A stretch of 64,000 bases of DNA from NCBI RefSeq assembly GCF_008087665.1, contig NZ_CP042912.1, positions 3,410,001-3,474,000 on the forward strand, read 5' to 3'. The translations under genes and the position numbers were made by a program. The notes beneath the pieces are model-generated. The model was given only the letters and a program-made list of their open reading frames with translations. It was not told the DNA's origin and ran no database searches. Source of the stretch: Mariniblastus fucicola (GTDB lineage: Bacteria > Planctomycetota > Planctomycetia > Pirellulales > Pirellulaceae). Every line of letters begins with the position of its first letter. Positions within the stretch are counted from its first letter, which is position 1. Positions 1 to 64,000 of the stretch are shown piece by piece.

Positions 1-58
1 AATCCTGTTGGTTGGCTTGGGAATATTGATACCGCCACTTATTTAATAGGATTTATAG

Positions 59-331
59 ATGTCTGAAAGCGAACAACCCGTCGAACAACAACCTGTTGAA
101 ACACCCGTTGGTGCTCCGGTCAAAAAGAAAGGCATCTCACTGCCGTTTCTCCTCATGGTGCCAATCCTTGCCGTTGGAGCCTATTTCGGTGTGAAGCAGA
201 TCATGTACATGTCGATGCTAAACGATATGAGCCAGGAAACGAACAAGCCAATCGAAATTGATCCGCGGACTCCGGAAGAACGGGGCCTCAACATCGACGC
301 TGTCGGTGCTGCGGCGTCTCCAAAGACGTAG
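59..331 (+). CDS. Small single-span membrane protein of unknown function
   Basis: This 90-residue protein is not recognised. An acidic, Pro/Gln-rich N-terminus (about residues 1-20) is followed by a short basic patch (KKK near 22-24) and one hydrophobic segment (about 27-45), so it is probably a single-pass membrane protein with a short C-terminal tail. An AGGA lies 7 nt before the ATG, which supports this start. It stands alone on the plus strand; the next gene runs the other way and ends about 210 bases downstream. Small proteins of this build are common in planctomycetes, but nothing in the sequence suggests a specific role. Confidence 0.6.
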   Translation: MSESEQPVEQQPVETPVGAPVKKKGISLPFLLMVPILAVGAYFGVKQIMYMSMLNDMSQETNKPIEIDPRTPEERGLNIDAVGAAASPKT

Positions 332-478
332 TCTGGTTGTCGGCAGAATCGTTCACGGCTCGACTCATTCGGGCCGGTCGATTGCGGCCATCCATGGTTA
401 AGCGAGGGCAGATCGCGACGCTCGATATTCGATGCTGGTTGAGCTGGTTGAGCTGATTGGCTGCCCGAGCTCGATGCA

Positions 479-509
479 TAAAAAAACGCGGGCCAACCTG
501 GACCCGCGT
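479..509 (-). terminator. Rho-independent terminator of the secretin-like gene
   Basis: Read on the minus strand, a GC-rich stem (ACGCGGG pairing with CCCGCGT, plus two inner G-C pairs around a small bulge) is followed directly by a run of seven T. It lies about 35 bases after the stop codon of the minus-strand secretin-like gene. Confidence 0.85.
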
Positions 510-542
510 CATCGTCTTTAGTTCTATTTTGGCACTCGTGTA

Positions 543-3359
543 CTATCGGCCGCCACGACCTCCGCCGCCGCCTCCGCCACCACGACCGCCTCCTCCTCCG
601 CCGCCGCCACCGCGTCCTCCACCTCCGCCGCCGCGTGTTCCGCCGCCGCCTTGGTTTCCACCACGGGCTCGCATCATCTGGATGAAGTTGTTTCTGGCTT
701 CAGCTTGCTGCTTCGCCTGAGCCGCTTGGGCTGCGGAATTGTCGTTGCCGGCCGTCTTCTTGGCCGCGGCACCGTCTTCGCCTTCAGTCGCCGGTTCCGC
801 GTCGCTGCCGATGATTTCGATTTTGTCTTTCCCCAGCAAGTTTTGCAGCATTCTCGCCATCTCGGCACCGTTTGCGCCCTTCATGTCGTACTGCTTCATC
901 ATGCGAGGCTCTTCAACTTCCGGCTGGTCAAGTGCGGCGACCAGAGCCTCGACCTGGATGAAAATGAACTTCGGCCCCATGAACAACAAAGTACTGGTTT
1001 TTTCGTCGACCGACAGATAGCCACGTGGCTTGACTTCTTCAGCTTCGCCTCCGCCGCCGCCTTTGCCGCCCTTGGTCAGCTGCTGCATCATCTTCATCAT
1101 GTTTGCAGCTTCATTGCCGCCACCGCCGCCCTGACTCGCTTCGGCATCCGAAAAGTAGACCGCCATCAGTGTTTCGATCTGCGTCTTCATGTCGTTAGGG
1201 TCACGATGTTGAACCAGAATGGAGTAGATTTGTCCCGCCGTTTCAGGATTGTGAGGTGGCGTTGAAATGTCGAACAATTCAACCGCCGCGTCAATCAACG
1301 CCAGATCCGCTGTTGTAGCGCCGGTAACCCAAAGATAGTTCAGTCTCCCATCGATACCGATTTGCACATCGCCTTCGAGCGTCGCCGAAACAGCATCACC
1401 GCCGCCACCGCCAAACAGTGCATCGACCATTCCACCGCCAGCGTCTCCCATCACGTTGTCAGCGATACCGCCGAGCAAACCAGCGCCTCCGCCTCCTCCG
1501 CCACCACCGATGCCGTACATGCTTTCGAGAAGCGACTTCATGTAGCTGGCTTGGCAATGCCGCAGCTGATAAACGGTAGGCTTGGCATTTTCAGCTTCCA
1601 CATCCATAAGTTGGTCAATCAAAAACGCCGCATCGTCGCCCGCGTCCAGGTCATCGGACTCGATAATGATGCCAAACTCGGTTCCCCAGACTCGTACCGG
1701 AGCTCCAGGAATCGATTCAATTTGTTCTGGAAGTTGATAAGTGTCTTCTTTTTGGTTAATTGCGTCTCCGGGCGATGGTTCGTCCGGTGTCTGCAACATC
1801 GCGGTCGAAAGTCGCAGTGTTGCGGACGGGAACAAAGCAACGGCGACCTCAGTCAGGCGATCGCGAATTACCGAGCTCTGGTCACGCTTGGGCGGCAACT
1901 CGTTCTCACGCTGACGGAAAAGGCTGCTTTCGTCTGATTCCGGTGCCGATGGAGGTCGGACATCGAACAGGTTTTCCCGGCTCATCGTTGGCCAATAGTC
2001 AGGAAGTTCGCCCAAAATCCGGTCTCGGTTTCCCGCGTCCATTTTGATCACACGTCGTCGTGTTCGCAGACCATCGGTCACGGGAGCCGCGTTGCGATCC
2101 AGCTCCGCAATGATCTCTCTGGCTTCGGTAACCTGAGCTGGCGTACCACGCAACATGATGAAATCACGATCCGTGTTGGCCAACATGCTGACTTTGTCGC
2201 TCGCATTTTCGGCTGTTATCCCAAGAATCGTTTGACAGGCCAGCAGAATGTCGCCGGCGTCCCCATTGGTCAATTGCACTGTGGCGAAGCCACCACTGTT
2301 GGATTCCTGCAAGCCAAGATAGTTCTCTACGATTGCGTGATCAGCAGCTTTGCCCATCACCGTGATCTTTCCGGTTTCAGATCCCTGAATGACGCGAGCT
2401 CCGTTTCCTTCGTCGAACAGCAATCGGTCAATCACCTCGAAAGATTCCTTGCTGTCGCGAGGAACCAGATACTGTCGCAGCGTGATTGGATCTTCCGCCG
2501 ACTCTTCTACCTTTTTGACTTCAACGTCAAAGATTGCGGCCGCCTGTTCGATATCGCGAATCATGGACGGCGTTCCGCGAATGACGATTCGTTGAGAACC
2601 TGGAGTCGGATCAACGATCAGAGTCAAAGTACCGTCGTCGTTGCGATAGTTTTCGTCCAGGCCATGGATGGCGCTAACCTGTTGCAGGAACAGGTCAGCG
2701 TTGATGTGTTTCAAATACAGATCCGAGTAAGTCGGCGTGCCACTCATTTTGGCGCGACTAATAATGTCCCGGATAAACCGCAGGTTCTCACCGGATTCGC
2801 GGACAAACAATTCATTCGTATCGGGGTAAGTTTCAAAGTAACGTTCGTTATACGACTGAACACGCTGCTTCACCTGGCTTTCGATATCGTCCAGGTTCAG
2901 GCCGGAGATATCGAACATCACTTGAAGCGGTTCGTACTTTCCGCGGCTGTCCAGCTGGGAAACGTCAATCGTCTCGACCAGTTCAGCAGGTAGTTCGCGA
3001 CCGGCATCGACCAGATAGAGTTTGCTTCCGTTTCGAAGCAAAGTCTTCGGAGGATTGCTCAATCGAAGCTTATGGTTGATTTCGTCGATGGCTTCCACGG
3101 ACGACAGCGGACGATCGCTTACGAGGCTGAAGCTGCCTTCCGGATATTGGTCGACTGGATCGAGGATAAAGCCCGTTTCGGTGGCGAACCATTCGATGAC
3201 GGTCGGCCACGGAGCGTTTTTCCAGTTAAACTCGAGTCCTTCACTTTGCGTTACCGCTGATTTTTCCTGAAACGGAGAGGCGATAGCTGAAGGAGAAATC
3301 GAAACAGAAACGACAGCCGCGAGTGCGACCAAAACAAGCTGATTGGGTGAGACTTTCAT
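543..3359 (-). CDS. Secretin-like N-domain repeat protein with glycine-rich tail
   Basis: A secreted protein of about 938 residues. The start at 3359 is preferred over an ATG four codons upstream, because a GGAG lies just before it and the signal peptide then begins cleanly (hydrophobic stretch about 8-25, cleavage near Ala). The body contains several beta-alpha-beta units resembling the secretin N1/NolW domains of GspD-type proteins (for example around the D-R-D-F-I-M-L-R-G-T segment), but the conserved C-terminal secretin barrel domain is not apparent. Poly-Gly stretches interrupt the second half, and the last about 45 residues are almost only Gly with regularly spaced Arg. It may be a planctomycete-specific periplasmic or outer-membrane protein related to type II secretion; the export role is inferred. 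It is divergent from tsaD and ends at a strong terminator. Confidence 0.7.
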   Translation of the reverse strand: MKVSPNQLVLVALAAVVSVSISPSAIASPFQEKSAVTQSEGLEFNWKNAPWPTVIEWFATETGFILDPVDQYPEGSFSLVSDRPLSSVEAIDEINHKLRLSNPPKTLLRNGSKLYLVDAGRELPAELVETIDVSQLDSRGKYEPLQVMFDISGLNLDDIESQVKQRVQSYNERYFETYPDTNELFVRESGENLRFIRDIISRAKMSGTPTYSDLYLKHINADLFLQQVSAIHGLDENYRNDDGTLTLIVDPTPGSQRIVIRGTPSMIRDIEQAAAIFDVEVKKVEESAEDPITLRQYLVPRDSKESFEVIDRLLFDEGNGARVIQGSETGKITVMGKAADHAIVENYLGLQESNSGGFATVQLTNGDAGDILLACQTILGITAENASDKVSMLANTDRDFIMLRGTPAQVTEAREIIAELDRNAAPVTDGLRTRRRVIKMDAGNRDRILGELPDYWPTMSRENLFDVRPPSAPESDESSLFRQRENELPPKRDQSSVIRDRLTEVAVALFPSATLRLSTAMLQTPDEPSPGDAINQKEDTYQLPEQIESIPGAPVRVWGTEFGIIIESDDLDAGDDAAFLIDQLMDVEAENAKPTVYQLRHCQASYMKSLLESMYGIGGGGGGGGAGLLGGIADNVMGDAGGGMVDALFGGGGGDAVSATLEGDVQIGIDGRLNYLWVTGATTADLALIDAAVELFDISTPPHNPETAGQIYSILVQHRDPNDMKTQIETLMAVYFSDAEASQGGGGGNEAANMMKMMQQLTKGGKGGGGGEAEEVKPRGYLSVDEKTSTLLFMGPKFIFIQVEALVAALDQPEVEEPRMMKQYDMKGANGAEMARMLQNLLGKDKIEIIGSDAEPATEGEDGAAAKKTAGNDNSAAQAAQAKQQAEARNNFIQMMRARGGNQGGGGTRGGGGGGRGGGGGGGGGRGGGGGGGGRGGR

Positions 3360-3629
3360 ATGACTCCGCATCCTTTGGATAGGTACCGTTACAGTCTAAG
3401 TTGCCGTTAACTGCTGTTCCAGCGAACTTGGTAGCGGCGAGGCGATTTGTGCGGACGCACTGCGATGATCGCCCGAACCTGAATATGCGGCCTGGGAGGC
3501 CAACCGGTTGCGGACGTACAACCTGCGGGACCAGAACACCCGGCCCTCTTCAGTATTCCGATACGGGAACTTAAACTCGTGTTTTACCCCCAAGTTTCGG
3601 ATTTCCGCCCAGAAGCCAAAAATCTCCCT

Positions 3630-4673
3630 ATGATCCTGCTGACACTGGAAACAACTTGTGACGAAACGGCTGCGGCTATCGTCAACGACAGTTTGAAAGT
3701 TCTGTCTGGCGTCGTCGCTTCCCAAGCAAAGCTGCACGAAATCTACAAAGGCGTCGTACCCGAAATCGCAGCCCGGGCTCACGTCGAACGGATCTTGCCC
3801 GTAATCGACGAAACGCTTAAGGCAGCTGATCTGACACTCGACGACATTGATGCGATCGCTGTCGCCAATACGCCTGGTCTTTCGGGCTCTTTGCTGGTCG
3901 GACTGACTGCGGCCAAAGCGTTATGCTTTGCCAAAGACATACCTTTGATCGCCGTGAACCACCTGCACGCACATGTGTACGCTTGCCAGTTCGCCAGCGA
4001 GACTCCGATCTATCCGTGCGTCGGACTGGTCGTCAGCGGAGGCCACACGCATCTATATCACTACGAAAGCGCCATCGAGAGCCGGTTTCTGGGTGGAACG
4101 ATCGACGACGCCGCGGGAGAAGCTTTCGACAAAGTCGCCAGTATGTTGGGATTGCCGTACCCGGGTGGCCCGTCGATCTCGAAAGTCGCCGTCGACGGTG
4201 ACAAAGATGCGATCAAGTTTCCGCGCAGCTTTTTGAAAGAGGATCGCATCGCGTTCAGCTTCAGCGGACTCAAGACCGCGGTCCGCTATGCGATCACGGG
4301 ACCCGGGAAATTTGATCTGGACAATGTGTCGTTGACGCCAGAGCGAGTCGCCGACCTTGCGGCAAGTTTCCAACAAGCGGTGGTTGATTGTTTGGTCGCC
4401 AAAAGCGTTCAGGCGGTTGAACAGTGTGCCGCGAAAGACGCGCCACGAAGACTCTGTGTCGGCGGCGGTGTGGCAGCAAATCGTGTCTTTCGCGAACAGC
4501 TAAAACAACAGTGCGAGCTGAAGAATATTGAATTGCATTTTGCAGCCCTTGAGCATTGCACCGACAACGCGGTGATGGGCGCAATCGCGGTCGAGCGTTT
4601 CAAAGCTGGACTGTTTGAGGACATGAGTCTGGACATTTTGCCGGGCTTGATCCGCGAACCGAAGGCAGGGTAG
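3630..4673 (+). CDS. tsaD: tRNA N6-threonylcarbamoyladenosine transferase TsaD
   Basis: TsaD transfers threonylcarbamoyl from threonylcarbamoyl-AMP to A37 of ANN-decoding tRNAs, working with TsaB and TsaE in the cytoplasm. Recognisable features are the N-terminal LETTCDET ATPase-fold motif, the metal-binding HLHAH motif near residue 110, the VSGGHTHL segment, and the GGGVAAN motif near 275. From the ATG at 3630 the protein has 347 residues, close to the usual length. A GTG 51 bases upstream would add 17 residues that match nothing in the family, so the ATG is preferred. The gene is followed after 4 bases by an acyltransferase-like gene, suggesting cotranscription without an obvious functional link. 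Confidence 0.95.
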   Translation: MILLTLETTCDETAAAIVNDSLKVLSGVVASQAKLHEIYKGVVPEIAARAHVERILPVIDETLKAADLTLDDIDAIAVANTPGLSGSLLVGLTAAKALCFAKDIPLIAVNHLHAHVYACQFASETPIYPCVGLVVSGGHTHLYHYESAIESRFLGGTIDDAAGEAFDKVASMLGLPYPGGPSISKVAVDGDKDAIKFPRSFLKEDRIAFSFSGLKTAVRYAITGPGKFDLDNVSLTPERVADLAASFQQAVVDCLVAKSVQAVEQCAAKDAPRRLCVGGGVAANRVFREQLKQQCELKNIELHFAALEHCTDNAVMGAIAVERFKAGLFEDMSLDILPGLIREPKAG

Positions 4674-4677
4674 GGCG

Positions 4678-6153
4678 TTGGCGAAGAAAGACAGCGACTC
4701 CCAGACGGAGTTCGACGCGCGCATTCGAATGACTTCGATGGAAACGTTCCACCTGCACAGCTCAAGTGGTCCGTGGCCGAACTGCGTTACCGCTCGTGTG
4801 CGATTCCGTGGGCCGATCGATGTCGCTGTGGCCAGGCAAGCGTGGCTTCATTGTGTGGCCCGACAAAGACATGCGGTTTGGCCGATTGAATCGCTGAACG
4901 GTTGGCCAAAATGGAGCACTGGGGACGCCGAGGAACGTCTGGGTGAACTTGCGGAAGCTTCTTTCCATGATGTCGAGTTTGACCGATTGCCGGATCGCGA
5001 AATCGATTTGGAACTGCCGTTCATGAATGATCGTGGCCTGCCGAAAGTCGAAGCGACTGATCGCGCAGGATTTGGACTGTGGTGCGTGCGCTGCAAATCA
5101 AATGATGACGTTACGCTTATCTTCGCCGCCGACCACGCACTCGCCGACGGTGCTGCAGCGATCACATTCATTCGCGATTGGATGCTGGTTTATCACAATC
5201 TGGTAGCCGAAAACGAAATTGATCGCGGGCTAGTGAAACTGGATTGGCAACGTTGGAAGTCTCGCAGCCACCTTGGGCTGTTTCGCTGGTCGTTCCTCAA
5301 GTTCCTGCCTTGCCAGGCGATCGGGCTGTTCGGAGCGACGAAGTTTATCTTCAGAAAGTTCTCCACGATCGAAGCTGCGGATTCGACGGTCTCGACATCT
5401 GAGACACGGTCTCCCGGAATTATTGGCAGTGACGTCTCGCCGCAATTGTTGGCCGAACTGAACGATCGAGCAGACCGTTTGGGGGTTTCTACGAACTCTT
5501 TGTTGATGACGGCGCTTTTTCGCGCGATGAAACGCGTCCGTAGTTCACTCGAATCGGGAACGTCGACGCGATCCTTTTGGTCAGAACGAAAATGGATTCG
5601 CCTGGTGTTGCCAATCAGCATCCGCGGTGTGGCGGACAGAAAGCTGCCGTGTGCGAATCGGGCCTCTCTGGTTCAAATCGAACGAACCTTCGAACAGGTG
5701 GCGAACGCGGATGCTGCCGCGCAGACGATCGACCGGGAGGTTCGGATCATCATGGGCTTCAAGCTGGATCACGTATTTCTGATCGCAATTCGCATGATCA
5801 GCGTCGTACCGGTCGCGTTGCGCTTCGTGGCTCGCAATCAGAAATCTCGCGGTACCGCGGTGTTTACAAACCTGGGAGAACCGTTTCGGAAAACGCGAGC
5901 CTGCAATTTCCGCGAAGTCGGAAACCTTGAGGTGAAGGACTACGATTTGTGTGGACCGGTGCGTTGCGGGACGCCCGTCAATTTTTCATGGAGCACGTTT
6001 CGCAAACGGGTCGGCTCCGAAATGCAGACGCATGGACGAATTTCACTACACTTCGATCGGGCGATCGTCGACGACCGAACTGCCGACATGATGCAGCAGG
6101 CTTTCGCGAAAGAACTTCAGGATGTCGCGCAGTTTGGCGGATCGACACGATAA
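4678..6153 (+). CDS. Condensation-domain/WS-DGAT-like acyltransferase
   Basis: A 491-residue protein with a DHALADG segment near residue 161, which fits the HxxxDG catalytic motif of the CoA-dependent acyltransferase superfamily (condensation domains, wax ester synthases, alcohol acetyltransferases). The motif His would act as general base for acyl transfer. No adenylation or carrier domains are attached, so it is not an NRPS module. The TTG at 4678 lies 4 bases after tsaD; an ATG at 4729 (residue 18) is an alternative start. The substrate cannot be deduced. The superfamily call rests on the motif and protein size. Confidence 0.65.
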   Translation: MAKKDSDSQTEFDARIRMTSMETFHLHSSSGPWPNCVTARVRFRGPIDVAVARQAWLHCVARQRHAVWPIESLNGWPKWSTGDAEERLGELAEASFHDVEFDRLPDREIDLELPFMNDRGLPKVEATDRAGFGLWCVRCKSNDDVTLIFAADHALADGAAAITFIRDWMLVYHNLVAENEIDRGLVKLDWQRWKSRSHLGLFRWSFLKFLPCQAIGLFGATKFIFRKFSTIEAADSTVSTSETRSPGIIGSDVSPQLLAELNDRADRLGVSTNSLLMTALFRAMKRVRSSLESGTSTRSFWSERKWIRLVLPISIRGVADRKLPCANRASLVQIERTFEQVANADAAAQTIDREVRIIMGFKLDHVFLIAIRMISVVPVALRFVARNQKSRGTAVFTNLGEPFRKTRACNFREVGNLEVKDYDLCGPVRCGTPVNFSWSTFRKRVGSEMQTHGRISLHFDRAIVDDRTADMMQQAFAKELQDVAQFGGSTR

Positions 6154-6182
6154 AGCTCGTCGCCAGTTTCGCGTTCTGATAT

Positions 6183-6188
6183 TACAAT
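6183..6188 (+). promoter_or_regulatory. Possible -10 element before HTH-EIIA gene
   Basis: TACAAT followed by GCC lies 40 bases before the chosen ATG. The same TACAATGCC string precedes the decarboxylase gene at 13900. No good -35 box is visible at either site, so this is a weak promoter call. Confidence 0.25.
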
Positions 6189-6227
6189 GCCCGTTTCCCG
6201 TTGTCGTGTCACTCATTTTTTCTGCTC

Positions 6228-6938
6228 ATGTCCAACGAAGATTTTGACCTCGCCTCGCTCGCCGAGTTCCTGCACATCACTCCGGCTGAAGCCCGTAAAA
6301 TGGCCGAACGAGGACGTGTTCCGGGAAAGAAAATTGCAGGACAGTGGCGCTTCTTCAGCGCTGAAATCCACTCGTGGTTCGAAGATCGGATCGGAGTCTC
6401 GGACGAGCAGGAATTGGCGGAAGTAGAGAAAGTTCTTGAGATTCAGTCCACGAAGCAGATCGTCGATGAGTTTCATATTCCGGACATGATGCCGGAGAGC
6501 CTGGTTTTCGTTCCGCTGTTGGCTCGGACGAAACCGAAAGTCATCCAATTGTTGTGCGACAGCGTCGCGGCCACGGGCTCGTTGTGGGATCCCGAGAAAA
6601 TGGGCGACGCGATTCGCAAACGTGAAGACCTGCATCCGACCGCGCTTGAAAATGGTGTGGCGATGCTGCACCCTCGTCGGCCCATGACCAACATCATTGG
6701 CGAAGCATTTATCGGGCTTGGGGTAACAACCAACGGAATCGCGTTCGGTGGCCCTCGCGGAACATTGACCGATGTGTTTTTTCTGATCGGGTCGACCGAT
6801 GAAGCCGTGCACCTTCGCGTCCTGGCGAGGCTAAGTCGGCTGATTCAGGAACCGGAGTTTTTGGACACGCTCCGATCGACCGACAATTCGTCCGATGCCC
6901 ATCGTTGCATCATTGAGTTTGACGAACGCCTGGATTGA
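6228..6938 (+). CDS. HTH-EIIA fusion (PtsN-like PTS phosphoacceptor with DNA-binding domain)
   Basis: The 236-residue protein joins two domains. Residues about 5-50 look like an excisionase/MerR-type helix-turn-helix (FLHITPAEARKMAERGRVPG then W-R-F-F), the kind used in helix-turn-helix 17 proteins. Residues about 88-230 look like an EIIA of the fructose/nitrogen type, including GVAMLHPRRP, where the His (about 148) matches the phosphorylated His of PtsN (G-I-A-I-P-H). The ATG at 6228 is chosen because an upstream start adds only an unrelated hydrophobic stub. It could couple PTS phosphorylation state to DNA or protein binding; that role is inferred. Confidence 0.8.
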   Translation: MSNEDFDLASLAEFLHITPAEARKMAERGRVPGKKIAGQWRFFSAEIHSWFEDRIGVSDEQELAEVEKVLEIQSTKQIVDEFHIPDMMPESLVFVPLLARTKPKVIQLLCDSVAATGSLWDPEKMGDAIRKREDLHPTALENGVAMLHPRRPMTNIIGEAFIGLGVTTNGIAFGGPRGTLTDVFFLIGSTDEAVHLRVLARLSRLIQEPEFLDTLRSTDNSSDAHRCIIEFDERLD

Positions 6939-7005
6939 CGTGCTGAAGTCCAAGCCGATACACTGACGTCGCGTCTTTCCATGACTCGCGGGCGGGATCC
7001 ACACG

Positions 7006-7860
7006 ATGAGCACGCTACAGATTCTAATTTCGGGCGACTATTGGCACGGCGACTTTCGCGAACCGTTCTCCAAACTCGAAATCCCCGCCACGATGGTGCC
7101 GCTTGAACGCATCAAATCCGTTGAGGGACAGGCCTTCAATCTGATCGTTCTGGCTCAGTCCCGAAGGGATCAGATGTCGCAGACCGCGATCGATTCTCTG
7201 CGAACGCAATTTCCGGAAGTCCCAATCGTCGTGCTGCTCGGTTCATGGTGCGAAGGCGAAAACCGGTCTGGCACTCCGCTGATTGGAGTCAGCCAAACGA
7301 TGTGGCATCAATGGGAGAGTCGATTTGAGCGGTTTTGCGTTCAGGTGAGTGACGGCGTCCGATCCGATTGGCACCAACCGTTGACGGCTTCTGTTTCTGA
7401 TCGAGTGCGAGACTTTTCGCCAGACGGGGCGATCGTGGAAAAGTTAATCGGGAAAATGGTTGTGGTCAGTTCTGAAGACCGGACAACGGCGGAAACGATT
7501 TCCGAGATGTTGAAAACGTATCAATGTGATTCGCTCTGGGCGGAGGCCGAAACTGACCTGATCGATTCGGCGGACGTTGATGCGATTTGCATCGATGCCA
7601 ATGGCGTCTCGAGCGAGCTTAAGAACAGAATCTCGAATTTCAAAGACCGCTTTGAAGACACCCCGGTTGTCGTCGCGATGAACTTTCCTCGGCAGCAGGA
7701 CATGAACTTACTGTCGCAACTCGGCGTTCAGGAAATCGTTTCGAAGCCCTACACGCATAACGAATTCTTACAGTCACTGTTGCGAGCGCTGGACGCTTCG
7801 ACAGGCTTCGCGGTTCCCAAACCGTCGATATTGTCTCGCAACAGGATGTCACGGCGCTAG
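7006..7860 (+). CDS. Protein with receiver-like domains, function unknown
   Basis: A 284-residue protein not assigned to a known family. The C-terminal half (about 148-265) has the alternating strand-helix layout of a CheY-like receiver: a V-V-V-S-S-E-D start, I-C-I-D-A where the phospho-Asp strand would be, and S-K-P-Y at the Lys position. The N-terminal half (about 4-85) has a weaker version with no clear acidic pocket. No output domain is visible. It follows the HTH-EIIA gene on the same strand after 67 bases, so they may be cotranscribed. It is probably a degenerate or single-domain signalling protein. Confidence 0.5.
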   Translation: MSTLQILISGDYWHGDFREPFSKLEIPATMVPLERIKSVEGQAFNLIVLAQSRRDQMSQTAIDSLRTQFPEVPIVVLLGSWCEGENRSGTPLIGVSQTMWHQWESRFERFCVQVSDGVRSDWHQPLTASVSDRVRDFSPDGAIVEKLIGKMVVVSSEDRTTAETISEMLKTYQCDSLWAEAETDLIDSADVDAICIDANGVSSELKNRISNFKDRFEDTPVVVAMNFPRQQDMNLLSQLGVQEIVSKPYTHNEFLQSLLRALDASTGFAVPKPSILSRNRMSRR

Positions 7861-7959
7861 CGCGGGCGGCGTTTCAGTTGTCCGGTCGAAACCGATGGGC
7901 TGAAACGGCAAAACGAATGCGATGACGAACACACGTCGCACACATGTTCGCACCGTTGC

Positions 7960-8331
7960 CTATCCATCGACCGTCGAATCACCCAGGACTTCTCCGGAAT
8001 ACTTGGCGATCCGCTCGTAAACTTTCTTGGCGGCATCTTCAGGGATCCCGACCTCCTCCAGCGTTTCGATCAGCAGTTCGGTGAATCGGGTCAAATGCTG
8101 GCGTTCAATCCCACGTCCACGATGAACTTCGGCCAGCGAAGTCATCTTTTTCGGTTCTTCGCCACCGAGTGCGATGGTGAAGAAAGCGACCTGCATCTTT
8201 TGCAGTTTCTCGATTTCGACGTTGGCGAAAAATGGCGACAGGATTGGATCGGAAAGAACTCGTTGATAGAAAGCCGTCACCATTTTCTCGATGCTGGGAC
8301 GTCCGCCGATTTGATCAAAAAGTGTATCCAT
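7960..8331 (-). CDS. glbN: Group I truncated haemoglobin
   Basis: A 123-residue truncated haemoglobin. The start at 8331 (MDTLFDQIGG) matches the usual N-terminus of the family; an upstream in-frame ATG adds ten unrelated residues. Features are the L-F-D-x-I-G-G start, F-Y-x-R-V-L-x-D-P-x-L-x-P-F-F (B-helix Tyr/Phe region), and the proximal haem ligand His in A-E-V-H-R-G-R. Members bind O2, NO or act in NO detoxification in the cytoplasm; which applies here is unknown. It stands alone on the minus strand. Confidence 0.92.
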   Translation of the reverse strand: MDTLFDQIGGRPSIEKMVTAFYQRVLSDPILSPFFANVEIEKLQKMQVAFFTIALGGEEPKKMTSLAEVHRGRGIERQHLTRFTELLIETLEEVGIPEDAAKKVYERIAKYSGEVLGDSTVDG

Positions 8332-8558
8332 TCTATTTCCTGCAGTGGGTTGCGATCGCATGACAAAATTGCTGGGAGACTGTGTCTCAAAGTCTAATCA
8401 ATTTCAAGCAATCGTTGTGCCGGGCTGAAAACAGCGTTTTTGAACGAGGAGAAGGCGTGCCGATGTGCGATTCCGCTCGATCTCTGTCGAGTCCGACCAA
8501 GGCCCGCCGAAACAACCTGTGGCTGAGTTGGTGTGCCAGATGTCGCACCGATGGCCGC

Positions 8559-8597
8559 GAAAAAAAGACCGCAGAGCCAAACACTCTACGGTCTTTT
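8559..8597 (-). terminator. Terminator downstream of tRNA-Cys
   Basis: A stem of GACCG-x-AGAG with one mismatch, loop CCAAACA, and flanking A and T runs on both sides, lies immediately after the 3' end of tRNA-Cys on the minus strand (T run at the low-coordinate side). The flanking runs would let it work in both directions. Confidence 0.85.
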
Positions 8598-8601
8598 TGA
8601 G

Positions 8602-8673
8602 AGGCGTCGGCGGGATTCGAACCCGCGATGGTGGATTTGCAATCCACTGCCTTAGCCACTTGGCCACGACGCC
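8602..8673 (-). tRNA. tRNA-Cys (GCA)
   Basis: The minus strand folds into a complete 72-nt cloverleaf: acceptor stem GGCGTCG/CGACGCC, D-stem GCC/GGC, anticodon stem GTGGA/TCCAC with loop TTGCAAA (anticodon GCA at 8638-8640), T-stem GCGGG/CCCGC with loop TTCGAAT. The discriminator base is U, as expected for tRNA-Cys. The 3' CCA is not encoded. A terminator follows directly, so the tRNA is transcribed alone. Confidence 0.97.
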
Positions 8674-8900
8674 AGATACTGCATACGGTAGTGTTAATTT
8701 GGATACCGTCAAGTAGTCTGGGTGGGCTTCACCGATCAGACAGACTTTGAGGATTGCCCTCTGTTACAACCGTCGCTGAAGTAATCTTCGGAACCCTCGA
8801 ATCGCTTCTTGAAGGTCGCTACCGGAAAGATCCATTTTGCCAGCAAATAGTTCGCGCCGCAGACACGAGCCAGCAAATGATAGGAGCCTTGCGTTCGAGG

Positions 8901-9665
8901 TCAACTGTCCAGAATCGAGCAGCTTCGGCGACGTCGGACCGCCACAATTCCAGCAAGGCTGCACAGGACGAGTCCACCTGAGGGCTCCGGAACGCCTGTT
9001 CCGACTTGGAATTGAAACACAGCGTCACTTGCCATGCTGGACTGATCGTCGAAGTCGCTGCCGATGGAATTCGCGATCAGGCGATAGTTTCCGGCGGCCA
9101 ACGTGCCTTCAAAATAGTGGTCGCCGAACGTGTTAATGCTGTGGAGGTTCGTTCCGATATCGGTATGTCTGAGGGTGAACGTCGATTCCGCGTCGCCAAA
9201 CTGGTTGCTGATTTGCAGATCGAAAACGTAGTCTGTTGGAACGTCGACAGTAAACTCCAGAGTCATTTCGGCTCGCATGTCCGCGAACGCCGACCCATCA
9301 CCAAAGCTCGTTGCTTCGCCAGCGATTTCGCCCAAATAGTTGACGTCCAACAGTTCAGACGCCCATTCGATGTCAACCGCATGATCGTACGAGCCTGTTG
9401 CACTTGCCGTTCCAGCTATCGATCCGTTGTCGAACATCTCAATCCCGCTGTGCGAGAAGTTGTATGCGAACGGCGCGGTCAATCCCTCTTCGACAGCTGG
9501 CGTCTCTCGCAAGCGGTTGCTTCGTGGCCCAACGCCGGACAACACATCAAAAAATGCGCGGCTGGTGCGACTGGTCACAACAATGTCGGCTGTCGCATAA
9601 CACGCGTGCGAGCTGAAGATCCCGAAGATTGCTGCGGACAGCAGCAGGTATGCGATGGCTTTCAT
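8901..9665 (-). CDS. PEP-CTERM sorting-domain secreted protein
   Basis: A protein of about 254 residues with an N-terminal signal peptide (MKAIAYLLLSAAIFG) and a C-terminal sorting signal: V-P-E-P-S followed by a hydrophobic segment and an RRRR cluster. This is the pattern recognised by exosortase/EpsH systems, found in bacteria making exopolysaccharide. The middle is Asp/Ser/Thr-rich and likely beta-rich, with no recognised catalytic motif. The ATG at 9665 is preferred because the longer form only adds residues before the signal peptide. It is probably a cell-surface or matrix protein; no exosortase gene is in this window. Confidence 0.85.
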   Translation of the reverse strand: MKAIAYLLLSAAIFGIFSSHACYATADIVVTSRTSRAFFDVLSGVGPRSNRLRETPAVEEGLTAPFAYNFSHSGIEMFDNGSIAGTASATGSYDHAVDIEWASELLDVNYLGEIAGEATSFGDGSAFADMRAEMTLEFTVDVPTDYVFDLQISNQFGDAESTFTLRHTDIGTNLHSINTFGDHYFEGTLAAGNYRLIANSIGSDFDDQSSMASDAVFQFQVGTGVPEPSGGLVLCSLAGIVAVRRRRSCSILDS

Positions 9666-9890
9666 CTGAGTTCTCAACTTTTGGATAAAGGAGCCCATGA
9701 ACCACGAAAAGATCGTTTGGTCCGTATCGCTCAGAAACCGTTAGCGGAAACTTTCAGACGAGGATTTGACTTTAAAGTTCAAAACTTATTGGCAATCAAT
9801 TCGCGTCGGACATAAGGGCGACCTCGCAAACGCGCACACGGAAGGCTAAGCAGAAAGAGCCAGAATTGGTTCGCACCGTTCGCCGCAAGC

Positions 9891-10895
9891 TCAAGCTTCG
9901 GGACTGCGGTACTTTTTGCCCTGCCAGGTATCCCGTTTCTCGAACTCAGCTTTGACGGCTCGAAGGACCGCCGGTTTGTCCAGGCACCATTGAGGACCGA
10001 TAAAGAAACTTCCGGGAGCCTCGCCGCTAATTCGTTCAACGACCATCGTCGGAGGCAGCAATTCAAGAAAGTCCACCAGCGTGGAAATGTACTCGTCCAA
10101 CTCCATCAGCGTCACTTCGCCGTTTCGAACCTGAGTCGCCAGCGGAGTATTTTCTACGGCGTACAGGTTATGAATTTTGACGGCGTCCAGACCCGAATCG
10201 GCGACTTCGCGAGCTGTTTCCATCATGTCGTCGTGCGTTTCGCCCGGGAGCCCCAGCATGATGTGGCCGCAGATCTCAAAGCCGCGTCCAACGCTACGTT
10301 CCATCGCGTCGAGGAATGACTCGTGCGTATCGCCGCGGTTCATCCATTGCAATGACTTGTCATGAATCGTCTGTAGTCCGTATTCGATCGTCAGTGGAAC
10401 TTTCGCCCCAAGCTCCTCCAGCAAATCCAGCACATCGTTCGGCACGCAGTCTTGCCGCGTCCCAATCGCCAGGGCGAGGACTTCCGGATGCGAGATGGCT
10501 TTTTCGAACAGTGGCCTTAGCTCTTCAACTGGAGCGTAAGTGTTCGTCGCCGGCTGAAAATAGGCCATAAAGTTTTTGCATTTGTAACGTCGCTTGATCC
10601 GCGAAATGCCATCGTCGATCTGATCAAGAATGTCCTGCCGAGGAAGCCGACGGCTGGGGCTGAAGCTACGGTTGTCGCAAAAAGTACATCCACCGATGGC
10701 AACGGTTCCATCGACATTGGGACACGTGAAACCGGCGTCAACGCTTACCCGCTGGACGCGAAAACCGAACACCTGTTTTAGATAGAAGCTGTATCCAAAA
10801 TAGTGTAGACCCGCAGCACGCCAATCAAACTGGCTGCGATCGTGCGGCCAACTGGACGGTGGAGGGACTGAAATATTTGACGATTCGTTAGTCAC
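9891..10895 (-). CDS. Radical SAM protein, YhcC/TIGR01212-like
   Basis: A 334-residue radical SAM protein. The cluster-binding cysteines are in C-P-N-V-D-G (about 53) and G-G-C-T-F-C-D-N (about 64-70), the spaced pattern typical of the YhcC/TIGR01212 group, in which the first Cys is far from the CxxC pair. Other family features are A-Y-F-Q-P-A-T-N-T-Y and the G-L-Q-T segment. Substrate and product are unknown for the family. It is a single-gene unit on the minus strand. Confidence 0.88.
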   Translation of the reverse strand: MTNESSNISVPPPSSWPHDRSQFDWRAAGLHYFGYSFYLKQVFGFRVQRVSVDAGFTCPNVDGTVAIGGCTFCDNRSFSPSRRLPRQDILDQIDDGISRIKRRYKCKNFMAYFQPATNTYAPVEELRPLFEKAISHPEVLALAIGTRQDCVPNDVLDLLEELGAKVPLTIEYGLQTIHDKSLQWMNRGDTHESFLDAMERSVGRGFEICGHIMLGLPGETHDDMMETAREVADSGLDAVKIHNLYAVENTPLATQVRNGEVTLMELDEYISTLVDFLELLPPTMVVERISGEAPGSFFIGPQWCLDKPAVLRAVKAEFEKRDTWQGKKYRSPEA

Positions 10896-11024
10896 GGCCT
10901 AAACTGTCTCGGCAGAAAGAGTTCGAATTTCGTTTCCGAATTCGTGTGAATCGCCCGATTCTACGACGAAGTCGCACTACCGAAAGCCCTTCCTTCACAA
11001 CTTTCCACACCATTGTTTGAAATC

Positions 11025-11435
11025 ATGTTTGGCGAACTCGTACCAATTGGCGGCGGCGACCCGATTCCTTTGATGAAAAAGCGACTACGTATCGGTCGTC
11101 GCGAGGGTTGCGATATCATTCTCAGTTTCGGAAATGTGTCCGGCCATCATGCATTGATGGAAATTGATGAGGGATATTGGTTTATCCGTGATCTTCGCAG
11201 CCGCAATGGCGTAAAGGTCGACGGGAAACGGATCACTCAGGGCGTGCGAAAGCGTCTGGATCCGAATTGCAAGGTCACTGTGGCGAAGCACGAGTTTGAA
11301 TTGGAATACGATCCAATGTCGCTCGGCGCGTACGGAACGCCTCCGCAAGACGAGGTTGTCGATGACTTCTTCCGAGAGTCTTTGCTCGATCGAGCGGGAC
11401 TGAATCGGCGAGATTCGTCCGAAAAGAAAAAGTAA
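11025..11435 (+). CDS. FHA-domain protein
   Basis: A 136-residue protein consisting of one forkhead-associated domain (about 20-100). The phosphothreonine-binding residues are visible: R-I-G-R-R, S-G-H-H, and the R-S-R-N-G-V turn. The ATG at 11025 is preferred over a TTG 12 bases upstream. FHA domains read phosphothreonine made by Ser/Thr kinases, which are abundant in planctomycetes; the partner is unknown. A charged Lys-rich tail follows the domain. A near-perfect terminator lies just downstream. Confidence 0.9.
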   Translation: MFGELVPIGGGDPIPLMKKRLRIGRREGCDIILSFGNVSGHHALMEIDEGYWFIRDLRSRNGVKVDGKRITQGVRKRLDPNCKVTVAKHEFELEYDPMSLGAYGTPPQDEVVDDFFRESLLDRAGLNRRDSSEKKK

Positions 11436-11442
11436 CGATTTG

Positions 11443-11473
11443 AAAAGCAGTCTCTCCCGAGACTGCTTTTTTT
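11443..11473 (+). terminator. Strong rho-independent terminator after FHA gene
   Basis: A perfect 12-bp stem (AAAAGCAGTCTC with GAGACTGCTTTT) around a TCCC loop ends in a run of seven T, 8 bases after the FHA stop codon. It is also in a position to block readthrough from the convergent gene. Confidence 0.95.
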
Positions 11474-11567
11474 ATTGCTTCAGCTCCGAGACGTTCGCAG
11501 TCCGGTCCACGAAGGAGGCTCTGAGCTCATACGAAAGCCAGCCCTTCAAGGCAGTTCCCGTTTTCGG

Positions 11568-12236
11568 TCATCCGTCGTTCTGCATGGCAAACCAATCGGT
11601 CGCGGATTCTGCAACCCGATCTTCTTTCGTTTCTCGCGACGTGCGTTCGATCAGTTTTTGCAATCGCTTCGTCACCATCGAACTGCTGATCAGATCGTGC
11701 TCCTGCAAGCCCATCGCTTTCAACAGATCAATCATCTGCGGCGGCACCATGGTTTGCACCAGCACATCGTCGAGCGCTAAAAAATAGCCCAGCTCAACTT
11801 TCGCCGGCAGCGAACTGGCAAACTCGACCACCAAGTCATCCCTGGGCCCAAAGGGATGACGTTCGACGACCATCATCGCAACACGAAGCTCAGACTCAAA
11901 CGGCGACTCAGGATCCAGCACCAACGGTTCGGCCAAATCGGCGAGCAACAGTCGCACCTGATCTCCCGCCGCATTGGCGTGGTCGCGAAACCAGTCAATC
12001 GTAACGGGCTCGGTTTCCACGAAGTAGTCAAGACCGTGTTCTTCGAGCATCGACTGGGCATCGGTGAACGTTTCCAGAAAGTGCGCCACCAACCAAACGG
12101 ACTTGCCCATCGATTGCTGCAGACGAATCGATGCCGCAATCGATTTCCACAATGCGGGACGTGTCATCGCGAATGAATCCGGATGCTTTACGAGCCGTCT
12201 GCCAAACAGAAAACGAATAACTGACTTCATCGGCAA
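11568..12236 (-). CDS. Small protein resembling the C-terminal half of SecA
   Basis: A 222-residue protein. Its last part (Y-F-L-A-L-D-D-V-L-V ... M-G-L-x-x-x-D-L-I ... M-V-T-K-R-L) can be laid over the SecA segment that follows the helicase domain (F-Y-L-S-M-E-D-A-L-M ... L-G-M ... W-V-T-K-A-I). Its middle (S-V-W-L-V-A-H-F-L-E-T-F) would correspond to the start of the second nucleotide-binding fold. There is no Walker A site, so it cannot be an ATPase on its own. It may be a SecA-derived accessory protein or a chance resemblance. It is divergent from the sulfatase gene with a very short gap. Confidence 0.45.
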   Translation of the reverse strand: MPMKSVIRFLFGRRLVKHPDSFAMTRPALWKSIAASIRLQQSMGKSVWLVAHFLETFTDAQSMLEEHGLDYFVETEPVTIDWFRDHANAAGDQVRLLLADLAEPLVLDPESPFESELRVAMMVVERHPFGPRDDLVVEFASSLPAKVELGYFLALDDVLVQTMVPPQMIDLLKAMGLQEHDLISSSMVTKRLQKLIERTSRETKEDRVAESATDWFAMQNDG

Positions 12237-12304
12237 CCAAAGTGAGGGACTTGTCGTTGCTATACTCTATGCAAAGACGCTTCATCGATTTTGACAGGAT
12301 GACC

Positions 12305-13855
12305 ATGATTTACAAGATTGGCTTTGCAGTTCTCACATGCGTGATTGCTGCGACATGGCTGGGGCCTCAATCTTTCGCTGCAGCAGACGACTTGCCTGAG
12401 CGAAACATCGTCTTCTTCATCACCGACGACGAAAGCCCGACGCTCGGCTGCTACGGAGATTCGGTTGCCATCACGCCCAACGTGGACGCTCTGGCAAAAG
12501 ACGGCGTGTTGTTTCGAAACGCGTTCGCGACGACAGCCAGTTGCAGCGCCAGCCGATCGGTGGTGATGACCGGATTGCACAATCACAAAAATGGACTCTA
12601 CGGGCACACGCACGACTTTCATAAATTCAACGCCTACCACAACGTCATTTCGCTGTCTCTGCCGCGAGTGCTGGCCAATGAAGGCTATCGAACGGCGCAG
12701 ATTGGAAAGTATCACGTCGCGCCAGAAGCCGTTTTCAGATTCGAGAAAACGTTTGGCGAGGTGAACCAACGAAATCCGGTTTTGATGGCCGAAAGGTGTC
12801 GTGAGTTCATCAACAACCGAGACGATCAGCGGCCTTTCTTTTTGTATTTTGGAACGTCGGATCCGCATCGCAGTGGCGGCATCGACAAAAATTCAACCTT
12901 GGAGCTCAAGCCCAATCTGTTTGGCAATCGACCGGCGCAAAAATCTCACAAAGGCATCGACGAGAAATTCTTCGATCCACAAGCGGTTCCAGTTCCAGAC
13001 TTCCTGACCGACACGGCGGAGACGCGTGAAGAACTGGCTCAATACTATCAATCCTGCTCGCGGATCGACCAGGGTTTGGGGAAACTGGTTGAAATCCTCA
13101 AAGAAGCCGGAGTCTATGACAAAACCTTGATTGTTTTCACGTCTGATCACGGCATGGCCTTCGCCGGCGGTAAGACAACAGTCTACGAAACGGGGCTACA
13201 TGTTCCGTTCGTCGTCCGCAATCCGTATGACAAACGTCGCGGATTCGAAACCGACGCCATGATCAGCCACGTCGACATCACACCGTCGTTACTTGATTTT
13301 GCTGGCGGGCTGGATAGCAAAACAAACGGTCCAAAGAAGTGGATCGACCCAGACAAATTTTGGAAAGAGCAGAGGCTCTTCGGTCGTGACAATCGCAGTG
13401 GAAGAAACAAGTTCAAATCCTATCAGGGTAAGTCCTGGATGCCTGTTTTGGCAGGCGAGGCATCGCAACACCATCAGGCGATCTTCGCTTCGCATACCTT
13501 TCACGAGATCACGATGTACTATCCGATGCGTGTCGTGCGTGACAAAAAGTTCAAGCTGATCTGGAACATCGCTCACGGACTCGACTATCCCTTCGCGACC
13601 GATTTGTGGGTTGCGTCGAGTTGGCAGGCTCAGTTTCGCAAAGGTCCGGACGCGATGTATGGTTTGAAAACCGTCGACCAATACATCCATCGTCCAAAAT
13701 TTGAGTTGTACGACATGGAGAACGATCCTGGCGAATCGACCAACCTTGCGGATTCACCACAGCATGCCAGCGTGTTGAAGGAGTATCAACTCAAGCTGAA
13801 ATCGATGCAGAAGGAACTGGAAGATCCCTGGATCATGAAGTGGGACTACGAGTAG
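12305..13855 (+). CDS. Sulfatase, arylsulfatase/heparan N-sulfatase-like
   Basis: A secreted sulfatase of about 516 residues that hydrolyses sulfate esters or N-sulfate, probably from polysaccharides. The signal peptide (hydrophobic about 3-20) argues for the ATG at 12305, which has AGGA 8 bases before it. Metal-binding D-D lies near 41-42. The C-S-A-S-R signature near 80-84 holds the Cys that must be converted to formylglycine. T-S-D-H-G and other alkaline-phosphatase-fold residues follow. The layout resembles N-sulfoglucosamine sulfohydrolase. Planctomycetes carry many such genes; no maturase gene is in this window. Confidence 0.92.
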   Translation: MIYKIGFAVLTCVIAATWLGPQSFAAADDLPERNIVFFITDDESPTLGCYGDSVAITPNVDALAKDGVLFRNAFATTASCSASRSVVMTGLHNHKNGLYGHTHDFHKFNAYHNVISLSLPRVLANEGYRTAQIGKYHVAPEAVFRFEKTFGEVNQRNPVLMAERCREFINNRDDQRPFFLYFGTSDPHRSGGIDKNSTLELKPNLFGNRPAQKSHKGIDEKFFDPQAVPVPDFLTDTAETREELAQYYQSCSRIDQGLGKLVEILKEAGVYDKTLIVFTSDHGMAFAGGKTTVYETGLHVPFVVRNPYDKRRGFETDAMISHVDITPSLLDFAGGLDSKTNGPKKWIDPDKFWKEQRLFGRDNRSGRNKFKSYQGKSWMPVLAGEASQHHQAIFASHTFHEITMYYPMRVVRDKKFKLIWNIAHGLDYPFATDLWVASSWQAQFRKGPDAMYGLKTVDQYIHRPKFELYDMENDPGESTNLADSPQHASVLKEYQLKLKSMQKELEDPWIMKWDYE

Positions 13856-13899
13856 GTCCGTTACCACACTGGGCAGGACTTAAAATGCTCGCGCTGGGT

Positions 13900-13905
13900 T
13901 ACAAT
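13900..13905 (+). promoter_or_regulatory. Possible -10 element before decarboxylase gene
   Basis: TACAAT followed by GCC stands 42 bases before the ATG at 13947. It shares the nine-base string TACAATGCC with the site at 6183. The -35 region is poor, so confidence is low. Confidence 0.25.
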
Positions 13906-13946
13906 GCCGATTCAAACCACACACAGAGTCTGGCACAAAGTAGCCC

Positions 13947-15368
13947 ATGCATCATCGTCTTGAGAACGACAAAAACCACATCAGGCAGCTGCTTGAAAAA
14001 GTGACCGAACAAAGTGCCGCCTATGTTGCGTCGCTCGACAATCGTCCAACAAGTATCGACATCGACGCTCCAGACAATTCGCTGGATCTGCCGCAGGACG
14101 GAGTCGGTGCCGCAGCGACGTTGGCGTTGTTCAATCAACGTTTTGAGCCACACATGGTTGCGTCATCAGGACCGCGGTATTGGGGTTTCGTTATCGGCGG
14201 AACGACTCCGGCCAGTTTGATCGGAGACTGGCTCGCATCGGCATACGATCAGAATACGCAGACGATTGACGGGCAAGGCGATGTGTCGGCGCGCGTCGAA
14301 CTGGAGACCATAAATCTTCTGCTGGACCTGTTTCATCTTCCTCGTGACGTTTTTCTGGGTGGCTTCGTGACGGGTGCGACGATGAGCAACTTCACGTGCC
14401 TCGGCGTGGCACGGCAATGGTACGGGCACCAACTGGGACGCGATTTTGCCAAAGACGGTGTCAACCAAACGCTCAACATTCTTTCTGCGACACCGCATTC
14501 TTCTGCCATCAAAGCGTTGTCCATGCTGGGGATCGGCAGTCGAAACATCATTCAGGTTGAGTCTTTGCCAGAGGACCGCGAAGCGATGGATGTGGCTGAT
14601 CTACGCCGAAAGTTAAATCGCCTCGATGGCCAACCGGGCGTCGTCATTGCCAGCGCGGGGACCGTCAACACGGTAGACTTCGATGACTTCATGGCGATCC
14701 ATCAGCTGAAGTCTGAATTCAGTTTCTGGCTGCACGTCGACGCGGCGTTTGGCGGATTCGCGGCATGTTCTGACAACCATCGCCATCTGCTTGACGGATG
14801 GGAACACGCGGACAGCATCACCATCGACTGTCACAAGTGGCTCAACGTCCCCTACGACAGTGCAGTGTTTCTTGTGCGTCAGCAGCACCGCAACCATCAG
14901 GTTGCGACGTTTCAAAATTCGAATGCGGCGTACCTTGGCGATCCCATGCAGCAGTTCAACTATCTGAATCTGCTTCCTGAAAACTCACGTCGATTTCGTG
15001 CTTTGCCGGCATGGTTCTCATTGCAAGCCTACGGTTCCGACGGATATCAGGAGATCGTCCATCGATGCATCGAACTTGCCCAGCACCTGTCGGATCAGAT
15101 CGAACGCAGCGAACATTTTCGACTGATCGGACCAACGCGACTGAACAATCTTTGCTTTACCTTGAAAGCGAATTTCGAATCGGATGAAGCTTTCGAATCT
15201 GGCGTCACTAAATTTCTGGACGAACTCAACTCAACCGGCAAAGTATTCATGACTCCGACTCGGCTTGGCGGAATCTCCGGCATTCGATGCTCGCTGGTCA
15301 ATTGGACGACCGACAAGAAAGATGTGGATCTGGTGTTTGAGCTTATGTGCTCAATCGCTGGCGGCTGA
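13947..15368 (+). CDS. PLP-dependent group II decarboxylase
   Basis: A 473-residue pyridoxal-phosphate enzyme of the aromatic-amino-acid/glutamate decarboxylase group. Key features are H-V-D-A-A-F-G-G-F (PLP-Asp region, near 264) and D-C-H-K-W-L-N near 294, where the Lys forms the Schiff base with PLP. G-A-T-M-S-N-F near 145 fits the PLP phosphate-binding loop. It would decarboxylate an amino acid in the cytoplasm; the substrate cannot be read from the sequence, and aspartate, aromatic and other group II substrates are all possible. It converges with the cytidine deaminase gene, whose stop is 8 bases away. Confidence 0.88.
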   Translation: MHHRLENDKNHIRQLLEKVTEQSAAYVASLDNRPTSIDIDAPDNSLDLPQDGVGAAATLALFNQRFEPHMVASSGPRYWGFVIGGTTPASLIGDWLASAYDQNTQTIDGQGDVSARVELETINLLLDLFHLPRDVFLGGFVTGATMSNFTCLGVARQWYGHQLGRDFAKDGVNQTLNILSATPHSSAIKALSMLGIGSRNIIQVESLPEDREAMDVADLRRKLNRLDGQPGVVIASAGTVNTVDFDDFMAIHQLKSEFSFWLHVDAAFGGFAACSDNHRHLLDGWEHADSITIDCHKWLNVPYDSAVFLVRQQHRNHQVATFQNSNAAYLGDPMQQFNYLNLLPENSRRFRALPAWFSLQAYGSDGYQEIVHRCIELAQHLSDQIERSEHFRLIGPTRLNNLCFTLKANFESDEAFESGVTKFLDELNSTGKVFMTPTRLGGISGIRCSLVNWTTDKKDVDLVFELMCSIAGG

Positions 15369-15376
15369 AGCGAACG

Positions 15377-15775
15377 CTATTTCTCAAACTCAAAGCTGTC
15401 AGGAATCAGCTCGTCACTGGTCCAACGCAGTCGTTTGGAGGTGTCGTTTGGATCAACGCTGACCACATCGATGTCTTTGCCGAACTCGACAATAAACTGT
15501 CGGCAAGCGCCGCAGGGCGAGGCCAATGGGGAGGCCGCGACGACGACTGCGAGAAAATCCTGATGGCCAGTGGCGACCGCCGCACAAATCGCATTGCGTT
15601 CAGCACAGATCGCCAACCCGTAGGATGCGTTTTCAACGTTACAGCCAGTGACGATTGTCTCACCATCGGCTAATAGCAGCGCAGCGCCGACTTTGAAATT
15701 CGAGTACGGCGCGTAAGCTTTCTCTCGAGCGGCAATCGCCTGCTCGATGAGAAGCGTTTCAGTTTCCATTTTCAT
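15377..15775 (-). CDS. cdd: Cytidine deaminase
   Basis: A homotetrameric-type cytidine deaminase of about 132 residues, converting cytidine/deoxycytidine to uridine for pyrimidine salvage. The zinc site is complete: C-A-E-R-N-A (catalytic Glu and first Cys) and P-C-G-A-C-R-Q. A-Y-A-P-Y-S-N-F-K-V-G-A-A matches the family's N-terminus, so the ATG at 15775 (or two codons later) is preferred; an upstream frame would overlap the previous gene. It starts about 10 bases after the end of the DsbD-like gene and is likely cotranscribed with it. Confidence 0.95.
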   Translation of the reverse strand: MKMETETLLIEQAIAAREKAYAPYSNFKVGAALLLADGETIVTGCNVENASYGLAICAERNAICAAVATGHQDFLAVVVAASPLASPCGACRQFIVEFGKDIDVVSVDPNDTSKRLRWTSDELIPDSFEFEK

Positions 15776-15785
15776 GGAAACCATT

Positions 15786-18194
15786 CTACCCTGCAGGCGA
15801 CGCCATGACATCGGCAGTCGATTTCAACTCCGCATTCGGCGTGTCCTTGCCTTTGACCTGGTTTAATGGAGTCACCTCCGACCAGGAAATACCTGCGGTA
15901 TCGAGAAATCCTTTCGCTCCGACGGTCAAAAAGTTGCCATCGAAGTGATGTGGTTCCTCGCCAGGCCGAAACACGGCGTAGTACGGAATGGCTTTCGCCG
16001 TGTTGCCGAATTCAACCAGCTTGTTTTCAACTTCAGGGGCATCCTTGGTCATATCTGCTTTAAGGACAACGATGTTTTGGGCTTCGAGAACTGACTTGGT
16101 CAGTCGGGTGTTCAGAGCGGACCGCTCATTTACTTTGCAAACCGCTCACCAGTCTGCAGTAAAGTCCACCAAGACCGTCCTGCCCTCTTTGAGATGCTTG
16201 GCGACCGCCGCGTCGCTGTAAGGTTTGTAGTCCAGTTCATACCAGGGAAGCAACGCGCCGAAGGCGAGGAACACGCCAAAGGCGATGATCGCGAAACCGG
16301 CCCCCCAAGCTTTCAACTGTTTCCCGAGCGGTTCATAGAGTTCAGTTTTTCCGATCCACCAACAGCCGAGGCCGATGAACAGCAGCATGGTCAAAACCGA
16401 AGTATTGTATTTCGCGGAAACGCCGTTGATCAGGAAGATTGTGGTCGCGATCAAAACGAATCCCATGATCTGCTTGAACGTCTCCATCCAACCACCTGGC
16501 TTTGGCAGAAAACCAGCCAGTTTCGGAAACGCGCCAATCACAAGGTACGGCAACGCCATTCCCAGCCCCAAAAACAGGAACACCGTGAACGTCATCAAAG
16601 GCGTTTGAGCCATCGCCCACACGACGGCCGGAATCAACATTGGACCGCTGCAAGGAGTTGCCAACAGCGTGGTCAAAATCCCTTTGAAGAATTGACCGAC
16701 GTAGCCTTCCTGATTGGCAAGCTCGTTCGCCTTTTCCGAGTTCACGACGCCGGGCATCGGAATTTCCCACAGGCCGAAGAAGCTGAGACCGAATCCGAAC
16801 ACGATCGCGATCATAATGACTTTGAACGACAGATTGGTGTAGGCTTCTCCCCAGCCAAAATTGAACGTGACGGCCAACGCAGCGAACACCATGAAGACCG
16901 CCAACATCCCCAGCACGAAGACGAAGTTCAGCATAAACACACGGCGAGGGTTCTCACCGGCCATGTGCATGAACGACATAATCTTCAGGCCGACGACCGG
17001 CAAAACGCATGGCATGAAGTTCAAAATGAATCCGGCCACGAAAGCCAATGGAAGCACGACCATTGGCGAATAACCAGACCATGCTCCGGCGTTATTCTTG
17101 TTCTTCTCAGCGGCGTCTTTGACTTTTTCTTCGACCTCGCTGTATTGGACGCCCGTATCGGTCACGCGCAGATTCGGAGACGCCGTCGACTCGACCGCGA
17201 CCGGCACCGTGACTTCCCAGCTGACGCCGCGCGGTTGAGTGCAGCCTCTTGGATCGCAGGTTTGAAATCCAGCGACTCCGCCAAGAACGTATTCTTTGGC
17301 CTCAGCCTCTGCTCCGATGGTGAACGGAATCTTCAGCGTTACCGGGCCTTCATAGTGCTTGACACCCTTCTTGGTTTTCACTGTCGCAGGGTCTTCCGGA
17401 ATGACTTCGACGGCGTCAATCGACCAGTCATTGGCTTTTGTGACCGCCAGCAACGTGAGCTTTTCGACAGATTCTGGCTTTTCAGGATCCGGCGTGTACT
17501 GATAGACGTGAAATCCATCGACCGGCTCCAGCTTCACCTCGACGAATGCCTTGTCGCCTGGCTTGAGTTTGCCTCCGCCCTCGTGTGCCAGCTTGCCAGA
17601 GATCAAAAGATGTGAATCCTCGATTCGCAGCGGCGCGTCACTGTTGATAGCCTCGATGAACCCGCCGAAGTTTGCGACGGCCTCGACACCACCAATCGGA
17701 ACACAGCCCTCCATTCCCGCACAACGCAAACCCGCGTAAGAGACCTCGATCGCGAGCTCTTGAGGATCGACTCCCTCAGCAAGCTGGATCGGAGCACTCC
17801 ATTTTACAGTGCCTTCGTGATATTCGCTGGGGACAGGCGCAAAGGCTTCTTCGACCTCGGAGTGTGGATCCGAATCAGGCTCGAAGTCGCCCGTGATCTT
17901 AAACTTTTCCGAATCTTCAATAATGATTTCGGAACGAGTCGGCCCACCTTCGGGCTGGGTCAGCGAATAGATGTGCCATGGCTTTTCAATCGTGGCCGTG
18001 ACCGTCAGGATGCCTTTGTTGCTGTCCTTGAAACTGCCGAACTTTGCGGTCAGCGTAAATGGATCACCGTCGGCGCCAAAAGCAGGCGTTCCGAACTGCG
18101 CAACCGTGGTTCCTGCAGATACTCCCACCAGCAAGCACGCGGCGAGTGCAACCATCATCAAATGTCGAATCGAACGTATCGAAACTGAATACAT
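15786..18194 (-). CDS. dsbD: DsbD-family thiol:disulfide protein with in-frame UGA, probable selenoprotein
   Basis: A DsbD-family protein carrying electrons across the inner membrane to periplasmic disulfides. After a signal peptide (about 10-30) come two DsbD-alpha-like beta domains, each with a cysteine pair (C-A-G-M-E-G-C and C-D-P-R-G-C). A membrane domain of about eight spans follows, with Cys in N-F-M-P-C-V-L-P and A-T-P-C-S-G-P. Codon 683 (16146-16148) is TGA, placed at D-W-[TGA]-A-V-C-K, where relatives have D-W-C-x-x-C-K. In the same frame, 119 more codons continue a normal thioredoxin fold, including A-D-M-T and the cis-Pro region A-I-P-Y-Y. Read with UGA as selenocysteine the protein has 802 residues; stopping at UGA removes the whole catalytic domain. 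The alternative is a single nonsense mutation from TGC or TGT. cdd follows 10 bases later. Confidence 0.85.
16115..16148 (-). promoter_or_regulatory. Candidate bacterial SECIS element after UGA
   Basis: In the mRNA sense, the UGA at 16146-16148 is followed after 18 nt by GAGCGGTCCGCTC, a perfect hairpin of 4-5 G-C-rich pairs with apex GGUC/GUC (loop G at 16122, U at 16121). The E. coli fdhF SECIS also presents GGUC at its apex about 18 nt after UGA. Here the GU lies about 23 nt after UGA. SelB would bind this loop. The hairpin lies inside the coding sequence, as is usual in bacteria. Confidence 0.7.
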
Positions 18195-18534
18195 ATCAAC
18201 CGTCGTTTTTAAACAAGGATCAAGTTCCGGAGTTGGACCGAAACAGATTGTCGCTGAGGATATTGTAAAGCGTTACCAAAGTGCAATCTGAATCGCGACG
18301 ATTTTGACGCACGGCAAGATTCGATAAGAAACACCAATTTTGGACGTTTTGAGGTCGCGAAACCTACCAGACTTCCTCTATTTTTAATGTTTGATCGGCT
18401 TTTGTAGCGTGTGGCTTTCCAAATTGGTCTCAATTTCGCAAACAGCGAACTTCCAAAGCGACCCATGCTCTAACATCCGCGAATGCCATTAGTATCGCAA
18501 TTGGCCGACATTTTGAGTGATATCAGATTTCCAC
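18195..18534 (+). other. Divergent intergenic region without a gene
   Basis: About 340 bases separate the DsbD-like gene and the metallo-beta-lactamase gene. It is rather AT-rich and must hold the promoters of both. A -10-like TACAAT reads toward dsbD (18262-18267 on the opposite strand), but no matching -35 box is clear. No coding signal, RNA structure or repeat was seen. Confidence 0.4.
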
Positions 18535-19374
18535 ATGACCGAAAACGTTCCACTTTTAACACATTCGCACGGTGACCTGACTGTTGAAGGATACTCCCGG
18601 GCAGCCGTTCAGTCCTATTGGCGAATCCCTGAGCTGAAGCTCGGCTTCGACCTCGGAGCGCATCCCTGGGAGTTCATGGGGACACCTACGTGGATGATCT
18701 CGCACGCGCATCTCGACCACGTGGCTGGAATCCCGCTGCACGTTTCCCGACGACGGCTGATGAAAATGGCACCACCACGCTTGCTCATGCCGGCTTACAT
18801 GACCAAGTCGATTCGCAAAATGCTGACGTCTTTCGAAGCACTTGACCGTGGCAAAATGCCGTGCGATTTGATCGGCCTGGTCGCCGGAGACGAGTTTGAA
18901 CTTTCCCGCGAACTGGTCGTCAAGACACTTCGCACGACGCATACCGTCACCAGCATGGGATACGTCATTTTTGAACGTCGCAACAAGCTGAAGGCTGAGT
19001 TTCGCGATCTGTCCGGAGAGCAGATTCGGGATTTGAGAGAGGCCGGAACCGAAGTGACCGAAGAGATTCGCGTGCCGATCATTGGCTATACGGGTGACAC
19101 GTCGCCGCGTGGCCTGGATGACAATCCGCTTTTCTACGAAGTCAAAATCTTGATTACCGAGATGACGTTCGTCGCACCCGATCACCGCCAGGACTTGATC
19201 CACAAGAATGGTCACATGCACCTGAATGATTTTGTGGATCGCAAGAACGAGTTCAAGAACGAACTGATCGTCGCGTCGCATTTGAGCACACGTTACTCGC
19301 CAAGACAGGCGATGCATCATGTGCGAAAGGGTCTGCCGGACATGCTCGACGGTCGACTTAAACTATGGGTTTAG
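18535..19374 (+). CDS. Metallo-beta-lactamase-fold hydrolase, RNase Z-like
   Basis: A 279-residue MBL-fold protein. The zinc motif H-A-H-L-D-H is near 60-65, and the D-T-S of Y-T-G-D-T-S near 190 carries the bridging Asp. A-S-H-L-S-T-R-Y near the C-terminus resembles the last His motif of tRNase Z (H-x-S-x-R-Y). This order fits an RNase Z-like nuclease, which would cut the 3' trailer of tRNA precursors, though a general hydrolase is also possible. The ATG at 18535 is used; another lies six codons upstream. The next gene starts 28 bases later. Confidence 0.8.
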   Translation: MTENVPLLTHSHGDLTVEGYSRAAVQSYWRIPELKLGFDLGAHPWEFMGTPTWMISHAHLDHVAGIPLHVSRRRLMKMAPPRLLMPAYMTKSIRKMLTSFEALDRGKMPCDLIGLVAGDEFELSRELVVKTLRTTHTVTSMGYVIFERRNKLKAEFRDLSGEQIRDLREAGTEVTEEIRVPIIGYTGDTSPRGLDDNPLFYEVKILITEMTFVAPDHRQDLIHKNGHMHLNDFVDRKNEFKNELIVASHLSTRYSPRQAMHHVRKGLPDMLDGRLKLWV

Positions 19375-19402
19375 TGATGGGCAAACGCAACGTCAACTCA
19401 AT

Positions 19403-20383
19403 ATGCTAACTGCTTTCGCCATCGTTCAATACTCGATCCTCGCGATCTGCCTTGCGCTTTGGTCGATCCGGATTTCTGCCTATAGGCCGTTATTCGGTAC
19501 GCAGCGGCGCGAAGAGTTCATGTTGCCTCGCATGCAGCAAGTTTCGCCCGTCGGAATGGTCGACATTTTCGTAACCGTTTTGCTCTGGTTTTGCCTGCAA
19601 TCGGTCGGGCTGATTTTGGTGCCGCTTTTGATGGGCATCAGCTTCGAGCAGTTGCAAGACCCGGAGTCCTTGAGCCCAAGGCAGCTGCTCGAGTTTAGCG
19701 GCTGGATGGCGTTGCTGCAGTTACTTTCGACTTTCGCCGCCGCGGCCTATTTGCTGATTCGGCATCGTCGCGTGGGTTGGCTTGGCAGCGGCAAATGGCT
19801 GGGCAACGATGTTCTGCTTGGGATCGTAAGCTCGCTGATGCTGATTCCTGTCGTCATGCTGATTCAGTTGGTTGTGACTCAGCTCATTCCGTACACGCAT
19901 CCGACGCTCGATTCTCTTACGGAGAACTTTACGGGTGCAACTGCGATATGGGCATGGATTGCCGCAGTCGGCGTGGCGCCGTTGGCGGAAGAGTTCTTTT
20001 TTCGTGGGCTCATCCAGGGGTGGTTGCAACGGGCGTTTGACTATGACGAACCGAAAGCCTGGTTCAGTGGCGGAGTCGTTGAGGAAAGTACAGCCCGTGA
20101 GTTTGCCAACGGTTACTTTAAACAGCTGCAGTTCTGGGCGCCGATTCTGATTACTTCCATTGCGTTCGCCGGAGTTCATATGGGGCAAGGACCGGCTCCT
20201 ATCCCGCTGTTTTTCCTGTCGATCGGCATTGGCTATGTATTTCGCAAGTCAGGTTCGCTTTGGCCGTGCGTCATCGTGCACATGCTGCTGAATTCTCTGT
20301 CGCTGACGATGTTGACGCTGGGAGTCATGTATCCCGAATTGATGCCTGCCGACGTCGAGCCGGCCCCGGCGTTGGTTTGGTAA
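19403..20383 (+). CDS. CPBP-family intramembrane metalloprotease
   Basis: A membrane protein of about 326 residues with around eight hydrophobic segments. The CPBP (CAAX protease and bacteriocin-processing/Abi) motifs are present: A-P-L-A-E-E-F-F-F-R-G near 195-205 (E-E-x-x-x-R) and a second motif with His at F-A-G-V-H-M-G near 260. The start at 19403 is preferred because the longer frame overlaps the previous gene and adds a non-hydrophobic stub. Such enzymes cleave peptides in the membrane; the substrate is unknown. It follows the MBL gene closely and may share its transcript. Confidence 0.85.
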   Translation: MLTAFAIVQYSILAICLALWSIRISAYRPLFGTQRREEFMLPRMQQVSPVGMVDIFVTVLLWFCLQSVGLILVPLLMGISFEQLQDPESLSPRQLLEFSGWMALLQLLSTFAAAAYLLIRHRRVGWLGSGKWLGNDVLLGIVSSLMLIPVVMLIQLVVTQLIPYTHPTLDSLTENFTGATAIWAWIAAVGVAPLAEEFFFRGLIQGWLQRAFDYDEPKAWFSGGVVEESTAREFANGYFKQLQFWAPILITSIAFAGVHMGQGPAPIPLFFLSIGIGYVFRKSGSLWPCVIVHMLLNSLSLTMLTLGVMYPELMPADVEPAPALVW

Positions 20384-20430
20384 ATCCGGAAATGCGGACT
20401 TGGTGTCAGACTAGAATGTTCGATGTGCAG

Positions 20431-20590
20431 GTCTGGGACGGGCTTCGTTTGAGTTGGCAGGCTCAAGTTTGGGACAGACTTGCCTACTACTCTACCAATG
20501 ACGTGCGTGAGCTTGGGACAGACTCGCCTACTCCTACTGACAGATTCACCTGCTAATTGAATTGCGCCGAGACTGGGACAGATTTGTCGA
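20431..20590 (+). repeat. Four imperfect GGGACAGAC direct repeats
   Basis: Between the protease and oxidoreductase genes, a unit close to TTGGGACAGACTTGCCTAC occurs four times in varying form, beginning near 20432, 20468, 20512 and 20572. The spacers (about 36-60 bases) differ in sequence and length, which rules out a CRISPR array. The units may be degraded repeats of a genome-wide family; no function is visible. Confidence 0.6.
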
Positions 20591-20637
20591 CTCGGTTATG
20601 ATCCAGCTTCACAAAACGCTTGAATACAGGAACAAAA

Positions 20638-21717
20638 ATGCCAATCGGATTTGGAATCGTCGGATGCGGAATGATCGCCAACTTTCACGCCAAAGCAATT
20701 GAAGCGATCCCCGGCGCGAAATTGATTGGTTGCCAAAGCCGCAGAATGGAATCGGCAACGAAGCTGGCTGCCGAGTATGACTGCGAGCCGTACGATGACT
20801 TGCAGGCGATGCTGGCCAATCCCAAAGTGGATGTGATCACGATTTGCACTCCCAGCGGTGCTCACATGGAGCCCGCGATTCTTGCGGCGAAAGCTGGTAA
20901 ACATCTGATAATAGAAAAGCCTCTGGAAATCACGCTTAAACGCTGCGACAGAATCATTGAAGCCTGCAAGAAGAATGGCGTTTTGCTTTCGACGATCTTC
21001 CCATCACGCTTCCATCGCGCCAGCCAATTGCTGAAAGAAGCCATCGACAAAGGCCGTTTCGGAACGTTGACGCTCGGCGACGCCTACGTCAAATGGTTCC
21101 GGACTCAGGAATACTACGACAGCGGACAGTGGCGTGGAACGTGGGATCTCGACGGTGGAGGAGCCTTGATGAACCAGGCGATTCACAACGTTGATCTGCT
21201 GACCTGGCTGATGGGCCCAGTGGCAGAGCTTTCCGCTCAGACGGCAACGCTTGCTCACGATCGGATCGAAGTCGAAGACGTGGCAACCGCGTCTTTGAAG
21301 TTCGAAAACGGAGCCCTCGGCGTTATCGAAGCGTCGACGGCGGCGTTTCCTGGCATGCTGAAGAAAACCGAAATTCACGGCAGCGACGGTTCGGCAGTCA
21401 TCGAAGAGGAAGACATCAAGGTTTGGGAGTTCAGGAAGAAGACAGCCAAGGACAAGAAGATCATCGATGAATTCAATTCTGTTACCGAGACCGGAGGGGG
21501 TGCTGCAGATCCGTCCGCGATTGGATTCGAGGCCCACGAGAAACAGTTCCGCGATGTGATTCGAGCGATCAAAACGGGAAAACCGATGGCGATCGACGGG
21601 GCCGAGGGACGTCGCAGCGTGGAAGTGATTCTGGCGATCTATAAAGCTGCGGAGACAGGCAAGACCGTAAAGCTGCCTTTGAAAATTGACCCTGTGTTGA
21701 AGGCTCGCAAGAAATAG
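20638..21717 (+). CDS. Gfo/Idh/MocA-family NAD(P)-dependent oxidoreductase
   Basis: A cytoplasmic oxidoreductase of about 359 residues. The N-terminal Rossmann fold begins G-I-V-G-C-G-M-I-A (dinucleotide loop near 6-14); E-K-P-L near 94-97 is the family's conserved Lys-Pro motif; and a G-G-G-A-L-M-N-Q-A-I-H segment near 175-185 carries the conserved His. Members act on sugars, inositols or related polyols; the substrate is not evident. An ACAGGA ribosome-binding site 6 bases upstream supports the ATG at 20638. It ends at a bidirectional terminator facing the BY-kinase gene. Confidence 0.92.
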   Translation: MPIGFGIVGCGMIANFHAKAIEAIPGAKLIGCQSRRMESATKLAAEYDCEPYDDLQAMLANPKVDVITICTPSGAHMEPAILAAKAGKHLIIEKPLEITLKRCDRIIEACKKNGVLLSTIFPSRFHRASQLLKEAIDKGRFGTLTLGDAYVKWFRTQEYYDSGQWRGTWDLDGGGALMNQAIHNVDLLTWLMGPVAELSAQTATLAHDRIEVEDVATASLKFENGALGVIEASTAAFPGMLKKTEIHGSDGSAVIEEEDIKVWEFRKKTAKDKKIIDEFNSVTETGGGAADPSAIGFEAHEKQFRDVIRAIKTGKPMAIDGAEGRRSVEVILAIYKAAETGKTVKLPLKIDPVLKARKK

Positions 21718-21777
21718 CGGAGCCCGAACCAGGTTCAAAACGGAGGATCGATTGTTCTTCCATCTCACAGCGACACG

Positions 21778-21815
21778 AAAAAAGCCGAGCTGAATCGTCA
21801 GCTCGGCTTTTTGAT
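21778..21815 (+). terminator. Bidirectional terminator between converging genes
   Basis: AAAGCCGAGCTGA pairs perfectly with TCAGCTCGGCTTT around an ATCG loop, and A and T runs flank it on both sides. It lies between the converging oxidoreductase and BY-kinase genes and can serve both. A second perfect 9-bp hairpin (GCCATCCAG/CTGGATGGC, 21823-21847) follows without a T run. Confidence 0.93.
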
Positions 21816-21866
21816 TTGAATAGCCATCCAGTTTTGATCTGGATGGCGAAACCAATTGGTCGCTGG

Positions 21867-24230
21867 TTAGTTACGGGACTTTGACGACGACTTCGCATCG
21901 ACCAAATTTGGAATGGGTGGCTGATGCGACGGAGTATTCGCTGCAGGAGTCGGAGCATTGCCCGAGTAGTTTTTGCCGTAGCTCGAACCGTATCCTCCGC
22001 CGTAAGTGTATCCGCCGTAGCCGTACTTGCCGCCTTTGTAGTCGTAGGTTTTCTGGTCGCGACGACGAAGGCCGTTGATAATAACACCCGACAGTTCGAC
22101 GCCCATCGAATCGATGACTTCTTTTGCACGAACCGAATTGCTTCGGACACCATTGGTGATTCGCATAACCATGTACACGAGGTCGACGAAGCGACAAACG
22201 ATTGCCGGATCCGTAACGGCCAACAGTGGCGGCGTATCGATCAGGATGTAGTCATACTGTTCACGGTAGACACCGATGATCGCTTCGAAACGAGCCGAAG
22301 TAAGCAGCTCGGACGGGTTCGGAGGAATCGGACCGCAGGTGACGACCGACAGGTACTCGGGCTGAATCACGCGAACGGCTTCTTCAGGTTCCATCTGTCC
22401 ATAAACGACGGACGTCAAACCGTAGTCGTTGTCGACTCCGAAATACTTGTGCTGACGCGGCTTACGCAAATCGGCGTCGATCAAAAGCACTTTGCGACCG
22501 GACTGAGCCATTGACGCTGCCAGGTTGGCGATCGTCGTTGACTTACCGTCGCCCGGTGTCGGGCTGGTCATCTGAATAATCTTCGCACCCGTTTCCTGGG
22601 CCCGGAAAAAGATCGATGTTCGAATCGAACGATAGGCTTCACAGTTCTGGTTCGACGGCTGGTGAAGCGCGATCAATTCTGGAGCAACATTTGAAAAAGG
22701 TGAATCCTTGCGAGGACGAACTCGTTGGAACAGTCCAACGTGACCGATGACTCGAGAGCCCAGAATCGCTGCGATGTCTTCTGAAGAGCGGAAGGTTTTC
22801 TCAGCCATCTCTTTGACGCCCGCGAACAGGAATCCAAGCAATGTTCCAAGGAACAGTCCACCGCCAAGACACAGCGGCAGGCTTGGAGCCACTTGCTCAG
22901 CGACCGAGGCTGGATTCAGTTCTGACATCTTTCGCCATTTAAAATCCTTGAGGACTTCGACCTCACCAAGCTTGTCAATCGTGTTGTCGCTGTACAACTC
23001 AAGGCGATCGCGTTCTCTCTGCAAAGCCAGCAATCGCTCGATATTGACCGAGGTCTGTGCAGCTTTACGCTGCTCATCAAGAATCGATTCCTCAAGGCTC
23101 TTCTCCTGGGCAGAGATCATTGCAATTTGGCCGGCAACTCGCTCGACAAAATCAGCAACCATATCGGGCTTGCCCTGCAGTTCATTTTCTTCGCCTCGCA
23201 GCGACGAAAGTTCCTGCATTCGCATTGAATCGACCATCGCGATTTGTTTACGAACATTCTTAAGTTCCGGATGATTGGAGCCATATTGTTGCAGCAGCTC
23301 CTGCTCCAGCATTTTCAACTCAACGTACTTATTGTGTGTGGAAGTGTAAGCTCCCATGTTTGTTTCGCTGAACTCCTGCAAGACACCGATCACCAGTGAC
23401 TCCGGGTTTTTACCCATCGCCTTGGCCTGTTGGATTGAAGTCACGCGTGCCTCGAGTCGAGTACGTTCTCGACGCAATTGATGTAACTCTTCGTGCAACC
23501 GGGCTTGTTGGAGCTGGTAAGGATTCTGGACGCGACCGTCGACGATCAGCATCTCTGGAAGCCCCATCAGTTTCTCGATCTCTTCCTGAACTTCTTTCGT
23601 GCGGCTCAGCATGTTTTCATTGAGCGTCTTCCAAAGCTGAGTGGTCTGGCCACCAATTTCTTCAGCGTCCGAATCGATGTAGCTACCGAAAGCTTTGACA
23701 ACTGCATCCAAGATCTGCTCAGCTTCTTTCTGATTGCCGCCGTCAAAAGAAATCTTGATCACGCCCGAGTTCGATTTAACATCGGCGGACTTTGCGATCA
23801 GAGCTTTCCCGTCTCGCAAATAGCGGATGACAGAATCGACATCCTCGAAGGTTTCCATCTGCTCGAACTTGCCATCGCGAATCGCATTCTTGAGCGTCGC
23901 CGTGCTTCGCAAAATCTCGATGTATTTTTCCACGGTGTCCTGAGCGTAGCCGTCTTCTTCCGAAATGCTCGGCGCGCTCTTTTCATCGACAAAAACTTTT
24001 GCCGTCGAGCGATACGTTTTTGGAGCCTGAAAGAAGAACAACAATGCAGCGGCGATGCCAAGCAACGTAAAGAACAGTATCAGCCAGATCTTTCGCCGGA
24101 CCATGTCGAACACGTCAAAGTTGTACAACTCCGAAAGTCCGCCACCGGAAGATGGCATTGAGCCGGATCCCTGCGGTTGCGGGATGCCATAGTTATTGTT
24201 GTTATTTTGGACTGGGCGTAATCCGGACAT
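21867..24230 (-). CDS. Wzz/BY-kinase exopolysaccharide tyrosine autokinase
   Basis: An inner-membrane polysaccharide co-polymerase fused to a bacterial tyrosine kinase, about 787 residues, controlling exopolysaccharide chain assembly. Order: Asn/Gln-rich N-tail; first span about 48-68; large coiled-coil-prone periplasmic region; second span near 450; then a cytoplasmic P-loop kinase with Walker A P-G-D-G-K-S-T (near 562), Walker A' L-L-I-D-A-D-L-R-K and Walker B Y-I-L-I-D-T-P. The tail near 725-755 is a dense Gly-Tyr cluster, the autophosphorylation site of this family. An ATG at 24230 is used; an in-frame GTG lies three codons upstream. It belongs with the ligase-like and Wza-like genes nearby. 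Confidence 0.93.
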   Translation of the reverse strand: MSGLRPVQNNNNNYGIPQPQGSGSMPSSGGGLSELYNFDVFDMVRRKIWLILFFTLLGIAAALLFFFQAPKTYRSTAKVFVDEKSAPSISEEDGYAQDTVEKYIEILRSTATLKNAIRDGKFEQMETFEDVDSVIRYLRDGKALIAKSADVKSNSGVIKISFDGGNQKEAEQILDAVVKAFGSYIDSDAEEIGGQTTQLWKTLNENMLSRTKEVQEEIEKLMGLPEMLIVDGRVQNPYQLQQARLHEELHQLRRERTRLEARVTSIQQAKAMGKNPESLVIGVLQEFSETNMGAYTSTHNKYVELKMLEQELLQQYGSNHPELKNVRKQIAMVDSMRMQELSSLRGEENELQGKPDMVADFVERVAGQIAMISAQEKSLEESILDEQRKAAQTSVNIERLLALQRERDRLELYSDNTIDKLGEVEVLKDFKWRKMSELNPASVAEQVAPSLPLCLGGGLFLGTLLGFLFAGVKEMAEKTFRSSEDIAAILGSRVIGHVGLFQRVRPRKDSPFSNVAPELIALHQPSNQNCEAYRSIRTSIFFRAQETGAKIIQMTSPTPGDGKSTTIANLAASMAQSGRKVLLIDADLRKPRQHKYFGVDNDYGLTSVVYGQMEPEEAVRVIQPEYLSVVTCGPIPPNPSELLTSARFEAIIGVYREQYDYILIDTPPLLAVTDPAIVCRFVDLVYMVMRITNGVRSNSVRAKEVIDSMGVELSGVIINGLRRRDQKTYDYKGGKYGYGGYTYGGGYGSSYGKNYSGNAPTPAANTPSHQPPIPNLVDAKSSSKSRN

Positions 24231-24362
24231 TATAAGCACTTGCTCCAGGTTGGATTCGGCATTTTGCCGAACACCGACTTATCGACATAATCGATAATCG
24301 GCTGGTTGGGTCTGAATTTGGGGGAAATTAACTTTGGATATGAACGAATAGGGGCTTCATTC

Positions 24363-26951
24363 CTATTCGCTGTTTTGTCGGCGGAGTCTCTCTCGCTTCA
24401 ATCGTTCAACTAAGCGTGAGATTTTAATAGCGGCCTCGGGCTGTTCCAGTTGGCAAATCTTCATTTCCTTGATCGAATCATCGTAACGACCGATCTCGGC
24501 AAGAGATTTGGCGTAATCAAGCCGCCATTCCGGGCGATCAGCATTTGACGCCAGCACCACCTCGAACTCTTTGCAAGCCTTTTCAAAATCTTTGGCGAGA
24601 AACCAAGCTTGCGCGTTTAGCACGCTTTTTTGGACATCGTCAAGATTCGAGCTTTTAATGAGTCTTCTAGTATGGACCAGCAAGAGTTGATTTGGAACCT
24701 TCTGTTCCGGGGCTGAAAAGTACTGTTTTGATAATCTAAGCAAGTCTTGCGGATTTTGCGGGAGGACGGTCTCAAAATAAAGTTTCGCTGGAAGCCCAAC
24801 TCCGAACTGGACAATTCGTCCTTCGTATTGCCGGCTCCGTGAAAGGCAACCTGCCCACAGTTCGGCGGCCTGTTCAAAGTTCCCGGAATGCATGCACAAG
24901 AGCCCTGCATCGTAAGAAAGCCCGGTGTACCCTTTGGCCATTTCGAGAGCGTCGCGAACATGCTTTGACTCCACCTCGCGATTGCCCTCTTCCGGACCCA
25001 ACAGCACCGTGAGCTGAGCCAAACGGAAGTGGATGCGTTCACTACGATCGCATCGTGATAGGGCCTCGTTGAAATGCACCCAAGCCTTTTGAAGCTCTGG
25101 CGTGACGACCGTTGGATCACCGCGCATCGATCTGAATTCGGTTGGGTTCTGAGCCTCAGTGATGCGCATCACGCGGTGAAGATTGATTAGCGATGTCGTC
25201 ATCCAGAAATCGGATCGTGGCGGGAATTGTTCTTCGATTTCCTCTTCGCTCATCCCGGCCTCAGCACCTTGCTGGCGGATCGCGATATCCATCTCATTGA
25301 CGACCTCTTCGGTCAACTTTTGTCGATGGCGAAATACTTCGCACTGCCCAAGCAAATACTGAGTCTCCCAGTCTTCAGGCAAAAACTTTTCCGAAAACAG
25401 CAACGCCTTTTCCGCTCGGTCCAGCCTGTGGGCACTGTCTCCCTTGTATTTAACATGCAATCCAATTTGCCGCTTTGCGTATTGAACTGATTCAATGGCC
25501 GCGCTGGGGAATGCTGAATAGGCCGACGTCAGAATTAAAATCAAAAGCACGCCGAATCGATAGTAGTTTCCTAGCGATTTCCTGCCGTCATTGCCAGCAC
25601 GATCCAGACGACATTCTGGATGACTTGCACGTCCAACGATGCAACCGAAAAGGATGGCGGCCACAACAAAATTCGCCGGTTGATAAATTCCAAAATCCAG
25701 ACAGCTCGCTGCCATCAATCCAACAATCGAAGCCGCTCCAGCAACGGCTAAAGCGCGATCTGCCGAGCGTGGCTGCCGAAATAACAACCAGATTGAGTAC
25801 AACAGGGTTAGCAGCGTCAGCCCCAAGGCGGCCATCCCGGGCATACCCAATTCCGCGAGCGTTTCGAGATAGACGTTTTCTGCGTGAGCAAACTTTCCTC
25901 GAAACGCCTGCTGTTGGAAGACAGGGTATTCGTAGCGATACGTTCCAAGCCCGGACCCCAACAGCCAATGTGCTTTGTAGTATGAGGTTGCGTCTTTCCA
26001 ATGCATCAGACGCGGCGCTGAATCTTCATCGGCTTCCGCGATCGAGGCCAAGGACTGGGAAACCGCATCAGCTTGCTCGACCCACATTGCTGTCCCAATG
26101 CAAGACGCGATAACGATAGCCGCCAGAACGACCGCCCACCGATTGGCCAGCATCAACAACAGCAAGCCAGTCGACAAACCGGCAACGACGCTGACCGATC
26201 CACCTCGCGAAAATGACAAAAACACACCGGCGACAATCGCAATCAACCCAGTCAGGCAATAGAGGTGTTTGGCTTCGAGATTTGCGAGGAACCTCGACAA
26301 CGCGAGCACAGGCCGAAACTTTTCACGCGCACGATGCGACGAAGAAAGAGAGACGTCGCCGGCAGCGTATTCAAATTCATTTTGTTTCGCGTTGGCCATG
26401 AATTGCTTGGCCAAAAAATAGAGCGGCCCGGCAAGCACCAGAATCAGAAATCCCGCACCATTATTTTTATTCACGAACGGACCGAAAGGGACACCTCCGT
26501 ACAGCAACTCATAGACCCACAAGATCTTCCCATTCCAACCGAGATTCTGGACGATACCGACGAATGCGACGGCAAACCCGGTCACACCTGCACATATCAG
26601 CAGCGGCTCGACGGTTGATCGCTCGCGAAAAAGTACAATCGACGAGAGAAACAGACCGATAGCGCTACCCAACACATAAAGCTGGGCTCGCGATGCAGAT
26701 GGATAAACCGAGATCGGACCGCTGAGCGAAAGCGACTGATAGATCGCATATCCGGCAGCCAATGGGAGTACAAACCAGACCATGCTAGTGCGAAATTTCT
26801 TTCGCTCGACAAGGCAGCTCAATGCAGCCATTCCGCCAAGCACTGCGGCCAGCAGCAGCACCACGGTTCGGACGTACAAATAGTTGCCGCCGATGGGCCA
26901 AGGGGCCGCCAAAATCATGAGTCCAGCAAGAAGGGTTGAAGCGAACTTCAT
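24363..26951 (-). CDS. O-antigen ligase/polymerase-like membrane protein with TPR-like C-terminus
   Basis: A large membrane protein of about 862 residues. The first about 430 residues hold roughly a dozen hydrophobic spans with long loops, including G-S-G-L-G-T-Y-R-Y-E-Y-P and H-A-E-N-V-Y-L-E-T-L near 330-360, which resembles the Wzy_C/O-antigen ligase signature. The second half is soluble and helical and looks like TPR repeats. It could polymerise or ligate exopolysaccharide repeat units. The ATG at 26951 starts directly before a signal-anchor segment; an upstream TTG has no ribosome-binding site. It lies upstream of the BY-kinase on the same strand, 132 bases away. Confidence 0.8.
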   Translation of the reverse strand: MKFASTLLAGLMILAAPWPIGGNYLYVRTVVLLLAAVLGGMAALSCLVERKKFRTSMVWFVLPLAAGYAIYQSLSLSGPISVYPSASRAQLYVLGSAIGLFLSSIVLFRERSTVEPLLICAGVTGFAVAFVGIVQNLGWNGKILWVYELLYGGVPFGPFVNKNNGAGFLILVLAGPLYFLAKQFMANAKQNEFEYAAGDVSLSSSHRAREKFRPVLALSRFLANLEAKHLYCLTGLIAIVAGVFLSFSRGGSVSVVAGLSTGLLLLMLANRWAVVLAAIVIASCIGTAMWVEQADAVSQSLASIAEADEDSAPRLMHWKDATSYYKAHWLLGSGLGTYRYEYPVFQQQAFRGKFAHAENVYLETLAELGMPGMAALGLTLLTLLYSIWLLFRQPRSADRALAVAGAASIVGLMAASCLDFGIYQPANFVVAAILFGCIVGRASHPECRLDRAGNDGRKSLGNYYRFGVLLILILTSAYSAFPSAAIESVQYAKRQIGLHVKYKGDSAHRLDRAEKALLFSEKFLPEDWETQYLLGQCEVFRHRQKLTEEVVNEMDIAIRQQGAEAGMSEEEIEEQFPPRSDFWMTTSLINLHRVMRITEAQNPTEFRSMRGDPTVVTPELQKAWVHFNEALSRCDRSERIHFRLAQLTVLLGPEEGNREVESKHVRDALEMAKGYTGLSYDAGLLCMHSGNFEQAAELWAGCLSRSRQYEGRIVQFGVGLPAKLYFETVLPQNPQDLLRLSKQYFSAPEQKVPNQLLLVHTRRLIKSSNLDDVQKSVLNAQAWFLAKDFEKACKEFEVVLASNADRPEWRLDYAKSLAEIGRYDDSIKEMKICQLEQPEAAIKISRLVERLKRERLRRQNSE

Positions 26952-27110
26952 AATTTTGGGCAACGTGAGGGACAATTAGGAGGGAACTAAAAATAAGGTC
27001 TGATTATCCGCCGCCATTCATGATCAATCGTGGCGAATCACCCAATGATCTGGCTGTAACAGACAGTCGTGCGGGTTATCTCATATGGTCAGTTTTTTTT
27101 CAATTTTCGT

Positions 27111-27138
27111 TTGACCAATTAGGGCAAATAAATATACT
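27111..27138 (+). promoter_or_regulatory. Sigma-70-type promoter
   Basis: TTGACC (27111-27116) and TATACT (27133-27138) are separated by 16 bases in an AT-rich stretch about 80 bases before the secreted glycine-rich protein gene. This is one of the best consensus promoters in the window. It implies a 5' leader of about 75 bases. Confidence 0.7.
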
Positions 27139-27219
27139 AAGCAGTCGCCCGAAAACCACTTGGGCAATTTAGATAAACGATTGGGATTGAATTCCCGCTA
27201 CCCACCCAGGATTTTCACC

Positions 27220-27846
27220 ATGTTGATCAAGAAGTTTGCCGCTGTCCTTATGTGCTGCCTGTTCGCAGCAGCTGCGACAGCCCAGGATGCCAAAATTGAG
27301 GCACCAGCGGTCGCATCCGACGCAGCAACTACTGTCGTGAAGAAAAGCGTCAAAGTAATGCTGAACGAAGAGGGAGCTCTTGAAGGCAAGGCTTTCCTTG
27401 AGGAATCTAAAGAAGTTGCCGCTAACGTGAAAGTTTCTCTTTCTGCGAATGGCAAAGTCATCGACGCAGTCGAGACCGACGAAAAAGGCAACTTTTCGTT
27501 CGCCAATGTTGCACCTGGTGCTTACCAGATGCTGGGATCGGCTGACGGATATGTTGGTACTCAGTCGTACAACGTAGTCCCTTACTCCAGCCCAGCAGTC
27601 GGCTCTCCTTGCTCGCTCGGCATGTGCGGTGCAAGCTCGAACGTTGTTTACGACAACTACGCTTCGGCTCCTGTGTCTTCATTTTCGTCTAGCTGCGGCT
27701 CATGCAACACATGCGGCGGCGGACTTGGTGGCGGTCGTCTCGGTGGACGCCTTGGTGGTGGACTCTTGAGCAACGGTCGCATTGGACTGATTGGTCTCGC
27801 TGGACTCGCTGGACTTGCGGGCGACGATGCAAGCCCGGATCGCTAA
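27220..27846 (+). CDS. Secreted protein with carboxypeptidase-regulatory-like domain and Gly-rich tail
   Basis: A secreted protein of about 208 residues. A signal peptide (MLIKKFAAVLMCCLFAAAATA) supports the ATG at 27220. Residues about 50-110 form a carboxypeptidase-regulatory/CNA-B-like beta sandwich (G-N-F-S-F-A-N-V-A-P-G-A-Y). A Cys-containing stretch (C-G-S-C-N-T-C) and a Gly/Leu-rich tail follow. It sits between the two halves of the exopolysaccharide cluster, with its own promoter and terminator, and may be a matrix or surface protein. That link is inferred from position. Confidence 0.7.
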   Translation: MLIKKFAAVLMCCLFAAAATAQDAKIEAPAVASDAATTVVKKSVKVMLNEEGALEGKAFLEESKEVAANVKVSLSANGKVIDAVETDEKGNFSFANVAPGAYQMLGSADGYVGTQSYNVVPYSSPAVGSPCSLGMCGASSNVVYDNYASAPVSSFSSSCGSCNTCGGGLGGGRLGGRLGGGLLSNGRIGLIGLAGLAGLAGDDASPDR

Positions 27847-27871
27847 AACCCGATCTGGACACGAATTAATT

Positions 27872-27906
27872 AAAGCCCCTGGCATTCTGTTGCTTGGGGC
27901 TTTTTT
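27872..27906 (+). terminator. Rho-independent terminator
   Basis: AAAGCCCC pairs with GGGGCTTT, extended inward by several pairs with one wobble, and is followed by six T. It lies 26 bases after the stop codon of the secreted glycine-rich protein. Confidence 0.9.
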
Positions 27907-28051
27907 CATGGTTTGCCTTCCCTGCGCGTCAATGCAAACGAAATCATTGATACCCTGAAAATCGGAACAACTTCACTCACTGGAACATGTGGAACTCCGT
28001 CATAACCCTTCACAGCGGATCGTCCGGATAACCGAACCTGTTGATACTATC

Positions 28052-28072
28052 CTGATTTTGGAATCAGGAGGA
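28052..28072 (+). promoter_or_regulatory. Hairpin overlapping a strong Shine-Dalgarno site
   Basis: CCTGATT pairs with AATCAGG around a TTGG loop, and the second arm runs into AGGAGG (28067-28072). This perfect ribosome-binding site lies 8 bases before the TTG at 28081. The hairpin could partly hide the site and so control translation of the exporter gene; that is inferred. Confidence 0.5.
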
Positions 28073-28080
28073 TTGATCGA

Positions 28081-29382
28081 TTGAAGTGGGAGATCCGGCA
28101 CATGAATGCTGTGATTACAAAAACGAGGTTATGGGCGACAACCTTTCTATGCGTCGCTGTTTCTGGACTCTCTGGTTGCCAATCATACGGTCCAACCGAT
28201 CTGACTCCGGCAAGCGAAGTGCTCAATGCGGCGTGCTGCAAGCCAGACACAACGACTCAGATTAACTTTCTGACGCTACGCCAGTCGCCGCCTCAGCAAT
28301 ACATCCTTGGCCGTGGCGACACCCTTGGAATTTACATTCAGGGAATCACTGGCGACAAAGACGTGCCGCCACCCGTCCATTTCCCTGAGGACGCTGGCCA
28401 GCAACCGGCGCTTGGCTATCCTGTGCCGATCCGCGATGACGGCTACATCTCGTTGCCGCTAATCAAGCCGCTGCGGATCGCCGGCATGACTTTGGCGGAC
28501 GCCGAGAAAGAAATCGTCGACGCCTACAGCGAAGAAGAAATCCTTCTCGAAGGCAGCGAGAAAATCATCGTTACGCTGATGAAGCGACGAACTTACAACA
28601 TTCTTGTTATCCGGGAAGACCTGACGACTGCTGCGGGTGCTCGCAACTCGATTCGCGATAACGAAACGTTCATCGATGACTCAATGCAGACACAGTCATT
28701 CTCCATTGAGCTTCCGGCCTATGAGAACGATGTCCTTCACGCTCTCAGCGAAACTGGCGGAATGCCTGGCGAACGAGCACTGAATGAGCTTCTCGTTCTT
28801 CGCGGCGGCTTGAACAACTTCACGAACGTCAATGCGATCGTTCAGGAAGTCGGTGGCCCAATGGGAGGCAACTCAAATGGAACAACCATTGACGATGCCA
28901 ATGTGATTCGAATTCCAATCGAAGCAGAGCGAAACGAGTTCCCGAATATCGACGAAGCCGACATCACGCTGCAGGACGGAGACATCGTCTACATCAAAGG
29001 CCGTGAACGCGACGTGTTCTACACCGGCGGCCTTCTGGACGGCGGACGCTTCCCACTGCCTCGCGACTACGACATCGATGTACTCGAAGCGATGGCATTG
29101 GCTGGCGGAAACGGATCAGCTACCGCTGGCGGTGGCAGCTCGAGCAGCTTCAGCGGAATTGGATCGATTCTGCCGGCGACACAGGTGACTGTACTTCGCA
29201 AATGCGGATGCGAGCAAGTCGCGATCGATGTTGACCTTCGCTATGCGTTGAGCGATCCAACCGAACGCGTCATCATCCAGCCAGGCGATCTGATCATTCT
29301 GGAATATCGCAAGCCTGAGCTGATCACGAACTCTGTTTTGTCAGTGTTCCAGTTCGGCGGAATCTTCCAGCTGTTCCGCTAA
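28081..29382 (+). CDS. Wza/OPX-type polysaccharide export lipoprotein
   Basis: A 433-residue outer-membrane polysaccharide export protein. AGGAGG 8 bases upstream points to the TTG at 28081; an ATG seven codons in has no site. A lipoprotein signal ends with L-S-G-C near residue 33. The poly-export domain begins near Y-I-L-G-R-G-D-T-L-G-I, followed by two SLBB-like regions (D-G-Y-I-S-L-P and Y-T-G-G-L-L-D-G-G-R-F-P-L-P). With the BY-kinase and ligase-like genes it would form the Wza-Wzc route that exports exopolysaccharide. A terminator follows. Confidence 0.92.
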   Translation: MKWEIRHMNAVITKTRLWATTFLCVAVSGLSGCQSYGPTDLTPASEVLNAACCKPDTTTQINFLTLRQSPPQQYILGRGDTLGIYIQGITGDKDVPPPVHFPEDAGQQPALGYPVPIRDDGYISLPLIKPLRIAGMTLADAEKEIVDAYSEEEILLEGSEKIIVTLMKRRTYNILVIREDLTTAAGARNSIRDNETFIDDSMQTQSFSIELPAYENDVLHALSETGGMPGERALNELLVLRGGLNNFTNVNAIVQEVGGPMGGNSNGTTIDDANVIRIPIEAERNEFPNIDEADITLQDGDIVYIKGRERDVFYTGGLLDGGRFPLPRDYDIDVLEAMALAGGNGSATAGGGSSSSFSGIGSILPATQVTVLRKCGCEQVAIDVDLRYALSDPTERVIIQPGDLIILEYRKPELITNSVLSVFQFGGIFQLFR

Positions 29383-29408
29383 CGGCCGCCCAACGGCAAT
29401 CGATCAAG

Positions 29409-29441
29409 GCGTGAAGTCCTAACCGGCTTCACGCTTTTTTT
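29409..29441 (+). terminator. Rho-independent terminator after export gene
   Basis: GCGTGAAG pairs perfectly with CTTCACGC across a 10-base loop and is followed by seven T, 27 bases past the export gene's stop. Confidence 0.93.
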
Positions 29442-29489
29442 GCTTTCGAACCGAATGGGGTTTATCGGTCTGCTACCAATCGCAATTGG

Positions 29490-30707
29490 CTATTGAACAC
29501 GATCAAGCAGCCAACTCATCTCTGCCGCAATGCCGCTGGCAAGATCACCTGAGACTTCACGATACTCATCCGGCAGAACGTTCCAAGCGTAAGTCTCGAC
29601 CTCGAAGTGTTCAATATCTGTCCCGGACTCCTGGATCGCCAACAGAAAAGAATCGATTTCAGCCTGAGTCGTCTCAATTTGCCCGAGGCGATCCGCAAAA
29701 ATCGGCACATGAAAATGGACTCTCCATTCTTCATTAAATCCTGGCTGATCCCCCATCGCCAAGGACAGATCTTCGTAGAACCGACCCGAAGAGTCTTCGC
29801 CTCGAATTGACGTTTGGTGCAAATAGCGCGGCTCGGAAAACTGCGAAAGCTGATTTAGCTTCGACTGATTCGCCACGGCGTCCTCTTCGAAATTCATTTT
29901 GATCGCCGATGACACTTGAACTTTGCCGATCGTAATGCCGGCATTCCTGTATGCCTCGACAGCCGTTTTTTGGTCTTCGAACATCACGGCCGAGTGACAG
30001 ACGTCGTGACAGATGCCCAAGTGCTCTCGCGTTCGATCGGCCAGCTTCGAATCGCAATCAAACAGATACTCCTCAAAGTACCTCACGATTTCATCGCAGG
30101 AGTCGAACACGCAACCCGGCTCTGGCTCAATGCAAACGGCGACATGGTTTCCGCTTTCCGCTTTCAGTTCAGCCAAAAACTCAACCAGTGTGTGCAAGTT
30201 AGTCGCGCATCGCTTGAGGAACTCACGTCCTTCATCAAACAGCAGGCTTTTGTGAACGGGCGGCCAACCGAGCGGCAGTGTGGAGATGGATTGAAACGCC
30301 GCAGTATCGTCGGCCCGCGCCAGCAACATGGATTGGACAACCGCAAGTTTTTTGGTGTACTCCAATCGGGACGTTTCTGCCCAAGTCGGTAAATAGACAT
30401 CGTGCTTGACGACCTCCTGATGAAAATCACCAAGCGGAAACCCATTGAAGGTGAACGGATCGAGGCCTCGTTCGGACAACCAGTCGGCAAACGAATGCGT
30501 ATTGTCAATGTGAGCCTGACTCTCGTTCCCCAGGCCTGAAATCGCTGATTGACTCAACCAAAGCCCGATTGGCATCGTTGATTCCGGCGACACCTGTTGC
30601 TTGACCTCGCAGGAATAACGTTGCAGATTAGCCTTCACTTCATCTAGCGTTGTTCCACCGTGAACGTTGCAGCAATATCCGATTTTCAATTTACGCTCCA
30701 GCGTCAT
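29490..30707 (-). CDS. eboE: EboE-like metabolite traffic protein (TIM-barrel family)
   Basis: A protein of about 405 residues. Motifs recalled for the EboE family appear in order: K-I-G-Y-C-C-N-V-H-G-G, T-F-N-G-F-P-L-G-D-F-H, S-I-S-T-L-P-L-G, I-E-P-E-P-G-C, and H-L-G-I-C-H-D-V-C-H-S-A-V-M-F-E-D. The fold is probably a TIM barrel of the xylose-isomerase type with metal-binding His/Glu. EboE belongs to the ebo cluster linked to moving a metabolite precursor to the periplasm; no other ebo gene is seen here. The start at 30707 overlaps the end of the DUF423 gene by 17 bases, suggesting coupled translation. Confidence 0.78.
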   Translation of the reverse strand: MTLERKLKIGYCCNVHGGTTLDEVKANLQRYSCEVKQQVSPESTMPIGLWLSQSAISGLGNESQAHIDNTHSFADWLSERGLDPFTFNGFPLGDFHQEVVKHDVYLPTWAETSRLEYTKKLAVVQSMLLARADDTAAFQSISTLPLGWPPVHKSLLFDEGREFLKRCATNLHTLVEFLAELKAESGNHVAVCIEPEPGCVFDSCDEIVRYFEEYLFDCDSKLADRTREHLGICHDVCHSAVMFEDQKTAVEAYRNAGITIGKVQVSSAIKMNFEEDAVANQSKLNQLSQFSEPRYLHQTSIRGEDSSGRFYEDLSLAMGDQPGFNEEWRVHFHVPIFADRLGQIETTQAEIDSFLLAIQESGTDIEHFEVETYAWNVLPDEYREVSGDLASGIAAEMSWLLDRVQ

Positions 30708-31113
30708 TGGTTTGCGAGAAGAACATGAACCAGGCAAACATCACCCACGAAACAATCATTGACATGCCGCCAAGCGGAACCACATGCACCAACGGTTTGA
30801 CGTCAGTCAACACATAGGCGTACAGGCAACCTGAAAACAGAATGACTCCCAGCAGCATCGTGGCCCCGATCACGTTTCGCCGGAACGAACTTATCGAGCC
30901 CGCCAAACCGACGGCCAGCAAACCTAACGCGTGATACATCAGGTATCGAGACGCCGTTTCCCAAAGTTCCTGACGGCGGATTGCGTCTTCGAAGTTTTCG
31001 GCAAGCCAGTTCTCAAGCAAATGGGCTCCGATGGCCCCGCAGGCAACGGAAATTGCGGCCAACAGGCATCCCACAACGATCCATGACTTTCTGTTCGGTT
31101 TCTGGTTTTCCAC
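30691..31113 (-). CDS. DUF423 family membrane protein
   Basis: A 140-residue membrane protein with four hydrophobic spans. G-A-I-G-A-H-L, the Y-L-M-Y-H-A-L-G-L-L segment and F-S-G-C-L-Y fit DUF423 (YgdD-like). The role is not known. It precedes and overlaps the EboE-like gene and is divergent from the peptidase gene, whose start is about 100 bases away. Confidence 0.88.
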   Translation of the reverse strand: MENQKPNRKSWIVVGCLLAAISVACGAIGAHLLENWLAENFEDAIRRQELWETASRYLMYHALGLLAVGLAGSISSFRRNVIGATMLLGVILFSGCLYAYVLTDVKPLVHVVPLGGMSMIVSWVMFAWFMFFSQTNDAGA

Positions 31114-31214
31114 TTAGCTTTCGTCTCGATCGATTTTGGACAGGCAGATGCAGCGAACTGCAATTCGACGTAAACTATCGGCGTCTTCGCAAATTGTACC
31201 AAGGAACGATTCTG

Positions 31215-34200
31215 ATGAAGTTTGCCTACTGCATACTTTTCGCTTTACTTTTTTCAATGACTCAAAACCCCACTGCATCAGCTCAGGACTCGAAGCTCGC
31301 GTCTTTGCAAACGGTTGCAGAGTCGTCAGGGTTTACAAAAACCAGCACCTCAGCTGAGGTGGAATCGTTCATTGAAGAGGTCACGTCGGTCGCGCCGCAC
31401 GTGAGCAGCCATTCGATCGGCAAGACGACCCACGGAAACGATATCGTTTGCGTCACGGTCAGTTCGACTCCCTATACTCCCGGAGACGAGGTGGTCGGCA
31501 AAAACATTGTGCTGGTCATCGGCAACATTCACAGCGGAGAATGCGCGGGTAAAGAAGCGCTCCTGCGGATGATCCGCGAACTCGGAATCAACCCAAACTC
31601 AAACTGGCTGGAGAAGAACGTGCTTCTGTTCGTCCCCAACTACAGCGCCGACGCGAACGATCAAATGGGGCCGGAAAACAGGCCCGGACAGGTCGGACCC
31701 GAGATCATGGGACGCCGAGCGAATCCGCAGCGGCTTGATCTCAATCGTGATTTCGTAAAACTCGAAGCCCCCGAAACCAGGGCTTTGGTAGGTTTGATCA
31801 ACAAGGCGAATCCCCATCTGTTCATCGATTGCCACACGACCAATGGATCGAAGCACCGCTATCCGCTGACCTACGACATTCCTCACAACCCGGCGACTTC
31901 GCAGACGATCCGCTCGTGGTTGCGAAAGAAAATGATGCCAGAGGTGACTCGTCGACTTGAAGAATCCGGCACGTCGACTTTCTACTACGGAAACTTCAGT
32001 CCGGACCACACCAAGTGGGTTTCTTTCGGACACCAGCCACGTTACAGCACCGAGTACGTTGGAATGCGAGGCCGGTTGGCGATTCTTTCGGAAGCCTATT
32101 CTTACGCGACCTATGAAGAACGAATTGAAGCCACGCACGCGTTCGTTTCTACAATCCTGGATTTTATGACCGAGAACGCGGAATTCGTCGACGGCATGCT
32201 GAACGAAGTCGATGCAGATCTGATTGAGACCGCGACGGCCGAACCGGAACGCATTCAAGTTTCACTTTCGGCGTCGCCGGAAGCGTTCGATGAGAAGTTC
32301 AATCTCAAGGGTTACAAGGGCGGTCAACCGCAGGACTACGAATGCGATTTCGTCAGCAACTACAAATCGGTCACTTCCACGACGCTGCCGTGGGCGTGGA
32401 TTGTGCCAACAGATCAGCCTCGTGCGATCGACCGGTTGTTGCGGCACGGGATCGTCGTTTCCGCGTTGACCGAGGCAAAAGAACTTCAGGTGGAACAGGA
32501 TACGGTCTTGAACATAAAGCGTTCTGAATCCGAATTTCAAAAGCATGCCAACGTTCGGATCGAAACCGAACGCAAACTGGTCGCGAAAGAGGTTCCTGCT
32601 GGCAGCTACGTCGTTCAGTCGGCCCAACCGTTGGGACGATTGGCTGCCTATCTGTTGGAAGCCGAATCTGACGACGGTTTGACAATGTGGAACTTTTTCG
32701 ATGACTCGATCGCCAAAGGTAAACCGTATCCGGTCGTCCGCCTCGCGTCGCCGATTGCTCTGGCCAGCAAACAAATCTCCAAAGTCGCAGAGAAACTTCC
32801 GATCAGCCTGGACATGCTAGACGGCCCATCAAGCCTTTTCGCACGGACTCCCAAATCGCCAAAGTGGTTTGGAGAAACGAATTTGATTTCCGATCAACGC
32901 TGGGGACGCTCGGTTGTCGTCGATTGCGAAACGAACGCGGTGGTGAAGCCTGCGGCGCCGTTCGTAAAAGCCAAATTTGCTGAAACGCTCAAGTCTCTGG
33001 ATCTTGAAACGTCCGTTGTCTCGAAGTTGCTATCAGCTTCCCCAACAAATTCGACGAATGGAAAAGTCTCGATCCTTTCCGCTTCAAACCACACGGTGGT
33101 GTACTTCATCGCCGCCGATGAATCGATGTTGATTGGATCACCAGACAATGAAGCCGAACTGACAGTTTTAAATCCCGCAGAAGATCAACTTGCGTTCGTC
33201 AACGATGACGGGCTGAATTTTTTGAACCTCGATATACGAACGATCTCGACGGTCAAGAAAGCTAACAAAGACAATCTTGTTGGAAAACTGGACTGGGTTT
33301 ACCAGGAAGAGCTTTACGGGCGTGGAAACTTTAAAGGCTTCTGGTGGCATCCGGAACAGGATCGTGTGGCGTTTTTGGATTTGGACGAAAGTCCCGTTTT
33401 GCCATTCACGGTCATGGACCATCTGCCGGTCCGAGGCAAATCAGAGTTCACAAACTATCCCAAAGCCGGCGATCCGCTGCCGAAGGTTAGACTGGGCTTG
33501 GTCGAAACGGACAAGCCGGATGAGGTCACCTGGATCGATCTGGACGGGTACGACGATGAGCTTTTAATTTCAGCTGTCTCGTGGTCGCAAACCGGCGACC
33601 GACTTGTGGCTCAGGTGCAAAACCGCGAGCAAACGTGGCTGGATTTCGTAACCGCTGATGCCGACGGGAAAAACGTAAAAGCCATTTTCCGCGATCAAAC
33701 TGCGGCGTGGATTGAGTCGCCTGGCGATCCGATCTTTGTCGATGATTCGACTTTCCTGTGGGTCAGTCCGCGAAATGGATACCGGCACCTGTATCGCTAT
33801 TCGCTCAACGGCACGATGCAAAAGCAACTGACCGCTGGGGAATGGGAAATCCGAAATCTGATTGGTTTGGACAAAGGAAAGCAGTTCTGTTTCTTCACCG
33901 CGGCAAAGAATTCTCCGCTGGAAATACATTTGTATCGACTCGATTTGGCCAGCGGCGAGATCAGGCAACTCAGCCAGAAAACAGGCTCGCATCAGATCAA
34001 TTTCAGTGCCGACAAACAGTTCTATCTGGATACGTGGAGCGATTTCCTGACGATGCCGCAGACCAGCATCCATCGCAATGACGGCACGTTGGTGAGAAAG
34101 CTGGACGTTTCGTCAGACGACCGTTTCGATTTCATAGAAGTCGCCAAGCCGAAACTGATCGAGATCCCGACTGACAATCAGCCGATGGATGGCATGTTGA

Positions 34201-34901
34201 TCTTGCCGCCGAATTTTGACAAATCAAAAAAGTATCCTTTGTTCGTGCACATGTATGCCGGCCCACAAGCCCCACGCGTCAAGAATCGATTCGGAGGTCA
34301 GTGGTATCTATGGCATCAAATGCTGGCTCAAAAAGGCTACGCAGTCTTCATCGTCGACCCCAGATCTTGCAGTCATCGCAGCGGCAAACAGGCGTGGCCA
34401 GTGTTTCGAAACTTCGCAACCGCGGAGCTTGACGACATTCTGACCAGCATCGATTTCGTGAAGAAGGAAGGCTGGGTCGATGAAGATCGAATCGGAATTT
34501 GGGGCTGGAGCTACGGCGGTTACATGACCGCGTTTGCGATGACCCATTCAGACGTTTTCAAGATGGGAATTTCCGGAGCACCGGTCACCGACTGGAAGAA
34601 CTACGACGCGATTTATACCGAGCGTTACATGGGATTGCCACAAGACAACACTGAGGGCTACAAAACTTCGTCGGTTCTTGAGAGTGCGGAAAACCTGTCG
34701 GGCAAAATGCTGCTGGTTCACGGCACGATCGATGACAACGTTCACCTCAACAATACGCTGCAACTGGTGGAACTGCTGCAGAAGGCCGGAAAACAGTTCG
34801 ACTTGATGCTGTATCCATCAAACCGCCACAGTGTTCGAGACAAGGAACAGCTAAAACACCTGCGAAAACTGATGACCGACTATGTGTTGGAGAACCTGTA
34901 G
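31215..34901 (+). CDS. Secreted M14 carboxypeptidase - S9 prolyl oligopeptidase fusion
   Basis: A 1228-residue exported enzyme with two peptidase modules. AAGGA and a signal peptide (about 1-23) support the ATG at 31215; earlier in-frame starts lie inside the opposite gene's promoter region. The N-terminal M14 zinc carboxypeptidase has I-H-S-G-E (zinc His and Glu near 105-108) and D-C-H-T-T-N (zinc His near 203). A long linker and a beta-propeller-like DPP-IV region follow. The C-terminal S9 catalytic domain shows G-W-S-Y-G-G-Y (Ser near 1098), a late D-D-N (Asp near 1173) and N-R-H-S (His near 1203). It would digest peptides outside the cytoplasm. Its stop is 1 base from the convergent gene's stop. 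Confidence 0.9.
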   Translation: MKFAYCILFALLFSMTQNPTASAQDSKLASLQTVAESSGFTKTSTSAEVESFIEEVTSVAPHVSSHSIGKTTHGNDIVCVTVSSTPYTPGDEVVGKNIVLVIGNIHSGECAGKEALLRMIRELGINPNSNWLEKNVLLFVPNYSADANDQMGPENRPGQVGPEIMGRRANPQRLDLNRDFVKLEAPETRALVGLINKANPHLFIDCHTTNGSKHRYPLTYDIPHNPATSQTIRSWLRKKMMPEVTRRLEESGTSTFYYGNFSPDHTKWVSFGHQPRYSTEYVGMRGRLAILSEAYSYATYEERIEATHAFVSTILDFMTENAEFVDGMLNEVDADLIETATAEPERIQVSLSASPEAFDEKFNLKGYKGGQPQDYECDFVSNYKSVTSTTLPWAWIVPTDQPRAIDRLLRHGIVVSALTEAKELQVEQDTVLNIKRSESEFQKHANVRIETERKLVAKEVPAGSYVVQSAQPLGRLAAYLLEAESDDGLTMWNFFDDSIAKGKPYPVVRLASPIALASKQISKVAEKLPISLDMLDGPSSLFARTPKSPKWFGETNLISDQRWGRSVVVDCETNAVVKPAAPFVKAKFAETLKSLDLETSVVSKLLSASPTNSTNGKVSILSASNHTVVYFIAADESMLIGSPDNEAELTVLNPAEDQLAFVNDDGLNFLNLDIRTISTVKKANKDNLVGKLDWVYQEELYGRGNFKGFWWHPEQDRVAFLDLDESPVLPFTVMDHLPVRGKSEFTNYPKAGDPLPKVRLGLVETDKPDEVTWIDLDGYDDELLISAVSWSQTGDRLVAQVQNREQTWLDFVTADADGKNVKAIFRDQTAAWIESPGDPIFVDDSTFLWVSPRNGYRHLYRYSLNGTMQKQLTAGEWEIRNLIGLDKGKQFCFFTAAKNSPLEIHLYRLDLASGEIRQLSQKTGSHQINFSADKQFYLDTWSDFLTMPQTSIHRNDGTLVRKLDVSSDDRFDFIEVAKPKLIEIPTDNQPMDGMLILPPNFDKSKKYPLFVHMYAGPQAPRVKNRFGGQWYLWHQMLAQKGYAVFIVDPRSCSHRSGKQAWPVFRNFATAELDDILTSIDFVKKEGWVDEDRIGIWGWSYGGYMTAFAMTHSDVFKMGISGAPVTDWKNYDAIYTERYMGLPQDNTEGYKTSSVLESAENLSGKMLLVHGTIDDNVHLNNTLQLVELLQKAGKQFDLMLYPSNRHSVRDKEQLKHLRKLMTDYVLENL

Positions 34902-34902
34902 C

Positions 34903-36075
34903 TCAAAGTTGAAACTTGAGTTCGAGAGTGGCGGTGGAAGTTTGTTCGGTTTGCTCGAAGACGTCGACGTCGAATTGGCGTCCAATGCTATTCCCGGCGT
35001 TGTCTTCCAAGTTTATATCGACTGACACCCGGTAGTCACCGGTTTGCCAATCGGTCTCTGGAACAAAACGCCACTGCTGCTCTTCATCGGTCACCAACAC
35101 GGTTCCCGCAATCCGTTTGCCTTTCTCATCATAGACTTGCAACGCTCGCTGCAGCATGGAATGGTCGAGCGGTTCCTGAAACCTGACAACGAGTGGCTCA
35201 ACTGAACCGACCGCCGGCGTCGTCACTTTCCAATGTTCCGGATCCGGTTGTGTTTTGTCTTCATCCGTGGCACGAAACTGTTTGACGTGCGTCTCGCCCA
35301 ATGTCAAACCGTCCGCGTTCGGCCACGCACCATCGATTACCAGTTCGTACGATTTGCCAGATTCAAAGATCGGACCCATCTCTTCACGCGGCTTGAGGCC
35401 TCGCTTGATGCGCCCCGGATCCAACAGCAGAGTCAGTCGTTTCGAATCGCGGCTCCACAATTCCTGCTCAATTTCGAGAAACGGAAGTTCAATTTCGGCG
35501 CCATCGACCTCACGCAGCTGAATAAAATCGTAAACGTCACCCTTTCGCATCGGAGTCGAGAACTCGACATAGAATTTCAACGTATTTTCCGGGACAACGT
35601 CCGACGATGGATAGACCGCTGTGATCTTCGCGCGATCCTGATCCTTCGAGGGAGTTTCGACCGTGAAAAAAAGAGGCTTTAGTTTTGGATCCGCCGACAC
35701 ACTGACATTAAACTTCGTTCCCGCTCGCAGTGGAAACCGCGGCTTGAACCAGACAAAATCACCGTCGCGCGAAGTGGAGCCCAACATCGGAGGATCGACA
35801 TTGACGTTCGCCTGCGACAGCCAAGCGTGAACCTCGACGACATCGACGTTGGCAACGTTGCTGACTTCGAAAACGTAGCCGCCGTCCAGCTCGACGGCTC
35901 GTACGGCAATCTTTTCTGTCTCCTGTACGGCACAAGCAGCTTGCGCCGATAGTCCCGCCATGCTAATGAAGACCAACGCGACAACGACCAAAACCCCTGG
36001 CCTCAAAAGTGAGAACAGGGCTCTCGATCGCAATGTTGTCGTTCGATTCTCCAACCGGGATCCCAGACGAATCAT
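34903..36075 (-). CDS. Exported Ig-like (SbsA-type) domain protein, function unknown
   Basis: A 390-residue exported protein. A long N-terminus precedes the hydrophobic segment (about 27-47), so the signal sequence is atypical or the start is later. The body looks like repeated SbsA/big-type Ig-like domains (V-Y-P-S-S-D-V-V-P-E-N-T-L-K-F-Y-V-E-F-S-T-P-M is the clearest, shown here by its spaced motif). No catalytic residues are seen. It overlaps the upstream gene by 4 bases (ATGA), so the pair is translationally coupled and probably works together. Confidence 0.6.
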   Translation of the reverse strand: MIRLGSRLENRTTTLRSRALFSLLRPGVLVVVALVFISMAGLSAQAACAVQETEKIAVRAVELDGGYVFEVSNVANVDVVEVHAWLSQANVNVDPPMLGSTSRDGDFVWFKPRFPLRAGTKFNVSVSADPKLKPLFFTVETPSKDQDRAKITAVYPSSDVVPENTLKFYVEFSTPMRKGDVYDFIQLREVDGAEIELPFLEIEQELWSRDSKRLTLLLDPGRIKRGLKPREEMGPIFESGKSYELVIDGAWPNADGLTLGETHVKQFRATDEDKTQPDPEHWKVTTPAVGSVEPLVVRFQEPLDHSMLQRALQVYDEKGKRIAGTVLVTDEEQQWRFVPETDWQTGDYRVSVDINLEDNAGNSIGRQFDVDVFEQTEQTSTATLELKFQL

Positions 36076-37163
36076 GGAAGTTCGATCGTCTTCAAGTGCT
36101 CGCTGGAATCATCTTCGCGAACCAGTACGACTCCATGAGTTCCATTGAGCCCGTCAAGCTGCATGACTCCGTTGAGGTCCTTGATGGTTTCGTAAGCGAC
36201 ACCGGCAGTTCCGGAGATGCGTTCCACGATCGGCTTTTGCGAATCGACATTTTGCAAGTCGATTTTCATCACCCCCCGGCTGCTGTTGGCCATCAACGCG
36301 AAATCCTGATCGCCTTTCTTGTAGACGACCATATCGAGCGGCCTGTTTCGGTTGCCAAGTTCCGCGATCGTCGTTCCGCGAACCTTCGTGTCAGGCTGCA
36401 AATCGCCGACAGGAATTCGGACCAGCGGTGTGCACGTATACGCGGCCAAAAGTTCGACCTGATCTTTATCCTGCAACGCAGCAAATGTTCGAATCGGAGA
36501 ACGCGTTTCGAACTTTCCGTGAGCTCCATGATAAATCTCGATGCTGCTTCCCTTGTGCGACTCGTTGAACGGATAGGGAATCGTTCGCAAGTTCGACGCG
36601 AACTCTTCGTTGGAAAGCCCGGCGACGTAAATGTCGCCGTCAACGTAAGCCATGTCTGTAATCGCCTGAAGTCGCTGATTGCCACGCCGGGTTTCCTTGC
36701 TCTCGGCAGCGTTGGGCAACGTCGTTTTCGTAAAAGTTGCGTTGGTCAAATCAAATTCAGAAATCGCGTTGGTTTTCGGATCGATTTTTAGAATCAGAGA
36801 AGCTTCTTCGGCGCCACTGCCGCGCGAGACGGACAGATATGGATGACCGTTGACGGGGTGGATCGCGAGATCATTGATTCGCACGTCTTTGGCGTCCGCG
36901 CCAAGCATTGAAGCGATTTTCTGCCTCACGTTCTCAAACTCGACGTTCACATCCGCCGCAGAGCCATCGGTGACGCCTGTTTCGATGGCGTAAATCGTTG
37001 CCTCCATCGGGTCGCTAATCAACAGCAAACCTTTGGGGCCAAAGGCAATTGGGCCGGCAGAAGTCAGCTTGATTTCGTCGGCATTTGCGAGGTTACCGAT
37101 CAGCGTTGCGGTTGCCAACATCGCCGCGATGACTACCAGGCGAGGCGTTCTTGAGAAGTTCAT
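36072..37163 (-). CDS. Exported protein of unknown function
   Basis: A 363-residue protein with a clear signal peptide (hydrophobic about 9-26, cleavage near A-N-A). The repeated short strands (for example V-D-G-D-I-Y-V-A-G-L-S and D-M-V-V-Y-K-K-G-D-Q-D-F) suggest a beta-propeller-like fold, but no known family is recognised. It is the first gene of a two-gene unit whose second member, the Ig-like protein, overlaps it by ATGA. Confidence 0.6.
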   Translation of the reverse strand: MNFSRTPRLVVIAAMLATATLIGNLANADEIKLTSAGPIAFGPKGLLLISDPMEATIYAIETGVTDGSAADVNVEFENVRQKIASMLGADAKDVRINDLAIHPVNGHPYLSVSRGSGAEEASLILKIDPKTNAISEFDLTNATFTKTTLPNAAESKETRRGNQRLQAITDMAYVDGDIYVAGLSNEEFASNLRTIPYPFNESHKGSSIEIYHGAHGKFETRSPIRTFAALQDKDQVELLAAYTCTPLVRIPVGDLQPDTKVRGTTIAELGNRNRPLDMVVYKKGDQDFALMANSSRGVMKIDLQNVDSQKPIVERISGTAGVAYETIKDLNGVMQLDGLNGTHGVVLVREDDSSEHLKTIELP

Positions 37164-37297
37164 GGGTCTGCTCCGGAGTAAGGAAATTCCGAAGTCAGCC
37201 TACCTGATCGAAAACTGGCTCACAACCAAATTGCCGGAATTCAGAAAACCAACGCCAGCCGATTGCACAGAACGTATTTTATCTCGCAGCTTGCCGC

Positions 37298-38992
37298 TTA
37301 TTTGGCTGCTTGCGAATCAAAATGCAAAACGGTTTCTTCGCAAATCTTCAGAAGCTGATCGAGACGAAATGGCTTGAACAATACCGCGTTCGCGCGAAGG
37401 CCTGCTTCGCGAGCTTTAACAATCGAATGGCCTGGGTCGTAACCAAAACCCGTCATAAGAACCAGCGGCGGATTGGGCACAAACTCCCGAAGCTTGATCA
37501 ACAGTTCGTAGCCACCGATATCGGGCAGGCGAATGTCAGCGATAATCGCGTCGTAAGAACTGGCGTCCCCCGAGTTCTTCACCATCAAAATCGCCTCACG
37601 GCCCTCGCAAGCGGTTTCAACCACACAGCCGTATTTCTCCAGCAGCATGTGAGCAGAACTGCGGACTTCTTTATCCGCATCGATAACCAATATTCGCTTG
37701 TTGAAGAGCAACGGATGCGAGTCAGGTTTGACGCATTGCGGAATTTCTTCTGTGCAGGTCATTTCCTGGCCGACCGCCTGGATCGCTTTCTTGATCGTTC
37801 GTGCGTTTTCGAGAATTGCACTCAGCCGCGCCGTGACCGCTGGATCGTGACCGATGTAAGCACCGATTGCTTGCACCGCGTCATTGAGAATTTGGTCGAC
37901 GGGAAGGGCGACGGCTGATCGAACGGCTTCGACGCTGCGAAGCGCCGTGTTGGTCTGTTGTGCGTTGAGCAAGTTCAGCGTATTGATCGCGTTGGCGATG
38001 TCGTGAGCAAAACATTCTACGAAACGCAAATCGCTTTCGGTAAATCGGCCGACTTCCGGACTCTCGATGTTGAACGAGCCAATCACTTCGTTGTGATGTT
38101 TCAGCGGCACCGTTAGCGAACTTTTGGCGCCCATCAAGCCGTCAAGATAGATCGGATCGTTGGTCGTGTCCTCACAAAGATAGCTCTTACCAGTCGCGGC
38201 AACGAAACCAGTCACGCCATTTTCAGTGGCTTTCGCAAACAACGGACGCTCGGCAACGCCGGAGTTGATGCCGACTGACAGAAGCGGCGTCATCAGTTTG
38301 GATTTCGGATCGACCAAGCGAACTTCGATCACGTCAAAGTCCAACAAGTCGTTGGTGTAATGGATGATGTTGTCTTTGAGCAGCTCAATGCGCTCCTCGA
38401 TCTCCATCTCGTAGATTTCTTCGGGGCGAAGATCGGCCAACGCCACACCGGCTTGATGCAACGCTGTCAACTTCTGCCGCTGTTCGGTCGTTTCGGTCGA
38501 CTCAAAAAGCGAAACCACCAACTGTTCGACTTTTTCGTTCTCGCGAATCACCGGCGTGACCGACATCACGAAATATCGATCGCCAATCTGAATCTCGGCT
38601 TCGCAGCGTTTGCTCCGCGCGACCGCAGAACTCAGCGGACTCGGCTCCGAACCAATGATGCTGGGACTGCCGACGGCTTCGTAAAAATTAAGGCCGACAA
38701 ACTCTTGGTCCGGAAACCAGCCTGTCAGCCTTTTGTTTGCAAAAATGATTCGGTTCTGCTGATCGAGCAGAGCGACGCCCATCGGAATGCAGTCCAGCAC
38801 TTCCGATCCGCTCAGCCCCTTCGTCAGACATTCGGGTACGCCTGAAAAGTAAACGCCGTCGTAGCGTTTCTCCATAATCAGCGACAATGCGTTCCGAAAG
38901 TCAGCGATTTCGGTAACTTCGATCTGAGAGTCGTTCCAGAGATTCTGCGCCGTGTTGTCGGCGGAGTTCTGGATGGAAAGAATTCGCGTCAC
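37298..38992 (-). CDS. PAS-GAF-receiver signalling protein without histidine kinase ATPase
   Basis: A 564-residue cytoplasmic signalling protein. A receiver-like N-terminal portion (about 1-60) is followed by PAS (about 65-170), GAF (about 225-345), a helical segment, and a canonical C-terminal receiver (about 435-555) with phospho-Asp in I-A-D-I-R-L-P and Lys in F-K-P-F. There is no HATPase domain or DNA-binding output. It probably integrates signals and is phosphorylated by a separate kinase. It stands alone on the minus strand. Confidence 0.8.
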   Translation of the reverse strand: MTRILSIQNSADNTAQNLWNDSQIEVTEIADFRNALSLIMEKRYDGVYFSGVPECLTKGLSGSEVLDCIPMGVALLDQQNRIIFANKRLTGWFPDQEFVGLNFYEAVGSPSIIGSEPSPLSSAVARSKRCEAEIQIGDRYFVMSVTPVIRENEKVEQLVVSLFESTETTEQRQKLTALHQAGVALADLRPEEIYEMEIEERIELLKDNIIHYTNDLLDFDVIEVRLVDPKSKLMTPLLSVGINSGVAERPLFAKATENGVTGFVAATGKSYLCEDTTNDPIYLDGLMGAKSSLTVPLKHHNEVIGSFNIESPEVGRFTESDLRFVECFAHDIANAINTLNLLNAQQTNTALRSVEAVRSAVALPVDQILNDAVQAIGAYIGHDPAVTARLSAILENARTIKKAIQAVGQEMTCTEEIPQCVKPDSHPLLFNKRILVIDADKEVRSSAHMLLEKYGCVVETACEGREAILMVKNSGDASSYDAIIADIRLPDIGGYELLIKLREFVPNPPLVLMTGFGYDPGHSIVKAREAGLRANAVLFKPFRLDQLLKICEETVLHFDSQAAK

Positions 38993-39523
38993 GTCAGGGT
39001 CCGGGTTCTAACTTCGAGCCGTTTGGCTGCTTCGTAACATCAAGCCTGTTGGCTCCTTGGAAACTCTACGTCAGCAATCGAACGTATCAGCCGCTGGCGA
39101 TTCGGCATCAGGCAAACCCTCTCGAAGTTCCTGGTGACCTAATGAAAGTGTACCTTTAGGCTTGTGACTGTCGAGTCGATTCCACGCAATCCGATTCAAA
39201 AATGACACTCGGTTTCGAATCTCCCTTTCGGGACGGTCGTCGGGCTAACTGTCAGGATCGCGTTACCGGAAAGCTTTGTGCCTCCCGGAAAGTCACAATC
39301 CTGATTCGCAGTGCCGCAAAACGTGTAGAATTCTGCCGCTCAGCCGGAACCGCAACGCTGTTTCAAGTGTCCGATTTGACTCAACAAGCTTCGCATTACG
39401 GTTTCGCGCGATGTTTCCGGCCCAACCCGCCCATTCGAATCGCCGCGATTCGGTTACATTGGACACTTCCAAAGATCGCCAACGTCTGCGGATCCTGTCA
39501 ATCCTTCCTTCGACCCATTCTCC
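38993..39523 (+). other. 531-base region without a supported gene
   Basis: This region separates the divergent signalling gene and rsgA. Open frames here are short and overlap each other on both strands, without a recognisable protein. A TAGAAT at 39326-39331 could be a -10 box for rsgA but has no good -35 partner. No hairpin-T terminator or RNA gene was recognised. Confidence 0.4.
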
Positions 39524-40747
39524 ATGGCCAAAAAGAAAAAAGGCAAACAAGTCCGAGCCAGTTTTCGCAAGCGTCAGAATACGCGGGTTCGGAAACGTGA
39601 CTTCACGAAAGAGTTCAACGAAGACGCTGACGGGCTGAGCGATCAACGGACTGCGGAGCGGGTCTCTGGCAAAGGCGACCTGACGCGGAAGCGAACGATT
39701 GTCGGATCGGATGCCGAAACTGACGCCTCCGGATTCGAGGTTGAATTGGACGTCGACGCAGCAGACTCTCTACGAGGCCGCGTTTTGCGAGTTCACGGAT
39801 TGAGCAGCTTCGTCAGCGATGCCAACGGCAAAGTCTGGAACTGCTCCGTTCGTGGCGTGCTCAAGTCGCTTTCTACCGATCTGCAGCACGTCGTCGTGGC
39901 AGGAGACTACGTGACGATTCGCCAGTTCGAGGGCAGTGAAACCGATCAGGCGGTTATCGTGCGGGTCGAACCGCGTCGAAATCAAATTAGCCGTACCAGT
40001 CGTAAACGGCAGCAGATTATCGTTTCCAATGTCGATCGTGCCCTAATTGTTGCCAGCGCAAAAGAACCGGGCTTGAAACCGAACCTGATCGATCGATTTT
40101 TGGTAACGGCAGAGCAAGCCGGAATCACGCCAGTAATCGTGATTAACAAAGCCGACCTCGTTGATACCGCGGACTTGCAACCGGCGATCGGAGTCTGGTG
40201 CCAGATGGGTTACCGCGTGATTTTGACGTCGACGATCACAGGGCAGGGCGTTCAGGAGTTGCGTCGCGTGGTTCACGGTCGCGACTGTGTTGTGGCGGGC
40301 CAGAGCGGTGTGGGAAAGAGTTCGATTCTCAACGCGATCGAACCGGGACTTGAACTTCGCGTCAGCAAGGTCAGTAGTGAAAATCAAAAAGGTCGCCATA
40401 CGACAACAACGGCTCAGCTGATTCCACTATCCGTCAAGCCGGACGAATCGAACGACGTCATAGGGCAAGACGATGATTCCGAAGGCGATGAATATGCGTC
40501 GCTCTATCGAAAAGGTCACTTGATTGACACACCTGGAATTCGACAGATGCAGCTCTGGGACGTGATCCCGGAAGAAGTCGCTGGATACTTTCGCGATATT
40601 CGACCGTTCATCAATGAATGTCGCTTCCCGAATTGCAGTCATACGCATGAGGACGACTGTGCGATCAAGTGGGCCGTTGCCGATGGTAAGATCGACGCCA
40701 GACGATACGAAAGCTACTGCTCGATTCGCTACGGCGACGAACCCTGA
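39524..40747 (+). CDS. rsgA: Ribosome small subunit-dependent GTPase RsgA
   Basis: RsgA is a circularly permuted GTPase that helps late assembly of the 30S subunit. The 407-residue protein has a Lys/Arg-rich N-tail, an OB fold (about 85-160), the G4 motif N-K-A-D (about 207), the P-loop G-Q-S-G-V-G-K-S (about 264-271), the G3 motif D-T-P-G (near 335), and the zinc-binding C-x-x-x-x-C-x-H near 365-372. The N-terminal extension is longer than in E. coli. The M32 carboxypeptidase gene follows 45 bases later. Confidence 0.94.
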   Translation: MAKKKKGKQVRASFRKRQNTRVRKRDFTKEFNEDADGLSDQRTAERVSGKGDLTRKRTIVGSDAETDASGFEVELDVDAADSLRGRVLRVHGLSSFVSDANGKVWNCSVRGVLKSLSTDLQHVVVAGDYVTIRQFEGSETDQAVIVRVEPRRNQISRTSRKRQQIIVSNVDRALIVASAKEPGLKPNLIDRFLVTAEQAGITPVIVINKADLVDTADLQPAIGVWCQMGYRVILTSTITGQGVQELRRVVHGRDCVVAGQSGVGKSSILNAIEPGLELRVSKVSSENQKGRHTTTTAQLIPLSVKPDESNDVIGQDDDSEGDEYASLYRKGHLIDTPGIRQMQLWDVIPEEVAGYFRDIRPFINECRFPNCSHTHEDDCAIKWAVADGKIDARRYESYCSIRYGDEP

Positions 40748-40792
40748 TTCGCGTTCTCTTTCACTGCCACTGGTTCCAAATCAAAAACTGAC

Positions 40793-42304
40793 ATGGACGA
40801 CAAAACTCGATACGAAGAACTTTGCACGCAAGTCCGCGAAACGGCGCTGCTACAGTCGACTGCGGCGCTGCTTGAATGGGATCAGCAAACCGGTTTGCCG
40901 GCGAAGGCGGATGAGTATCGTTGTCAGCAGATGACGTTTCTCGCTGGCGAAATCCATCGGCGGAACACAGACCCGAAGCTTGGCGAAGCCCTCGAACAGC
41001 TTTCGGATTCCGAACTGGTCGCCGATCCGGAGTCCGACGCGGCGACTGTGGTGCGGAATTTGAAACGGGAGTTCGACCGAAATGTTCGCGTGCCCGCGGA
41101 TCTTGTGAAAGAGCTTGCGAAGGCAACATCGGCAGGACACAACATCTGGGTCAAGGCTCGCAAAGAGGATGACTTTGCTTCGTTCGCTCCAACGCTGCAA
41201 AACATCATTGCGCTTTCGCAACAAAAGGCCGACGCGATCGGTTTCGAAGACTGTCGCTACGACGCGTTGCTGGACGAATACGAACCCGGAGCAAAAACGG
41301 CCGAAGTCGATCAGGTGCTGGGTGGATTGCGCGACGCACTGGTTCCACTGATCGATCAACTCAAAGGTAGCGAGACTCAACCGTCGGGCAAGATGCTGCA
41401 CCGAAGCTACCCGATCAATGCACAGAAGGAATTCGCTCGCGAAGCGTCGGAGAAAATTGGTTTCGACTACAGCCGAGGTCGCCTTGATGAGACTCATCAT
41501 CCTTTCTGCACCGAGATCGGTCCTCACGACTGTCGAATTTTGACTCGCTACGACGAATCGTTTTTCAGCGCGGGATTCTTTGGAACGCTTCACGAAGCCG
41601 GACACGGAATGTACGAACAGGGTCTTCGCAGCGACCAACATGGATTGCCCACCGGAAGGTACTGTTCGTTGGGGATTCATGAATCGCAGTCGCGACTGTG
41701 GGAAAATCTTGTCGGCCGCTCCTACGCGTTTTGGAAGCACTTTTATCCCGTGGCTCAACAGCGTTTTCCTCAATCGCTTGGCGATCAGTCGCTGGACGAT
41801 TTTTTCGCCGCGATCAACGTTGTGGAGCCCTCGTTAATTCGCGTCGAAGCGGACGAAGCGACCTACAACTTGCACATCATTATTCGATTTGAGCTTGAGC
41901 GAGATTTGATCGACGGCACCCTTGCGGTGGACGATCTGGCAGACGCCTGGAATGCGAAATACGAGTCCTCGCTGGGTATCATCCCACCGTCATTTGCGGA
42001 CGGTGTTCTCCAGGATGTCCACTGGAGTGCCGGACTTTTTGGCTATTTCCCAACCTACTCGCTGGGCAATCTCTACGCCAGCCAGTTCTTTGCGGCGGCA
42101 CAGGCAGAATGCGGAGACTTGGCGAAACCTTTCGCAAACGGAGAGTTCAGCGAGTTGAAAAAGTGGCTCAATGAGCGGGTTCACCATCACGGCCAATCGT
42201 ACTCGTCACCGGAGTTGGCGAAGAAAGTGACCGGGCAGGCTTTGTCGCACGACGCGTTGATAACGGATTTGCGAAATAAGCTACTTCCAGTTTACGGACT
42301 GTAG
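40793..42304 (+). CDS. M32 family metallo-carboxypeptidase
   Basis: A 503-residue cytoplasmic carboxypeptidase of the Taq type. The zinc motif H-E-A-G-H is near 264-268, and the family motif H-E-S-Q-S-R-L-W-E-N near 293-302 carries the third zinc ligand. No signal peptide is present. Such enzymes remove C-terminal residues except proline. The gene follows rsgA on the same strand. Confidence 0.95.
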   Translation: MDDKTRYEELCTQVRETALLQSTAALLEWDQQTGLPAKADEYRCQQMTFLAGEIHRRNTDPKLGEALEQLSDSELVADPESDAATVVRNLKREFDRNVRVPADLVKELAKATSAGHNIWVKARKEDDFASFAPTLQNIIALSQQKADAIGFEDCRYDALLDEYEPGAKTAEVDQVLGGLRDALVPLIDQLKGSETQPSGKMLHRSYPINAQKEFAREASEKIGFDYSRGRLDETHHPFCTEIGPHDCRILTRYDESFFSAGFFGTLHEAGHGMYEQGLRSDQHGLPTGRYCSLGIHESQSRLWENLVGRSYAFWKHFYPVAQQRFPQSLGDQSLDDFFAAINVVEPSLIRVEADEATYNLHIIIRFELERDLIDGTLAVDDLADAWNAKYESSLGIIPPSFADGVLQDVHWSAGLFGYFPTYSLGNLYASQFFAAAQAECGDLAKPFANGEFSELKKWLNERVHHHGQSYSSPELAKKVTGQALSHDALITDLRNKLLPVYGL

Positions 42305-42417
42305 CGATTGCGAAATGCAATTTGCTCTCGCACCACAAATGTAGGTATATTCATCGATAGAGGCGACTGTCATCCATTCGAAAACAGGATTAGACTGCTC
42401 TCGCCAGCCGGATCCTA

Positions 42418-43287
42418 ATGATGACAATGAGTTCGATGTCGGATAACAAAACGAAATTCTTCTTTGCCAACTGCAAGCAGTGCGAAGGGATTATTCGAAT
42501 TCCGATTACTATTCGTCCCGACAGCGCGGTCAGTTGCCCACATTGCAGCATTCAGTTCGACCTCGTAGCGTTTCTCGATCAAATTCCAGAAGTCACCATT
42601 GTCGACGGTCCCAGCGTTGGCTCTATTGCCGAACGGGATTCTGAATCAGCAGACTCGTTTCAGATCGACACTGGCGCCGCTGAACAGCTTGATGGGAAAT
42701 TCGTAGTGCCTCCGCAATTGGCGTCGGGCATCAGGAAGCGTCGCCGTCGCCGACGAAAGTCATCTTCGCAGTCTTCGTCCCGGGATCAGTCAACCAACGG
42801 AACTCCGGTCAATGCCAATCGCCAACTTAGCGAAGCAGAAGAGTTACAACTGGAGCGTCGCGCAGAACGTGCCAAACGTGAACGCGAAAAATTGCAGCAG
42901 CAACGCGAAGCCGCGGCGTTACGAAACGTAAACTTGCGAAAGCCGGGTTCGAGATCGTCGTCGAGTTCTCGAAACGCACAACCGAAACGAAGTCCAGCGA
43001 TTGAGGTACTCAAGATCGTCATCGGCGGCATGTTCGCAGCACCAATCGCCTATCTGTTGTTGCTGTGGGTATTCTCGCGAGATCCGTTGGGACTGGTGCC
43101 CACGATCAATTCATACGCACCGATCCTGGTGCCTGACGGACTGGTCCTGGAAAAAGACGAGCCGAAGTTCAAGCTGGACGACTCAGAAGCGGACTCGAAT
43201 TTCAGCGCGGACCCTGATTCAGAATTCGAAGACGGACTTCTTGACCTCCCAATTCCAAACACCGATCCGGACGATATCAAGCTGTAG
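42418..43287 (+). CDS. Zinc-ribbon, single-span membrane protein of unknown function
   Basis: A 289-residue protein with a zinc-ribbon start (C-K-Q-C near 18-21, C-P-H-C near 41-44), a basic Ser-rich and Arg-rich central stretch, a charged helical part rich in E/R/K, and one membrane span near 200-220. The tail after the span is acidic. The build is widespread in planctomycetes, but the role is unknown. Several ATG codons are clustered at the start; the first is used. Confidence 0.65.
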   Translation: MMTMSSMSDNKTKFFFANCKQCEGIIRIPITIRPDSAVSCPHCSIQFDLVAFLDQIPEVTIVDGPSVGSIAERDSESADSFQIDTGAAEQLDGKFVVPPQLASGIRKRRRRRRKSSSQSSSRDQSTNGTPVNANRQLSEAEELQLERRAERAKREREKLQQQREAAALRNVNLRKPGSRSSSSSRNAQPKRSPAIEVLKIVIGGMFAAPIAYLLLLWVFSRDPLGLVPTINSYAPILVPDGLVLEKDEPKFKLDDSEADSNFSADPDSEFEDGLLDLPIPNTDPDDIKL

Positions 43288-43293
43288 TTTGTT

Positions 43294-43322
43294 GGAATTC
43301 GAATCGGCACGGAATTCGAATC
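43294..43322 (+). repeat. 12-base direct repeat
   Basis: GGAATTCGAATC occurs twice, at 43294-43305 and 43311-43322, separated by five bases just after a stop codon. Each copy is largely palindromic. No function is evident; it could be a protein binding site. Confidence 0.4.
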
Positions 43323-43397
43323 AGACCGTCTTTTCGCGCGCCGTTCCCTGGTTCTTCAAGCCGCAATTTCATTCGGGACGACGTGTTCAACGCACAG

Positions 43398-44180
43398 CTA
43401 TGCCAAATCCGGATTGGCGGCATCTCGCATGCGATTGCGGATGGTTCGTGCCAACAGGCCTTCCATCTTTGGCCCACTAAAAGTGAACGAGTGATTATGA
43501 AATTCGGTGCGGTCTTCGTGCAAGAACGTGAACGGACGAACCACTTGGGCAAAGGTCAAATTGATATAGCTGTTGTCCGGGCAGTACCGACCGGTATCAC
43601 CTTCTACAACAGTCCCTCGCCAATCAATGATGTCAGGCGTCGCTTTTGAACCTGAAGAATCAAAGGTCATTTTCGGAACGTTGTCGACCATTTCCATTCG
43701 CGCTGGCAATTCGACCCGTTGAACGCCTTTTTCGTCGGCGCCCTGACCTTTTTTGTGCGTGATCAAGGTCGTGATATCAAAGTTGATGATGTTGCGACGC
43801 AGCGCGAAGAAGTACCGGATGTTGCCCCAGTTCTCCAACGCGTAGAGATTCGATTCATCCTGATTGCCTAGCGTGATGAACGTTCGGTTTTGTTTCGCGT
43901 CATGAGTCGCCTTGCGGAATCGCAGAAACCCCGGCTCACGATATTGAAGAATGATTTGGTTCGCCGACTGCAGCAACAATTCGGTCGACCTCATCCACGA
44001 CGGTTCTTCATCATTCACGTCAGCAGAATGCAATTCGATCGGAGCCTGCAACGGATCCAGCACGATGCGATCTTTCTGACTGGCTTTCATACCGCTGTCG
44101 ATCATCTGGAACGCCCAGGGATTGACTTCGCGGGGGAAGTCAATCCGACCAGTTTCAAAGGCGTATCCAATCAGTTTCAT
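43398..44180 (-). CDS. Protein of unknown function (260 aa)
   Basis: The family is not recognised. The protein has no signal peptide or membrane span and looks like a beta-rich soluble protein. The frame is intact. It is downstream of the trypsin-like protease on the same strand with an 86-base gap, so the two may be cotranscribed. Confidence 0.55.
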   Translation of the reverse strand: MKLIGYAFETGRIDFPREVNPWAFQMIDSGMKASQKDRIVLDPLQAPIELHSADVNDEEPSWMRSTELLLQSANQIILQYREPGFLRFRKATHDAKQNRTFITLGNQDESNLYALENWGNIRYFFALRRNIINFDITTLITHKKGQGADEKGVQRVELPARMEMVDNVPKMTFDSSGSKATPDIIDWRGTVVEGDTGRYCPDNSYINLTFAQVVRPFTFLHEDRTEFHNHSFTFSGPKMEGLLARTIRNRMRDAANPDLA

Positions 44181-44266
44181 ACTGCAATCCCCAACGGCTT
44201 TATCAACGCGGCACTAATTCAAGTATCGGCTCGAAGTCGGCTAAAATCAACTTCGCGTCGTGGAAC

Positions 44267-45895
44267 TCAATCTCTTTCGAGCTCAATGTCGCCGATATTG
44301 GCATGCTCGGGAGCACCTGCACTAACACGCAAAGCATGCTCGACCGTCAACGGCTTAAATCCCCTTGCCGCGATAACCATACTATACGCATTGCCTTTGG
44401 GGAGTTGTTCGGGCAACTGAAATGAACCTTCACGATCCGTCTCAGTTGAGCTTTGGACGTCTGATTCTCTTCGTGACGAAAGAAATTGACGCATTTCGAC
44501 GCGAGGTTTGAGCACGATTACCAACGCACCGTCGATGCCTCGTCCGGATTCGCCGTCGACCACGCGACCAGAGATTTCACTGTCAGATTCATCGACCAGC
44601 GGTCCGACGTGCATTTCGCCTTCAAGAGCAATCTCTTCCTTGATCCCGACGACCAAAGTGTATTTTCCGTTTGGAACACCTCGCTGGTTCGCGATCTTGA
44701 CCGTCTTGCGGCCTTCCTCGCCATCGTCCCAGGTATCCTTCTGCTCGATGATGACTTTGCCCTCGTTCATCCAAACGACACTCCAGGCAATCCCATTTCG
44801 CAGGTTGTCGAAATCGAAAGAAGCGTAAACTTCATCGACTCCGGCGGGGATACTGGACGTCGGATAGATCGGTCGGCCGTCGTCGGTAACGCGTGTTGAA
44901 AACAGCAAGTTCGAAAACTCGGGCTTCTCACGAACCAGATCGAAATCAAAGCCACGAATCGGCGCCGGTTTGTGCTCCGGCATGTCAGACGACGGACCAC
45001 GGTCATCGCCAATTCGCATCCCGGCTTTTTCCAGCAGCGGAATTGCCAGATTGACGGGACGAAGCCCGTTGATGAAACCACCGATCGCCATCGGCGTGTC
45101 TCGCTGGTCGATCTTTCCGTCTCGATTCGTGTCCAGCACAGGTCGTGCATCGACAGGAGTAATCCCGGTTCCGGCAGCCGCTTGAGTTGGCACGCCGACC
45201 AGGAACCCTTTGGGGCACACCGCGGTGCCACCTGAGTTTCCGCCCGCGATTGTCGCGTCGGTTTTAATCCACGCCCGAGGATGTCGCACGCCTTTTTCTT
45301 TTGAGAATCCGGAAACGCTACCCGACGTAAACGTTACATTCTCGCCTCCGATTCCGGGATAGCCAAAGATTGAGATTCGGTCGCCAAGATCCAGTTCGTC
45401 GCTGTCTCCTATAGCAACCGAAGGAAGATTGAGCTTTCTGACCTTCCGTCCTTTCACGTCGCACACGATGCGAATCACGGCAAGATCAAGATCCGCGTCA
45501 TAACAGACACATTCACCGAAGTAGGAAAGCGCCGGAGCACGATCCGATTCCTCGGTGATGGCAATCCCCAACCGGTCTGCCGGCGGCGACGACATGCCCA
45601 TCGCCCGCGGGTTGGCGACGTGGCAGTTGGTCAGGATGACTCCTTGCGGATGAACGATTGTTCCCGAACCGGTCCATGCCGAAGACATGCCGCCCATAAA
45701 ACCTTCACGCAACGCGACGACTTGCACGACCGAGTGCATCACGTCTCCAATGCCACCGTCACCGACCCTGGGAGTTGGATCCAGATCCGGAAGTCGGACT
45801 CCACGACTTTGTCCAGCGCTGCGACCGCCACCCGAGTTGCGACTGGGCTGCTTTTGTGGCTGGAGAATTTGCTCGAAGATATCTAAAAGTCCCAT
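44267..45895 (-). CDS. Trypsin-like serine protease with C-terminal beta domains
   Basis: A protein of about 542 residues. The trypsin-like fold shows the triad: L-T-N-C-H-V near 98, D-L-D-L-A-V-I near 140, and G-N-S-G-G near 222. A short Asp-rich loop (D-T-N-R-D-G-K-I-D) near 265 resembles an EF-hand/dockerin calcium site. The last part contains a carboxypeptidase-regulatory-like beta sandwich. The start at 45895 is chosen because the extra upstream residues look non-coding. No signal peptide is evident, so it may act inside the cell or use another route. Confidence 0.82.
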   Translation of the reverse strand: MGLLDIFEQILQPQKQPSRNSGGGRSAGQSRGVRLPDLDPTPRVGDGGIGDVMHSVVQVVALREGFMGGMSSAWTGSGTIVHPQGVILTNCHVANPRAMGMSSPPADRLGIAITEESDRAPALSYFGECVCYDADLDLAVIRIVCDVKGRKVRKLNLPSVAIGDSDELDLGDRISIFGYPGIGGENVTFTSGSVSGFSKEKGVRHPRAWIKTDATIAGGNSGGTAVCPKGFLVGVPTQAAAGTGITPVDARPVLDTNRDGKIDQRDTPMAIGGFINGLRPVNLAIPLLEKAGMRIGDDRGPSSDMPEHKPAPIRGFDFDLVREKPEFSNLLFSTRVTDDGRPIYPTSSIPAGVDEVYASFDFDNLRNGIAWSVVWMNEGKVIIEQKDTWDDGEEGRKTVKIANQRGVPNGKYTLVVGIKEEIALEGEMHVGPLVDESDSEISGRVVDGESGRGIDGALVIVLKPRVEMRQFLSSRRESDVQSSTETDREGSFQLPEQLPKGNAYSMVIAARGFKPLTVEHALRVSAGAPEHANIGDIELERD

Positions 45896-46120
45896 GGTCG
45901 TGGCTTCCGCGTTTTGGATCGTTTCCGCCGGACTCGGATGCCCAACGATGTCGATAGCGTAGCGTTTTGGAGTTCGAAATTCAAACGAGAGACCGGGCCC
46001 AACGCATGGCAATTGCTGGGCCCTTGAAAGCATCTTCAAAACGGCGGTTTGGGCGCATTCTTAAGACCGGCTTTAGACGATAGAATATCGACATCGCACC
46101 ACACCTCAATTTCGACCATT

Positions 46121-48217
46121 ATGAGCCTTCCAGAAGCCAATTCGACTACCTCCAGTGCGAACGACCAGTATCAGGTTGTCGCTCTCCGCTACCGACCGCA
46201 GGCCTTTGGCGACCTTGTTGGCCAAGGCCACGTTGCCAAAGCCCTGTCCAACGCGATTGAATCCAATCGGGTTGGTCACGCCTACCTGTTTACCGGAGCG
46301 CGCGGAGTCGGCAAGACTTCGTCCGCGCGGATTTTCGCCAAATGCCTTAACTGCGAAAAAGGCCCGACTCCGACACCCTGCAACGAGTGCGAAATCTGCA
46401 AGTCGGTTTCCGTCGGCGAAGATGTGGATGTGCTGGAAATCGACGGTGCCAGCAACCGCGGCATCGATGAGATTCGTCAACTACGGTCCAATGCTGCGAT
46501 TCGACCGGGCCGCGGTCGCTATAAGATTTACATTATCGACGAAGTTCACATGCTGACTCAGCAGGCTTTCAACGCGCTGCTGAAGACGCTGGAAGAACCG
46601 CCGGGACATGTGAAGTTCATCTTCTGCACAACGGACCCGCAAAAGATTCCGATCACGGTGCTGTCTCGCTGCCAAAGGTACGATTTCTCTCCGGTGCAAC
46701 CGAACGAGATTACAAATCGGCTGCGTGAAATCGCGGAAAACGAAGGCGTGAAGGCCAGCGACGAGGCATTGCAATTGCTGGCCCGGCGAGCCAACGGTTC
46801 GATGCGAGATAGCCAGTCACTGTTAGAGCAGCTGTTTTCGTTTTGCGGCGACGACATCAGCGTTGACGAAGTCCATCAGCTTTTGGGCACGACGGACATG
46901 AGTCGCATTGCAGAGTTGGCGAGCGCGATGACGGCTCACGATTCGAAAACGACGATGAATCTGATTCACCAAAGCATTGCCGACGGCGTCGACGCGGGAC
47001 AGTTGACGGGCCAGTTGTTGGGCTATTTTCGCGACATGATGGCCACGCATATCGGTTGCGGCGATGAGGTTTTACAAAGCTGTTCAGCCTCGGATGCTGA
47101 CGGACTGCGCGAAGTCGGAAAGCAGCTGGGGTTGCAGACAATGCTGACGATCGTCCAGATTCTCGACACAGCAGTGGTGCGAATGCAGTCCAGCTTGCAC
47201 GCGAGGGTGCTGTTGGAAGTCGCCGCAGTTCGAATTTCCAACCTGGAACACCTTGAATCGATTTCCGATTTGGTGAACTCGCTGAAGAATATGCCAGCCG
47301 GCAAAGCGGTGGTGCAAACTTCCGGGAGCGTAAAAAAAAAGGTAGTTGATTCGGCCACGGGCCGTTTTGCATCTCATGGCGGTGCAGCACCCGACAGTTC
47401 CGCGGACGGAGGGCACTCAAACGGTGCTTCTTCAACGGCAACCGCCGCTCCGACGGCGACCCAAGATTCAGCTGCAACGAACAATTCCGCAGCCGCTGCG
47501 CCAGAGACTCCATCGAATCCTGAAACCGCAAAACAGCCTTCGGCGAACAACTCCGCCAACCCGCAAAACAACCGATCGCCTGCGCAGGCGTCTTCGGCTT
47601 CCGCATCGAATGGCTCGCAAATGGCGGCAGCGACGGAAAGTTCGCAGTCGACCTCCATCGCAAGCGCAAACAAGCCTGCCGGCGGTTCGTCCGTCGCAAA
47701 CCCGGCTAACTCCGCTGGCTCCGGTTTATCTCCCGCGACGGCACTGGGGGCTACAGCGTCGCCGCTCGCTTCAGCATCGACAGCGTCTGAAGCGACTGCA
47801 ACATCAGAGCCCCCGAGCGGTGGTTCGCCAAGTAGCTTGAGCGCTCTTTATCGCTCAGCCCTTCAGTCGATGGGCGATATGACTGCCGACATGGCGTCGA
47901 ACTTTGACACGCTCAAAGAATGTTCCGCAGATCACATCGAAGTCGCGTTGTTCGACGCGATGCATCGAAAAATGTGCTCGCGAACCGAGAGCAAGTCCAA
48001 GATCGAAGAGGCGATTTACAATTTGGCCGGGCGTCGCATCCGAGTCGACTTTGTGCTGTCAAAGAACGCTCCGAATCGGAACAACATTGCTCCAACGCTC
48101 TCACGCGTGCAGCAGATTCGCGTGCTCAACGACAACGAATTTGTCAAACAGGCGGTCACCATTTTCGACGGCCAGGTCGCGGACTATTTCGACCCGAAAA
48201 GCGTTCAACGAAGTTAG
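46121..48217 (+). CDS. dnaX: DNA polymerase III tau/gamma subunit
   Basis: DnaX is the clamp-loader ATPase. The 698-residue protein starts at the ATG at 46121; an upstream frame adds unrelated residues. The AAA+ domain shows G-A-R-G-V-G-K-T-S (Walker A near 58-66), a four-Cys zinc site (about 75-95), the I-I-D-E-V-H box, and the sensor S-R-C-Q. A long Ala/Ser/Pro-rich linker (about 420-610) leads to a C-terminal domain. At codons 404-407 the A9 run with a -1 frame stop would make a truncated gamma form of about 409 residues besides full-length tau. Confidence 0.94.
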   Translation: MSLPEANSTTSSANDQYQVVALRYRPQAFGDLVGQGHVAKALSNAIESNRVGHAYLFTGARGVGKTSSARIFAKCLNCEKGPTPTPCNECEICKSVSVGEDVDVLEIDGASNRGIDEIRQLRSNAAIRPGRGRYKIYIIDEVHMLTQQAFNALLKTLEEPPGHVKFIFCTTDPQKIPITVLSRCQRYDFSPVQPNEITNRLREIAENEGVKASDEALQLLARRANGSMRDSQSLLEQLFSFCGDDISVDEVHQLLGTTDMSRIAELASAMTAHDSKTTMNLIHQSIADGVDAGQLTGQLLGYFRDMMATHIGCGDEVLQSCSASDADGLREVGKQLGLQTMLTIVQILDTAVVRMQSSLHARVLLEVAAVRISNLEHLESISDLVNSLKNMPAGKAVVQTSGSVKKKVVDSATGRFASHGGAAPDSSADGGHSNGASSTATAAPTATQDSAATNNSAAAAPETPSNPETAKQPSANNSANPQNNRSPAQASSASASNGSQMAAATESSQSTSIASANKPAGGSSVANPANSAGSGLSPATALGATASPLASASTASEATATSEPPSGGSPSSLSALYRSALQSMGDMTADMASNFDTLKECSADHIEVALFDAMHRKMCSRTESKSKIEEAIYNLAGRRIRVDFVLSKNAPNRNNIAPTLSRVQQIRVLNDNEFVKQAVTIFDGQVADYFDPKSVQRS
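47324..47372 (+). promoter_or_regulatory. Programmed frameshift or slippage site in dnaX
   Basis: A9 at 47332-47340 followed by G contains the A-AAA-AAG heptamer. GGGAG lies six bases before it, as an internal Shine-Dalgarno-like stimulator. A CGGCC-ACG-GGCCG hairpin lies just after. A -1 shift reads Gly-Ser-stop (TGA at 47347-47349) at once. This mirrors the E. coli dnaX frameshift and could also arise by transcriptional slippage as in Thermus. Confidence 0.8.
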
Positions 48218-48256
48218 GTTTTGAGAATTCATTTTCCGAACCGTTTGAGTGTGCAT

Positions 48257-48289
48257 GAAAAAAGGCCGCGAGCAACAACTCGCGGCCTT
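48257..48289 (-). terminator. Terminator of katG
   Basis: AAGGCCGCGAG pairs with CTCGCGGCCTT around a CAACAA loop. On the minus strand it ends in six T. It lies about 35 bases after the katG stop and also faces the dnaX end, where the T run is poor. Confidence 0.9.
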
Positions 48290-48322
48290 CATCAAACGGC
48301 GCTTCCCAATTAACCGATGTCA

Positions 48323-51291
<2,969 letters not shown>

Positions 51292-51297
51292 ACGATT

Positions 51298-51326
51298 GTT
51301 CTACCCGCGAATCTGTACTCTGTCAA
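51298..51326 (-). promoter_or_regulatory. Sigma-70-type promoter of the regulator-katG unit
   Basis: On the minus strand TTGACA (51321-51326) and TAGAAC (51298-51303) are separated by 17 bases, a near-perfect spacing. The expected start of transcription lies at about the ATG at 51291, which suggests a leaderless or nearly leaderless mRNA. No clear PerR box was seen. Confidence 0.65.
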
Positions 51327-51427
51327 GAATCAGACTTTGTTAATTTTCAGAGAATGTAATGGCCATGAAATCAGGATGTTGCTGATTCACAGCTGTCCAC
51401 GTTTTGTGTTCATCTCGAGATCGGCTG

Positions 51428-52060
51428 CTAGGTAATGATCTGGTTGTCGATCGCGAATCGAAGCAGTTCGCCGTTGGATTTTAACGACAGTTTTTCCATG
51501 ATCCGACTGCGATAAGTCGAAACAGTGCTGACCTTGATGCCGAGTTCGTTGGCGCTCTCTTGCAGCGAGTGTCCTTCGGCGAGCAACTTCAGCACTTCCA
51601 GCTCTCTGGTCGACAACGAACCCAAGCCCGTTTTCCCATCCTTGCCGGCGCGTAGTTGCTGCCAGACCTTGTCTGCAATCTTCCGCGACACGTAAACGTT
51701 TCCGTGCTTGACGGCTTCGATCGCGCCCAGCAATTCGTCAACCGCGGCGGCTTTAATAAGGTATCCATGCGCTCCGGCGTTGAGCACGCGCACGGCGTAG
51801 TGAATATTCTCATGAACCGTCAATACGACGATCTTCATTTTGGGATACGTGCTTAAAAAGTCACCGATCGCGTCGACGGCCTGATGGTTAGGCATCGAGT
51901 AGTCCATGATCACAAATTCTGGCTTCGTTTTCTCGATCACTTTCTTCAGCTCGATACCGTCTCCCGCCTGTTCGACAACGGAAACGGAAGGGCAGGAATC
52001 AAGAACTCGCGCAAGCGATTCCCTAACCATGGTGTGATCGTCAGCAAGCACAAGTTTCAT
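51428..52060 (-). CDS. NarL/LuxR-family response regulator
   Basis: A 210-residue response regulator. The receiver (about 1-120) has phospho-Asp in I-M-D-Y-S-M-P near 54 and Lys in L-I-K-A near 103. The C-terminal LuxR-type HTH (about 145-205) has L-S-T-R-E-L-E-V-L-K-L-L. The gene starts inside the end of the sensor kinase gene (ATGA overlap), so they form one operon and a two-component pair. Confidence 0.92.
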   Translation of the reverse strand: MKLVLADDHTMVRESLARVLDSCPSVSVVEQAGDGIELKKVIEKTKPEFVIMDYSMPNHQAVDAIGDFLSTYPKMKIVVLTVHENIHYAVRVLNAGAHGYLIKAAAVDELLGAIEAVKHGNVYVSRKIADKVWQQLRAGKDGKTGLGSLSTRELEVLKLLAEGHSLQESANELGIKVSTVSTYRSRIMEKLSLKSNGELLRFAIDNQIIT

Positions 52061-53823
52061 CGTCGGCTATCCTTCACAGGTATCTCAATTTTTATGGCTG
52101 CGCCGCCAGTGTTTCGCGTGGTGACGTCGATTCGTCCACCAAGCAGTTCGACTCGTTCTTTCATCCCCAACATCCCAAGTCGCCCCGAACTGCCTGAGGC
52201 AGTTGCCTGCTCATCCCCTGTGTTTCCGCTGGCACCAGAATCGGCTTTAAGGCCAACGCCATCGTCGAGGATGATCAATTGAAGCTCGGAGCCATTTTCA
52301 GATTCTTCAAACTTGAGTTCGACCGACGCAAGTTTTGCTTGCGCGTGTTTCGCAATGTTGTTAAGCGATTCCTGAACCAGCCTAAAAACGTTTTCCTCGA
52401 TCGTTTCATCGACTTTCAAATCGACAACGTTCCAGCGAAACTCGCAATCGATTCCCGTCCGTGATTCAAAATCCCAGATGTGGCTTTGGACAGCTTCTTT
52501 GAGTCCAATATCGTCGAGTTCTGCCGGCCGAACTCGCGTCGCAAAGCCGTGCAAATGCGACAAAAGCTGTTCGCTTTCGTCAATCAACATCTCCAGTTGC
52601 GGCTCGCTGTCAGCATTCAAATTCCCTTTTAACAGTCGTAGATTAAGGTTGATCGCCGTCGCCTGCTGACCCAACGAATCGTGGATTTCGCGAGAGATCG
52701 CGCGCCTTTCGTCTTCCTGCAAGTTGACCAATCGCGAAGAAAGTTCCCTCAACCGTTTTTCCGAATCCGCCACACGTTGATTCTGCAATTCACGACGATC
52801 AATCGCAGCCGCCCAAAAACGAGTTACGAGAGCCAGCGGGACCAACATGACTCCGCCCAATGCCAACAGCCAATAGAGCAATTGCCGGGAGCGAACAAAC
52901 GTTTCTTCGACTGAAAAATGAGACACTAACCGAAGCCCGGGGGGAACGTTGCTGAAGCCGGAACCACGCGACTCGGGCGCGAGCTGCCGAGCTGAGAAAC
53001 AACCGTGCGGCGTTTGTACGACTTGGTCCTCCGAAATACTTGCAAGACTCAATCCTTTAAAAACAGATTCGAAATTCTGATGGTGTCCAAGTATCCACCC
53101 CCACGCCGACTGGCTGGTTGGTGCAAGCAGGAATTGCCCGTCGTTGCGAACCAGATACGTGCGCCCCGGTAGTGAGATGCTCGCCAACTCCCTCAGCAAG
53201 TCGGAGCCCTCATAGTTGAATACCAGCAAATTTCCCGGCTGCCCGCTATCAGGCACGGGAGTAACAAATCGAATTACCGGACGGAGAGGTCGCTCGATCT
53301 CGCCCTGTTCTTCATTGAGGTCGAATTCCGAAGTGAACATCTCCCCAGGTTCCAGGGAAAGAGAATCGCTCACGTAGTATCGTTCGGCTTTGTCCTGCAA
53401 GTCACGAACCGGGACGACATTCGCCTCGCTGCCGTTCCAGTCGACACGAACGACTTCCATTCCCTTGCGATCGATCAAACGAATCTGGCTGTAGGTTTTC
53501 TGACTGGCCAGGAATGCTGCAAATCCGGCTTCTGTTTCACGTAACGACTCGGGGGTCTTCTTATTGGCGGACTTCACCGTTGGAAGCTTTGCAACGAACA
53601 GCAGATCGGCGCGTACGCGATCAAGATTTCGCGACACGATCTCCTGTGCCAGCTCAAGCCGATACTTCGACTGCTCGGACCGCAACTGCCACTCTTTGCT
53701 TCGCTCCTGAAGATAGATCACGGCCAAAAACACCGCCAGCAGCCACGTAACGAGGGCAACGACCCACATCTGTCGCTGGCTGATCGTGGGTGTATGGCGG
53801 GAACTGGTGGACTCTGTTTTCAT
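52057..53823 (-). CDS. NarX-type sensor histidine kinase
   Basis: A membrane kinase of about 588 residues. A span near 20-40, a periplasmic sensing domain, and a second span near 320-340 are followed by a HisKA_3 dimerisation domain with R-E-I-H-D-S-L-G-Q near 375 (phospho-His) and an HATPase domain with D-D-G-V-G-L. The start at 53823 is preferred because the upstream extension lacks a ribosome-binding site. Its product pairs with the overlapping response regulator. The signal is unknown. Confidence 0.9.
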   Translation of the reverse strand: MKTESTSSRHTPTISQRQMWVVALVTWLLAVFLAVIYLQERSKEWQLRSEQSKYRLELAQEIVSRNLDRVRADLLFVAKLPTVKSANKKTPESLRETEAGFAAFLASQKTYSQIRLIDRKGMEVVRVDWNGSEANVVPVRDLQDKAERYYVSDSLSLEPGEMFTSEFDLNEEQGEIERPLRPVIRFVTPVPDSGQPGNLLVFNYEGSDLLRELASISLPGRTYLVRNDGQFLLAPTSQSAWGWILGHHQNFESVFKGLSLASISEDQVVQTPHGCFSARQLAPESRGSGFSNVPPGLRLVSHFSVEETFVRSRQLLYWLLALGGVMLVPLALVTRFWAAAIDRRELQNQRVADSEKRLRELSSRLVNLQEDERRAISREIHDSLGQQATAINLNLRLLKGNLNADSEPQLEMLIDESEQLLSHLHGFATRVRPAELDDIGLKEAVQSHIWDFESRTGIDCEFRWNVVDLKVDETIEENVFRLVQESLNNIAKHAQAKLASVELKFEESENGSELQLIILDDGVGLKADSGASGNTGDEQATASGSSGRLGMLGMKERVELLGGRIDVTTRNTGGAAIKIEIPVKDSRR

Positions 53824-54001
53824 GCTCCAATCGTAGCCTTTAAACAGCCTGTGACGTATCGGCCATTCGACAAATGGTGCCAGCTGTAGCCAAATTGCCA
53901 CAAGCCGGACCGCGTTCGTCTACAGACGTTGTCCAAGCCAGAGGGAACAATTGTGCATCATCTCCACATTTGGCACGTTCGATTTTCTGAGGCCTACCAC
54001 C

Positions 54002-55573
54002 ATGCGTCATCTTTTACGGCTTTCTGCCGTTTTAGCAATCGTCACTCTCACGTCTTTGAGTTCCGTAGCTCAGCAGATACCCGAGAATAACAATTCACAG
54101 GTCAAACACAAACCTTCAGCGGCCTATCATTGGACGGGCGTGATGCTCGAAGCGGCGGCACGCGATGTCGAACGGGTCGGAGCAATGCCTACGATTCTGT
54201 CGCGGCAAATGGCGATTCCAATCACGGCCATGTTTGACGCCTGGGCAGCCTACGATGATAAAGCTGTCGGAACGTTGCTTGGCGGATCTCTCCGTCGTCC
54301 CGAATCCGAGCGAACTCTGGCGAACAAGGAAACTGCGATCGCTTACGCGATGTACCGGACTTGCGTCGACCAGTATCCAAACTTCGCTGATTACCTGACC
54401 GAGGAAATGAAGAAGGCCGGCTACGACCCTGCAGATAAGTCGGAGAACCTGACCACTCCAATCGGGATCGGGAACTACGTCGCTCGAAAGGTGCTCGAGT
54501 TTCGACATCACGACGGAGCCAATCAATTAGGCGATGAGGAGGGTTCCAATGGCGAACCGTATTCTGATTACACGATGTATCGCCCCGTGAATCCATCTGA
54601 CAGGACGAATGACCCCGATCGCTGGCAGATAATTCCGTTCGACGACGGCAAAGGCGGCAAGATTGAGATGGGATTTCTGACACCGCACTGGTATCGAGTC
54701 AAAACGTTTGGTCTTGAGAGTGCCGATCAGTTTCGCCCTGGACCACCTCCGCTCGTTGGCAGCGATCAGCTTAAGCAGGAAGTTGACGAGTGCATTAAGT
54801 TCAATGCTTCGTTGACACCGGAACAGAAAGCCATCGTCGAATTCATGCGCGATGGTCCCCGTTCGACGGGTCAATCCGGTCATTGGCTGAAATTCGCCAT
54901 GGTGGTTTCAATGCGTGACCAAAACGATCTTGATCGCGACGTTAAACTGTTCTTCACGGTGGGCAACTGTGCTCTGGACACGTTCATTGCGTCGTGGGAA
55001 TCAAAGCGATACTACGACAGCTCGCGACCATGGACTTTGGTTCGCCACTACTACAAAGGCAAGACGATCAAAGGCTGGCGCGGGCCTGGAAAAGGCGTCG
55101 CGGACATTTTGGGGGACGAGTGGCATCCGTATTCACCGAGCTCTTTCATCACGCCACCGTTTCCCGGTTACGTTTCGGGGCACAGTTGCATCAGTGGCGG
55201 TTGTGCAGAAATCCTGAAGCTGTTCACGGGCAGCGACGAATGCGGCTTTGTGGAGCCTCGTCACGCGGGCGAGTTGACCGAAAGCGGATTTACGTGTGAA
55301 CAAATGCAGACACTCGACGGCCGACCGCTGGCCGAGATTATCGGAGAAGAACACGCATCTTGCGACGTGATGCTGCCGATCCCTACCTTCACCGCTGCTG
55401 CCGAACTGGCTGGCATCTCCCGTGTGATGGGGGGATACCACATCCAGTCCGACAACATCGCAGGTTTGAAACTCGGACGTGATGTCGCGAAGCACATCTG
55501 GCCCAAAATCCAGGCCCACATTGACGGAACCTATCGGCCAAAATCGATGGATGCTTACCTTTCACGCAAGTAA
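54002..55573 (+). CDS. Exported vanadium-dependent haloperoxidase-like protein
   Basis: A protein of about 523 residues with a signal peptide (about 1-23, ending A-Q-Q). The vanadate site of the PAP2/haloperoxidase fold is complete: K-R-x-x-x-x-S-R-P near 335-344, Y-V-S-G-H-S near 390-395, and G-G-Y-H near 478. Members oxidise halides with peroxide or act as phosphatases. The long upstream frame is ignored, since the signal peptide starts at 54002. It is convergent with the RND gene. It might relate to halide chemistry in a marine host, but that is inference. Confidence 0.85.
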   Translation: MRHLLRLSAVLAIVTLTSLSSVAQQIPENNNSQVKHKPSAAYHWTGVMLEAAARDVERVGAMPTILSRQMAIPITAMFDAWAAYDDKAVGTLLGGSLRRPESERTLANKETAIAYAMYRTCVDQYPNFADYLTEEMKKAGYDPADKSENLTTPIGIGNYVARKVLEFRHHDGANQLGDEEGSNGEPYSDYTMYRPVNPSDRTNDPDRWQIIPFDDGKGGKIEMGFLTPHWYRVKTFGLESADQFRPGPPPLVGSDQLKQEVDECIKFNASLTPEQKAIVEFMRDGPRSTGQSGHWLKFAMVVSMRDQNDLDRDVKLFFTVGNCALDTFIASWESKRYYDSSRPWTLVRHYYKGKTIKGWRGPGKGVADILGDEWHPYSPSSFITPPFPGYVSGHSCISGGCAEILKLFTGSDECGFVEPRHAGELTESGFTCEQMQTLDGRPLAEIIGEEHASCDVMLPIPTFTAAAELAGISRVMGGYHIQSDNIAGLKLGRDVAKHIWPKIQAHIDGTYRPKSMDAYLSRK

Positions 55574-55599
55574 TTGCTACGAATCTTGCAAAATGAGCT

Positions 55600-55640
55600 G
55601 TCCTCGCTGTGGTAGTCAAACGCCGCAGCGAGGACTGTTT
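55600..55640 (+). terminator. Probable terminator between converging genes
   Basis: A 13-bp stem (GTCCTCGCTGTGG with CCGCAGCGAGGAC, one wobble) encloses a 10-base loop and is followed by TGTTTGTTT, a modest T run. It lies 27 bases after the haloperoxidase stop and just before the RND gene's stop. Confidence 0.65.
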
Positions 55641-55642
55641 GT

Positions 55643-58600
55643 TTACTCTTCCTGTTCGTCGTTAAATTCTTTCTCAGTTTCGCTTTCCGACTGTTGTTCA
55701 TCCTCGTCGTCGGAAGACTCATCCAGCGGAACGATATCGGACTCAGGAAGTTCCATCGCAGCCGTCGGTTCGCCTGCTGAATTCGTTTCCGAACCCGCTG
55801 CGGCAACTCCCGAAGCTCCTGCAGCCAGCTTTGCTTCGTCAGTCCGATGCGAAATCTCATCGCTCGGTTTATCTTCCGAAGAACCTCCGATGCCGCGAAG
55901 GACAACGTAGAAAACCGGCGTCAGAAACAGCCCGAACAGCGTCACGCCCATCATTCCGGCGAACACGGCGGTGCCGAGCACACGTCGCATTTCGAAACCG
56001 GCACCTGTTGCGATCAGTAGAGGCACGACTCCGAGGATGAACGAAAACGCCGTCATCAAAATCGGACGCAAACGCAAACGGCACGCATCAATCGCGGCTT
56101 GAAAACGTGACTTGCCCGCATCCTCCTCGGCCTTCGCAAATTCGACGATCAGAATCGCGTTTTTACACGCCAGACCGATCAGAACAATGAAGCCGATCTG
56201 AGTCAAAATATTGTTGTCCATTCCGCGAAACCAGACTCCGACGAGTGCAAACAGCAGGCACAGCGGAACGATCAGAATGATGGCCAGCGGCAACAACCAG
56301 CTTTCATACTGGGCCGCCAACGCCAGGAACACGAACAGGACAGCCAGCGGAAACAAGAACACAATCGTGTTCCCGGCCTGTCGTTCCTGAAACGCGATCT
56401 CTGTCCACGCGTAGCCAAAACCTGGCGGGAGATTTTCATCCGCGAGCCTTTCCATCGTCGTCAACGATTCGCCCGTGCTGAAACCGGGAACTGTCGAACC
56501 GTTGAGGTCGGCTGACGGGAACAGATTGAAGCGAACAATACGGTCCGGACCTGCCGTGTGGGTGACTTCGACCAGCGAGCCAAGCGAAACAGTCGATCCA
56601 GTCGCACTTCGCGTTCGAATATTCAAAATGTCTTCGGCCTGGTCACGAAACTCCGGTTCCGCCTGCGCGGTGACCCGATAGGTTCGACCAAGGAAGTTGA
56701 AATCGTTGACGTAGACGGAACCAAGATAAACTTGCAGAGCCTGAAACACGTTGTTCACGGGCACGTTAAGCATTTCGGCTTTTACTCGATCCACGCTGGC
56801 GTAGACCTGTGGCACGTTCATCCGCAAGTTCGTGTACACCTGCTGCAAACCGGGTTGTGCATTCGATTTGGCCAACATTGTGCCGGCGACTTCGTTGAGT
56901 TTATTCAATCCGGCGCCGCCGCGATCCTGAACGTACATCTTGAATCCGCCACCACGACCAATACCGCGGATGGGAGGCGGAGGAATGATCAAAATCTGGG
57001 CTTCATTGATGCTGGCGACTTCACGACGCAAGTCTGCAGCAATCTGCTGAACCCCGCGACCACGACTGGCTCGATCCTTGGCGTCTTCCAATGGCAAAAA
57101 CGTCACGGCTGCGTTCGGCTTGATCGTAAACGTTGAACCGGAAAGGCCAGCGATGCCAACCGCGTGCTTCACGCCATCGATTGACTTTCCAATCTCGGCA
57201 ACGCGACGAGTCACCTTATCCGTTCGCGCTAACGATGCTCCGTCAGGCAAGCCGATGCTGACGATGATGTAGCCCTGATCCTGATTCGGAATGAAGCCAT
57301 TGGGAACCAGCCGGAAACTCAAACCGGTACACACGAGCAGCACGACATACAGTGCGATCGCAAAGCTGGACTTTTTCACCAGCCGCCCAATGACGCTGGC
57401 GTAAGCGTTGCTGCTGAAGTCAAACGTTCGATTGAACAAGCGAAAGAACCAGCCGAACAGAAAGTCCGCGATCCGCTCAATGCGTCCTTTCTCAGCACCC
57501 TTCGGCTTGAGCAAAATCGCGCAAAGTGCCGGACTGAGCGTCAACGAAACGAAGGTTGAAATGGCTGTCGAGATTGAGATCGTCAACGCGAATTGTTGAT
57601 AGAACTGACCGCTGATTCCAGGCACGAAAACGGTCGGCACGAAGACGGCAATCAACACCAACGTCGTGGCAATCAGTGCGGAACCGACTTCGTCCATCGC
57701 CTTGTGCGTTGCTTCACGCGGGCTTAAGCCTTGTGCGATCAAGCGTTCGACGTTCTCCACCACCACAATCGCATCATCCACCACGATCCCAATCGCCAAC
57801 ACCAACCCGAACAGCGACAGCGTATTGAGCGTGACGCCAAGGAATTGCATCATGGCAAACGTTCCAACGAGGGAAATTGGAATCGCAATTACGGGGATGA
57901 TCGTCGGCCGCCAACCATGCAGGAACACGAACACCGTCAACACGACAAACAGCGTGGTGTAGAACAGCGTTTGCGTCACTTCGTCGATAGATTCGGCAAC
58001 GTAGTCGGTGGGGTTGTATGCGATCTCGTAGCCGATGCCTTCGGGAAAGTCAGCTTCCAGTTCAGCCATTGTCTTCTTGACTTCAGCAGCTGTATCGACG
58101 GCGTTGGTCCCTGGACGCTGGTAGACGAGAATCGCGATTGCGTTCTGTCCATCAAGGTAGCTCAGCCGGGAATAGTCCTGAGCCCCGAGCTCAATTCGGG
58201 CCACGTCACGCAGACGGGTAACACGACCTTCGGTTCCCCGCTTGACGATGATGTTGCCAAACTCTTCTTCGTTCAGCAATCTGCCTTGCGTTGTGACGTT
58301 CAACTGAAAGTCACCCGTTTCGTCGTTGGGCGGTTGGCCAATCACGCCGGCAGCGACTTGCACATTCTGGTTTCTGATCGATTCCAACACATCGCCGGCG
58401 GTCAGATCGACGTGCATCATTCGTTCGATGTCCAGCCAGACTCGCATCGCGTACTCGTTGCCGCCAGCGATACGAATTTCGCCGACTCCATCGAGCCGCA
58501 TCAACGCGTCGCGAACGCGGAGGTAAGCGTAGTTGCTGATGTAAAGTTGATCTCGGCTTTCGTCCGGCGACTTGAGGTGGACCACCATCAACATGTCAGG

Positions 58601-59005
58601 AATCTGCTTCGTCGTCGTGACGCCGATCTGACGCACTTGCTCAGGCAGTCGCGACTCGGCGATCGCAACCCGGTTCTGCACGAGCACCTGAGCATCGTCG
58701 AGGTCGGTACCCAGCTTGAACGTGACCGTCAGCTGCATCGTCCCGTCGGAACTCGACGACGACTCCATGTACAGCATGTCGTCCACGCCGTTCATTTCTT
58801 GCTCGATCGGAGTCGCGACAGTGTCGGCGATGACTTCCGGAGTCGCACCCGGATAGCTGGCTCGGACCAGGACCGTCGGCGGTGCAACGCTCGGGTACTG
58901 CGAAACTGGCAGCGAGAAATAGACGATCCCGCCCACAAGGACGATCAGGAACGAAAGAACCGACGCGAAGATCGGTCGTTCGATGAAAAAGTGAGGAAAC
59001 TTCAC
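55643..59005 (-). CDS. RND efflux transporter permease (HAE1 family)
   Basis: A 1120-residue AcrB-like inner-membrane pump. Twelve spans and two large periplasmic loops are present. The proton-relay residues are visible as G-I-V-V-D-D-A-I (paired Asp in span 4) and A-C-K-N-A-I (Lys in span 10). The very acidic C-terminal tail (about 1060-1120) is unusual. It would use the proton gradient to export hydrophobic compounds. It overlaps the adaptor gene by ATGA. No TolC-type outer-membrane partner gene is here. Confidence 0.95.
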   Translation of the reverse strand: MKFPHFFIERPIFASVLSFLIVLVGGIVYFSLPVSQYPSVAPPTVLVRASYPGATPEVIADTVATPIEQEMNGVDDMLYMESSSSSDGTMQLTVTFKLGTDLDDAQVLVQNRVAIAESRLPEQVRQIGVTTTKQIPDMLMVVHLKSPDESRDQLYISNYAYLRVRDALMRLDGVGEIRIAGGNEYAMRVWLDIERMMHVDLTAGDVLESIRNQNVQVAAGVIGQPPNDETGDFQLNVTTQGRLLNEEEFGNIIVKRGTEGRVTRLRDVARIELGAQDYSRLSYLDGQNAIAILVYQRPGTNAVDTAAEVKKTMAELEADFPEGIGYEIAYNPTDYVAESIDEVTQTLFYTTLFVVLTVFVFLHGWRPTIIPVIAIPISLVGTFAMMQFLGVTLNTLSLFGLVLAIGIVVDDAIVVVENVERLIAQGLSPREATHKAMDEVGSALIATTLVLIAVFVPTVFVPGISGQFYQQFALTISISTAISTFVSLTLSPALCAILLKPKGAEKGRIERIADFLFGWFFRLFNRTFDFSSNAYASVIGRLVKKSSFAIALYVVLLVCTGLSFRLVPNGFIPNQDQGYIIVSIGLPDGASLARTDKVTRRVAEIGKSIDGVKHAVGIAGLSGSTFTIKPNAAVTFLPLEDAKDRASRGRGVQQIAADLRREVASINEAQILIIPPPPIRGIGRGGGFKMYVQDRGGAGLNKLNEVAGTMLAKSNAQPGLQQVYTNLRMNVPQVYASVDRVKAEMLNVPVNNVFQALQVYLGSVYVNDFNFLGRTYRVTAQAEPEFRDQAEDILNIRTRSATGSTVSLGSLVEVTHTAGPDRIVRFNLFPSADLNGSTVPGFSTGESLTTMERLADENLPPGFGYAWTEIAFQERQAGNTIVFLFPLAVLFVFLALAAQYESWLLPLAIILIVPLCLLFALVGVWFRGMDNNILTQIGFIVLIGLACKNAILIVEFAKAEEDAGKSRFQAAIDACRLRLRPILMTAFSFILGVVPLLIATGAGFEMRRVLGTAVFAGMMGVTLFGLFLTPVFYVVLRGIGGSSEDKPSDEISHRTDEAKLAAGASGVAAAGSETNSAGEPTAAMELPESDIVPLDESSDDEDEQQSESETEKEFNDEQEE

Positions 59006-60399
59006 TGGACCACCTCTGCTGAGTTGACTTTAGCGGAAGCGATGGCCTTTTCAGCAGAATCAGGCTGTGCTTGCGGCGCGATGGTGTAGCTGTCCGGCAG
59101 TCCGTCTTCGACCAGTTCGATCGTCCCTTGCACCGTTGTCACCTTGGCGTCCGGCCGGGCCTGCAACAGCCCTTCGATGACCAACGATTCCTTCCCGGTC
59201 AGTCCTTCGCGGACCACACGCAGACCATCCACGATCGGGCCAAGCGTTACCGTTCGACGTTCAATCACTCCATCGACGACAACGTAGACATACTGCGATG
59301 ACTGATCGGTACCGATCGATGAGTCCGGAATCAGAACGGATTCTCGAGGTGCACTTCCGGGAATTCGGATCCGAGCAAACATGCCCGGCAAGAGAAGTTG
59401 GTCTTCATTGTCGAAAACGGCTCGGGCTCGCATGCTGGCCGTTTGCACGTCGAAGCGATTGTCGACGAAGTCCATGTAGCCTTTGTGCGGAAAGCCTTCC
59501 TCGTCAACGAGGCCCAGAAAAGCAGGGTTTTTCACGACTCGTGAACTTTCACGTTCGCCAGAACGAGCCAACCGGACATACTTGAGGACGTCCTGCTCGT
59601 TGGCGTCAAACACGCAATAAATGGGACTCATCGAAGCAATTGTTGTTAGCAACGACGAAGTTGCCGAACCGCCAGCGATGAGGTTTCCTTCGGTGATGTA
59701 CTTGCGGCTCACGCGCCCGGTTACCGGGGCGCGGATGTGTGTGTATTCAAGATTGAGTTCCGCCGTTTCGATTCCGGCAGCGGCAACGCCAACTTCGGCT
59801 TCGGCTGTCGCCAAAGCTGCTTCGGCCGACGCGATGCCTGCCTTGACGCCTTCCATATCGGCTTCGGCTTGCGTGAACTCGGCTTCGCTTTCGTCAATTT
59901 CTTCGCGAGAGATCGCGTTGCTCTGGCCAAGCGATTGTGCGCGTCGATATCGAGCCTGAGCCAGCCGAAGCTGCGCGTCGGACTGAAGCTTTCGGGCTTT
60001 GGCTTCGTTCAGCATGGCTCGCGATTGAACCAGCTTCGATTCGGCTTGGCGATAGCGTGCTTTCGCAGCGTTAAGCTCGGTTTCGAAAGGCCGTGGATCG
60101 ACGACGAACAACAGATCACCTTTTTCCACGATCTGGCCTTCGGTGAAGTCCACCGACTGCAAGTAGCCGCTGACACGAGCTCGAATCTCAACCAAATCCA
60201 CGGCTTCAAGTCGCCCGGCATAGGCGTCCCATTCGACAATCGTCTTCGTGATCGGCGTGGCGACAGTGACGGACGGCATGGGTCGCGGCGGAGCCTGGCC
60301 GGACGATTGGCTGCACCCACTCACGATCGCCGCGGACGCAATTGCGAACGCGGCGATCATAGCGAGGAGGATTCTGGGGGATCTGGATGGTTGATTCAC
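59002..60399 (-). CDS. RND efflux adaptor (membrane fusion protein)
   Basis: A 465-residue AcrA-like adaptor. The N-terminus has a lipoprotein signal with S-G-C near residue 29. A biotinyl-lipoyl-like domain (R-A-R-V-S-G-Y-L near 74-80), an alpha-hairpin with coiled-coil repeats (about 115-220), and beta-barrel domains follow. It links the inner-membrane pump to the outer membrane. It is cotranscribed with the pump, overlapping by ATGA, and lies downstream of the DoxX gene. Confidence 0.94.
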   Translation of the reverse strand: MNQPSRSPRILLAMIAAFAIASAAIVSGCSQSSGQAPPRPMPSVTVATPITKTIVEWDAYAGRLEAVDLVEIRARVSGYLQSVDFTEGQIVEKGDLLFVVDPRPFETELNAAKARYRQAESKLVQSRAMLNEAKARKLQSDAQLRLAQARYRRAQSLGQSNAISREEIDESEAEFTQAEADMEGVKAGIASAEAALATAEAEVGVAAAGIETAELNLEYTHIRAPVTGRVSRKYITEGNLIAGGSATSSLLTTIASMSPIYCVFDANEQDVLKYVRLARSGERESSRVVKNPAFLGLVDEEGFPHKGYMDFVDNRFDVQTASMRARAVFDNEDQLLLPGMFARIRIPGSAPRESVLIPDSSIGTDQSSQYVYVVVDGVIERRTVTLGPIVDGLRVVREGLTGKESLVIEGLLQARPDAKVTTVQGTIELVEDGLPDSYTIAPQAQPDSAEKAIASAKVNSAEVVQ

Positions 60400-60491
60400 G
60401 ATGTTGACCTTTGATTGCCGAAGCGGCGAGAAATAAATTTTGGGTTCGCGAGCGGATTAGTCGACGCATCAGCGATCACGGCGTGCGACGA

Positions 60492-60944
60492 CTAGCCTGC
60501 CGTCGGCGCTGCATGACCCTCGGGCGAATCCTTTGCCGATGACGAAGCCTTCCGATTAAGCAAGACGTGGTCGAGTGAAAACTTGCCCGGACCAGTCAGC
60601 ACCAGCGTCGAGTACACCAACAGATAAACCGCAGCAAGCTCTTTGGCTTTCCATGGATCTGATCCATGAACGACAAAAAGGGCAACGATCATCGTGAAAG
60701 CCAATGGAATGGCTGCCAACCGAGTCCCTAAACCGACCATCAGCAGAACCGAACAACCGACTTCTGCTCCAATCGCCAGAATTAAGCTCAACTGGCTACC
60801 GACGCCCATGGGATCGGGGAACGAACCGGACATCTCGTTGAATCCGTTGAGCTTCGCAAGCCCATGGACCAACATCATGGCTCCGATTCCGATTCGAAGT
60901 AACAGCATGCCAGCGGAAGCCAGGTGTTCATTGTCCAGTTTCAT
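60492..60944 (-). CDS. DoxX family membrane protein
   Basis: A 150-residue membrane protein of the DoxX family with four spans. R-I-G-I-G-A-M-M-L-V-H-G-L-A-K-L and the G-A-E-V-G-C-S segment fit the family. DoxX proteins are small redox- or quinone-associated membrane proteins of uncertain role. It is the first gene of the efflux set, with a 92-base gap to the adaptor. Confidence 0.85.
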   Translation of the reverse strand: MKLDNEHLASAGMLLLRIGIGAMMLVHGLAKLNGFNEMSGSFPDPMGVGSQLSLILAIGAEVGCSVLLMVGLGTRLAAIPLAFTMIVALFVVHGSDPWKAKELAAVYLLVYSTLVLTGPGKFSLDHVLLNRKASSSAKDSPEGHAAPTAG

Positions 60945-61428
60945 TTTCTATTCCCGAGTCAAGTTCATTCGTCAGTTCGGATTCTCGATTCACATTCGGT
61001 TGGTGCCGGCCATAAAACACAAAAGCTCGAGGTGCAAGCGAGTGGCTACGAGGATCGACTGAGGGCGCCGATGCCTCCACCCCGAGGGGAAGCCACTCGC
61101 TTGCACGTCGAGCTTTCGATCATCATCGAATCGCCGACCATGGAAGGGAGTACCGATCAGATTCGATGGGCTTACAGTGGACGACAAAAAAACTTGAAAC
61201 TTTTCGTACGGACGTGTACACGAGGAAAAACCCGGCTCTCGCCGCCAAATCTCGCGAAAGTTGCCTAATCCAGCCTTGCTGGGTGATTCTCGATACGGAT
61301 TTGCGGAAAATTCCAAAACTGCTGTAAGACCCAGGTCCGTTTGGGGTACTCCCATTGGAATCGCCAAACGGGAGCACAGTGATAGAATAGGCAGACGCAT
61401 TTCCGCATCTCCTTTCGGTCATATTCCC
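60945..61428 (+). other. Intergenic region with a large inverted repeat
   Basis: This 484-base region lies between the divergent DoxX and sigma-factor genes. Its main content is the inverted repeat at 61022-61116. The rest includes the likely promoters of both flanking genes, but no clear boxes were found. A longer upstream reading of the sigma-factor frame would start in this region. Confidence 0.45.
61022..61116 (+). repeat. Near-perfect 26-bp inverted repeat with 43-base loop
   Basis: The arms 61022-61047 and 61091-61116 match in 25 of 26 positions. The stem ends in AAAGCTCGA and AGTGGCT. The 43-base loop is GC-rich. No T run follows, so it is not a simple terminator. It could be a REP- or MITE-like palindromic element or a large hairpin with a regulatory role between two divergent genes. 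Confidence 0.75.
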
Positions 61429-62031
61429 TTGGCAGACATCAAACTGACACGCGCGTCGCTTGTCTTTCGGTTACGAGACCGATCTGACGACGAAGCATGG
61501 AAACAGTTCGTCGATTTGTACGGACCGATGATTTTTCGGTTTTTACGAAGCCGCGGACTGCAAGACGCCGATGCTGCGGACCTGTTGCAGGAAGTGCTGC
61601 GGCGAGTCGGCGATTCCATCGGAAAGCTGGATTATGCGAAATCAAAAGGCGGGTTCCGGGCGTGGTTGTTCACGATCACCAGAAACTGCCTGAACAGCTT
61701 TTTCGAAAAACGAAAACGAACCAAAACCACTGGCAACGATTCGACGCATAACGCGTTCCTCAACCAGCTCCCCAACGATACAGAAGAGTTGACGGAGATC
61801 TGGGAAAAGGAATACCAGCGACAGCTAATGTCAAAGGCGATCGCAATCGTTCGTCCTAACACCGATTCAAAGACCTGGGCGGCTTTCGAGATGACGGCAA
61901 TCAACAACATGACCGCTGATGAAGCCGGCGATGCCCTTGAGATGACTCGTGGCGCTGTCTACGTTGCTCGCAGCAGAGTGACTGCGAGGTTGCGAGCCGA
62001 AGTCGAAAGGTTGATGGAGGAAGAAGAATGA
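61429..62031 (+). CDS. ECF-type RNA polymerase sigma factor
   Basis: A sigma-70 region 2/region 4 factor of about 200 residues when begun at the TTG at 61429; a longer frame from 61261 adds residues unlike a sigma factor. Region 2 shows D-E-A-W-K-Q-F-V-D-L-Y-G-P and D-A-A-D-L-L-Q-E-V-L near 17-55. Region 4 near 145-195 includes M-T-A-D-E-A-G-D-A-L with R-G-A-V-Y-V-A-R-S-R. The gene overlaps the kinase gene by four bases, the layout of planctomycete ECF-kinase pairs. Confidence 0.87.
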   Translation: MADIKLTRASLVFRLRDRSDDEAWKQFVDLYGPMIFRFLRSRGLQDADAADLLQEVLRRVGDSIGKLDYAKSKGGFRAWLFTITRNCLNSFFEKRKRTKTTGNDSTHNAFLNQLPNDTEELTEIWEKEYQRQLMSKAIAIVRPNTDSKTWAAFEMTAINNMTADEAGDALEMTRGAVYVARSRVTARLRAEVERLMEEEE

Positions 62032-64000
62032 TTGGATGCCCTCCCAGAGCTCAGCTGAGTGATCTGATTCTCGGCACGTTGACTGGCGAAGCCGCGGACA
62101 GCGTGACGCTGCACGTCGGCTCTTGCACAGAATGTCAAAGTAGCCTGCAAACGATTGCCTCGGGCGAAATTCCGGTCGAGAAACTGGTTTCCGATTCGAT
62201 CGACATCCAACCTCAAAGCGATTCGGCGTACTGGAATGTTATTGGTTCGGCTGGCGTTTCCGCGAATCCGGTGGCCGCCAAGAATCCATCGGACATTCAC
62301 GATCCAGACCTGCGTGTGACGAAGGGGATCGATCAGAGCAAAATCGGAACCGACGCGATGTTCGGTGCGGCGGTGCAGGATGGAGAGCTTTCGTTTCTTT
62401 CTCCTTCGGATGATCCGGATTCGCTCGGCAAATTACAGCACTTTGAAATTTCTCGCATCATCGGCCGCGGTGGAATGGGCGTTGTCCTGGATGCCTTTGA
62501 CACGCATCTGCATCGCCGCGTCGCGATCAAAGTGCTCAACCCAAGATTTCAGCAGGACGAAATTGCAAGGCAGCGTTTTTGCCGCGAAGGCAGGGCAGCG
62601 GCAGCGATTTCTCATGAGCACGTCGTGCCGATGTATCAGGTAGCGCGGTTGGAGGAAGAACAGATTGCGTATCTGGTCATGCAGTTGATCAAAGGCCAGA
62701 CTCTCGAAGAACGACTCAAAGAAACGTCTCCGTTACCGCCTCAAGAGGTTGCTCGAATCGGAATGCAGATCGCTGCCGGTTTGTCGGCGGCGCACGCCAG
62801 CGGAATGGTGCACCGCGACATCAAGCCTGCCAATGTGTTGATCGAAGCCGATACGGAACGTGTCAAGCTGACGGATTTCGGGCTGGCCCGCGTGACGGAC
62901 GAGGTCAAGCTGACGCAAACCGGAATCTTGACCGGTACGGTGCTGTACATGTCGCCGGAACAGGCTCTTGGGCAGGAAACCGATGATCGATCGGACCTGT
63001 TTTCGCTTGGCGCGGTGATGTACGAGATGGCGACCGGAATCGCTCCTTTCGAAGCCCCAACTGCGGTCGGCGTGATGAAGCGAATCATGGACGAGAAACC
63101 GCCATCGCCTCGAAAGGTCAATCCGCAAGTCGGAAAACCGCTTTCTGATTTGATCATGAGCCTGATTTCAAAGTCGCCGGACAAACGTCCCGATTCAGCA
63201 GCACCCGTTGCGCGTGCTTTGGCCAGCATCGTGTCGGAACATGGGCCCATTTCGCCACTGCAAGTTCCGGCGGTTGCTTCTTCCGAAGTCAGAAAACTTT
63301 CAGGATCACATTCAGCCAATGGGCGACGGTGGTCATTCAGCGGCTGGCTGGCGGCAGGCGTGATGGCGGCGTTGCTCGCAGCGTCCGCTCTTGGCGGCGG
63401 CTGGGCCTGGATCAATGGAGACGGCAGGACTTCGAGGTCGAATGTTACCAACGGCGTGTCCGTTGAACTGAAAGACGCGGATAATCGAAAGACTGATGTT
63501 ACGGCTCAGTTCCCTTCGGTCGTTTTGAAAGGAAATCCAGGCACTGTCTGGTCAGTTGATTTTGCTCCGGCCGGAAAGTCGATTGTGGCGGGAATTGAAG
63601 ACGGCTCCGTCAGAGTCTGGGACCTTGCAAGTCAAAAGCTCCAAAAGAGTTTTAGCGCTCATCGTGGCATCGTCTGGATCGTTCGCTTTCATCCGACGAG
63701 AAACCTGGTCGCCACGGCAGGTGATGACGGTCTGGTTAAACTATGGGACTCAAAAACGTTTGAGCTGAAACAGGAATGGCAAGCCGACAATAGCGTTCGC
63801 GGCATCTCGTTCTCGCCTGATGGGAATACCCTATTGGCGGGTGACCGGGCTGGAAAGCTTCATTTTTACGATCTGGAAACCGGAGCAGAGTTCGAAACCA
63901 TTTTGCAATCGGGTTCAGTGATGGGGTTAAATTATTCTCCTGACGGAAAATCGTTTGCGACCGTGGGCAGTGATAAAATTGTACGAGTCTTTGATGCAGA
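62028..64000 (+). CDS. Ser/Thr protein kinase with N-terminal zinc motif and WD40 repeats (partial)
   Basis: The gene runs off the window end; 657 codons are visible. The ATG overlaps the sigma-factor stop (ATGA). An N-terminal H-V-G-S-C-T-E-C (near 27-34) is the HxxxCxxC zinc motif of ZAS anti-sigma domains. The kinase follows: I-G-R-G-G-M-G-V near 145, V-A-I-K near 166, H-R-D-I-K-P-A-N near 263, D-F-G near 283. A membrane span near 438-460 leads to WD40-like repeats outside the cytoplasm (V-R-V-W-D, V-K-L-W-D). It would be the regulator of the overlapping sigma factor. Confidence 0.9.
   Translation, partial: MIGCPPRAQLSDLILGTLTGEAADSVTLHVGSCTECQSSLQTIASGEIPVEKLVSDSIDIQPQSDSAYWNVIGSAGVSANPVAAKNPSDIHDPDLRVTKGIDQSKIGTDAMFGAAVQDGELSFLSPSDDPDSLGKLQHFEISRIIGRGGMGVVLDAFDTHLHRRVAIKVLNPRFQQDEIARQRFCREGRAAAAISHEHVVPMYQVARLEEEQIAYLVMQLIKGQTLEERLKETSPLPPQEVARIGMQIAAGLSAAHASGMVHRDIKPANVLIEADTERVKLTDFGLARVTDEVKLTQTGILTGTVLYMSPEQALGQETDDRSDLFSLGAVMYEMATGIAPFEAPTAVGVMKRIMDEKPPSPRKVNPQVGKPLSDLIMSLISKSPDKRPDSAAPVARALASIVSEHGPISPLQVPAVASSEVRKLSGSHSANGRRWSFSGWLAAGVMAALLAASALGGGWAWINGDGRTSRSNVTNGVSVELKDADNRKTDVTAQFPSVVLKGNPGTVWSVDFAPAGKSIVAGIEDGSVRVWDLASQKLQKSFSAHRGIVWIVRFHPTRNLVATAGDDGLVKLWDSKTFELKQEWQADNSVRGISFSPDGNTLLAGDRAGKLHFYDLETGAEFETILQSGSVMGLNYSPDGKSFATVGSDKIVRVFDA

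Follow-up and report, generated by a model that had tools for sequence, protein, structure and literature searches.

The locus described here raises the question of whether a UGA codon at the catalytic position of a DsbD-type gene terminates translation or encodes selenocysteine (Sec). DsbD moves reducing power over the inner membrane to exported proteins, and reading by the standard bacterial code cuts this gene off at codon 683. The window, i.e., the whole stretch of 64,000 nucleotides that was analysed (G000:C1:3410001-3474000), belongs to the genome of a marine planctomycete (G000) that consists of a single 6.57 Mb contig. The gene occupies positions 15786-18194 of the window on the minus strand and is made up of 682 codons, a TGA, 119 further codons and a terminal TAG, so that its product would have 802 residues if UGA 683 is selenocysteine and 682 if UGA terminates. 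A first-pass annotation, made from the sequence, had placed this TGA at the first cysteine of a W-C-x-x-C-K motif and had proposed a probable selenoprotein. The codon is seen at 16148-16146 (16146..16148, minus strand), where it aligns with the Cys of homologues and forms the predicted selenocysteine at the first position of U-A-V-C (W-U-A-V-C-K). As had also been described, the frame stays open for 119 codons past the TGA, A-D-M-T and A-I-P-Y-Y included, and the translation of 15786-18194 (around the site, VDFTADW, the UGA and then AVCKVNERSAL) contains no stops besides TGA 683 and the terminal TAG.

Like E. coli-type DsbD, the window protein has DsbD_N, DsbD_TM and C-terminal thioredoxin domains and a gamma fold. 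The Thioredoxin_7 (DsbD gamma) domain (PF13899; residues 659-744, 15963..16220, minus strand) spans the UGA and scores 52.8 bits against a Pfam cut-off of 27, while the DsbD_TM domain (PF02683; residues 379-590, 16425..17060, minus strand) scores 88.8 bits against 27.1 and contains both membrane cysteines, Cys396 and Cys515. The DsbD_N domain (PF11412; residues 212-322, 17229..17561, minus strand), with Cys313 and Cys318, is barely above its cut-off (26.7 versus 25 bits). Further towards the N-terminus, a C-x5-C pair (Cys158 and Cys164) suggests an additional alpha-like domain at about residues 40-190 (17625..18077, minus strand, with approximate borders), a region that has no Pfam match. This probable second N-terminal alpha-like domain and the UGA/Sec in place of the catalytic first Cys are features that distinguish the window protein from E. 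coli-type DsbD. Its cysteines are residues 20, 158, 164, 313, 318, 396, 515, 611 and 686, the last of which (16137..16139, minus strand) is the partner of the predicted Sec683. The structure prediction for the TM and gamma region had a mean pLDDT of 74.9; its best PDB match and 11 of its 13 top matches were DsbD C-terminal domains at E values of ~0.01-0.02, with no PDB fold match at E ≤ 0.001. By sequence, the gamma region matched DsbD entries at E values of 0.001-0.009, ranked behind thioredoxins and protein disulfide isomerases. The NCBIfam DsbD model NF001419 gave 127 bits, below its cut-off of 330, and on these profile scores the window protein is of the DsbD kind, outside the narrower NF001419 subfamily. 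The end of the gene is overlapped by its downstream neighbour in the ORF list (15377..15811, minus strand), which is cytidine-deaminase-like by its sequence. This ORF is also downstream in the same-genus locus L093 and, apart from these two, was absent from all of the 69 loci searched.

Homologues with TGA were recovered at several taxonomic ranks. Matches were found in 136 of 146 genomes of the order (10 of them with one TGA in the match), in 187 of 199 genomes of the family (at least 21 with one TGA) and in 87 of 392 genomes of the phylum (three with TGA, namely G000 and two from another class); because many matches stop short of the active site, these genome counts are not frequencies. TGA homologues are thus present in at least 31 distinct genomes, G000 included (10, 19 more and 2 more). 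Within the genus, TGA was found in three of the 12 other genomes among the matches listed, G311 showed none, and the other eight were outside the listed matches. Reading the site base by base in 69 loci gave TGA in 29 and TGC or TGT in 40, which is the alternation at this codon that the first-pass annotation had named as a check on its proposal. All 29 TGAs were at the same aligned codon, which bears out the earlier argument that the position of the TGA is beyond chance; since these 29 loci were chosen for carrying TGA, their position is informative and their frequency is not. From the 69-locus set we omitted L056 (tRNA region), L060 (a filler stretch) and the short loci L061-L072. Of the latter, the genes of L062-L072 were refetched at greater length and L061, which is the window gene, was kept as L021. 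One Cys row with an in-frame TAA 503 codons upstream (L089) was retained. A further 109 loci, of which 80 came from named records (the best 80 of 580 confirmed relatives), contained 9 TGA and 100 TGC/TGT sites, with three of the nine duplicating earlier loci. The two loci from the other class of the phylum, L213 (G466) and L214 (G551), have TGA at the same codon, each with a hairpin of -11.8 kcal/mol, and no members beyond G466 and G551 were found in that class among 23 genomes searched.

A tree of the 69 rows, built after masking the site, requires 10 changes of the Sec label, seven of which are forced by well-supported branches, and Cys rows are nested in Sec groups (e.g., L100 beside L098 and L085 beside L024). 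The window's own genome has a second DsbD at L057:1876-3936 (G000:C1:1194500-1200500), which is a Cys form with W-C-L-T-C-K and an open frame of 686 codons. Second stops that had been counted in L074 and L075 were rejected, as the alignment there had run into the terminal stop.

The host genome also contains the genes for selenocysteine insertion. The first-pass annotation had recommended a search for selA, selB, selC and selD and had regarded their absence as an argument against its reading. Profile searches recovered selA (555 bits, cut-off 268), selB (356 bits, cut-off 242) and selD (265 bits, cut-off 125), and a tRNA-Sec with anticodon TCA scored 70 bits against a gathering score of 47, in agreement with ARAGORN. 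The tRNA-Sec gene is at G000:C1:3476446-3476545 (L056:6446-6545), ~2.4 kb beyond the right end of the window. Across genomes, selA was above the cut-off in 9 of 10 TGA versus 12 of 27 Cys-form genomes in a first set and in 20 of 21 versus 9 of 12 in a second. Pooled, these are 29 of 31 versus 21 of 39 (Fisher p 3.6e-4, kinship ignored), where the Cys-form class is set by the one fetched dsbD locus having Cys and a second, Sec-type copy is possible. tRNA-Sec scored above 60 bits in 9 of 10 TGA versus 11 of 27 Cys-form genomes. Among the 31 TGA genomes, a selA match was missing in G085 (62% complete) and G198 (86% complete), and tRNA-Sec was missing in one of the ten TGA genomes tested (G057, 70% complete); G085 has tRNA-Sec and G057 has selA.

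Subsequently, the RNA downstream of the UGA was compared with the published bacterial SECIS (bSECIS) model, which has a stem of 4-16 bp, a loop of 3-9 nt with G in the first two loop positions, a distance of 16-37 nt from the UGA and an energy of at most -7.5 kcal/mol. The window has a hairpin of this type at 16113..16129 (minus strand), and its GAGC/GCUC core stem (16127-16115), its GGUCC loop and the 22 nt between the UGA and the start of the loop fit the bSECIS geometry. The hairpin is nevertheless weak, with a local energy of -6.1 kcal/mol versus -7.5 in the model, and the median of the 29 Sec loci is -8.5 versus -2.05 kcal/mol for Cys loci. A selenoprotein scan missed the gene, probably because of this local value, and is thus not a sensitive screen. 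Twelve other hits of the scan in the window, at -7.5 kcal/mol or below, were rejected by eye since their flanks resemble non-coding frames. Over a longer stretch at the window a competing, different fold of -13.5 kcal/mol was predicted, which is not exceptional against shuffles (RNAfold z -1.44, equalled by 16 of 200).

Among the 29 TGA genes, the hairpin starts 15-18 nt and the loop ~22-23 nt past the UGA, with GGU or AGU in or edging the loop. Synonymous-codon shuffles were beaten at the 5% level by 25 of 29 Sec loci versus 3 of 40 Cys loci (kinship ignored), and the window, with a shuffle fraction of 0.077, is among the four Sec loci that missed this level. In a hand-picked register and set of nine sequences (L079 was omitted, its hairpin being equal to that of L077), 90.7% of cells were paired and two pairs changed on both sides. 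The covariation score of this nine-sequence helix was reached by 3 of 500 shuffles (kinship ignored), while neither the number of pairs that changed on both sides (equalled or exceeded in 91 of 500) nor that of further pair types (482 of 500) was remarkable. One of the three Cys loci that beat the shuffles is L100 (G197:C130:100400-105229), a Cys (TGT) homologue with a full SECIS-type hairpin of -8.5 kcal/mol, which would most likely be the outcome of a recent change from Sec to Cys.

With the TGA/Cys alternation, the Sec machinery and the hairpins of TGA genes in its support, the probable-selenoprotein reading has held up, and we predict with high confidence that the product is a DsbD thiol:disulfide reductase with a Sec-x-x-Cys centre in its C-terminal thioredoxin (gamma) domain. 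A nonsense mutation, which would leave either a recent pseudogene or a shortened but functional DsbD that lacks the gamma domain, appears very unlikely by comparison. It would agree with the table 11 reading, the Cys-type paralogue in the genome would make the loss tolerable, and dN after the UGA exceeds dN of the preceding 200 codons in 14 of 15 pairs, i.e., the post-UGA part evolves faster (many dS values being saturated or not computable). Against this, the TGA recurs at the same codon in 29 of 29 TGA relatives from several family-level groups, dN downstream of the UGA is below dS in all 12 computable pairs out of 15 (e.g., 0.022/0.323 and 0.030/0.131), and the partner cysteine C686 is kept in 29 of 29 Sec rows (and in 40 of 40 Cys rows). 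Downstream frame damage in relatives, which the earlier proposal had listed as contrary evidence, was not seen in the TGA genes inspected, all of which are open to the terminal stop. An error of one base in sequencing or assembly, which has only its general possibility in its favour, is not credible given that the same TGA occurs in at least 31 genomes, those of the same genus and family among them, with hairpins typical of TGA genes.

The in-frame UGA and the conserved continuation, taken as a frame alone, would equally be expected if UGA were subject to general readthrough or had been reassigned to Trp or Cys. However, TGA terminates 13 of the 37 non-overlapping ORFs of at least 200 aa in the window; one is the gene itself, and the 12 others indicate that TGA is an ordinary stop here. 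The site moreover aligns with Cys and not with Trp, tRNA-Sec, SelA, SelB and SelD are all present, and the hairpins fit SelB-dependent decoding, so that readthrough or reassignment also seems highly improbable. Somewhat less remote, although still unlikely, is a selenoprotein whose UGA would serve mainly as a selenium-responsive switch between a full and a truncated protein, which is compatible with the Sec-x-x-Cys reductase. The truncated form would retain the TM and N-terminal domains and could be backed up by the Cys paralogue, but the catalytic position of the residue is in itself a sufficient reason for Sec.

For the Sec-x-x-Cys reductase, SelB with Sec-tRNA(UCA) would bind the hairpin and insert Sec as residue 683, the counterpart of the attacking Cys461 in E. 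coli DsbD. The TM cysteines 396 and 515 would then draw electrons from cytoplasmic thioredoxin and hand them to Sec683-Cys686, which would reduce the N-terminal pairs 313/318 and probably 158/164, and the pairs of the N-terminal domains would in turn reduce exported proteins. Under selenium shortage, synthesis would end after 682 residues and leave out the gamma domain, and the Cys-type paralogue of the same genome could stand in.

Selenocysteine is naturally far more acidic than cysteine. In E. coli DsbD gamma, the first Cys has a reported pKa of 10.6, the highest reported for the CXXC of thioredoxin family members, and this value is set by two acidic residues (D455 and E468) and is thought to guard against side reactions (PMC3961690). 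The window protein similarly has acids at these two places relative to the catalytic residue, six positions ahead of it (D677) and seven positions past it (E690). Across the 69 aligned rows, D occupies the position six residues ahead of the site in all 29 Sec rows and in 39 of the 40 Cys rows, and E occupies the position seven residues past it in 27 of the 29 Sec rows and 19 of the 40 Cys rows. The E codon sits inside the hairpin, and thus RNA and protein constraints overlap there. The Sec forms keep these acids yet would hold a far more acidic residue, which allows the reason for the high pKa to be tested cleanly; if the prediction is true, Sec stands where E. coli keeps an attacking Cys of pKa 10.6, and the reactive centre would be tuned the opposite way. 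The residue directly before the site is W in all 40 Cys rows and in 19 of 29 Sec rows, so that W varies in Sec rows only (10 of 29 versus 0 of 40), and the K after the motif varies in four of 29 Sec and four of 40 Cys rows. Three Sec forms (L076, L078 and L095) have other residues in place of both this W and this K (e.g., F-T-G-P-G-U-A-T-C-L).

We then compared the window protein with described selenoproteins, as the first-pass annotation had left it undecided whether a UxxC DsbD was already described. We take cd02953 to be the DsbD gamma domain. A 2008 GOS survey contains, under that identifier, 22 UxxC sequences named 'Trx-like 2 (Thiol disulfide interchange protein)' (PMC2398784, Table 2), and like the window protein these have UxxC in a thioredoxin-like domain. 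They are metagenomic and are listed in that table without a TM domain, host or DsbD context, unlike the full DsbD of the window. The GOS UxxC sequences are probably the same domain as that of the window. A 2026 review covers 119 selenoprotein families or subfamilies, with no plain DsbD entry in its Table 1 (PMC13188914); the nearest entries are PF13098 'thiol:disulfide interchange protein' and TsoB. The PF13098 entry, compared by its table listing, shares its name and the UxxC motif with the window protein, which differs in matching PF13899 and DsbD_TM. TsoB (NF045694), a rhodanese/DsbD fusion-like selenoprotein, has a DsbD-like region to which residues 354-728 align (163 bits, well under the model's cut-off of 805), but it has two Sec in UxxxxU according to the same review table, where the window has UxxC. 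A planctomycete genome paper describes selenoproteins in two strains, and neither 'DsbD' nor 'interchange' was found in its main text (PMC4807772). The UxxC domain of DsbD has therefore probably been described, as the 2008 GOS sequences, whereas a full-length transmembrane Sec-DsbD was not found in the literature searched.

New here are the recurrent switching between Sec and Cys among planctomycetes, the retention of the hairpin in a Cys relative, the presence of a Cys paralogue alongside the UGA gene in one genome and the two tandem UxxC domains of a further relative. The switching, L100 and the same-genome paralogue form a natural series for the gain and loss of Sec. With moderate confidence, we suggest that full-length transmembrane Sec-DsbD proteins recur in planctomycetes as a group that has been repeatedly gained and lost, in which selenium feeds the supply of reductant for exported proteins through a centre tuned opposite to that of E. 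coli, and which includes a tandem Sec-x-x-Cys version.

The tandem relative was found on a contig of a Planctomycetota MAG (L166:1784-4333; JALXBF010000127.1). Its two thioredoxin domains lie in tandem, both with TGA as the codon of the first Cys, and correspond to two Thioredoxin_7 stretches in Pfam; each domain has a GAACGGUC(U/C)GUUC hairpin. A single DsbD-type frame, free of further stops, covers both, and this arrangement, known from one assembly, is a probable double-Sec DsbD.
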